The position numbers and the translations under genes are program-made. The notes under the pieces were generated by a model. It had not been told where the DNA came from and did no database searches. It saw only the letters and a program-made list of their open reading frames with translations. 34,070 nt of DNA from an uncultured Chloroflexota bacterium. GTDB lineage: Bacteria; Chloroflexota; Chloroflexia; Chloroflexales; Chloroflexaceae. Shown here one piece after another: positions 1 to 34,070 of the stretch. The first letter of the stretch is position 1, and each line of letters begins with the position of its first letter. The stretch spans positions 1-34,070 of the forward strand of contig CAKZKA010000274.1 in the NCBI GenBank assembly GCA_937120965.1, read 5' to 3'.

Positions 1-366
1 AGCCCGCCCGCGGGAGGGGTTGGGAGGGTGAAGCCCTCCCAGGAAACAACCCGCCAGCGGGGAGGGTTTGGGAGGGCTGCGCCCTCCCAAGAACAATACT
101 ATTTTCATTCCGGCGTTGTGCGGCGCAGCCGCATGGATGACTGAGGTGAAAATATGGGGAAACCGGGTTTCCCAACGCCCCTGCCTGTGGGGGCGCCAGC
201 CGCTCCCACCAGCGGTTGAGACATGGGGAAACCGGGTTTCCCCAACCCCCTCCCGCCGGGGCGCGTGTCGGAAGGTGTCGCTCTCCCTGCCGCACCTTTG
301 TTGCGTCGTGTGGTGATTGATGTTGCCCGCGTGACGTTACGGACCCGAACAAGACTGAGTTGAGCA
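1..366. repeat. Repeat-filled intergenic DNA, R1 palindrome pair
   Basis: There is no credible gene here. Two GGGAGGGC-type hairpins lie at 22-40 and 70-88. A TGCGGC-GCA-GCCGCA hairpin lies at 119-133. Two R1 palindromes (GGGGAAACCGGGTTTCCC(C)) lie at 156-173 and 225-243, 69 nt apart. Between them are smaller hairpins based on CCCCTGCCTGTGGGG and CCCACCAGCGGTTG. The short open frames here translate to stereotyped strings such as GKPGFP or GNRVSP and are artefacts of the repeat. From about 300 to 366 the sequence is unique and should hold the promoter of the first gene, but I see no convincing -35/-10 pair. Confidence 0.85.
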
Positions 367-1155
367 ATGAGTGAGCCTGCACGATTGTCTGTATTCCCCC
401 GCTTCCCGGTCGTCGATGTGCGCATCAGCGCCCTGACCTTCGCGCAGGCGCTTGAGCTGATCGATAGCTGGATCGCTCGGCGTGAGCGCCACTACGTCAA
501 TGTCTGCACCACCCATACGGTGCTCGAGTGCCACGATGCGCCCGAGCTGGCTGCCATCGTTAACCAGGCGGGGATGGCTACCCCCGATGGGATGCCCCTG
601 GTCTGGCTCGGGCGCCTGCGTGGCCACCGCATCGAGCGGGTGTATGGCCCGGATTTGATGCTGGCGGTGTGTGAGCGTGGGCAGGCACGGGGCTACCGCC
701 ACTTCTTCTATGGCGGCGCAGAGGGTGTGGCCGAGACCCTGGCCGAACGGCTGCGCGCGCGCTTCCCCCGGCTGCTCGTGGCTGGCGCATATGGACCACC
801 TTTCAGGCCCCTTACCCTGGATGAGGAGCGCGAGGCAGCCATGTGGATCAATGCCAGCGGCGCCGATATTGTCTGGGTGGGTCTGGGAACGCCAAAGCAA
901 GACTACTGGGTGGCGCGCTTCCGTCCCTTGCTCACCGCTCCGGTGCTGATTGCCGTGGGCGCCGCCTTCGATTTTCACACCGGGCGGGTGCGCCAGGCCC
1001 CGCGCTGGATGCAACGCGCCGGCCTGGAATGGCTCTTCCGCCTGACCCAGGATCCGCGGCGGCTCTGGAAGCGCTATCTGCTTGGCAATCCGCGCTTCGT
1101 GTACCTGGTGGTGCGCCAGTTGCTACGGGGTGCTCGTCACCCGCTCCCTTCGTAG
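367..1155 (+). CDS. WecG/TagA/CpsF-family glycosyltransferase
   Basis: The 262-aa protein belongs to the GT26 family (N-acetylglucosaminyldiphosphoundecaprenol N-acetyl-beta-D-mannosaminyltransferase type). This family adds the second sugar to an undecaprenyl-diphosphate-linked precursor at the inner membrane. Family motifs run in order: CTTHTVLE near residue 47, the TPDGMPLVW motif (its Asp is the proposed catalytic base in TagA), FFYGG, VGLGTPKQD, and AVGAAFDFHTG. Length is normal for the family. The C-terminal arginine-rich segment (RDPRRLWKRYL-like) is the membrane-docking appendage seen in these enzymes. The start ATG has only a weak ribosome binding site. As the first gene of the surface-polysaccharide group it probably acts directly after the WbaP-type enzyme. 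The exact sugar cannot be read from sequence. Confidence 0.9.
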   Translation: MSEPARLSVFPRFPVVDVRISALTFAQALELIDSWIARRERHYVNVCTTHTVLECHDAPELAAIVNQAGMATPDGMPLVWLGRLRGHRIERVYGPDLMLAVCERGQARGYRHFFYGGAEGVAETLAERLRARFPRLLVAGAYGPPFRPLTLDEEREAAMWINASGADIVWVGLGTPKQDYWVARFRPLLTAPVLIAVGAAFDFHTGRVRQAPRWMQRAGLEWLFRLTQDPRRLWKRYLLGNPRFVYLVVRQLLRGARHPLPS

Positions 1156-1390
1156 CCCGAATGCGCTTCAGATCCGGGCGTCCCGGCTTGCCTGTTGCTC
1201 TATGGTTCCACACGACCGGTCGGTGGAGGTGGAGAGCTGTGGAGGTGTGGAGATGTAGACCGGATTGTCAGGCGTATGTGACATGTGCCTTGAGCTTGAT
1301 ACGCTGGTTGGAATGGCACAGGTCCTGGTGGGGGCTGCCCCCTCTCTCTGCCCCTCCTGTTCGAGAGCGTGTCCATACGCCGCTCACCGC
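1156..1390. other. Intergenic spacer without recognised feature
   Basis: The spacer follows the WecG-type gene and precedes two tandem 113-bp elements. I see no gene, no good terminator hairpin and no tRNA. Short GC-rich inverted stretches are present but unremarkable. Confidence 0.5.
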
Positions 1391-1504
1391 ATACCTGTTC
1401 ACATTTGGGGTAAGGCCTCACCCCGGGTGCGCGGGCGTCCCGCGCGCAAAGGCCTGAATGCGGGCAAGATGCCTGCGCTACCCAGGAGAAGTGTGAACAC
1501 GTAT
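1391..1504 (+). mobile_element. M1 element copy A (MITE-like, ~114 bp)
   Basis: This is one of four copies of a ~113-bp element. Its body holds three stacked palindromes: GGGGTAAGGC/TCACCCC type, GCGGGCGTCC/CGCGCGC type, and CGGGCAAGATGCCTGCG type. It ends with TGTGAACACGTA and begins with ATACCTGTTCACA, a degraded form of the terminal repeat GTACGTGTTCACA. It sits head-to-tail with copy B. CTCACC recurs at 1384, 1505 and 1626 with an exact 121-nt period, so the pair may be a tandem duplication of element plus flank. It has no coding capacity. Confidence 0.8.
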
Positions 1505-1510
1505 CTCACC

Positions 1511-1623
1511 GTACGTGTTCACATTTGGGGTAAGGCGTTACCCCGGGTGCGCGGGCGTCCCGCCCGCAATGGCCTGAATACGGGCAAGATGCCCGCGCAC
1601 CCAGGAGAAGTGTGAACACGTAC
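1511..1623 (+). mobile_element. M1 element copy B, 113 bp with perfect 13-bp TIRs
   Basis: The termini are GTACGTGTTCACA (1511-1523) and TGTGAACACGTAC (1611-1623), a perfect 13-bp inverted pair. The element is flanked by ATCTCACC at 1503-1510 and again at 1624-1631, an 8-bp direct repeat that looks like a target-site duplication. The body contains the same three GC-rich hairpins as the other copies. There is no ORF of its own, so it is a non-autonomous element needing a transposase in trans. The flank could also reflect tandem duplication with copy A. Confidence 0.85.
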
Positions 1624-1637
1624 ATCTCACCCTCTCA

Positions 1638-1666
1638 TTGCCTGATACGCCTAACCGTGGTAAACT
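1638..1666 (+). promoter_or_regulatory. Candidate sigma70-type promoter for the WbaP-type gene
   Basis: TTGCCT (1638-1643), a 17-nt spacer and TAAACT (1661-1666) lie about 100 nt upstream of the start at 1764, in unique sequence just after M1 copy B. Confidence 0.45.
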
Positions 1667-1763
1667 TACGCAGCTTGATGAGCGAGCTGTCATCTGATCC
1701 ACAACGCGGTGCGATTGGACCACGTATCTTGTCGATCGCTGTCAGAGTACGCCGGGTGACCCT

Positions 1764-3164
1764 ATGCTCGATCGGTTACGTTACCGGGTCGTCGGAAGCG
1801 TTCTGGCCTGGGATCTGGCGCTCACGCTCCTCACCCTCTACCTTGCCTCACACATTCGCCTGACCCTTGAATTCGGCCTGGATCTGCCCTCCGAGGCGGC
1901 CCGGCTGCCCTGGCAGATCTACACTGCCGTGGCGCTGATCTGGTTGGTGATGTTTCTCTTGCTCGTCCCCCAGCGCGCATTGTTTACCCGTAGCCTCATC
2001 GAAGCGATTGGAAGACTGATCGGCGCGGTGCTCCTGGCCTCCGCCAGCTTCGCCGGGTTGCTCTACCTGTCACTGCGCGATGTCTCGCGGCTGCAGTTCC
2101 TCTACTTCGCGGCCCTGAACCTGAGCGTGCTGCTCGTTTTCCACCTGGGGGTGCGGGCCTATGCCTATTCGCGCAACCGGCTGCATACCCGGCGCCGGGC
2201 GCTGGTAGTGGGTGATGCAAATACCGCTGAGCGTCTCGCCGATGAGTTCGATCGCCGGCCCTGGACGGGGGTGAGCGTGGTGGGGTACACCAGCGATGCC
2301 CTGGACGCGCCGGGCCGCGTGCCACGGTTGGGCGCCGTCGAAGAGACCCGCCGCCTGATCGATGAGCATCAGGTAGATGAAGTCATTTTCGCCCTGCCTC
2401 ACCAGCAACAGGAACGCGTGGCCCGCCTCTCGCTTAGCCTGCTCCAGGAGCCAGTGATGGTGCATATGATCCCCGGGGTGCTGGATCTGATTTTTGCCCG
2501 CACGCCTGTGGAGACCGTCGGTGGCATTCCTCTGATCAGCCTGCGCGAGTCGGCGCTCACCGAGCCGCAACGGGTCTTCAAACGGTTGTTCGATATCTTC
2601 GCCAGCGCCACGTTGCTGCTCCTCCTGGCGCCGTTGATGCTGCTGATTGCCCTGCTGATCAAGCTCGAGTCGCCCGGCCCGGTCTTTTTCCTGCAGGAAC
2701 GGATCGGTGAGCAGGGTCGCCGCTTCAAGATGATCAAGTTTCGCAGTATGTACCAGGACGCCGATCGGCGCTGGCGCGAGGTGGCCAGACGCGATGAACA
2801 GGGCAATCTGATACATAAAAGCGAGGACGATCCGCGCGTGACCCGCGTCGGGCGCAGGTTGCGCCGCACCAGTCTTGATGAGTTGCCGCAGTTGATTAAT
2901 GTGCTGCGGGGTGAGATGAGCCTCGTTGGCCCGCGGCCGGAGATGCCCTATATTGCCGCCGAATATCAGCCCTGGCAGTGGCAGCGCTTCCGCGTGCCGC
3001 CAGGTATCACCGGGTGGTGGCAGGTCAACGGGCGCAGCGATAAACCGATGCACCTGCATACGGAAGATGATCTCTACTATATTCAAAATTATTCCTTCTG
3101 GCTCGATCTGCGTATCCTGTTCAAGACGTTGATTGTGGTGGTGCAGGGCAGAGGGGCATACTGA
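1764..3164 (+). CDS. Polyprenyl glycosylphosphotransferase (WbaP/EpsL type)
   Basis: The 466-aa integral membrane enzyme transfers a hexose-1-phosphate from a UDP-sugar to undecaprenyl phosphate, the first committed step of exopolysaccharide or O-antigen synthesis. There are four N-terminal membrane segments, at about 12-30, 50-68, 85-105 and 110-130. A Rossmann-like middle region follows (RRALVVGDANTAERLADE onward). The fifth hydrophobic segment (LFDIFASATLLLLLAPLML) precedes the bacterial sugar transferase domain with KFRSMYQDAD, RRTSLDELPQL and MSLVGPRPE, which carry the conserved Asp-Glu pair and the phosphate-binding Arg. The C-terminus ends in the family-typical GRGAY, so the protein is complete. 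The stop codon TGA (3162-3164) is also the first three bases of an R1 repeat (TGATGTGAAGATATGGGG). Substrate (glucose or galactose) is undetermined. Confidence 0.93.
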   Translation: MLDRLRYRVVGSVLAWDLALTLLTLYLASHIRLTLEFGLDLPSEAARLPWQIYTAVALIWLVMFLLLVPQRALFTRSLIEAIGRLIGAVLLASASFAGLLYLSLRDVSRLQFLYFAALNLSVLLVFHLGVRAYAYSRNRLHTRRRALVVGDANTAERLADEFDRRPWTGVSVVGYTSDALDAPGRVPRLGAVEETRRLIDEHQVDEVIFALPHQQQERVARLSLSLLQEPVMVHMIPGVLDLIFARTPVETVGGIPLISLRESALTEPQRVFKRLFDIFASATLLLLLAPLMLLIALLIKLESPGPVFFLQERIGEQGRRFKMIKFRSMYQDADRRWREVARRDEQGNLIHKSEDDPRVTRVGRRLRRTSLDELPQLINVLRGEMSLVGPRPEMPYIAAEYQPWQWQRFRVPPGITGWWQVNGRSDKPMHLHTEDDLYYIQNYSFWLDLRILFKTLIVVVQGRGAY

Positions 3165-3376
3165 TGTGAAGATATGGGGAAACCGGGTTTCCCCACCTGT
3201 GGTGAGCTTGCCGAACCACGCCCCTCCCTGCGGGGGAATAACCATCTTAGCGTTGTGTGGCGCAGCCGCATGGACGGCTGATATGCATGGGGAAGTCCGG
3301 TCGTGCCTGTGTGCGCATGGGATAAGGGCTGAGCTATCGCCGCGGGTCAGCGGCTTCCAGGGAAGCGGGTTTTGCT
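3165..3376. repeat. R1 repeat block
   Basis: An R1 palindrome lies at 3176-3194, followed by a segment related to CACCTGTGGTGAGCTTGCCG and by the TGTGGC-GCA-GCCGCA hairpin near 3257-3271. A decayed second R1 start (TGATATGCATGGGGAAGTCC) follows near 3280. No gene. Confidence 0.85.
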
Positions 3377-4837
3377 GTGGATCAATCCACGCATCCGATT
3401 GTTACACCAGAAGCTCCCCAACGTCGCACAGCAGGGCTGTCTTTGCCGCGCTTACGGCTGGCTACGGCCGGGCGGGTTGTGCTGCGCTGGCTCATCCCCC
3501 TGGCCCTGGCTCACGGGCTGCTGTACCTGTTCGTCGTTCCACCCTGGCAACACTACGACGAGCCAAACCACTTCGAGTATGCCGCCCAGATCGCCATCGG
3601 CGAAGGCGCGGCGCCGGGCCGGGCTTCGGTGCAACTCAGCCGCGAGATCGCCGACTCAATGTATCGTCACCGCTTCTGGCCGCCAGGCGTGCGTCCAGAT
3701 CTGCTGGGCCCCGGCCCGGTGCCGCTGGGGATCAGCCAGCGCGTCCATCCGCCGCTCTACTATCAGGTGGTTGCGCTCCCCATCGGCGTGACACGCTACC
3801 TGGCAGTCGAAACCCAACTCTACCTGGCCCGCGCCTTCAGCGTGCTGCTCTACACCCTGACCGTGCTTGCCGCCTGGCGCATCGCCGTTGTCATGGCCCC
3901 CGATGAGCCGGCTCTCCAGCTTGCGTTTCCGCTCCTGGTGGTCTTCACTCCGGCGTTTGCCGATCTGATGGCGGCAGTCAACAATGATGTGCTGCTGAAT
4001 ATGGCCGCAACAAGCGCCCTGCTCGGGGCCGTGCTGCTCGTCCGCGATGGGCCGCGTCCCCTGGCCCTGGCCCTGGCCGGGCTCGGGTTGCTGGTTGCCG
4101 TACTCGCCAAGCGCACCGGTCTGGTTCTCGTGCCGGTGCTCGGGCTGGCGCTGCTGTGGTCGCTGCGCCGGCATCCCGTTCGCCGCCGCCTCGCTGCCGG
4201 CATCGCTCTGGCCGTGTTCATCGTGGCTGGAGTTGTCGCGCTTCGGCCCGTTACGGTTGAGGGGCCCGGCGGCCCACATACGGTCCTCGCCGCGCGCTCC
4301 TGGCTCGTTGCGCTCGATGCGGCCTATGTGCGTCTAGACATAAACAACTGGATCCGCTCGGTCAGCGATCTCGATCTGATCGGCCAGCGCTACCAGACCC
4401 TGATCGTGGTTGGCTTCACCAGCTTCTGGGCGCGCTTTGCCTGGGGGCACGTCTCGGCGGGCGCCGCATGGGACTGGGTGTTTGTCGTCCTGACGCTGGC
4501 CGCGCTGATTGGCCTGGCGCGGGGCTGCCTGACGGCGCGCCAGGCGTTGCCTCTGTGGCAGAGGCGTTGTGTCTGGCTGTTCTTCGGCGCCGTCACCCTC
4601 GCCTGGATGGCCCTGGTCGCCCGGATCCATCCGTTACCGCCACTTGAGTTCGGGGTGTATGTTCCCCGGGGACGCTATATGTTCTGGGCCATCGCGCCCG
4701 CCCTCTGGCTCCTGCTGCTGGGCCTGCGCTTCCTGCTCCCTGCCGGCTGGCGCGCGGCCGGAACATGGCTCCTGGTGGCGCTGTTTGTCATCTTCGACCT
4801 GGTTGCCCTCGTGACAATTGCCACGACTTTGCGTTGA
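3377..4837 (+). CDS. DUF2142-like polytopic membrane protein (probable GT-C glycosyltransferase)
   Basis: The 486-aa protein starts with GTG (VDQSTHP, read as Met) and has roughly ten or more hydrophobic segments. After the first TM segment comes PPWQHYDEPNHFEYA. This matches the DUF2142 signature in which a Pro-rich turn is followed by a DEP(x)HF motif; an acidic pair in the first extracytoplasmic loop is the usual catalytic or metal site of GT-C enzymes. A late GRYMFWAIAPALWLL segment matches the family's second conserved motif. Such proteins use polyprenyl-phosphate sugars on the outer face of the membrane. Its position between priming transferase and Wzz homologue suggests it decorates or extends the same polysaccharide. 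A PMT/GT39 relative is the main alternative. Acceptor and donor are unknown. Confidence 0.75.
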   Translation: MDQSTHPIVTPEAPQRRTAGLSLPRLRLATAGRVVLRWLIPLALAHGLLYLFVVPPWQHYDEPNHFEYAAQIAIGEGAAPGRASVQLSREIADSMYRHRFWPPGVRPDLLGPGPVPLGISQRVHPPLYYQVVALPIGVTRYLAVETQLYLARAFSVLLYTLTVLAAWRIAVVMAPDEPALQLAFPLLVVFTPAFADLMAAVNNDVLLNMAATSALLGAVLLVRDGPRPLALALAGLGLLVAVLAKRTGLVLVPVLGLALLWSLRRHPVRRRLAAGIALAVFIVAGVVALRPVTVEGPGGPHTVLAARSWLVALDAAYVRLDINNWIRSVSDLDLIGQRYQTLIVVGFTSFWARFAWGHVSAGAAWDWVFVVLTLAALIGLARGCLTARQALPLWQRRCVWLFFGAVTLAWMALVARIHPLPPLEFGVYVPRGRYMFWAIAPALWLLLLGLRFLLPAGWRAAGTWLLVALFVIFDLVALVTIATTLR

Positions 4838-4862
4838 CGCCTCACGGCCCTTCTGCTACAAT
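4834..4862 (+). promoter_or_regulatory. Strong candidate promoter for the Wzz-type gene
   Basis: TTGACG (4834-4839), a 17-nt spacer and TACAAT (4857-4862). It overlaps the stop codon of the preceding gene and would give a roughly 220-nt leader containing two R1 palindromes before the start at 5087. Confidence 0.6.
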
Positions 4863-5086
4863 CGCGCGACGGATGCGTCGGTAGGGGAAACCGGGTTTCC
4901 CCACGCCCCTGCCTGTGGGAGTGACAGGCGCCCCCAGCAGCGGTTGGAGGGTGGGGAACCCGGGTTTTACCACATCCCTCCCCGGGGGGAGAGCACAGCC
5001 GGCTCGGGAACACCATTCTGACATCATGCAGCGCGGCTGCATAGGCATGCGCTGCGTACATCCGATCACACGAGCGGATACTTGCG
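4863..5086. repeat. R1 repeat block in the leader of the Wzz-type gene
   Basis: An intact R1 palindrome lies at 4884-4902 and a decayed one (GGGGAACCCGGGTTTTAC) at 4953-4970, 69 nt apart, with the CCCCTGCCTGTGGGAG-like and CCCAGCAGCGGTTGG hairpins between them. If the promoter at 4834 is used, all of this is transcribed. Confidence 0.8.
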
Positions 5087-6445
5087 ATGGAACAAGAGAT
5101 TGATCTGCGTCCCTACGCCCAGGCTGTGCTGCGTCGCTGGCGCTGGATCGCCACGGGCGTGCTGGCGGCTGTCGCGATTGCGGTGGTTCTTACCCTGCTC
5201 CAGCCGCGCGCGAGTCGCGCCCGCGCCACCGTGTTGATCGATCCGGTGATCTCGCAGGTGGTCCTGGATGGGCGTTTCAGCGAGCGTGACACCGGTCTGT
5301 TTACCAACCCGGTCACCCGGCGCCAGGCGTTGATTGACCTGGCGAGCAGCGGGGTGCTCGAGGCGCGGGTGCTGGACCAGTTGGGGCAGAGCGACCTGAA
5401 AGCGGGCGATCTGCTGCCACGAGTGGAGGTGCGCGCTACCAGCGACCTGCTGACCATCACTGCTACTGGCAAGGATGCTGCCGATGCCGGGCGACTCGCA
5501 GAACTGTGGGGCAAGACCTACGAAGACCTGGTGAGGGAATTGTACGGCGGAGGCGCCTTCGGCGTTGAACGGATCGATCAAGAACTGATCGACGCCCGCG
5601 CGCGCCACGCCGAGGCCCGACGCGCCATAGACGCCTTCCTGCGCCAGGGCGACCTCGCGCGCACCTCCCAGGAGGTGACCCGCCTGCGCGAACTGCTGGT
5701 CACCTCGCGCAAGGCCCATCAGGCTCTCTACACCGCGTACCTCTCGCGTACCCAGGAGCTGAGTCTCGTGCTGGAAGATGCCCGGATAGTGCGCGCCCAG
5801 ATTGAGCGCGGCGAAGGTGTTCCCGCCGATGCCCTGACGACTCTGGTGGTGCGCCTGCGCGCTGCCGGTGGTGAGCAACTGCCGGTGGATCTGACCATCA
5901 GCAATCCCGAAACGCTCGCGGTTGGTCGCGAGGCGACGCTGAGCGAATTGGAGCGCCTGACCGCGATCATCGAGAGCGAACGTGACCGCCTGGTGCGTGA
6001 GACGCAGCGAGTCGCTGCGGCCATTGCTGCTGGCGATGCCTCGGCGGTGGGCCTGGATGCGCAAACCCGCTCGCGCTATGAGACTGACCTGGCGGCTGCC
6101 GAGGGGCGCCTGGCCGAACTCATCTCCGAGCAGCGCGTCTTGAGTCAGACGGTCGATCTGGCGTTGAATACGCTCGCGGTGTTGCAGGCCAAGCGTGACG
6201 AGCAGGTGATCGCCCGGGCGACGTCCAGTGTCTCGGTGCGCTACCTCGGCGATGTTTCCGTACCCCCAACTTCACGCGCCGTCTTGCTGGCCCGAAACGG
6301 GCTGATTGCCGCGGTGCTGGCTGGTTTCGTGGCGGTTGTGCTCATTATCGGGCTGGAGATTGCGCGCCAGGTGCGGCAGGCCCCTGCGCCGCCCCCCGTG
6401 CCGCGCGGCGAACCGGCCTCTGATCGCCCCTCGGCATCGGATTGA
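5087..6445 (+). CDS. Wzz/GumC-like polysaccharide chain-length regulator
   Basis: The 452-aa inner-membrane protein has the polysaccharide co-polymerase layout. A short cytoplasmic N-terminus (EIDLRPYAQAVLRRWRW) is followed by TM1 at about 20-40. A periplasmic or external domain of about 340 residues follows, rich in heptad-like Ala/Leu/Glu/Arg, then the pre-TM2 motif VSVPPTSRAV, TM2 at about 404-426, and a Pro-rich tail. There is no tyrosine-kinase (BY-kinase) domain or Walker motif, so this is the stand-alone form. Homologues set polymer length together with a Wzy polymerase, but no wzy is visible in this window. The promoter overlapping the upstream gene's stop suggests independent transcription. 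Confidence 0.85.
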   Translation: MEQEIDLRPYAQAVLRRWRWIATGVLAAVAIAVVLTLLQPRASRARATVLIDPVISQVVLDGRFSERDTGLFTNPVTRRQALIDLASSGVLEARVLDQLGQSDLKAGDLLPRVEVRATSDLLTITATGKDAADAGRLAELWGKTYEDLVRELYGGGAFGVERIDQELIDARARHAEARRAIDAFLRQGDLARTSQEVTRLRELLVTSRKAHQALYTAYLSRTQELSLVLEDARIVRAQIERGEGVPADALTTLVVRLRAAGGEQLPVDLTISNPETLAVGREATLSELERLTAIIESERDRLVRETQRVAAAIAAGDASAVGLDAQTRSRYETDLAAAEGRLAELISEQRVLSQTVDLALNTLAVLQAKRDEQVIARATSSVSVRYLGDVSVPPTSRAVLLARNGLIAAVLAGFVAVVLIIGLEIARQVRQAPAPPPVPRGEPASDRPSASD

Positions 6446-6851
6446 TGGATCAGGTCTACATAACCGTTTGAGGGGGCTATCCTGAACTTCGGGGCAACCC
6501 GGTTGCCCCGTCCTCCAGTGCTGGGGCGCTTGCCACCCCGGTGGGGATGGGTATGGGGAAACCCGGTTTCCCCGTGTTCATATCAGTCATCCATGCGGCT
6601 GCGCCGCACAATGTCAGAATGAAAATACTTTTTCCTGGGAGGGCGCAGCCCTCCCAGACCCTCCCCGCTGGGGGCTCGTTTCTGGGAGGGCGCAGCCCTC
6701 CCAAACCCTCCCCACAGGGAGGGGGTTGGGGAAACCCGGTTTCCCCATTGCCCAACCGCTGTTGGGAGCCGCCGGCAACCCCCACAGGGAGGGGGTTGGG
6801 GAAACCCGGTTTCCCCGTATGTTCACCTCAGAGCAACCTGCAATAACACGT
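6446..6851. repeat. R1 repeat block with a compensated variant
   Basis: Four R1 palindromes lie at 6491-6509, 6555-6573, 6728-6746 and 6798-6816. The first reads GGGGCAACCCGGTTGCCCC: the A-to-C change in one arm is matched by T-to-G in the other, so pairing is kept. GGGAGGGCGCAGCCCTCCC hairpins occur twice (about 6637-6690), and the TGCGGCTGCGCCGCA hairpin lies near 6593-6607. The block ends with TTCACCTCA (to 6830), 21 nt before the next start codon. Confidence 0.9.
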
Positions 6852-7550
6852 ATGATGAACCAGCGTCCGCTCCTCTCGATTATTATGCCGTGCTACAACG
6901 AGGCGGCAACCTTGCCGCACATCCTGGAGCGCGTCTACGCCGTGGATCTGGATAAGGAGATCATCGCCGTTGATGACCATTCCTCTGATGCTACCCTGGA
7001 AGTGCTGCAGGCCGAGGCTGCGCGCCGTCCGCGATTGACCGTGATCAGCCATCCGGAGAACCGGGGCAAGGGCGCCGCGGTGCGGAGCGGCCTGGCTCAT
7101 GCCCGCGGGCAGATCACGATCATCCAGGATGCTGATCTGGAGTACGATCCGGGTGACTACTATGCCCTGGTCAAACCAATTGTCGAAGGACGGGTGGATG
7201 TGGTCTTTGGCAGTCGGTTCATGGGCAGTCATACCGGCATGTACTTCTGGAACGCTATTGGCAACAAGGGTCTCACCTTCCTGACTAACTTTCTCTTCAA
7301 CTGCTGGATCTCGGATATGGAGACCTGCTACAAAGTGATGCGCACCGAGATCATTCGCGAGTTGAACCTGGAGAGCAATGATTTTCGCCTCGAGCCCGAG
7401 ATTACGGCCAAGGTGCTCAAGCGGGGGCATCGTATTCTTGAGGTGCCGATTAGCTACATCGGTCGCACCTACGAAGAAGGCAAAAAGATGAAGCCCAGCC
7501 AGGGTTTCTACGCCATTCTGGCGCTGTTCCGTTATCGCTTCGTGGACTGA
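6852..7550 (+). CDS. GT2 glycosyltransferase, dolichyl-phosphate mannose synthase (DPM1) type
   Basis: The start is placed at 6852 (ATGATGAACCAGCG) because everything upstream is repeat. That gives 232 aa, the usual length for DPM1-like proteins without TM segments. The GT-A fold is seen from LLSIIMPCYNEAATLPHIL, EIIAVDDHSSDAT, NRGKGAAVRSGL and the metal-binding DADLEYDPGDY. Then come VFGSRFMG and SDMETCYKVM, the acceptor-side motif of this family, and EPEITAKVLKRG with EVPISYIGRTYEEGKK. It should make a polyprenyl-phosphate-linked hexose at the membrane face. That could supply the GT-C-like protein encoded at 3377. The sugar is not determined. Confidence 0.88.
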   Translation: MMNQRPLLSIIMPCYNEAATLPHILERVYAVDLDKEIIAVDDHSSDATLEVLQAEAARRPRLTVISHPENRGKGAAVRSGLAHARGQITIIQDADLEYDPGDYYALVKPIVEGRVDVVFGSRFMGSHTGMYFWNAIGNKGLTFLTNFLFNCWISDMETCYKVMRTEIIRELNLESNDFRLEPEITAKVLKRGHRILEVPISYIGRTYEEGKKMKPSQGFYAILALFRYRFVD

Positions 7551-7579
7551 GCCTTGACCGCTCCCCCCCCGTTATGCGC

Positions 7580-7665
7580 TTTAAGGGCGGACAGAACATC
7601 CGCGCCAACGTGGCGTGTACCGCATTGGAACGTCCCCGCGCACGGCTCTGCTCTCCCCTCTCCAG
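7580..7665 (-). mobile_element. M2 element, truncated copy
   Basis: This half copy of the 179-bp M2 element begins with TTTAAGGGCGGACAGAAC and runs through the conserved GCATTGGAACGTCCCCGCGC part. It stops at CTCTCCAG, exactly where an R1 fragment (TCATCTATGCGGCTGCGCC) takes over. The junction shows that R1 material replaced or truncated the M2 copy. Confidence 0.75.
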
Positions 7666-7892
7666 TCATCTATGCGGCTGCGCCGCACAAAGCTGGAATG
7701 AAACGTGTAGTAGAGACGCAGCGCCGCTACGTCTCTACGCTCAAACCCTCCCGCCAGGGAGGGGCGTGGGGAAACCCGGTTTCCCCATGTCCCAACCGCT
7801 GCTGGGAGCGGCTGGCGCCCCTACAGGCAGGGGTGCGGTTCGACAGGCTCACCGCAGGTGGGGAAACCCGGTTTCCCCGTATGTTCACCTCA
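7666..7892. repeat. R1 repeat block
   Basis: R1 palindromes lie at 7768-7786 and 7860-7878. They are 92 nt apart because a segment containing GGTTCGACAGGCTCACCGCA, present in several other blocks, is interposed. The block starts with the TGCGGCTGCGCCGCA hairpin and ends with TTCACCTCA at 7892, just before the promoter at 7904. Confidence 0.85.
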
Positions 7893-7903
7893 GAACCAGT
7901 GAG

Positions 7904-7932
7904 TTGTGCGCTTCCTGGACTGATGGTATAAC
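7904..7932 (+). promoter_or_regulatory. Promoter of the structured leader RNA
   Basis: TTGTGC (7904-7909), a 17-nt spacer and TATAAC (7927-7932). The predicted start of transcription is at about 7938-7940. It lies 12 nt after the end of the R1 block, in unique sequence. Confidence 0.6.
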
Positions 7933-7937
7933 AGTAG

Positions 7938-8043
7938 GGAACAACCTGTGGCGCCAGGGCAGCGGAGGCGCTGCCGCGGGCGCAAGCGAAAGCCCCGATG
8001 GCGGGCGGAAGGGACGCGTAAGATTCCCCCTTCCGCCCCTTTT
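7938..8043 (+). ncRNA. Candidate structured leader RNA (three-way junction plus terminator)
   Basis: By eye the RNA folds into a three-way junction. P1 is CGCCA (7952-7956) with TGGCG (7999-8003). P2 is GGCAGCG (7958-7964) with CGCTGCC (7969-7975), loop GAGG. P3 is GGGC (7978-7981) with GCCC (7992-7995), loop GCAAGCGAAA. Base 8003 is shared between P1 and the first base of the terminator stem that follows, the arrangement expected of a riboswitch or attenuator expression platform. The 3' end is 34 nt before the GTG of the GT4 gene. I compared it mentally with common classes (TPP, SAM, cobalamin, c-di-GMP, glycine, ZTP, fluoride, SRP RNA) and see no match. It could be a ligand-sensing leader or a free small RNA. 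Confidence 0.5.
8003..8043 (+). terminator. Intrinsic terminator ahead of the GT4 gene
   Basis: A perfect 11-bp stem GGGCGGAAGGG (8003-8013) / CCCTTCCGCCC (8028-8038) has a 14-nt loop and is followed by CTTTTC. It would stop transcripts from the 7904 promoter before the GT4 start, so read-through must be conditional or partial. Confidence 0.75.
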
Positions 8044-8077
8044 CATGCCATCCCCGCGGGACGGAAGGAGAGCGTTG

Positions 8078-9349
8078 GTGCGTATCGCAATGCTAAGCGT
8101 GCACAGCAGCCCGCTGGCGCGGCTGGGCGGCAAAGAAGCCGGTGGGATGAACGTCTACGTGCGCGAACTGGCGCGCGAGCTGGGCAGCCGCGGCACGCCG
8201 GTAGATATTTTTACCCGCAGTCAGGATCCGGGCAGGCCGACAGTGGAGGCCCTGAGTTGCGGAGTGCGGGTGATCCACCTGCACACCGGCCCGAATGTGC
8301 CCTATGACAAGAACTGGGTACTCACCTACCTGCCCGAATTCGTGAGCCGGGTGCGGTGCTTCGCCGATGGCGAGGATCTGGCCTATGACCTGATCCATAG
8401 CCACTACTGGCTCTCAGGCGAAGCCGCGCTGCGCCTGCGGCGCAGTTGGGGCGTGCCGGTAGTGCAGATGTTTCACACCCTCGGCGCTATGAAAAACCAG
8501 GTGGCCCGCAGCAGCGACGAGAGCGAAACCGGGCAGCGCATCGCCATCGAGCGGCGCCTGTTGCACGAGGTTGATGCCGTGATCGCCGCGACGCCGCTGG
8601 ACCGGGCGCAGATGGTCTGGCACTATGGCGCCGATCCGCGGCGCATCCATGTGGTGCCCTGCGGCGTGGATCTGCGCCGCTTTCAGCCCCGGCCCCGGGC
8701 CGAAGCGCGGGCGCAGTTGGGTCTGCCTGCGGCTGAGCGGCTGCTGGTGTGCGTGGGGCGGATGGAGCCGTTGAAGGGCATGGACGCCCTCATCCGCGCC
8801 CTGCCGCTGATCCTGACCCGAGACATAGCAGCCCGCGTCCTGCTAATCGGCGGCGAGGACGAGGGCCACCCGGCAGCCTGGAACGCCGAACAGCGCCGAC
8901 TCGACGCCCTGCGCCGCGACCTGGGTGTGACCGAGCGGGTGCATTTCCTCGGCGCGCAGCCGCAGGAACGGCTACCGGCGTACTATGCCGCTGCCGACGT
9001 TGTGGCGGCGCCCTCGCACTACGAGTCGTTCGGGCTGGCGGCCCTGGAGGCGCTGGCCTGCGGCGCCGTGGTGGTAGCCAGCCGTGCCGGGGGGCTGGCG
9101 CTGACGATTGAAGATGGGCGCAGCGGATTGCTCGCCCCCCCCGACGATCATCGCGCGCTGGCCGAGCAGATCCTGCGCGTGCTGGAGAACCCCGCTCTGG
9201 CCGCGGCACTGCGCGCTGGCGCGCGCCGACGCGCCGAGGAGTACGGCTGGGGACCGATTGCCCGGCGCATCGGCGCGATCTACGACCAGGTCATCGCCGA
9301 GCGGCTGGCAGCCTGGGCGGCCCGGCGCGCCCTGGCCCAGGTATCCTGA
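8078..9349 (+). CDS. GT4 glycosyltransferase, MshA-like
   Basis: The start is GTG at 8078, preceded by GGAAGGAG at 8063-8070 with 7-nt spacing; upstream codons are repeat and RNA. The 423-aa GT-B enzyme carries the GGMNVYVRELARELGSRG motif typical of MshA (D-inositol-3-phosphate glycosyltransferase) and sucrose-phosphate-synthase-like GT4 proteins. It also has FHTLGAMKN, the PCGVDLRRFQP hinge motif, LVCVGRMEPLKGMD, and the retaining-GT4 EX7E element within SHYESFGLAALEALACG. It transfers a hexose from a nucleotide sugar. Mycothiol synthesis is not expected in Chloroflexota, so a lipid or polysaccharide acceptor is more likely. A predicted terminator 34 nt upstream suggests expression is set by attenuation. 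Confidence 0.88.
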   Translation: MRIAMLSVHSSPLARLGGKEAGGMNVYVRELARELGSRGTPVDIFTRSQDPGRPTVEALSCGVRVIHLHTGPNVPYDKNWVLTYLPEFVSRVRCFADGEDLAYDLIHSHYWLSGEAALRLRRSWGVPVVQMFHTLGAMKNQVARSSDESETGQRIAIERRLLHEVDAVIAATPLDRAQMVWHYGADPRRIHVVPCGVDLRRFQPRPRAEARAQLGLPAAERLLVCVGRMEPLKGMDALIRALPLILTRDIAARVLLIGGEDEGHPAAWNAEQRRLDALRRDLGVTERVHFLGAQPQERLPAYYAAADVVAAPSHYESFGLAALEALACGAVVVASRAGGLALTIEDGRSGLLAPPDDHRALAEQILRVLENPALAAALRAGARRRAEEYGWGPIARRIGAIYDQVIAERLAAWAARRALAQVS

Positions 9350-9501
9350 AGCGCGCGCCGATCGCCGCGGATTGATGACAGATCGGACACGGCGCATCTG
9401 GACGCAGCCTGAGGTCGCGCCGGGTCACCAACCGGTCGCCCCGCGCCAGCCTCGCAGCCGGGACCGGGCAACGGTTATCTATATGCAATCCAGGGTGAAG
9501 A

Positions 9502-9532
9502 GGTTCAGGCGGCCCATTGGGCCGCCTGAACC
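9502..9532. other. Perfect 15-bp inverted repeat
   Basis: GGTTCAGGCGGCCCA (9502-9516) and TGGGCCGCCTGAACC (9518-9532) are exact reverse complements around one base. No T-run follows, so it is not a classical terminator for the GT4 gene. It lies 45 nt upstream of the puf promoter -35 box and could be an operator, a Rho-assisted terminator or a repeat remnant. Apart from this and the puf promoter, the 9350-9752 spacer holds nothing I recognise. Confidence 0.6.
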
Positions 9533-9576
9533 GTTCTGGCGCGTTCTGATGCTCAGAGGAACAAACACATCGTTGC

Positions 9577-9605
9577 TTGACAACCCCATACCGGCGTATT
9601 ATACT
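9577..9605 (+). promoter_or_regulatory. Near-consensus promoter of pufL-pufM
   Basis: TTGACA (9577-9582), a 17-nt spacer and TATACT (9600-9605) are the strongest sigma70-type match in the window. The leader to pufL is about 140 nt. No TGT-N12-ACA (PpsR/CrtJ) site is evident around it. A near-consensus promoter fits a highly expressed photosynthesis operon. Confidence 0.75.
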
Positions 9606-9752
9606 TTGTCTGAACGCTTGGCTTTTTGCATTTTCTACAATTTCGGTACCCTCGTGCACGACGAACCCGGCGGCGCAAGGAGTGGACTGGCTCCACCCCG
9701 GCCGCGGCGATCCACCCCGACGCGACTGAGCCTTCTGGAAAGGTAGCCGGCT

Positions 9753-10688
9753 ATGAGTAAAGCCAAGGCCAAGGACCCACGCTTCCCCGACTTTTCGTAC
9801 ACCGTCGAGGAGGGCGCCCGGGCAACCCGGGTGCCAGGCGGGCGAACGATCGAGGAGTTGGAGCCCGAGTACAAGATCAAGGGCCGGACCACCTTCAGCG
9901 CCCTGTTCAAGATCGACCCCTTCGATTTCTGGGTCGGGCCGTTCTACGTGGGCTTCTGGGGGTTGGTGTCGGTGCTCGGGATCATCTTCGGGACCTACTT
10001 CTACATTGATGCGACGATTCTGCGGGGGCCATACTCCTACCCGCAGAACTTCTTCGCCGGGCGCATCGATCCGCCCCCCGCCGAGGTGGGCCTGGCCCTC
10101 GTCGGCCCCGGGCAGCCGGGCTTCGCCTGGCAGATGACGGTGTTTTTTGCCACCCTTGCCTTCCTCGGCTGGCTGATGCGCCAGGTTGACATCAGCATGA
10201 AGCTGCGGATGGGCTACCACATCGCGGTGGCCTACGGCGTGGTTTTCTCCTCCTGGCTCACCTTGCAGATCATTCGCCCGATTGCGCTGGGGCAGTGGCA
10301 CGAGGGCTTCGTGCTGGGGGTGATGCCTCACCTGGACTGGGTCTCGAACTTCGGCTACCGCTATAACAACTTCTTCTACAACCCCTTCCACGCGATTGGT
10401 ATTACCGGGCTCTTTGGTTCTACCTGGCTGCTTGCCTGTCACGGCTCGCTGATCCTGAGCGCGGCGCAGTACCGCGGGCCGGAAGGCGGCGATATTGAGA
10501 ACATTTTCTTCCGCGATACGATCATTTACTCCATCGGCGAGTCGGGCATCCATCGCCTCGGCTTCATCTTCGCCTGTGGTGGCGTGCTCTCGGCCAATCT
10601 GTGCATCCTGCTTTCGGGCTGGCCAGTACAGGACTGGGTGAGCTTCTGGAACTTCTGGAACACGCTGCCCTGGTGGAGTGGGGTATAG
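9753..10688 (+). CDS. pufL: Photosynthetic reaction centre L subunit
   Basis: The 311-aa protein is the L subunit of the type-II (quinone) reaction centre, an integral membrane protein with five TM helices that binds bacteriochlorophyll, bacteriopheophytin and menaquinone. The sequence resembles Chloroflexus PufL over its length, including the N-terminal AKAKDPRFPDF and the C-terminal WNFWN(x)LPWWSGV. H193 in MPHLDW is the accessory BChl ligand, H213 in NPFHAIG the special-pair ligand, and H230 and H267 the non-haem iron ligands. The RBS GAAAGG lies 9 nt before ATG. pufM follows after 65 nt. The antenna (pufBA) and cytochrome (pufC) genes are not adjacent, as in Chloroflexus. Confidence 0.97.
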   Translation: MSKAKAKDPRFPDFSYTVEEGARATRVPGGRTIEELEPEYKIKGRTTFSALFKIDPFDFWVGPFYVGFWGLVSVLGIIFGTYFYIDATILRGPYSYPQNFFAGRIDPPPAEVGLALVGPGQPGFAWQMTVFFATLAFLGWLMRQVDISMKLRMGYHIAVAYGVVFSSWLTLQIIRPIALGQWHEGFVLGVMPHLDWVSNFGYRYNNFFYNPFHAIGITGLFGSTWLLACHGSLILSAAQYRGPEGGDIENIFFRDTIIYSIGESGIHRLGFIFACGGVLSANLCILLSGWPVQDWVSFWNFWNTLPWWSGV

Positions 10689-10753
10689 GGCCGGCCGGAA
10701 GCTGCGGGCTGAAGGCTGAGGGCTGAAGGCTGTACACCCTAGAGGGAATGACT

Positions 10754-11674
10754 ATGGCTACGCTGAATACGACACCCGGCGATCTGGAACTGGGGCCACG
10801 TGAGAAGGGGCGCGTTGGTAAGCCCCTCGAGTTGCCCATCCTGGAGAACTTCGGGCTTGATAGCCAGATCGGGCCGACCTTCATCGGCTTCTGGAACCTC
10901 ACCGCGTTTGTCACCGGCGGCATGTTCTTCTTCATCTGGCTGGTCGTGATGGCTTCCCAGGTGGGCTGGAACCCGATCGCCTTTGCTAAGTATTTCTTTG
11001 TGTTGCAGATCGACCCGCCGCCGGCTGCCTTCGGGCTGGGCTGGGCGCCGCTGGAAGTGGGCGGCTGGTGGTTGATTTCCACCTTTTTCCTGACCGTGTC
11101 GATCTTCGCCTGGTTGATGCACCTGTACACCCGCGCCGTCCGCCTGGGCCTCAAACCCTACCTGGCCTACGGCTTCACCGGCGCAATCATCCTCTACCTG
11201 GTGATCTACATCATCCGCCCGATGTGGATGGGCACCTGGTCCGAGGCGCCGCCCCACGGCCTCAAGGCGCTCCTTGACTGGACCAACAATGTCAGCGTGC
11301 GCTACGGGAACTTCTACTACAACCCGTTCCATATGCTCTCGATCTTCTTCCTGCTCGGCTCGACGGTGCTCCTGGCGATGCATGCCGGCACGATCTGGGC
11401 GCTCGAAAAGTACGCGGCCCACGAGGAGTGGCAGGAGATCCAGGCGCCCGGCACCGGCACCGAGCGGGCGCAACTGTTCTGGCGCTGGTGCATGGGCTTC
11501 AATGCCAATGCCTACTCCATCCACCTCTGGGCCTTCTGGTTCGCCTGGTTGTGCGGCGTCACCGGCGCTATCGGTGTGTTCCTTTCGATGCCTGATTTTG
11601 TGAATAACTGGTACCAGTGGGGCGTCGAGGCTGGCATCAACTATCCGGACAAGTTGCCGCCGATGTTGCCCTGA
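10754..11674 (+). CDS. pufM: Photosynthetic reaction centre M subunit
   Basis: The 306-aa partner of PufL starts at 10754 (MATLNTTPGDLELG) because GAGGG at 10742-10746 is then 7 nt away; the in-frame ATG at 10748 would be too close. H193 in NPFHMLS is the special-pair ligand, and H210, E225 and H257 match the iron ligands. L173 stands where purple bacteria have the M182 histidine, so the B-branch accessory BChl should be replaced by bacteriopheophytin, as in Chloroflexus. L201 replaces the Tyr M210 of purple bacteria. The gene is separate from pufL, unlike the Roseiflexus fusion. A strong terminator follows. Confidence 0.97.
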   Translation: MATLNTTPGDLELGPREKGRVGKPLELPILENFGLDSQIGPTFIGFWNLTAFVTGGMFFFIWLVVMASQVGWNPIAFAKYFFVLQIDPPPAAFGLGWAPLEVGGWWLISTFFLTVSIFAWLMHLYTRAVRLGLKPYLAYGFTGAIILYLVIYIIRPMWMGTWSEAPPHGLKALLDWTNNVSVRYGNFYYNPFHMLSIFFLLGSTVLLAMHAGTIWALEKYAAHEEWQEIQAPGTGTERAQLFWRWCMGFNANAYSIHLWAFWFAWLCGVTGAIGVFLSMPDFVNNWYQWGVEAGINYPDKLPPMLP

Positions 11675-11718
11675 TGAGCCCTTTCGCCAGCAGATAATTC
11701 TTCCACCTCCACCCCCCC

Positions 11719-11757
11719 CGCCGCGCCACCTCTGCCCCCAGAGGTGGCGCGGCGTTT
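11719..11757 (+). terminator. Terminator of the pufL-pufM unit
   Basis: A perfect 16-bp GC-rich stem (11719-11734 with 11739-11754) has a CCCC loop and is followed by TTTCG. It lies 45 nt after the pufM stop. Confidence 0.75.
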
Positions 11758-11953
11758 CGCTCCTGAGGTGACCATCACCCCTGCCCACCGGGGCGCCAGG
11801 CGCCTCCCAACAGCGGTTGGAAGGTGGGGCAACCGGGTTTCCCCATTGTCATACCAATTTCTGTTGAACATCCCGCATAACCCGAGCTGCGATAACGCAC
11901 GGTAATGCCCGGGATCGTAATCCGCAATCCAAAATCGGCAATCTAAAATGGTA
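11755..11953. repeat. R1 block plus AT-rich filler repeat
   Basis: A lone R1 palindrome with one unpaired change (GGGGCAACCGGGTTTCCCC) lies at 11826-11844, preceded by the CCCAACAGCGGTTGG hairpin. The segment 11915-11957 (ATCCAAAATCGG, ATCTAAAATGGTATCA) is the reverse complement of the filler at 27775-27820. It runs exactly into the TGA stop of the minus-strand gene at 11954. No gene. Confidence 0.7.
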
Positions 11954-12595
11954 TCACATCCCCCCCGTAGCGTCTGGCACGGCTGTGGTGTCGAAGTCGC
12001 GGCCCAGCGCCTCGGCGACGGCCACAGCCACCTCGCGCAACTCTGCCGCGTCCGCTGCGCTGTCGATGATCCACACCTGTGAGCCGACGATGAGTTCCAG
12101 CGCCACAATCGGGCGAACGCGCCGCAGCAGGCCCGCCGCCAGCGGGCGCCGGCGCAGGCGCAGGCCACTAACCCGGTCAAAGGGGACCCTCTGCTGGCGC
12201 GCCTTGCCCACCCGGCTGCTCTGCGTGAAGGTGATCCGCTGCTCCCCGGCGTCAATCACGATGCGGTTGCGAGTGGTGAGCACAGCGTAGCCACCTACCA
12301 GACGCTGGTAGCCCAGGCCGCCCAGGAGGCCCCCCAGCACCGCTGCCAGCGCCGCTGCGGCGAAGCCCGCCCCCACCCCGGCGCTGAGCAGCCCGCTCAG
12401 GGCGATCAGCACGGCCACGAACAGCAGAGCTGCTCCACTGCCGATGACTGCCAGGGCCGCAGGCCGGTTCGCCTCCGGGTGCGACTCGAGTTCCAGCCGG
12501 TCTGGCTCCCGAACAGCTACGCGGTAATATGGCCGTTCACCCAGCCGGCGGCCCAGACGCTGCTGCATGCCCTCGATTGTGACCGTTTCAGCCAT
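11954..12595 (-). CDS. Two-TM membrane protein of unknown function
   Basis: The 213-aa protein starts at ATG 12593-12595 with RBS AGGGAG (12603-12608) 7 nt upstream; the open frame beyond that is repeat. A hydrophilic N-terminus of about 50 residues is followed by two adjacent hydrophobic segments, at about 52-74 and 79-99, rich in Ala/Gly/Leu. A soluble C-terminal domain follows, with the pattern YAVLTTRNRIVIDAGEQRI then VPFDRVSGLRLRRRP. That pattern recalls bacterial PH-like (bPH) or YdbT-type modules after paired TM helices, but this is only a resemblance. The gene lies opposite to pufLM. No function is assigned. Confidence 0.7.
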   Translation of the reverse strand: MAETVTIEGMQQRLGRRLGERPYYRVAVREPDRLELESHPEANRPAALAVIGSGAALLFVAVLIALSGLLSAGVGAGFAAAALAAVLGGLLGGLGYQRLVGGYAVLTTRNRIVIDAGEQRITFTQSSRVGKARQQRVPFDRVSGLRLRRRPLAAGLLRRVRPIVALELIVGSQVWIIDSAADAAELREVAVAVAEALGRDFDTTAVPDATGGM

Positions 12596-12603
12596 GCCAT
12601 TGC

Positions 12604-12899
12604 TCCCTGAGGTGAACATACGGGGAAACCGGGTTTCCCCATCCCCCTGCCCGTGGGGGCGACAAGTCCTCCCCACCGGGAGGGTTTGGGCTACGCCCTC
12701 CCAAGAACAATACTTATTTTCATTCCGGCGTTGTGTGGCACAGCCGCATGGACGACTGAGGTGAACATATGGGGAAACCGGGTTTCCCCACCTGTGGTGA
12801 GCTTGTCGAACCGCGCCCCTGCCCGTGGGGGCGCCAACCGCTCCCAACAGCGGTTGGAAAAAGGGGAAACCGGGTTTCCCCAACCCCCTCCCTGAGGGG
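12604..12899. repeat. R1 repeat block
   Basis: R1 palindromes lie at 12622-12640, 12771-12789 and 12863-12881. The first begins with TGAGGTGAACATA at 12608, overlapping the RBS of the minus-strand gene. A GGGAGGGTTTGGGCTACGCCC hairpin and the TGTGGC-ACA-GCCGCA hairpin (about 12734-12748) lie between. The 92-nt spacing of the last pair again contains the TGGTGAGCTTGTCGAACC insert. Confidence 0.85.
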
Positions 12900-13012
12900 G
12901 TACGTATTCACACTTCTCCCGGGTGCGCGGGTATCTTGCCCGCATCCAGGCCATTGCGGGCAGGACGCCCGCGCACCCGGGGTGACGCCTTACCCCAACT
13001 CTGAACACGTAC
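12900..13012 (-). mobile_element. M1 element copy C, 113 bp, inverted
   Basis: It runs from GTACGTATTCACA to TCTGAACACGTAC, exactly 113 bp, in the opposite orientation to copies A, B and D. It retains the three internal hairpins. I see no matching direct repeat at its flanks, so the insertion may be old or rearranged by the adjoining R1 block. Confidence 0.8.
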
Positions 13013-13026
13013 AATCTTCACCTGAT

Positions 13027-13055
13027 TTGCATTTTTGCTCAAGCTGTGCTATACT
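13027..13055 (+). promoter_or_regulatory. Promoter of the tRNA-Gly gene
   Basis: TTGCAT (13027-13032), a 17-nt spacer and TATACT (13050-13055), 33 nt upstream of the mature tRNA 5' end. Confidence 0.65.
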
Positions 13056-13087
13056 CTGCCGTGACGATAAACAACTCAATCATCGCT

Positions 13088-13163
13088 GCGGGAGTGGCTC
13101 AGTTGGTAGAGCGACACCTTGCCAAGGTGTAGGTCGCGGGTTCGAATCCCGTCTCCCGCTCCA
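13088..13163 (+). tRNA. tRNA-Gly, anticodon GCC
   Basis: The full cloverleaf is present. The acceptor stem is GCGGGAG / CTCCCGC. The D arm contains GGCTCAGTTGGTAGAGC. The anticodon stem-loop ACACCTTGCCAAGGTGT carries GCC. The T arm is GCGGGTTCGAATCCCGT-like. The discriminator is T, and CCA is encoded at 13161-13163. The gene has its own promoter and terminator, so it is monocistronic. Confidence 0.97.
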
Positions 13164-13168
13164 TCAAT

Positions 13169-13207
13169 AAAACCGCTTGCGTTCAATGACGAACGCAGGC
13201 GGTTTTT
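13169..13207 (+). terminator. Terminator of tRNA-Gly
   Basis: A 16-bp stem (13169-13184 with 13191-13206, one G-T wobble) is followed by an unbroken T-run (13203-13207). Its 5' arm begins with AAAA, so it can also work on the opposite strand. From 13208 to 13326 I see only a small GGGC-GAA-GCCC-type hairpin and no gene. Confidence 0.9.
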
Positions 13208-13326
13208 GTTGACGCACATATCCCCTCAACCCGGATGCGTGGAAGGGTCGGAAAGGGCGAAGCCCTCTCCGGCGCAACCCCTGCTTCGCACCGGAGTGTG
13301 TGAGCAGCCGCGTGGGTGTCCCACCG

Positions 13327-13749
13327 CTACTTGATCACCAGCACCGGGCAGCTTGCCCGCTGCGTAACAGCCAGGCTGACGCTGCCAAGCACCAGGCCCT
13401 TCCAGGGGCTTTGTCCGCGCGCGCCGATCACCAGCAGATCGGGCTGGCGTGTTTCCACCACTGCAAGAATGACCTCACCGGCTGTCCCTTCGATCACGTC
13501 GGTTTCGACCTCGGCGACCCCTGCCTCACGCAGCCGTTTGGCCACATCTTCGACCAGACCACGCGACTCTTCCAGGGCTGCGTGCAGGGCCTGGCTATAA
13601 TTCGGCTCACCGAGGATGTCCGGCGGCGCCGCCATGGCGTGCAGCACCAGCACCCGCGCCCCGTAGTGCCGGGCCAGTGACGCGACGTAGTCTACGGCCC
13701 GTTCGGCAGCGGCGGAACCATCGGTAGCGAGGATAATTGTGCGAAACAC
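13327..13749 (-). CDS. Universal stress protein (UspA family)
   Basis: The 140-aa protein starts with GTG at 13747-13749 (VFRTIILATDGS), with GGAGG 6 nt upstream on the minus strand. This is a single UspA domain: an N-terminal TIILATDGSAAAERAVDY strand-helix and the ATP-binding signature VIGARGQSPWKGLVLGSVS (G2xG9xGS type), followed by CPVLVIK. The nucleotide-binding motif is intact, so an ATP-binding, dimeric cytosolic protein is expected. Targets are unknown. Confidence 0.92.
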   Translation of the reverse strand: MFRTIILATDGSAAAERAVDYVASLARHYGARVLVLHAMAAPPDILGEPNYSQALHAALEESRGLVEDVAKRLREAGVAEVETDVIEGTAGEVILAVVETRQPDLLVIGARGQSPWKGLVLGSVSLAVTQRASCPVLVIK

Positions 13750-14378
13750 GGCGAACCTCCATTGGTTCTGATATGAATATGGGGAAATCGGATTTCCCCG
13801 GGCCCCTTCCCGCAGGAATGACAAACGACCCCAACGGCGGTTGGGGTATGGGGAAACCCGGTTTCTCCATACCCCTGCCAGCCGGGGTGGCACGCCCTCC
13901 ATACCAGGAGGGTTTGGGCAGAGGGGCGGGGCGTTGCCACGCCCCTACGTGTTAGGCAGTGTGCGGCACAGCCGCACAGGCGTCTGGCTGTGCCGCAGAG
14001 CACATCACCCCTGCGGGTGATCAGCTTTATGGTACCATCAAGGGAAAATGCGGTGCGTTATTATCGTGTTACGGGCAGTTCAGGCCTGTCTACGCGAATG
14101 ACGGTTCCCCCGCAGCCTGGCCGCGCGCCACGGGAAAACCGAAAGGTTGTGTTCTGACGAGTTGCGCCTGCCCACACCCTGCCCCTGAACCCCGGCGGGG
14201 GAGGCGGGGAGGGGGGCGAACGCTCCAAACCCTCCCCTCAGGGAGGGGAATGGGGAAACCCGGTTTCCCCATGTCCCAACCGCTGGTGGGAGCGGGTGGC
14301 GCCCCCACAGGCAGGAGCCCGGGGAAACCCGGTTTCCCCGTATGTTCACCTCAGCAGATTGGAAAGCGAGAGCGGCAT
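13750..14378. repeat. Long R1 block with a compensated variant
   Basis: R1 palindromes lie at 13781-13799, 13850-13868, 14252-14270 and 14321-14339. The first reads GGGGAAATCGGATTTCCCC: C-to-T in one arm is matched by G-to-A in the other. The middle (about 13990-14210) is unique sequence without a credible gene. It includes an AT-richer stretch (14025-14070) that could hold the promoter of the GT4 gene. The block ends with TTCACCTCA at 14353, 25 nt before the next start. Confidence 0.85.
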
Positions 14379-15641
14379 ATGCATCCCCCCCAGGCACGGA
14401 TCGGCTTCATCTCCACACGACTCGCAGGCACCGACGGCGTCTCACTCGAAGCAGCAAAATGGGCCGCGCTCCTGAACGGTATGGGACACCACTGCTTCGC
14501 CTTCGCTGGCGAGTGCGACTGGCCCGCGGATCACGCCTACGTCGTTGCCGAGGCCCACTTCAACCACCCCGACGTGCTGGCGGTGCAACGCGATCTCTTC
14601 GACGACTACCGCCGCTCGCCCGAAACCTCAGCTCGGGTACACCTCCTCAAGGAGCATCTGAAGACACATCTGAGCACCTTTCTCAACGTCTACCGGCTCA
14701 ACCTGCTGGTTGCCGAGAATGTGCTCTCGCTGCCGATGCACGTGCCGCTGGGGCTGGCCCTGGCCGAGCTGATCGCCGAGACCGGCATCCCGGTGATTGC
14801 CCATCACCACGATTTTGCGTGGGAGCGTGAGCGCTTCAACGTGCACGCCGCCGGTGATTACCTGCGCGCGGCTTTCCCTCCGGCGCTGCCATCGATCCGC
14901 CACGTGGTCATCAACTCCTTTGCCGCTCGTCAGATGGCTATGCGTATCGGTGAGCGCTCGACGCTGATCCCCAACGTCATGGACTTCGACACACCGCCGG
15001 CTGCGCCGGCGCAGCCGGCCGCCGAGTTGCGCGCCGCCCTGGGAGTCGGCGCCAACGAACACCTGCTGCTGCAACCCACGCGCATCGTGCCCCGCAAGCG
15101 GATCGAGCACGCCATCGAACTGGCCCGCCGCCTGGAGACGCCCTGCACCCTGGTGATCTCTCACGCTGCGGGCGATGAGGGCCACAGCTACGCAGAGTAT
15201 CTGCGCGAGTACGCCGGGCTTCTGGGTGTGCGCGTCATTTTCGCGGCTGAGGCGATCAACTATCAAGCACAGGTGACTCCCGCCGGTCAGCCTGTGTTTG
15301 CCCTCGCCGATGTGTACCGCGCCGCCGACCTGGTCACCTATCCGTCTGCCGTCGAGGGTTTCGGCAATGCCTTCCTGGAGGCGATCTACTACCGCCGCCC
15401 GTTGATTATGCGCGACTACGAGATTTTCCAGGTGGACATCAAACCTAAAGGCTTCCGGGTGCTGGTGTTTCAGGATTTTATCCCGGCTGCGGTGGTGCAG
15501 GCCACCCGCAGATTGCTCAACGACCCGGCTCTGCAAGCCGAAATCGTCGAACTGAACTACGCGATCGCCCGCCGCTACTATTCGTACCGCGTGCTGGAAC
15601 GGCACCTTGCCGTGCTGATGAACGCCTGCCTGGGCACGTGA
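14379..15641 (+). CDS. GT4-family glycosyltransferase
   Basis: The start at ATG 14379 (MHPPQARIGFISTR) follows directly after R1 sequence and gives 420 aa. The GT-B fold shows an N-terminal IGFISTRLAGTDGVSLEAAKW loop, VIAHHHDFAWERERF, and PTRIVPRKRIEHAIEL at the start of the nucleotide-sugar domain. The retaining-GT4 acidic motif lies in YPSAVEGFGNAFLEAIYY. The GTDGVSLE opening and the HHHDF segment recall transferases of the mannosylglucosylglycerate (compatible-solute) group. That would make it an osmolyte or glycolipid enzyme, but I hold that link as weak. There is no operon partner upstream; the next gene is 371 nt downstream. Donor and acceptor are not determined. Confidence 0.82.
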   Translation: MHPPQARIGFISTRLAGTDGVSLEAAKWAALLNGMGHHCFAFAGECDWPADHAYVVAEAHFNHPDVLAVQRDLFDDYRRSPETSARVHLLKEHLKTHLSTFLNVYRLNLLVAENVLSLPMHVPLGLALAELIAETGIPVIAHHHDFAWERERFNVHAAGDYLRAAFPPALPSIRHVVINSFAARQMAMRIGERSTLIPNVMDFDTPPAAPAQPAAELRAALGVGANEHLLLQPTRIVPRKRIEHAIELARRLETPCTLVISHAAGDEGHSYAEYLREYAGLLGVRVIFAAEAINYQAQVTPAGQPVFALADVYRAADLVTYPSAVEGFGNAFLEAIYYRRPLIMRDYEIFQVDIKPKGFRVLVFQDFIPAAVVQATRRLLNDPALQAEIVELNYAIARRYYSYRVLERHLAVLMNACLGT

Positions 15642-16012
15642 TCCCGGCTTTCCCGGGCCAGGATGAACCCCGTAGGGCGCAGCGCCGCCGCGCCTCTATA
15701 CCCAACCCCTCCCGGTGCAGAGGGCGTATCACTCCGGCGGGCAGGGGGTTGGGGAAACCTGGTTTCCCCATTTGTTGGGAGCGGCTGGCGCCCCCACAGG
15801 CAGGGGTGCGGTTCGACAGGCTCACCGCAGGTGGGGAAACCCGGTTTCCCCGTATTTTCACCTCAGCTTCCCCGGAGAGCGGTCACCTGTGCAATAATAT
15901 TCACAGGACACGTATGCGGCTTTGCCGCACTACCCCGTGATGGGGGCGGGTGATGTCCGGAGAGCCTCGCTCTCCCACGCCCTCCCATCCGGCAGGAGAC
16001 CAGGAGATCGTT
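15642..16012. repeat. R1 repeat block
   Basis: R1 palindromes lie at 15751-15769 (centre base T) and 15833-15851, with the GGTTCGACAGGCTCACCGCA segment between them. The block ends with TTTTCACCTCA at 15865. A TGCGGC-TTT-GCCGCA hairpin lies at 15914-15928. The AATAATATTC stretch near 15892 may be part of a promoter, but no clear -35 box is seen. Confidence 0.8.
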
Positions 16013-16954
16013 ATGTCTCAGCCTTTTTCCAATGGACCCGGTCAGGTACTACGGATGCCGCGGGGCCTGCCCTACGGCGCCCTGACACTGATCGCTGTGG
16101 TTGGCGCCATCGCCATATTCGCGCTCGTCAATGCCACCACCGTGGTTGACGCCGGCACCCGCGGCGTGGTCAAGACCTTTGGCGAGGTGACCGGCGTATT
16201 CGGCGAGGGGCTACACTTTCGGGCGCCGTTCGTCACTGAAGTGGTGCCAGTGGATGTCAAAACCCAGCGCCTCACCTCCGAGTCGTCGGCAGCGTCGCGG
16301 GATCTGCAGATCGTGACCACCCAGGTGGTGCTCAACTACCGCGTGGATCCTGACTCCGTCGCCACACTGGTGCGGGAGATTGGAGTTGACTACGAGGCGA
16401 AGATCATCGATCCGGCCATTCAAGAGTCGGTCAAGGCCGCGACGGCCCAGTTCACCGCCGAGAATCTGATCACCCAGCGGCCGCTGGTGTCGGATTCGAT
16501 CCGCCAGGTGCTCAACGAGCGTTTGACTCCCCGCGGTATCATTGTGGAAGAGGTGTCGATCACCGAGTTCAACTTCAGCGAGGAGTTCAGCCGGGCGATT
16601 GAGGCCAAGCAGGTAGCCGAGCAGGATGCGCTACGGGCTGAGCGCGAGTTGCGGCGGGCCCAGATCGAGGCCCAGCAGCAGGTGGCGCGGGCTGAAGCTG
16701 AGGCCGAAGCGCGCCTGCAGATCGCCCGGGCCGAGGCCGAGGCGCTGCGCCTCCAACGCGAGGTGATTTCGCCCGAATTGCTGCAACTGCGCTTCATCGA
16801 ACGCTGGAACGGGATTTTGCCACGTTTTATGAGCGGAGACTCGGGGCTGCTGCCGCTGATCAACATTCCCGCCAGTGAGCTTGAAGAGACGCCCGCAGCG
16901 GCAAACCCACCGGCGCCGGCCACCGAGCCCACAGCCGTGCCGGCCGCTCCGTAG
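16013..16954 (+). CDS. Prohibitin-like SPFH-domain membrane protein
   Basis: The start at ATG 16013 has AGGAGA 5-6 nt upstream and gives 313 aa. One TM segment (about 21-43) is followed by the prohibitin signature TRGVVKTFGEVTGVFGEGLHF. The rest of the SPFH/Band-7 domain extends to about residue 200 (QIVTTQVVLNYRVD, RGIIVEEVSITEFNFSEEF). A charged coiled coil (about 205-255, Arg/Glu/Ala rich) and LRFIERWNGILPRFM follow, then a Pro/Ala tail. Such proteins form large membrane-anchored rings that organise microdomains or shield proteases. The next gene starts 18 nt after its stop, so they are likely co-transcribed. Confidence 0.92.
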   Translation: MSQPFSNGPGQVLRMPRGLPYGALTLIAVVGAIAIFALVNATTVVDAGTRGVVKTFGEVTGVFGEGLHFRAPFVTEVVPVDVKTQRLTSESSAASRDLQIVTTQVVLNYRVDPDSVATLVREIGVDYEAKIIDPAIQESVKAATAQFTAENLITQRPLVSDSIRQVLNERLTPRGIIVEEVSITEFNFSEEFSRAIEAKQVAEQDALRAERELRRAQIEAQQQVARAEAEAEARLQIARAEAEALRLQREVISPELLQLRFIERWNGILPRFMSGDSGLLPLINIPASELEETPAAANPPAPATEPTAVPAAP

Positions 16955-16972
16955 TTCTCAGGAAAGCCAGCT

Positions 16973-17677
16973 ATGTCAGACCTGCGCTTTAGCGTCATCA
17001 TTCCCACCCTGAACGAGGCCTCGAATATCGCAGGGTGCGTAGCCGCCGTGCGCGCCCTTGACCCGAACGTTGAGATCATCGTTGCCGATGGAGGCAGCAG
17101 TGACGGCACCGCCGCACTGGCCGCCGCAGCGGGGGCCGTTGTCGTGGACGCTCCGCGGGGGCGTGGCTCGCAGTGCAATGCCGGCGCGGCCCGCGCCAGT
17201 GGTAACGTGCTGGTGTTCCTGCATGCCGATACCACCCTGCCATCCGACGCCTTTGAACTCCTCCGGGCCATCCTGGTCGATCCCACGGTGCGGATCGCCA
17301 AGTTTCGCCTGAGCTTTGACGTCCACGACTGGCTGCTCGACATTGCCGCGCGCTTGATGTGGTTCGATTCCCTGCTGACCAGTTTTGGCGACCAGGGCAT
17401 CGTCATCAGGCGTGACTTTTTCGCCGAACTGGGCGGTTTCCCCGACTGGCCCCTGTTTGAGGATGTGCGTTTGTTCGAACTGGCCCGAGCGCGCACCGAT
17501 GTCTATGTCGTGCCTGCGGAAGTAGTCACCTCCGCGCGGCGCTTTCTGGAGAACGGCGTGCTCCAGCAGTTGCTGCACGACCTCTGGCTGTGGCTTCAGT
17601 ACCTGTTCGGCGTCTCGCCCTATGAACTGTCGCAGCGGTATGAGCAGGGTCGCGCGGAACTCCGCGGGTTAGTCTGA
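16973..17677 (+). CDS. GT2 glycosyltransferase, TIGR04283 type
   Basis: The 234-aa GT-A enzyme opens with FSVIIPTLNEASNIAGCV and continues with IIVADGGSSDGT, RGRGSQCNAGAARASG and the metal-binding HADTTLP. FGDQGIVIRRDFFAELGGFPDWPLFEDV is typical of the family called arsenosugar biosynthesis or rSAM/selenodomain-associated glycosyltransferases. The usual partner (TIGR04282) and a radical SAM gene are not nearby, so the family name should not be read as proven function. It overlaps no gene but is 18 nt behind the prohibitin gene. Its TGA stop (17675-17677) is also the first three bases of an R1 repeat (TGAGGTGAAAATACGGGG). Confidence 0.85.
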   Translation: MSDLRFSVIIPTLNEASNIAGCVAAVRALDPNVEIIVADGGSSDGTAALAAAAGAVVVDAPRGRGSQCNAGAARASGNVLVFLHADTTLPSDAFELLRAILVDPTVRIAKFRLSFDVHDWLLDIAARLMWFDSLLTSFGDQGIVIRRDFFAELGGFPDWPLFEDVRLFELARARTDVYVVPAEVVTSARRFLENGVLQQLLHDLWLWLQYLFGVSPYELSQRYEQGRAELRGLV

Positions 17678-18014
17678 GGTGAAAATACGGGGAAACCGGG
17701 TTTCCCCAACCCCCTCCCTGCGGGGAGGGTTTGGGAGGGCGCAGCCCTCCCAAAGATACCCCTGGTTTCATTGCGGCGTTGTGCGCTCCGCGCAGGGCCT
17801 GAGGTGAAAATACGGGGAAACCGGGTTTCCCCAACCCCCTCCCTGCGGGGAGGGTTTGGGAGGGCGCAGCCTTCCCAGGAACAAGGAGTTCATCCTGGCG
17901 TTGCGCGACGTGGCCGCGTGGACGGCTGAGGTGAACAGAGGGGAACCCGGGTTTCCCGCCTCTGCCTGGCGGGCTCAAGGGCGAACAGAACGGGTGTGCG
18001 TGAGGCGCCGTGTT
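17678..18014. repeat. Tandem R1 units (~125 bp period)
   Basis: TGAGGTGAA recurs at 17675, 17800 and 17927, giving two complete head-to-tail units of 125 and 127 bp and the start of a third. Each full unit is TGAGGTGAAAATAC, palindrome (17689-17707; 17814-17832), CCCCCTCCCTGCGGGGAGGG hairpin, GGGAGGGC-GCA-GCC hairpin, then a short segment with a GTTGTGCG / GTTGCGCG hairpin. The third palindrome (17940-17957) is decayed. This is the clearest view of the R1 repeat unit in the window. Confidence 0.9.
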
Positions 18015-18025
18015 CCATGGTCCCC

Positions 18026-18138
18026 GTGCGTGTTCACATGTGGGTTAAGGCGTCATCCCGGGAGCGCGGGCGTCCCGCCCGCAAGGGCCTGGATGCGGAC
18101 AAGATGCCCGCGCTCCCAGGAGAAGTGTGAACACTTAC
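18026..18138 (+). mobile_element. M1 element copy D, 113 bp with target duplication
   Basis: It runs from GTGCGTGTTCACA to TGTGAACACTTAC, 113 bp, with the same three hairpins as the other copies. It is flanked by CCATGGTCCCC (18015-18025) and CCATGGCCCCC (18139-18149), an 11-bp direct repeat with one mismatch, which looks like a target-site duplication. It sits 53 nt before the next gene. Confidence 0.85.
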
Positions 18139-18191
18139 CCATGGCCCCCCATCAGGTGGAGATGTGTTGTTTTTTGAGGATGATGTAGCTC

Positions 18192-20174
18192 ATGCGCGCA
18201 CGCCAACTACGCTGGACCCTCGCCCTTCTCCTGTTTCTCCTGATCGCCCAGATCGGCCTGCAGCGCGCCGTCGCGGCTCGGGAACTGCCCTGGCAAAACA
18301 AAGGCAGCCCCTTTGGCGTGGTGGCCGCGCTGGGCAACCGGGTGCGCGCCGATGAGATCCCCGCCGCCGTGGCTCTGCTCCGCGAGGCCGGCGTCCAGTG
18401 GCAACGTGAAGAGATTTTCTGGGACCGGGTACAGCAGCAGCCGGGCGGTCCCTACGACTGGGACGGTGACGAGCGAGGCTTCTACAACTACGACCTGGCG
18501 ATCGCCGCCCAGGCCCGGGCCGGTATCAGGTTGCTGGGTCTGCTCGACTACAACCCCGCCTGGTTCAAGGGCAAGAACCCCCACCCCGATGAGTGGATCG
18601 CCGACTGGGGCGACTTCGTGTACAACGCGGTGGCGCGCTACGGCCGCGAACGGGGTCAGATCAAGCATTGGGAACTGTGGAACGAACCGAACCTGGCTGC
18701 CTCGGGCTACGAGAGCGGGCTCTACACTGTCGCTGATTTCGTGCGCATCCTCGAGGTGGGCCGGGCCGCCGCGCTGGCCGCCGACCCCGAGGCAAAAATT
18801 GTGCTGGGCGGTCTGGCAAGTATCTGGAGCGAACCGCCTTCGCCGTACCACTACGACTACTTCGACTACCTCGACCAGGTGGGCCGGCTGGGCGGCTGGA
18901 ACCATGTGGACATTATCGCCATCCACCCTTACCGCCCGGACACTCCAGAGGGCGATGTCTGGCGGCGCGACCAGTCGCTGACCTTCCATCAGGAAATGGA
19001 GCGGCTCGACGACCTGCTACGCATCTATGGCCCCAAGCCGATCTGGCTCACCGAACTGGGCTGGTCCACCTATCAGGGCGTCTACGGGGTGGAGGCCGAC
19101 ACTCAGGCCCACTTCCTGGTGCGGGCCTACCTGCTGGCGATCGCGCATCCGAGTATCGAAAAGGTGTTCTGGTACAGCTTTCGCGACGATACTGCGCCCG
19201 AGGCGCCCTACGAGCGACCGGTGTACGATGATCGCGAAGTGGAGTTTCACTACGGGCTATTGCGGCGCAGCTATCCGCTCGATCCGGGGCGCGGCGATCT
19301 GCGGAAGCCGGCGTTCCTGGCCTATCGAACCATGACCGAGATGCTCGGCGGGTTGACCCTGCGGAGCGTGGAGCGCAACGGCGCCGATGGGGTGTACTGG
19401 TACCGGTTCGAGGGCCTGGGCCGGCGCGTGGACGTGCTCTGGCGTACCGGGGCAGCGACGCCGGCGATCGAGGTGGTCTGCGGGTGCCGTGAGGCGCTGG
19501 TGCGCGCCTGGAACGGTGAGGTGCAACATGTGCTCGTCAGTGAGGGTGGACGTCTGTTGCTGCGGCCGGTTGCAATGGGCGCGCCGCTGTACATCGAGTA
19601 CGACCCCCCGGCGCGGAACGGCCAGGTATTCGCGGCCACGGGCCGCAGTCTCGACGGCGTGTTTCGCAGATTCTGGGAAACGCGGGGCGGCCTGGCACGC
19701 TTCGGCTACCCCCTGACCGAGGAAGTGCGCGAACCCGAAGTGGGCAGCGGGCGACCGCGCACCGTACAGTACTTCGAGCGCGCCCGCTTCGAGCACTATC
19801 CCGAACTCAGCGGCACGCCCTACGAGGTCCAGTTATCTCGCCTGGGCGAGACAGCGCTGCAGCAGACGGGCATTGACTGGCGGGCCTTGCCTTTCCAGAG
19901 CGAGGCCCCGCCGGAGTGCCGGCTCTTCGCAGAGACCGGACGCAGCCTCTGCCCGCCATTCCTGGAGGCGTGGGAACGGGCCGGCGGGCTGGACCTGGTT
20001 GGTTTGCCGTTGAGTGAGCCGTTCGAGGTAGCGGAGTCAGGAGTCAGGTACACCGTGCAGTACTTCGAACGGGCGCGGATCGAGCACCATCCAGCGCAGG
20101 CGGGAACGCCTGCCGAGATCCAGTTCGGATTGCTGGGACGCGAACGGCTGGTGCGCTGGGGTGCAATGCCATAA
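18192..20174 (+). CDS. Secreted glycoside-hydrolase-like protein with two C-terminal repeats
   Basis: The 660-aa protein opens with a signal peptide (Arg-rich start, LALLLFLLIAQIGL core, cleavage near AVAA). A (beta/alpha)8 glycosidase domain of clan GH-A type follows: WELWNEPN carries the likely acid/base E165, and IWLTELGWST the likely nucleophile E288. It resembles GH5/GH39/GH53-type proteins. After a beta-rich linker domain (about 385-475), two ~75-residue repeats occur at about 481-560 and 580-652. Each has FA(A/E)TGRSL, a PLTE/PLSE turn and VQYFERAR(F/I)EH. These are reminiscent of LGFP-like cell-wall repeats common in secreted Chloroflexota proteins. It probably trims or remodels extracellular polysaccharide. 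Substrate is unknown. Confidence 0.85.
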   Translation: MRARQLRWTLALLLFLLIAQIGLQRAVAARELPWQNKGSPFGVVAALGNRVRADEIPAAVALLREAGVQWQREEIFWDRVQQQPGGPYDWDGDERGFYNYDLAIAAQARAGIRLLGLLDYNPAWFKGKNPHPDEWIADWGDFVYNAVARYGRERGQIKHWELWNEPNLAASGYESGLYTVADFVRILEVGRAAALAADPEAKIVLGGLASIWSEPPSPYHYDYFDYLDQVGRLGGWNHVDIIAIHPYRPDTPEGDVWRRDQSLTFHQEMERLDDLLRIYGPKPIWLTELGWSTYQGVYGVEADTQAHFLVRAYLLAIAHPSIEKVFWYSFRDDTAPEAPYERPVYDDREVEFHYGLLRRSYPLDPGRGDLRKPAFLAYRTMTEMLGGLTLRSVERNGADGVYWYRFEGLGRRVDVLWRTGAATPAIEVVCGCREALVRAWNGEVQHVLVSEGGRLLLRPVAMGAPLYIEYDPPARNGQVFAATGRSLDGVFRRFWETRGGLARFGYPLTEEVREPEVGSGRPRTVQYFERARFEHYPELSGTPYEVQLSRLGETALQQTGIDWRALPFQSEAPPECRLFAETGRSLCPPFLEAWERAGGLDLVGLPLSEPFEVAESGVRYTVQYFERARIEHHPAQAGTPAEIQFGLLGRERLVRWGAMP

Positions 20175-20175
20175 C

Positions 20176-20204
20176 GGTCTGGGAGGGCGAAGCCCTCCCA
20201 GACC
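20176..20204. terminator. Bidirectional hairpin between convergent genes
   Basis: A perfect 13-bp stem GGTCTGGGAGGGC / GCCCTCCCAGACC with a GAA loop starts 2 nt after the plus-strand stop and lies 36 nt from the minus-strand stop. It has no T-run. The core is the GGGAGGGC-GAA-GCCCTCCC hairpin found in the R1 blocks, here extended by flanking pairs, so a repeat hairpin may serve as the shared terminator. Confidence 0.55.
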
Positions 20205-20239
20205 ATGCGCGGTGAGGCGAACCGCGGGCTCCCGTGCTT

Positions 20240-21736
20240 TCAGTCACCGGCAATACGCACAGTGGCGGTCATATTCCAGCGCAGGCGCTCGTCCCACCGA
20301 TCGGGGGTAACCACGACGGTGTACACGACATCACCCTGGCGATTCTGGCCCATCGGCTTGATGCGGGCGACCTTACCGGGGAGTTCAAAGCCAGGGAGGG
20401 CGTCGAAGGTAATAGTAACCGGATCACCCTCGCGGATGCGGACAATGCTCAGCTCGGTCAGGTCCTCGGTTTCAATCTTCCAGTTGCTCATATCGGCCAC
20501 CACGATGGCCGGGAGAGTTGGCGAGGGGACCTCGCCGACCTTGAGGTTCAATTCGGCGACCACACCGTTGATTGGCGCAGTGAGGGTGGCGCGCTCGAAC
20601 GCGAGTCGCGCCTGCTTCAGACCAACTTCGGCGCTGCGGATCCGGGCGGCGAAGGTGCTCAAGGTCGCATCGGTAGGTGTGGCCTGGAGTTCAGCCAGGC
20701 GCGCCTGAGCGCTATCAACGGCGGCCTGGGCGGCTTCGATATCGCCAGCGCGGCGATTGCCGGTGAGGCTGTCGAGGCGCGCCTGGGCGCCGGCCACTGC
20801 TGCGCGGGCGGCGGCAATCGCATCGGCCTCGGCGGGGCTGAGCAGCCGGTCATAGCGCGCCTCGGCATCGCGGAGCTGCGCCTCGGCAATCGCAATGCCG
20901 CTCTGCTCGGCGAGCTTCGCCTGTTCGTAGGCCAGGCGGGCCTGCTCGAGAGCCGTTTCAGCATCGGCCACGGCGCGGGCAGCGGCGGCCTCCTCCTCAC
21001 GGAAGCCCGCAGCCAGATCATTGGCCAGATTCTCTTCCAATTGACGGTTGCGCCAGTAGAGGCGGCTGTAGGTGTCCTGAGCGTTACGCAGGGCGTTTGC
21101 TGCGATTTCGACGCGCAGCTCGGCGTCAGTCTTGGCCTGCGAGAGCCGGTCGCGCTGGGCCTGCAAATTGGCGCGGGCCTCATCAACGGCGGCCTGCGCC
21201 GAGCGCACTTCGGTAGACCTGGGGCCGGCTTCGAGTTGACTGAGACGCGCCCGGGCGCTTTCAAGATCGGCACGGGCAGCAGCGATATCAGCTTCGCTCA
21301 CCGTGGACTGAACTGCGCGCAACTGTCCCTGGGCGCGGGCGAGTTCGGCACGGGCGGCGGCAACCTGTTCAGGCGTGGCGCCCTCGAGCAGGCGCTCGTA
21401 TTCAGCCTGGATCTGTTCGAGCGTCGCCTGGGCCTGCTCCACCCGCAAGGCCAGGTCGCGGGTATCCAGGCGCGCCAGCGGCTGCCCGGCAACGACCCGG
21501 TCACCTTCCCTGACCAGCACCTCAGCAACTGTACCCCCGGTTTCAAACAGCAAATTGACCGTGGTCGCCGGCACGACCCTTCCTTCTGCCAGAACCCCGA
21601 ACCCGTTGCTCAGAGCAGGAAGGGTGGTGGGGACCGGCTGGGCCGACTCTGCGGCCCGGGGCTCGTTCCTCACAGTACAGGCGCTCAGCCCACCCAGGAC
21701 CACCATGAGGATCACAATGGCGACAGCCCGGCGCAT
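20240..21736 (-). CDS. HlyD/RND-type periplasmic adaptor lipoprotein
   Basis: The start at ATG 21734-21736 has AAGGAG 8 nt upstream and gives 498 aa. The signal peptide ends in the lipobox LSAC (Cys20), so it is a lipoprotein. The first half of a lipoyl domain (about 45-85, VNLLFETGGTVAEVLVREGDR) is followed by a very long Ala/Glu/Arg/Gln-rich helical hairpin of about 300 residues. The second lipoyl half (LTAPINGVVAELNLKVGE) and beta-barrel (IREGDPVTITFDALPG) complete the adaptor. It should link an inner-membrane exporter (ABC or RND) to the outside. No transporter gene is adjacent on either side, so the partner is elsewhere. The hairpin is longer than in typical HlyD or MacA proteins. Confidence 0.9.
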   Translation of the reverse strand: MRRAVAIVILMVVLGGLSACTVRNEPRAAESAQPVPTTLPALSNGFGVLAEGRVVPATTVNLLFETGGTVAEVLVREGDRVVAGQPLARLDTRDLALRVEQAQATLEQIQAEYERLLEGATPEQVAAARAELARAQGQLRAVQSTVSEADIAAARADLESARARLSQLEAGPRSTEVRSAQAAVDEARANLQAQRDRLSQAKTDAELRVEIAANALRNAQDTYSRLYWRNRQLEENLANDLAAGFREEEAAAARAVADAETALEQARLAYEQAKLAEQSGIAIAEAQLRDAEARYDRLLSPAEADAIAAARAAVAGAQARLDSLTGNRRAGDIEAAQAAVDSAQARLAELQATPTDATLSTFAARIRSAEVGLKQARLAFERATLTAPINGVVAELNLKVGEVPSPTLPAIVVADMSNWKIETEDLTELSIVRIREGDPVTITFDALPGFELPGKVARIKPMGQNRQGDVVYTVVVTPDRWDERLRWNMTATVRIAGD

Positions 21737-21794
21737 TGCGTGTGCTCCTTCACCGTGTTTCAATACCAATCGGAGCTTTTCGACGATCGCACGA

Positions 21795-21823
21795 ATTGTA
21801 GCAAAAGGAAGCGTAGATCTGAA
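21795..21823 (-). promoter_or_regulatory. Candidate promoter of the HlyD-type gene
   Basis: On the minus strand, TTCAGA (21818-21823), a 17-nt spacer and TACAAT (21795-21800), about 60 nt before the start codon. Confidence 0.5.
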
Positions 21824-21836
21824 TACTTCTGCGAAA

Positions 21837-21856
21837 AGTTTACAAGATCGTAAACT
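21837..21856. promoter_or_regulatory. Possible operator palindrome
   Basis: AGTTTAC (21837-21843) and GTAAACT (21850-21856) are a perfect 7-bp inverted repeat with a 6-nt spacer, 13 nt upstream of the -35 box of the HlyD-type gene. Size and symmetry suit a dimeric TetR- or GntR-type regulator of an efflux gene. No such regulator is encoded here. The remaining spacer to 22079 is unique AT-richer sequence without a gene. Confidence 0.4.
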
Positions 21857-22079
21857 CTGCGCTGTTGCGGGAAGGGTTTCGTTCTTCCAGGCTCCCCCCA
21901 TCTTCGCGATCTTCGCGCCCTCGTGGCGCATAGTACGCTGAGGCAAGAGGCGCCGCGGGCATTGCAACGTTACGGTTGCTCCACAGCGCTACACCTGCAC
22001 ACAACCGGCTTGTAGAGCTTCCCCGGAGGCAGAAGGCACATTGGAGTAATAATGAACGGACGATGAACGCGTAGCGGCT

Positions 22080-22619
22080 TCAGACTGCAATTCTGACAGG
22101 AACGTCAGAATGCCAGGTTGCCTCCATAATCTCCATGCGATTATCGTGATGCAGGCCGATCACCGGGGCGCTGGTAATGTAGCCTCCTAGATTGATCCAG
22201 TTGCCGAACGTTCCGGCTGCCTTATCCTGAACGATGTAGAACAGTCGGTTCTGGGCGCCTCGGACAAAAACGGCAACCCGGCCATCGCGCACGGCGCGAG
22301 CCACAGGCTCGTCGAAGATCTCGCCGCCGATCCGCACCCAGTCGTGCCATCCGCTGTTGGGCGCCCTCTGGGCGATCATATACAGGGCATTGTCAGTACC
22401 CCGGGCGAAGACCATCAACCGCCCATCGGCATTGCGCACCGCCGAGGGGTTGCTGGTGAGCACCCCGCCCAGGCGTGACCAGGTTCCCCAGGCCCCGCCG
22501 GGGCTGGTCTGCCAGATATGGTAGAGCGCATTATCACTGCCGCGAGCGAAGACCTCGAGCCGCCCGTCGGCATTGTTTGCCGCGGTAAACTTGATATTCG
22601 TAGCCAGTGGACCAGCCAT
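22080..22619 (-). CDS. Short PLL-type beta-propeller lectin-like protein
   Basis: The start at ATG 22617-22619 has AAGGAG 8 nt upstream and gives 179 aa without signal peptide. It has three full repeats of about 47 residues. Each contains (D/N)GR(L/V)xVFxRG and (D/Q)N(A/R)L(Y/F)xI, ending in a W-x-x-(L/I)GG strand, and a fourth, partial repeat follows (SAPVIGLHHDNRMEIM). This is the repeat of PLL-like fucose-binding propellers and related tachylectin-like proteins. Family members usually have six or seven blades (~350 aa). The downstream sequence shows no continuation in another frame, so the shortness is real. It may assemble as a dimer, like short engineered or natural half-propellers, or be a reduced form. 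Ligand is unknown. Confidence 0.8.
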   Translation of the reverse strand: MAGPLATNIKFTAANNADGRLEVFARGSDNALYHIWQTSPGGAWGTWSRLGGVLTSNPSAVRNADGRLMVFARGTDNALYMIAQRAPNSGWHDWVRIGGEIFDEPVARAVRDGRVAVFVRGAQNRLFYIVQDKAAGTFGNWINLGGYITSAPVIGLHHDNRMEIMEATWHSDVPVRIAV

Positions 22620-22727
22620 TACGCTTTCTCCTTGTTGTGGATAACCTCTACGTTGTCTGTTACACGACCAGGACATCGGTTGGAGCGCATGGCAACCCCG
22701 TTGCCCCACGTTTCTCCCGGTAGCGAG
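22620..22727. other. Spacer upstream of the lectin-like gene
   Basis: Unique sequence. It contains the lectin RBS and, on the minus strand, GTGTAACAG as a possible -10 region without a clear -35 box. CGGTAGCGAG at 22718-22727 is the left copy of the target duplication of the neighbouring element. Confidence 0.5.
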
Positions 22728-22906
22728 TTCAGGGGCGGACAGAACGTATGAGCGCCGACGAGCGTTATGGCACTGGGATGCGCTGGTTGGTCCTCACCCC
22801 CTCCCCCCTCTCCAGCTTGGCTGGAGAGGGGAGACTAGAGCCGCGCGCGGGGGCGTTCCAATGCGGTATAAGCCACGTTGGCTCGGATGTTCTGTCCGCC
22901 CTTAAA
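22728..22906. mobile_element. M2 element, complete 179-bp copy with 10-bp target duplication
   Basis: The ends are TTCAGGGGCGGACAGAAC and, reversed, TTTAAGGGCGGACAGAAC; inverted similarity continues inward over about 30 bp (CGTATGAGCGCCGACG versus CATCCGAGCCAACG). A central CCCTCTCCAGC / GCTGGAGAGGG hairpin lies at 22806-22830. CGGTAGCGAG occurs directly at both flanks (22718-22727 and 22907-22916), a perfect 10-bp duplication. No transposase is encoded. The small gene at 22765-23019 reads into it from the right. Confidence 0.85.
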
Positions 22907-23019
22907 CGGTAGCGAGCGGGGGGGGAGACGAGCCTCGCGTGAGGCCGAAACAGCAGGGCAGGCGCGAGAACGACCAGGGTCACCAGCAGGGCCAATCCAG
23001 ACCGGCGCAAGTGTTTCAT
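22765..23019 (-). CDS. Small single-TM protein, C-terminus supplied by M2
   Basis: The start at ATG 23017-23019 has GAGGAG 6 nt upstream. The ATG shares its A with the TGA stop of the preceding gene (TGATG), so translation is coupled. The first ~35 residues (MKHLRRSGLALLVTLVVLAP, then a short basic tail) form a positively charged start and one TM helix. The remaining ~48 residues are encoded by the M2 element and its central hairpin (ADRTSEPTWLIPHWN onward), so the original C-terminus was probably replaced when M2 inserted. Function is unknown. Confidence 0.55.
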   Translation of the reverse strand: MKHLRRSGLALLVTLVVLAPALLFRPHARLVSPPARYRLRADRTSEPTWLIPHWNAPARGSSLPSPAKLERGEGVRTNQRIPVP

Positions 23020-23198
23020 CAAGGTCTCCTCGCTTGCCAGGCTGCCCCCGCGCCGCCGACGAGGATGCCAAGAGCGATGCCCAGCGCGATGTTGCCGAGC
23101 GCGGCGCCCAGCGCGGCGCCCAGCGCTATGCCGAGCCCCATGCTGGCGGCAATTTGCTTACGCCGAGGGTTTGAATATTGAGGATCAGGATTGTTCAT
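23019..23198 (-). CDS. 59-aa glycine-zipper membrane protein
   Basis: The frame runs from ATG 23196-23198 with AAGGAG 8 nt upstream to a TGA that overlaps the next gene's ATG. The hydrophilic head (MNNPDPQYSNPRRKQ) is followed by SMGLGIALGAALGAALGN and IALGIALGILVGGAGAAW, a run of GxxxG and AxxxG zippers sufficient for two short TM helices or one hairpin. Small glycine-zipper proteins of this kind are widespread and mostly uncharacterised. It starts 14 nt inside the E2-like remnant on the same strand, so the three frames form one tightly packed unit. Confidence 0.7.
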   Translation of the reverse strand: MNNPDPQYSNPRRKQIAASMGLGIALGAALGAALGNIALGIALGILVGGAGAAWQARRP

Positions 23199-23445
23199 TC
23201 CTTTTGCTCCTTAGCGCCATAACATCCTTCGACAAGTTCCTTGGGATGAAGCGCGCGGCGGGAGCGCCATCCACAATGTCGTGGTCAAAACTGATGGTTA
23301 CACACAGCATCTGCCGGTTTTCCAGTTGCCCGTTTATCAGAGCGGACCGTGTGGCGATGCCGCCAAGCGTGATCTGGAGCGTGTGATTGGAAACGGGAAT
23401 GCCCCAGCCGCCGCCCGTTCCGAACATGCCCACCGACGTCAGGGG
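23185..23445 (-). pseudogene. 2-oxoacid dehydrogenase E2 catalytic-domain remnant
   Basis: The frame encodes the C-terminal third of an acyltransferase (E2/CAT-like) domain: PLTSVGMFGTGGGWGIPVSN, LGGIATRSALINGQ, then SFDHDIVDGAPAARF with the HxxxDG active-site motif intact. About 150 or more N-terminal residues are missing. At about 23444 the homology ends where a diverged half of the M2 element begins. There is no convincing start or RBS; GTG at 23431-23433 is the only option and would give 82 aa. It is best read as a gene broken by element insertion or recombination. It may still matter as a leader, because its 3' end overlaps the glycine-zipper gene. Confidence 0.7.
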
Positions 23446-23518
23446 CCGGGGGTGAGGGCCTCCAGAGCGTCCCCAAGCCCTATCTCTCGCAAACGCTCAC
23501 GTTCTGTCCGCCTCTGAA
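23444..23518 (-). mobile_element. M2 element, diverged half copy
   Basis: On the minus strand it begins TTCAGAGGCGGACAGAACG and ends GGCCCTCACCCCCGGCCCC, matching one end and the sub-central part of M2 (compare GGTCCTCACTCCCGGCCCCC at 27892 on). It adjoins the truncated E2 domain. Confidence 0.6.
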
Positions 23519-24114
23519 TGCCTGTGAGAGAGGAAGTTTCAGGAGGGCAAGGGCGCCTCATCGCTGCCTCGATGAGAGTATAGGTACCAGACAGAAGAGC
23601 GTCTATCAGTATTTGGACCGAGAAAAAAAGGGGTGGGGAAACCCGGTTTCCTTCAAAGAGTTGCACTGCTCTGGGATGGGCTTCTTGAGGCGCGGGGGGG
23701 AAATGGGCCAACGAATGGGAAACGAATAAACGAATAAGCGAATGCGAGCGGCGCGCCTGACTTTTCCAGGGAGGCGCGCCAGGCCATCGGCCGCGCGAGC
23801 ACGGGCGCCATGATCCGGCATGCCGTGAACGCGATGGTCTTGTGATATTCTTTGGAACCCGGTTTCCCCGATGTTCATAGCAGCCGTCCATGCGACTGCG
23901 CCGCACAACGCCAGAATGAAAATATGTGTTCTTGGGAGGGCGTAGAGGCGCGGCGCCGCCGCGCCTCTACGCCCAAACCCTCCCGCGGGCGGGCTATTTT
24001 CACCTCAGAGATTCTCCTGGGAGGGCGAAGCCCTCCCAAACGCTCCCCGCTGGCGGGTTGTTTCTGGGAGGGCGTAGCCCTCACACGACAAGGTGGTGGT
24101 GCTACAATACGAGT
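23519..24114. repeat. Degraded repeat block before the GH1 gene
   Basis: Decayed R1 palindromes lie at 23635-23652 and 23853-23869. The TGCGACTGCGCCGCA hairpin lies near 23889, GGGAGGGC-GAA-GCCCTCCC at about 24021-24039, and TTTTCACCTCA near 24000. A GTAGAGGCGCGGCGCCGCCGCG palindromic stretch lies near 23942. The stretch 23700-23840 is unique without a credible gene on either strand. Confidence 0.7.
24080..24108 (+). promoter_or_regulatory. Candidate promoter of the GH1 gene, possibly leaderless
   Basis: CTCACA (24080-24085), a 17-nt spacer and TACAAT (24103-24108). The -10 box ends 6 nt before the ATG at 24115 and there is no Shine-Dalgarno sequence, so the transcript may begin at the start codon. 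Confidence 0.5.
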
Positions 24115-25527
24115 ATGGCGCTCCAATCATCAGGTTCCCCATCCACGCCGGGCGGCGCGCCCGCGCCGGCCACTGTGCTTCGCTTTCCGTCGGGCTTTCT
24201 GTGGGGCGCGGCAACCTCGGCCTTTCAGATCGAGGGCAATACCCACGCCGACGGGCGCGGCGAGAGCATCTGGGATCGCTTCTGCCGATTGCCGGGGCGC
24301 GTGGCAGGCGGCGGCACGGGGGAGCCTGCCTGCGACCATTACCGTCGCTGGCGCGAAGACGTGGCGCTGATGGCGCGCCTGGGGTTGGGGGCCTACCGCT
24401 TCAGCGTGGCCTGGCCGCGCATCTTCCCCAACGGGGGCGCCCCGCTCAACCAGAAGGGGCTCGACTTCTACCGACGCCTGGTGGCAGCCCTGCGTGAGCA
24501 CGGGATTGTGCCCATGATCACCCTTTACCACTGGGATCTGCCGCAGGCCCTGCAGGAGCGGGGCGGATGGGCCGCGCGCGATACGGCGCTGCGCTTCGCC
24601 GAGTACGCGGCGCTGCTCTTCGACCGGCTCGGCAACGAGGTGCCCCTCTGGGCGACGATCAATGAGCCGATGTTGATCACCTACGCCGGCTATGCCGGGC
24701 GCACCAAGGCGCCCGGTGTCGGGCGGCCCTGGCAGACCCTTGCCGTGGCCCACCACCTGCTCCTGGCCCACGGGCTGGCGGTGCGGGCCTTTCGGCAGAT
24801 TGTCAGCCAGAGGGCGGATGATCGGCTCGCGCCGGGTATCGGCATCGTGCTCAACCTGCGTCCCTGTCACCCGGCCTCGCCCCACCCACGCGACGCGCGC
24901 GCTGCGCGGCTCCTCGATACCCTCACCCATCGGCTGTTTCTGGAGCCCCTGTTTCGTGGGCAGTACCCCGAAGCCGCGCTGCGCTTCTTCCGCCGGCGCT
25001 GTGTGTCACTCCCCGCCGCGCCTGGCGACATGGCGATCATCGCCGAACCGACGGACTTTCTGGGGATCAATGTGTATGTGCGTGTGCTTGCGAAGAGCGA
25101 TCTGATTATGGGCGCGAAGCAAGTGCCGGGTCCGGGGCCAAAGACGGCTATGGGTTGGGAGATCTACCCGCCGTGCATTGGCGAGGCGCTGGCCCTGGCC
25201 CGCGAGTACACTTCGTTGCCACTCTACCTGACCGAGAACGGCGCTGCCTTCACCGACCGTCCTGGTCCGGGTGGAACCATTGATGACCAGGAGCGGATTG
25301 CCTACCTGCGGGCGCACCTGGCCGAGGCGCACCGGGCAATCGCGGCCGGGATCGACCTGCGGGGCTACTTCGTCTGGTCGCTGCTCGACAATTTCGAGTG
25401 GGAGGATGGCTACGGCCCGCGTTTCGGTTTGATACACGTTGATTACGCGACCCAGGCGCGCCAACCCAGGGCCTCGGCGCACTGGTACGCCGGGGTGATT
25501 GCGCAGCACGGCGTGCCGATGGAGTGA
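24115..25527 (+). CDS. GH1 beta-glucosidase
   Basis: The 470-aa cytosolic enzyme starts at ATG 24115; after about 20 unstructured residues the conserved GH1 opening FPSGFLWGAATSAFQIEG follows. TINEP holds the acid/base E184 and YLTENGAAF the nucleophile E374. GYFVWSLLDNFEWEDGYG is the family's glycone-binding C-terminal motif. All key residues are intact and length is standard. It hydrolyses beta-linked glucosides (cellobiose-like substrates or glycosides). No signal peptide is seen. The next gene starts 7 nt after the stop, so the two are an operon. Confidence 0.95.
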   Translation: MALQSSGSPSTPGGAPAPATVLRFPSGFLWGAATSAFQIEGNTHADGRGESIWDRFCRLPGRVAGGGTGEPACDHYRRWREDVALMARLGLGAYRFSVAWPRIFPNGGAPLNQKGLDFYRRLVAALREHGIVPMITLYHWDLPQALQERGGWAARDTALRFAEYAALLFDRLGNEVPLWATINEPMLITYAGYAGRTKAPGVGRPWQTLAVAHHLLLAHGLAVRAFRQIVSQRADDRLAPGIGIVLNLRPCHPASPHPRDARAARLLDTLTHRLFLEPLFRGQYPEAALRFFRRRCVSLPAAPGDMAIIAEPTDFLGINVYVRVLAKSDLIMGAKQVPGPGPKTAMGWEIYPPCIGEALALAREYTSLPLYLTENGAAFTDRPGPGGTIDDQERIAYLRAHLAEAHRAIAAGIDLRGYFVWSLLDNFEWEDGYGPRFGLIHVDYATQARQPRASAHWYAGVIAQHGVPME

Positions 25528-25534
25528 GCGAGCT

Positions 25535-26497
25535 ATGCCGATCGTTTTCGTGCACGGAGCGGGAACCCGCGAGTACTACCAGAAGTACCACGTTGACCAC
25601 GAACACGTGCGCTCGCATCTGCGGCATTACGTTGCGCCGGCAATTGCGCCTGATCCGGAGCGGGTGGCGATCATCACCGCGTACTGGGGCGACATTGGCG
25701 CCGAGTTGCGCTGGGAGGGCGAGAGTATGCCACCAACGCCCCCGCCGTTGTTCTGGCGCGATCACCCGTTGCAGAAGTTGCTGGTTGTCGGGCGCAAGCG
25801 CCACATTGCCCGGGAACTGGGGCTACGCTTCTCGGCTACCTTCGGCTACTACATGGGGCGCGTTTTAGCCATGCTGGGCCGACCCCAGGCCCGCCTGAGC
25901 GCGATGTTTATGGGCGATGCGCTGTACTACTTCGCCCACCGTGGCCGGGCGCCCAACCCCGGCGTTATTCCGGCGCGGGTGCTGGAGGCGCTGCGCCGGG
26001 CGCGCGCCGAGCAAGTGGCCCGTGGCGGCGAGCCGCTTGTCGCTTTTACCCACAGCCTGGGGGGCACGATCTTCTACGATGTGGTGACGCACTTTCTTCC
26101 CGCCACACCGGGGTGCGAAGACATCCGTGTGGACTTCTGGGCCTCGCTCTCGTCGCAGATCGGGATGTTCGAGGAGATGAAGCTATTTCTGGCCAGCGAT
26201 CCGATCTACGGCAAAGGCAAGGCCGCCCCCTTCCCCGACCGGCGCTTTCTTGGCTACTGGTGGAACGTGTGGGACCCGCACGACTTTTTGAGCTTCAGTG
26301 TGCGGGGGGTGATTGATGGTGTGGACGACGAGTTCTTCGACAGTGGCCTGTCGGTGACGGCGGCGCATCTGGCCTGTCTGCGCATCTCGTCGTTCTACGC
26401 GGTGTTCGGCCACAAGGTGGCGACGGTGCTGGGCACTTCGATTGCCCCGCGTCGCACCCTCAACTTTGCCCGTCGGCGCCCGGTGGCGGAAATGTAG
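25535..26497 (+). CDS. Alpha/beta-hydrolase-like protein
   Basis: The start at ATG 25535 is 7 nt after the GH1 stop, with GGAG in the last GH1 codons as RBS; 320 aa. The N-terminal strand IVFVHGAGTR supplies the oxyanion HG, and AFTHSLGGTIFYD is a G/THSLGG nucleophile elbow with S174. An acidic residue in NVWDPHDFLSF and a histidine in VTAAHLACL are candidates for the remaining triad. A long insertion (about 55-150) separates the first strand from the elbow. It resembles lipase- or PGAP1-like serine hydrolases. Substrate is unknown. Its 3' end overlaps the convergent GT28 gene by 38 nt. Confidence 0.75.
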   Translation: MPIVFVHGAGTREYYQKYHVDHEHVRSHLRHYVAPAIAPDPERVAIITAYWGDIGAELRWEGESMPPTPPPLFWRDHPLQKLLVVGRKRHIARELGLRFSATFGYYMGRVLAMLGRPQARLSAMFMGDALYYFAHRGRAPNPGVIPARVLEALRRARAEQVARGGEPLVAFTHSLGGTIFYDVVTHFLPATPGCEDIRVDFWASLSSQIGMFEEMKLFLASDPIYGKGKAAPFPDRRFLGYWWNVWDPHDFLSFSVRGVIDGVDDEFFDSGLSVTAAHLACLRISSFYAVFGHKVATVLGTSIAPRRTLNFARRRPVAEM

Positions 26498-27623
26498 CCC
26501 GGTGTTCCAGGTCGGCCAGCACGCGCGCGGCGATGTCGTAGGCGGCGCGGGGGCGCCCGATCTCGCGGGCCTGAGCGCGCATGAGTTCGAGCCAGGCGGG
26601 TCGGGCCAGCACCGCCCGTACTGCCCGCGGCACCAGTTCCGGCACCCGGATCTGGATGCCGGCCCCCGAGCCGGAGACCACATCGGCGTTCCACTCCTCC
26701 TGGCCGGGAATGGGATCAATGACGATCATCGGCGTGCCTCGCGCCAGCACTTCACTGGTGATCAGGCCCCCCGGCTTGGAGATCACCAGGTCGCTGGCGG
26801 CAACGAGATCGTCCATGTAGTCAATGAACTCAAGCTTGCGCAGCTCCACCAGCGGGCCCCGCTCCAGGTCGCTGAGCGCCTGGTTGAGGTACTGGTTGCG
26901 TCCGGCCACGGTGACCACGGTGGCCGGGCGGTCGCCTTTCAGCAGTTGGGCGACCATGTGCCGCACCCGTTCCGGCGCGACGCCACTGCCGATGACGGTG
27001 ATCAGCGGCGGCTCCAGGGGCAGGTCGTAGCGCTGGCGCAACGCCGCGCGGTCCTTCGGCTCTGCCAGTTCCAGCCGCACCGGGATGCCGGTGACAACGA
27101 CCCGCGCCGGATCGATCCCCCGGGCCAGCAGGACGTCGCGCGTCAGCTCGCTCGCCACAAAATAGGCTGCCACGCCCTCACGCAGCCAGCTACTCTGGAC
27201 CGAGAAGTCAGTAATGACGGCGTATTCAGGGACGCCAGCGCGCTCGCCGTAGTCTTGCAGTACGTGCAGAGGCCACTGCATAGTGCAGATGATGGCATCG
27301 GGCCGCAGCTCCTCGACGCGCCGCTCGAAGCGTTTGAGAAAGGGCTGGCCCATGGTCTTGAGCACTGTATTTGCCCGCAGGGCGTCCTCAGTGTCGTCGA
27401 AGTGCAGCCGTGAGTGGACCATCGTGTACAGCGGCTGGAGGCGGGTGGACAGTTCGTTGTAGGCCGAGGTAATGACCTTGCGCGCCATGTCGTTGACGTG
27501 GTCGAAGACATCCTCGACCACGACGGTGACGCCGGGGTGGAGGCGCAGCGCGGCGCCGATAGCCTGGGCGGCGCTGGTGTGCCCGATACCGGCAGACACG
27601 TGAAAAACGGCGATGGTTGGCAT
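26460..27623 (-). CDS. MGDG synthase / UgtP-type diacylglycerol glycosyltransferase
   Basis: The 387-aa GT28-like GT-B enzyme has the MGDG synthase N-terminal domain (HVSAGIGHTSAAQAIGAAL, the lipid-acceptor loop). In the C-terminal UDP-sugar domain it has ITVIGSGVAPERV, FIDYMDDLVAASDLVISKPGG, and TPMIVIDPIPGQEEWN, the GQE-x-x-N motif of the family. It should glycosylate diacylglycerol at the inner membrane. Galactolipid and related glycolipids are major lipids in chlorosome-bearing Chloroflexales, so a link to photosynthetic membranes is plausible, though inferred. It is transcribed toward the hydrolase gene and overlaps its end. Confidence 0.92.
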   Translation of the reverse strand: MPTIAVFHVSAGIGHTSAAQAIGAALRLHPGVTVVVEDVFDHVNDMARKVITSAYNELSTRLQPLYTMVHSRLHFDDTEDALRANTVLKTMGQPFLKRFERRVEELRPDAIICTMQWPLHVLQDYGERAGVPEYAVITDFSVQSSWLREGVAAYFVASELTRDVLLARGIDPARVVVTGIPVRLELAEPKDRAALRQRYDLPLEPPLITVIGSGVAPERVRHMVAQLLKGDRPATVVTVAGRNQYLNQALSDLERGPLVELRKLEFIDYMDDLVAASDLVISKPGGLITSEVLARGTPMIVIDPIPGQEEWNADVVSGSGAGIQIRVPELVPRAVRAVLARPAWLELMRAQAREIGRPRAAYDIAARVLADLEHRATFPPPGADGQS

Positions 27624-27781
27624 AGCTGTTCCTTGAACGCCGCCCGTGGTGGCGGGGATGGGGTTAATGTATACTATTGTACCTCAAGCAGGGTTTGCAG
27701 GTGGCTCACCGTTCACGGCGTTCCGTCCCCTCGTTGGGTTCAGGGCGGACAGAACGTATGGGCGCCGACGGGTGTTATACC

Positions 27782-27820
27782 ATTTTAGATTTTAGATTTT
27801 GGATTTTAGATTTTGGATTG
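27782..27820. repeat. AT-rich TTTTAGA/TTTTGGA tandem filler
   Basis: About five imperfect direct repeats of GATTTTAG / GATTTTGG form an island of AT-rich DNA within GC-rich surroundings. A shortened reverse-complement copy abuts the stop of the gene at 11954. Confidence 0.8.
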
Positions 27821-27908
27821 TCACGCTGGGCAGCACAACCCCTAAAACCGCTTCAAGCAATGCGGCATCATCAACGGGATGCGCTGGTTGGTCCTCACTC
27901 CCGGCCCC

Positions 27909-27999
27909 CTTCGACAGGCTCAGGCTTCGCCCTGAGGCTCAGCCCGAAGGGGCGGGCCGCTCCAGCTTCGCTGGAGAGCCTGCGCTGAGCCTGTCGAAG
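27909..27999. repeat. TTCGACAGG inverted-repeat element nested in M2
   Basis: CTTCGACAGGCTCAG (27909-27923) and CTGAGCCTGTCGAAG (27985-27999) are a perfect 15-bp terminal pair enclosing a CTCAGGCTTCGCCCTGAG hairpin and a CTCCAGC-TTC-GCTGGAG hairpin. Pieces of the same motif (GGTTCGACAGGCTCACCGCA and its reverse) occur inside R1 blocks near 7836, 12790, 15806, 28100 and 34015. Confidence 0.8.
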
Positions 28000-28070
28000 C
28001 GGGGAGACCAGAGCCGCGCGGGGGCGTTCCAATGCGGTACGAGCCACGCTGGCTCGGATGTTCTTTCGCC

Positions 28071-28243
28071 TTCCCAAACCCTCTCCGCAGGGAGGGGCGT
28101 GGTTCGGCAAGCTCACCACAGGTGGGGAAACCCGGTTTCCCCATCCTCTGAGACAATGAAGACAGGTTTTTTTCTTGGGAGGGCGCAGCCCTCCCACACC
28201 CTCCCCCGAGGGAGGTGTTAGCGCCGCGATCAGGAGGGGGGCA
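28071..28243. repeat. R1 repeat block before the ribokinase gene
   Basis: An R1 palindrome lies at 28124-28142, preceded by GGTTCGGCAAGCTCACCACA. A GGGAGGGC-GCA-GCCCTCCC hairpin lies at 28176-28194. From 28232 comes the AGGAGGGGGG ribosome binding site of the next gene. Confidence 0.8.
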
Positions 28244-29173
28244 ATGACCGTCGTAGTCTTCGGCAGCATCAACATGGATCTGGTTGCCCGCGCGCCGCGG
28301 CTGCCTGCCCCTGGCGAGACGGTGCCGGGCCATACGTTTTTTACCGCGCCGGGGGGCAAGGGCGCCAACCAGGCGGTGGCCTGCGCCCGCCTGGGCGCGC
28401 CGACGCGCATGGTGGGCCGGGTGGGTGACGATGCGCTCGGCGTGGAGCTGCGGGCGGCCCTCCGCGCCGCCGGGGTTGATGAGCGCGAGGTGGTCTCTAC
28501 GGCCGGCCCTTCGGGGGTGGCGCTGATTGCCGTGGACGATGGGGCGCGCAACACGATCATCGTGGTGCCCGGCGCCAATGGGGCGATTGGTTCCTCCGAC
28601 GTGGCGCGGCTGGAGGTGGCGCTGCGCGGCGCGCAGGTGTTGCTGTTGCAACTCGAGATCCCTCTGGAAGCCGTCATCGCCGCGGCGAGGGCGGCGCGCC
28701 GCGCCGGGGTGCGGGTGATCCTCGATCCGGCTCCGGCGTGCCAGCTCCCCGCCGAGTTGTACCAGCTTGTTGACATTATCACCCCGAATGAGAGCGAGGC
28801 GGCCACCCTGGTAGGCTTCGCTCCCGACGACGAAGCAGCGCGGATCGCCGCAGCGCGTGCGCTGCACGCCCGCACCGGCGGCGCCGTGGTCTTGAAATTG
28901 GGCGAGCATGGCGCGCTGCTCTTCGCCGATGAGCAGGCCCTCCACCTGCCGGCCCTGCCCGTGCGCGCCGTTGATAGCGTCGCTGCCGGCGATGCCTTCA
29001 ACGCCGGGCTGGCCGTGGCCCTGGTTGAAGGACAGTCCCTTCCGGCGGCGCTGCGGTGGGCCGTTGCTGCGGGGGCCCTGGCCGTGACCCGGGCCGGCGC
29101 GCAACCGGCTATGCCCTCGCGCGACGAGGTGCTGGCAATGCTGAAGGAGCAGGGATATGGCTCTCGCGCATGA
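28244..29173 (+). CDS. rbsK: Ribokinase-like PfkB-family sugar kinase
   Basis: The start at ATG 28244 sits just after a very purine-rich RBS (AGGAGG). The 309-aa protein has the ribokinase opening VVFGSINMDLVARAPRLPAPG, the sugar-binding GGKGANQAVACARLG, and the C-terminal DSVAAGDAFNAGLAVAL containing the catalytic Asp of the GAGD box (here AAGD). It should phosphorylate ribose to ribose-5-phosphate, though related nucleoside or ketose substrates cannot be excluded. Its last 17 nt overlap the start of the next gene, which implies coupled translation and a shared pathway. Confidence 0.88.
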   Translation: MTVVVFGSINMDLVARAPRLPAPGETVPGHTFFTAPGGKGANQAVACARLGAPTRMVGRVGDDALGVELRAALRAAGVDEREVVSTAGPSGVALIAVDDGARNTIIVVPGANGAIGSSDVARLEVALRGAQVLLLQLEIPLEAVIAAARAARRAGVRVILDPAPACQLPAELYQLVDIITPNESEAATLVGFAPDDEAARIAAARALHARTGGAVVLKLGEHGALLFADEQALHLPALPVRAVDSVAAGDAFNAGLAVALVEGQSLPAALRWAVAAGALAVTRAGAQPAMPSRDEVLAMLKEQGYGSRA

Positions 29174-31238
29174 CTACCTGGAGCGGGTCTATGCTGGCGT
29201 CCTCGGCAAGCTCATCGGCGTCTACCTGGGGCGACCGGTGGAGCAGTGGAGCCACGAGCGCATCAGCGCCGAACCGGGCCTGATCGAGGGCTATGCGCAC
29301 GCGCGCTTCGGCCTGCCCCTGGTCGTGACCGATGACGATATTACGGGGACCTTTACCTTTTTGCGGGCCTTGCCCGACCACGACCATAACCCGGCCCTTT
29401 CTCCGGCGCAGATCGGCGCGACCTGGCTGAACTACCTGGTCGAGGGCCAGACGGGCATCTGGTGGGGCGGTTTTGGCGTTTCCACCGAACATACGGCCTA
29501 TCTGCGCCTCAAGGGAGGGATTCCCGCGCCCGCCAGCGGCTCCGCTGCGCTCAACGGGCCGATCGTTGCCGAACAGATTGGCGGGCGGATCTTCGTGGAT
29601 GGCTGGGCGATGGTCGCGCCGGGCGATCCCGACATGGCCGCCGATCTGGCCCGCCGCGCCGCCTCGGTGAGCCACGATGGCGAGGCGGTCTATGCGGCGC
29701 AGGCGCTGGCCGCGATGGAGGCCATGGCCTTTGTCGAGCAGAGCATTCCACAGTTGCTCGATGCGGCAATCGCCCGCATCCCTGCCGACTGTGCGACCGC
29801 GAGGCTGATCATCGAGTTGCGCGCCCTGCGCGCCCGTGAGTCTGACTGGCATGTGGCGCGTCGTTTCATCGCCGAACGCTACAGCTACGAACGCTACCGC
29901 GGCGGCTGCCACGTGGTTCCCAACCAGGCCATCCTGCTCCTGGGCCTCCTGTGGGGCGACGGCGACTTCGGGCGCTCCCTGCGGATGGTGGTCAGCGCCG
30001 GTCTCGATACCGATTGCAACGCCGGCAACCTGGGCTGCCTGCTGGGGATCCGCGGCGGGCTGGCCGCCCTCGACGCCGACCCCTACGACTGGCGCGGCCC
30101 GGTTGCCGATCGGCTCTTCCTCCCCGGCGCCGACGGTGGGCGGGCAATTACCGACGCCGTGACCGAGGCCCTGCGGGTCGCCAACATCGGCCGCGCCCTC
30201 CACGGTCTGCCGCCGCTGGCGCCGAAAGGTGGCGCGCAGTTCCACTTTTCGCTGCCGGGTTCGGTGCAGGGCTTTCGTGGCGAGGGGGCCAGCCTGAGCA
30301 ACCTGATCGGCCCTGACGGCGCGCGCTGGCTCGCTATCACCGCCACGCTTCCCGCGGGAGGGACAGCCCGCGCTGCGACGCCGGTGTTCATTCAGCCCGA
30401 AGAACTGTCGATGCCCGGCTATCCGCTGGTTGCCTCGCCCCGTCTCTACGCCGGGCAAGAGGTGTTCGCCCGCGTCAGCGCCGCGGCGACGAACGCCGGG
30501 CCGATCACTGCGCGCCTGAGCGCCCGCGTCTACAGCCCGCACGATGCCCTGGAAGTCCTGAGCGGCCCGGCCCATACGCTGGCCCCCGGCGCCGAGGCCG
30601 AATTGCGCTGGCGTGTGCCCGACACCGCCGGCGCGCCGCTGGCCGACATCGGGGTGGAGGTGAAGGTTGCGGGTCCGGCCAGCCTGCTCCTCGACCGGCT
30701 TGGATGGACGGGGGCGCCGACGTTGACCTTCACGCGACCGCCCTTCGCGGGCAGCGCCTGGCGGCGTGCCTGGGTCAACGCGGTGGATCAGTGGGACGAC
30801 GGGCGCCCCGAGGCGTTCTGGCTCACGCAGAACAACGGGCGCGGCCTGCTTATCCAGGGCGCCGATGAGTGGCAAGATTACGAGGTGCAGGCGGTCATCA
30901 CGCCGTCGCTCTGCGCGGCGGCAGGCATAGCCGCGCGGGTGCGCGGCTTGCGGCGCTTTTATGCCCTGCTGCTGCGCGCAGGGGGCAGCATCGCTCTGCT
31001 GCGCGCGCTCGACGCCGACACGCTGCTCGCTGAGGCGCCATTCTCCTGGCGCCACTACCAGAGCTACGCCCTGCGCCTGGTGGTCGAGGGCCGGTGGCTG
31101 CGGGCCTTCGTGGACGATGCGCCCGTCTTCGAGCTGCGCGATGCCAGCGCCCCGCTGACGAGCGGCGCGCTGGCTCTGGTGGTGGAGGAGGGGCATATGC
31201 ACTGCGCCGCGGTGCGGGTAGGGCCGAGCGGGGGGTAG
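29157..31238 (+). CDS. ADP-ribosylglycohydrolase-family protein with C-terminal beta-sandwich domains
   Basis: The 693-aa protein starts inside the ribokinase gene, with GGAG 6-7 nt upstream. Residues 1-370 form an ARH/DraG-type helical domain: VTDDDITGTF (D59-D61, T63) and SAGLDTDCNAG (D284, D286) supply the two-metal site. A beta-rich linker with an Ig-like look follows (about 400-520). A final ~150-residue domain (GRGLLIQGADEWQDYEVQAV ... RAFVDDAPVFELRD) resembles LamG/DUF1080-like sugar-binding sandwiches. There is no signal peptide. With a ribokinase partner, hydrolysis of an N- or O-riboside to free ribose is a reasonable guess. Protein de-ADP-ribosylation is the alternative. Confidence 0.85.
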   Translation: MALAHDYLERVYAGVLGKLIGVYLGRPVEQWSHERISAEPGLIEGYAHARFGLPLVVTDDDITGTFTFLRALPDHDHNPALSPAQIGATWLNYLVEGQTGIWWGGFGVSTEHTAYLRLKGGIPAPASGSAALNGPIVAEQIGGRIFVDGWAMVAPGDPDMAADLARRAASVSHDGEAVYAAQALAAMEAMAFVEQSIPQLLDAAIARIPADCATARLIIELRALRARESDWHVARRFIAERYSYERYRGGCHVVPNQAILLLGLLWGDGDFGRSLRMVVSAGLDTDCNAGNLGCLLGIRGGLAALDADPYDWRGPVADRLFLPGADGGRAITDAVTEALRVANIGRALHGLPPLAPKGGAQFHFSLPGSVQGFRGEGASLSNLIGPDGARWLAITATLPAGGTARAATPVFIQPEELSMPGYPLVASPRLYAGQEVFARVSAAATNAGPITARLSARVYSPHDALEVLSGPAHTLAPGAEAELRWRVPDTAGAPLADIGVEVKVAGPASLLLDRLGWTGAPTLTFTRPPFAGSAWRRAWVNAVDQWDDGRPEAFWLTQNNGRGLLIQGADEWQDYEVQAVITPSLCAAAGIAARVRGLRRFYALLLRAGGSIALLRALDADTLLAEAPFSWRHYQSYALRLVVEGRWLRAFVDDAPVFELRDASAPLTSGALALVVEEGHMHCAAVRVGPSGG

Positions 31239-31262
31239 GTGGGAGAACCTGGCTTCTCCCAC
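31239..31262. terminator. R1-derived hairpin between convergent genes
   Basis: GTGGGAGAA and TTCTCCCAC form a 9-bp stem with a 6-nt loop, starting directly after the plus-strand stop and 27 nt before the ackA stop. It resembles an R1 palindrome in which changes in one arm are matched in the other. It lacks a T-run but is placed as a shared terminator. Confidence 0.5.
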
Positions 31263-31288
31263 GCCACGGCGGGCGGGCGCGCAGCCCC

Positions 31289-32482
31289 TCAGCGCCCGTG
31301 AAGCGCGGTGAAGGTGTGGCGGGCGATCATCTGCTCCTCGTCGGTGGGGATGACCCAGGCTGATACGCGGCTGTCAGAGGTGGTAATGCGCGGCCCGTGG
31401 CCCTCGTTGGCCACGGGATCGAGATGCACCCCCAGCCAGGCCAGGCCGCGGCAGACCCGCTCGCGGATCGGCGCGCTGTTTTCGCCGATGCCGGCGGTGA
31501 AGACCAGGCCGTCGAGGCCGCCCAGGGCCGAGGCCAGGGCGCCTGTTTCGCGGATTATGCGGTAGACGAAATACTCGATCGCCAGCGCGGCGCGCGGGTC
31601 GCTGCTGGCCATGAGGGCGCGCATGTCATTGCTGATCCCCGAGAGACCGAGGAGGCCGGAGCGCTTGTAGAGCAGATCCTCGATCTGCCGGGCGTCCATG
31701 CCCTTTTCCTGCATCAGGTAGAGCAAAACCCCCGGGTCAATCTGCCCGCAGCGGGTGCCCATGGGCAGCCCATCGAGCGCCGTGAAGCCCATGGTACTCT
31801 CGATGCTGCGTCCCTGGTGGATGGCGCACATACTGGCGCCGTTGCCCAGGTGGGCCACCACCACGCGACCGTCGGCGATCTCCGGGGCGATGCTGCGCAG
31901 CGCCCGGGCGATATACTCGTAGGAGAGGCCGTGGAAACCGTAGCGCCGCACGCCCTCGATGTAGAACTCCTCGGGCAGGGCGAAGCGCTCCACTACCTCG
32001 CTGTGGGTGCGATGGAAGGCGGTATCGAAGCAGGCCACGTTGGGCACACCGGGGAGAAACTCCATCGTCGCGCTGATGCCCGCCAGATTGGCGGGTTGGT
32101 GCAGCGGCGCCAGGGGCACGAAGGTTTTGAGGGTTTCCAGTATCGTCTCGTCAACCACAACGGGGGCGCTGAAGAGCGGGCCGCCGTGGACGACGCGGTG
32201 CCCGATCCCCAGCAGGCCATCCTCGGGCAACTGGGGGTCAAGATACGCCGCCAGGCGTTCCAGGGCGTAGGCGTGGCCGCGCCCGGCGGGGCGCACGGCC
32301 CAGGTGTCTTCGTGTATGGTCGCGCCGGTCCGATCCTCAACTGTAAAGCGCGGCTGGGTGCCGATCCCTTCGATCTGGCCCTTGAAGCGAACCGTGACGT
32401 GGGCGGTGTCGGTGTCGCAATCGTACACTGTGAACTTGATACTTGATGACCCGGCATTCAGCACGAGGATTGCTTTGGTCAC
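31289..32482 (-). CDS. ackA: Acetate kinase
   Basis: The start is GTG at 32480-32482 with GAGGAGG 6 nt upstream; 397 aa, standard for AckA. The ASKHA-fold motifs are all present: LNAGSSSIKF, GIGHRVVHGG, FDTAFHRT, RYGFHGLSYEY, HLGNGASM, and LPMGTRCGQIDPG, with GIGENSAPIRERV near the C-terminus. It interconverts acetyl phosphate and acetate with ATP. It lies 277 nt downstream of pta on the same strand. In a phototroph this pair can serve acetate assimilation or fermentation in the dark. Confidence 0.97.
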   Translation of the reverse strand: MTKAILVLNAGSSSIKFTVYDCDTDTAHVTVRFKGQIEGIGTQPRFTVEDRTGATIHEDTWAVRPAGRGHAYALERLAAYLDPQLPEDGLLGIGHRVVHGGPLFSAPVVVDETILETLKTFVPLAPLHQPANLAGISATMEFLPGVPNVACFDTAFHRTHSEVVERFALPEEFYIEGVRRYGFHGLSYEYIARALRSIAPEIADGRVVVAHLGNGASMCAIHQGRSIESTMGFTALDGLPMGTRCGQIDPGVLLYLMQEKGMDARQIEDLLYKRSGLLGLSGISNDMRALMASSDPRAALAIEYFVYRIIRETGALASALGGLDGLVFTAGIGENSAPIRERVCRGLAWLGVHLDPVANEGHGPRITTSDSRVSAWVIPTDEEQMIARHTFTALHGR

Positions 32483-32759
32483 CTGGAGCCTCCTCTCGGA
32501 AGTACGGCATGGGTCAGAACCAGGCGTTCCTGCTTGCCAGTTGCTCCACTACGATAATTGTGATGAACGTGGCGGGAGAGGCGGGGGAGAGCGAGGCCCT
32601 CCCCCCCAGGACACTATCCATCACAACCAGGTTGACGAGCCACCAGAGCAGAGTACATGCGTAACGTCCATCATTGCGGGCGAGCGCGGATGGATTGCTC
32701 AACGACCATCAGCCGGCATTCCGATCACCGCCAATGGTCAGGCTGGTTTGAACCATGCC
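32483..32759. other. Spacer between pta and ackA
   Basis: There is no gene on either strand. GGGGGAG and CCTCCCCC, separated by a short GC-rich loop (about 32585-32609), could form a weak hairpin. The ackA RBS is at the left edge. Co-transcription with pta is likely but not certain given the distance. Confidence 0.5.
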
Positions 32760-33737
32760 TTACGCTGCCGCGGCAGCCTGGGCGCTCTTGCGAGCGTGGA
32801 CCAGCAGCACGGCGAGGGCGCACGAGGCCAGGCGGGCGCGGACGCTATCGGCGCGGCTGGTGAGGATGATCGGCACGCGCGCGCCCAGGACGATGCCCGC
32901 GGCCTCGGCCCGGGCAAGAAACGTCAGTTGCTTGGCCAGAATATTGCCCGCTTCCAGATCCGGCACCACCAGAATGTCGGCCTGCCCGGCCACCGGCGAG
33001 CGGATGCCCTTAGTCTGGGCGGCTTCGACGCTGATCGCGTTATCAAAGGCCAGGGGGCCATCGAGAATGCCGCCGGTGATCTGCCCGCGGTCAGCCATCT
33101 TGCAGAGCGCCGCGGCGTCAATCGTTGACTGCATAGCCGGGTTTACGGTTTCGACCGCGGCCAGAATGGCGACCTTCGGCTCGGGGATATTGAGGGCCAG
33201 CGCCAGATCAATGGCGTTCTGCACAATGTCGCGCTTGGCCATCAGATCGGGAGCCACGTTCACCGCCCCATCGGTGACGATCAGCGGCTTGGGGTAGGTA
33301 GGCACGTCCATCACGAAGCAGTGGCTGATGCGCCGCCCGGTTCGCAGCCCGGTGGTGCTGTTCACTACCTCGGCCAGCAGTTCATCGGTATGGAGACTGC
33401 CCTTCATCAGCGCCTCGGCCTCACCGGCCCGCACCAGCGCCACGGCTTTGGCCGCCGCCTCGTGGCTGTGGGCGGCATCCACAATCGGAAAGGGCGTCAG
33501 ATCCAGCCCTTCACGCTCGGCCACGGCGCGGATCTTCGCCTGCGGACCGACCAGGACGGGCCTGATCAACCCCTCCCGGGCGGCGTCTACCGCGGCGGTG
33601 AGTGAAGCATCGTCGCAGGGATGGGCCACGGCCACGATGATAGGCTCGCACTGTTTGGCCGCATCCATCAGCAGCTTGTAGCCGTCGAACGCGTTATCGC
33701 CCAGCACCGCGGCCGGGTTGGTAGATTCGTTTGACAT
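32760..33737 (-). CDS. pta: Phosphate acetyl/butyryltransferase
   Basis: The start at ATG 33735-33737 has AAGGAGAG (33747-33754) 9 nt upstream; 325 aa. The sequence matches the Pta/Ptb family: VGPQAKIRAVAEREGL, ALMKGSLHTDELL, GRRISHCFVMDVPTYPKPL, ITDGAVNVAP-like DGAVNVAPDL, and the CoA-binding DILVVPDLEAGNILAKQL. It looks most like the single-domain phosphotransacetylases related to the C-terminal part of the MaoC-fused enzymes, and lacks that hydratase domain. With ackA it interconverts acetyl-CoA and acetate. Butyryl-CoA specificity cannot be excluded from sequence. Confidence 0.9.
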   Translation of the reverse strand: MSNESTNPAAVLGDNAFDGYKLLMDAAKQCEPIIVAVAHPCDDASLTAAVDAAREGLIRPVLVGPQAKIRAVAEREGLDLTPFPIVDAAHSHEAAAKAVALVRAGEAEALMKGSLHTDELLAEVVNSTTGLRTGRRISHCFVMDVPTYPKPLIVTDGAVNVAPDLMAKRDIVQNAIDLALALNIPEPKVAILAAVETVNPAMQSTIDAAALCKMADRGQITGGILDGPLAFDNAISVEAAQTKGIRSPVAGQADILVVPDLEAGNILAKQLTFLARAEAAGIVLGARVPIILTSRADSVRARLASCALAVLLVHARKSAQAAAAA

Positions 33738-34070
33738 GGTTCGTTGCTCTCCTTCTCCTGAGGTGAAAATACGGGGAAACCGGGTTTCCCCATACCCCTG
33801 CCTGTGGGGCGCCAGCCGCGCCCAACAGCGGTTGGGACATGGGGAAACCGGGTTTCCCCAACCCCTACCTGTGGGGAGGCGCCCGGTTCCCTCCCCCAGC
33901 GGGGGAGGGCCGGGGAGAGGGCGGCCCTCCCAAAGACGCCCCATGTTCATCGCGGCGTTGTGCGCCCCGCGCATGGGGCCTGATGTGAACAGAGGGGAAA
34001 CCGGGTTTCCCCACCTGCGGTGAGCCTGTCGAACCGCACCCCTGCCTGTGGGGGCGCCAGCCGCTCCCAA
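33738..34070. repeat. R1 repeat block to the window edge
   Basis: R1 palindromes lie at 33773-33791, 33841-33859 and 33994-34012. The first unit begins with TGAGGTGAAAATAC at 33759, only 22 nt upstream of the pta start, so it touches the pta RBS region. A GGGAGGGC-type hairpin with CGGCCCTCCC lies near 33900-33930. A TGGTGAGCCTGTCGAACC-like piece begins near 34018. The block continues beyond the window. Confidence 0.85.

Follow-up and report, generated by a model that had tools for sequence, protein, structure and literature searches.

A predicted leader RNA with the anatomy of an attenuator upstream of a GT4-family glycosyltransferase gene in Chloroflexales

The leader and its locus

We analysed a 34,070-nucleotide stretch of DNA (the window) from an uncultured Chloroflexaceae bacterium, in which the gene order is a GT2 gene (ending at 7550), the leader, a GT4 gene, pufL and pufM. 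The features of the leader and the gene that follows it are given in Table 1. The GT4 product is MshA-like, yet its score lies under the NCBIfam cut-off. Its start codon is more likely GTG 8078 than TTG 8075, because the GT4 genes of relatives begin there. Further downstream, a near-consensus promoter (TTGACA-17-TATACT, 11/12) was observed at 9577-9605 upstream of pufL, so that the reaction-centre genes are probably transcribed from a start separate from that of GT4. The palindrome GGAAACCCGGTTTCC was observed as a dispersed repeat at about 30 places in the window (158-34010), e.g. at 7770-7784 and 7862-7876; counted by strand and allowing up to 2 mismatches, these 34 kb contain 55 matches, versus 0.09 expected.

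Table 1. Positions in the window of the leader elements and the GT4 gene
Feature	Position	Strand	Details
Promoter	7904-7932	+	TTGTGC 7904-7909; 17-nt spacer; extended -10 TGG (7924-7926) and TATAAC (7927-7932)
Predicted transcript start, AGGGAA	7936-7941	+	start site inferred
Hairpin P1	7951-7983	+	outer stem GCGCC ... GGCGC; inner stem GGCAGC[GGAGGC]GCTGCC
Hairpin P2	7994-8005	+	CCC[GATGGC]GGG; hexaloop closed by C-G, G at position 4
Terminator-like hairpin T	8003-8043	+	8003-8013 pairs with 8028-8038, then C and TTTT 8040-8043
Putative ribosome-binding site, AAGGAG	8065-8070	+	seven bases before GTG 8078
GT4-family glycosyltransferase gene	8078-9349	+	MshA-like, 365.9 bits vs NCBIfam cut-off 462.5

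The original prediction had described a promoter TTGTGC-17-TATAAC and a perfect 11-bp terminator stem followed by TTTT, and both were found exactly as claimed, the stem of T enclosing a 14-nt loop. The promoter sequence occurs once in the 5.18-Mb genome. It was absent from the list of a standard sigma-70 scan because its -35 element matches TTGACA at only 3/6 positions, and T was not picked up by a terminator scan of the window because of its loop length and short T run. Since simple scans returned neither, the support for both rests on conservation, which backs the putative promoter where a consensus match does not.

Conservation among the Chloroflexales

Judged by its named relatives, the organism of the window lies near Chloroflexaceae metagenome genomes; the comparison also covered the clades Chloroflexus, Candidatus Chloroploca, Oscillochloris, Viridilinea, Roseiflexus and Herpetosiphon. 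GT4 orthologues were found throughout the Chloroflexales, with a match to the GT4 protein in 41/41 family genomes. Conservation upstream of these orthologues had been named as a check of the original prediction, and it was borne out: among the 29 family loci with upstream sequence, 23 carry the promoter form TTGTGN-17-TGGTAYAAC (20 with TTGT at -35, three keeping only the -10 part), and most of these 23 have a terminator-like hairpin downstream of it. An (A)GGGAA motif directly 3' of the -10 box recurs in Chloroflexus, the window's genus and Roseiflexus. When twelve loci of several genera were compared pairwise, mean identity was 76% over the first 300 bases of GT4, 57% in the promoters and 30% in the leaders. 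From these comparisons the promoter form and the predicted RNA layout (P1, hexaloop P2, T) appear conserved between genera, and the RNA sequence does not. The leader was not found at the GT4 orthologues of Viridilinea, Oscillochloris fontis and Herpetosiphon.

In accordance with the earlier failure to recognise a known class, the leader matched no Rfam family at the gathering cut-off, and relaxed thresholds gave nothing credible, the best sub-threshold scores being far below the cut-off. Covariance models built from two genera, the window's genus and Chloroflexus (R1 and R2), were run across 82 genomes; apart from one duplicated copy, all of their strong matches lay ahead of the GT4 gene. That copy (L092, in Chloroflexus G006) is a segmental duplication some 19 kb away from the intact locus and comprises GT2, the leader and a truncated start of GT4. 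The remaining matches were weak, and several of them scored on both strands. The idea of a dispersed element was rejected on these results, and the restriction of strong matches to the GT4 gene speaks against a riboswitch or sRNA family with dispersed members.

The position of T relative to the gene bears on the sRNA reading that had also been put forward, in which a stand-alone RNA of about 105 nt with its own promoter and terminator acts in trans and merely lies upstream of GT4. This is rather improbable. In its favour, the unit from promoter to terminator is complete, and in three relatives the hairpin and the gene are 136-233 nt apart; a few loci have an insertion of 100-200 nt. However, the hairpin keeps its place between the promoter and GT4 and has no other copies except the segmental duplication; its 3' end lies 14-31 nt upstream of the start codon at most loci, often about 15 nt. 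In Chloroflexus and Chloroploca it abuts the ribosome-binding site, leaving no space for a further promoter, and the RNA sequence is weakly conserved.

Fold of the leader and the hexaloop hairpin

A three-way junction had been proposed for the region ahead of T. It is not the minimum-energy fold, and its closing helix is paired in 52% of the cells of the alignment of the window's genus, versus 91% for a model of P1 (as an extended stem) and P2, in which 4 pairs are changed on both sides among 5 species. The junction is therefore merely an alternative fold, and as a conserved core it was ruled out; the remark that base 8003 is common to its closing stem (C7952-G8003) and to the stem of T is correct. 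In Chloroflexus, P1 and T are paired in 96% of cells and six pairs are changed on both sides, counts that, like those of the window's genus, come from small related samples with structures derived from the same sequences. The compensatory changes favour the predicted P1 and T structures, short of proof. The 109-nt leader (7936-8044) folds moderately better than its shuffles (z -2.4), and a longer stretch of 146 nt (7935-8080) more weakly so (z -1.6). Leaders of relatives gave z values from -2.6 to -6.5 in 8/9 cases and -1.3 in the remaining one.

The same data make it very unlikely that the leader is a metabolite riboswitch of a new class, with P1 or the three-way-junction domain as the aptamer. 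Such an element would be expected between a promoter and a terminator, and the junction can also be folded in the most distant member of the genus (L006). On the other side stand the partial pairing of the closing helix and the absence of P1 from the g2 leaders and from five leaders of the genus Roseiflexus, in which P2 and T are present. The claim of a new ligand-sensing element was not upheld, as no aptamer-like sequence core is kept between genera at about 30% identity and the covariance matches are confined to a single gene, with no Rfam match.

P2 recurs across loci, directly 5' of T, as a hairpin of 3-5 bp whose hexaloop is closed by C-G and has G as its fourth base (G4). The loops are GATGGC and GATGCC in the window's genus, ATTGAT and ATGGAT in Chloroploca, GACGAC and GACGAA in two Oscillochloris-type genomes, AATGCA in g6, GGAGGG, TGAGGG and TGAGAG in Chloroflexus, AAAGCG and AACGAG in g2, and ACGGAG, ACTGAG, ACTGAT and ACAGAG in Roseiflexus. 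Position 4 is always G in these loops and the remaining positions vary; as the script-based search required G4, a plain MAFFT alignment gives the fairer view, and in ten P2 regions from six genera its invariant columns were the stem C/G and the loop G only.

A G4 hexaloop beside a strong hairpin was found in 23/29 GT4 leaders having such a hairpin, a conservative count since the automatic terminator finder chose a hairpin other than T at three loci. The background, measured on a 400-kb sample from each of two genomes as G4 hexaloops beside a strong upstream hairpin, was 10/51 in Roseiflexus and 11/48 in Chloroflexus (about 21%), and shuffled leaders gave an expectation of 0-0.31 per locus; in these comparisons the pattern had been spotted before any test, and the loci, being related, do not count as independent.

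In the window the 3' strand of P2 (GGG, 8003-8005) forms the first three bases of T and is used by both hairpins. At most loci, too, P2 and T share bases where the 3' strand of the former runs into the 5' arm of the latter, so that the two cannot fully coexist and are mutually exclusive. The overlap was found in the window's genus, Chloroflexus, Chloroploca and g2, and is marginal in Roseiflexus, with at most one or two bases. In the window's genus P2 has only 3 bp and cannot outcompete T without help.

Proposed attenuation and comparison with known systems

The leader can be regarded, on comparative grounds, as a real, conserved and uncatalogued element with the anatomy of an attenuator, and the attenuator-type architecture of promoter, structured RNA and terminator-like hairpin proposed in the original prediction is supported. 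We consider it somewhat probable that the leader attenuates transcription in cis, for this one gene, and that a factor which holds P2 keeps T from forming. Transcription would start near 7936, and P1 would fold first, followed by the small hairpin P2. With P2 unheld, the polymerase would continue, T would take over 8003-8005 and form, acting as a transcription terminator, and most transcripts would end near 8043 as an RNA of about 105 nt. With a factor, most likely an RNA-binding protein, on the P2 hexaloop, the base of T could not close and the GT4 gene would be read. Support was obtained from the conserved linkage to the gene, the form of the promoter, the overlap of P2 with T, the conserved G of the hexaloop and the compensatory changes in paired bases. 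Counting against attenuation are the absence of the leader at some GT4 orthologues, the 3-bp stem of P2 in the window's genus and the T runs. These runs are short in the window; in Oscillochloris-type and Roseiflexus loci they are poor, and termination may be weak there. Alternatively, the hairpin could be constitutive and give partial termination or stabilise the 5' end of the mRNA, without regulation. This is an unlikely reading; poor T runs in several genera and loss in some lineages agree with it, but it leaves the recurrent hexaloop P2, with an invariant G4 and an overlap with T, unexplained.

Among known systems, Rfam riboswitch classes resemble the attenuator-like leader in leader position with a terminator, and differ in that the leader gave no gathering-score match. 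The GT4 hexaloop pattern presumably differs from the BglG/SacY-type RNA site. In BglG/SacY-type leaders an antiterminator hairpin overlaps the adjacent terminator (PMC3369931), and the GT4 leader has a similar antiterminator-like hairpin.

ANTAR targets, such as the leaders of eutP of Enterococcus faecalis, nasF and amiE, have two hexaloop hairpins with A1 and G4, and a single hairpin was insufficient for EutV binding (PMC3369931); of actinobacterial examples, over half keep A1 and over half keep G4 (PMC8164766). Like these RNAs (PMC3369931), the GT4 leader has in the 5' leader a small G4 hexaloop whose 3' strand overlaps a terminator, and a six-nucleotide loop with G4, as in their second hairpin, is present in the window and most GT4 leaders. 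Unlike them, GT4 leaders generally lack the first hexaloop hairpin and have one hexaloop, with no tandem pair at a linker of 2-25 nt; P1 of the window can itself be read as a hexaloop, but P1 loops in other genera have 4-5 nt, and the dual arrangement fails outside the window's genus. Loop position 1 is G instead of A in the window and its genus, in Oscillochloris-type and in most Chloroflexus leaders; leaders of Chloroploca, g2, g6 and Roseiflexus have A there. Because the dual hairpin is missing outside the window's genus and a single one did not suffice for EutV, we describe the leader as antiterminator-like in its working and did not file it as an ANTAR RNA.

ANTAR proteins were found in 79/82 Chloroflexales genomes, mostly two or three per genome, versus 0/14 control genomes. 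Those inspected have a receiver domain ahead of the ANTAR domain, and most Chloroflexales have about one to three such REC-ANTAR response regulators per genome. The presence of paralogues does not track the leader, as Herpetosiphon has two and no such leader. Gene neighbours recur, and were recognised by eye: one REC-ANTAR gene lies beside chorismate-mutase/DAHP-synthase-like genes, and another, in Chloroflexaceae, beside a dipeptide-epimerase-like gene. A search of 800 kb from Roseiflexus and Chloroflexus together found no canonical dual A1/G4 hexaloop with terminator, which left no background ANTAR regulon to compare with, and for Chloroflexota the literature searched yielded neither an ANTAR target nor a leader of this kind. 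A possible second hexaloop attenuator was observed ahead of a phosphoenolpyruvate carboxylase gene of Chloroflexus G006 (L165:2900-3003), where the hexaloop GATC[ACAGAA]GGTT (A1, G4) precedes a strong terminator with TTTTT by about 6 nt.

Owing to the hexaloop and the near-universal REC-ANTAR proteins, a REC-ANTAR response regulator is the leading candidate for the factor that would hold P2, a tentative assignment. It is more doubtful that a lineage-specific, single-hexaloop form of ANTAR antitermination, in which one loop and lineage-specific elements replace the dual hairpin, controls this one glycosyltransferase gene across the Chloroflexales. The GT4 leader offers a concrete, single-gene candidate ANTAR target in Chloroflexales, and if ANTAR proteins bind it, the two-hexaloop recognition rule would need revision.
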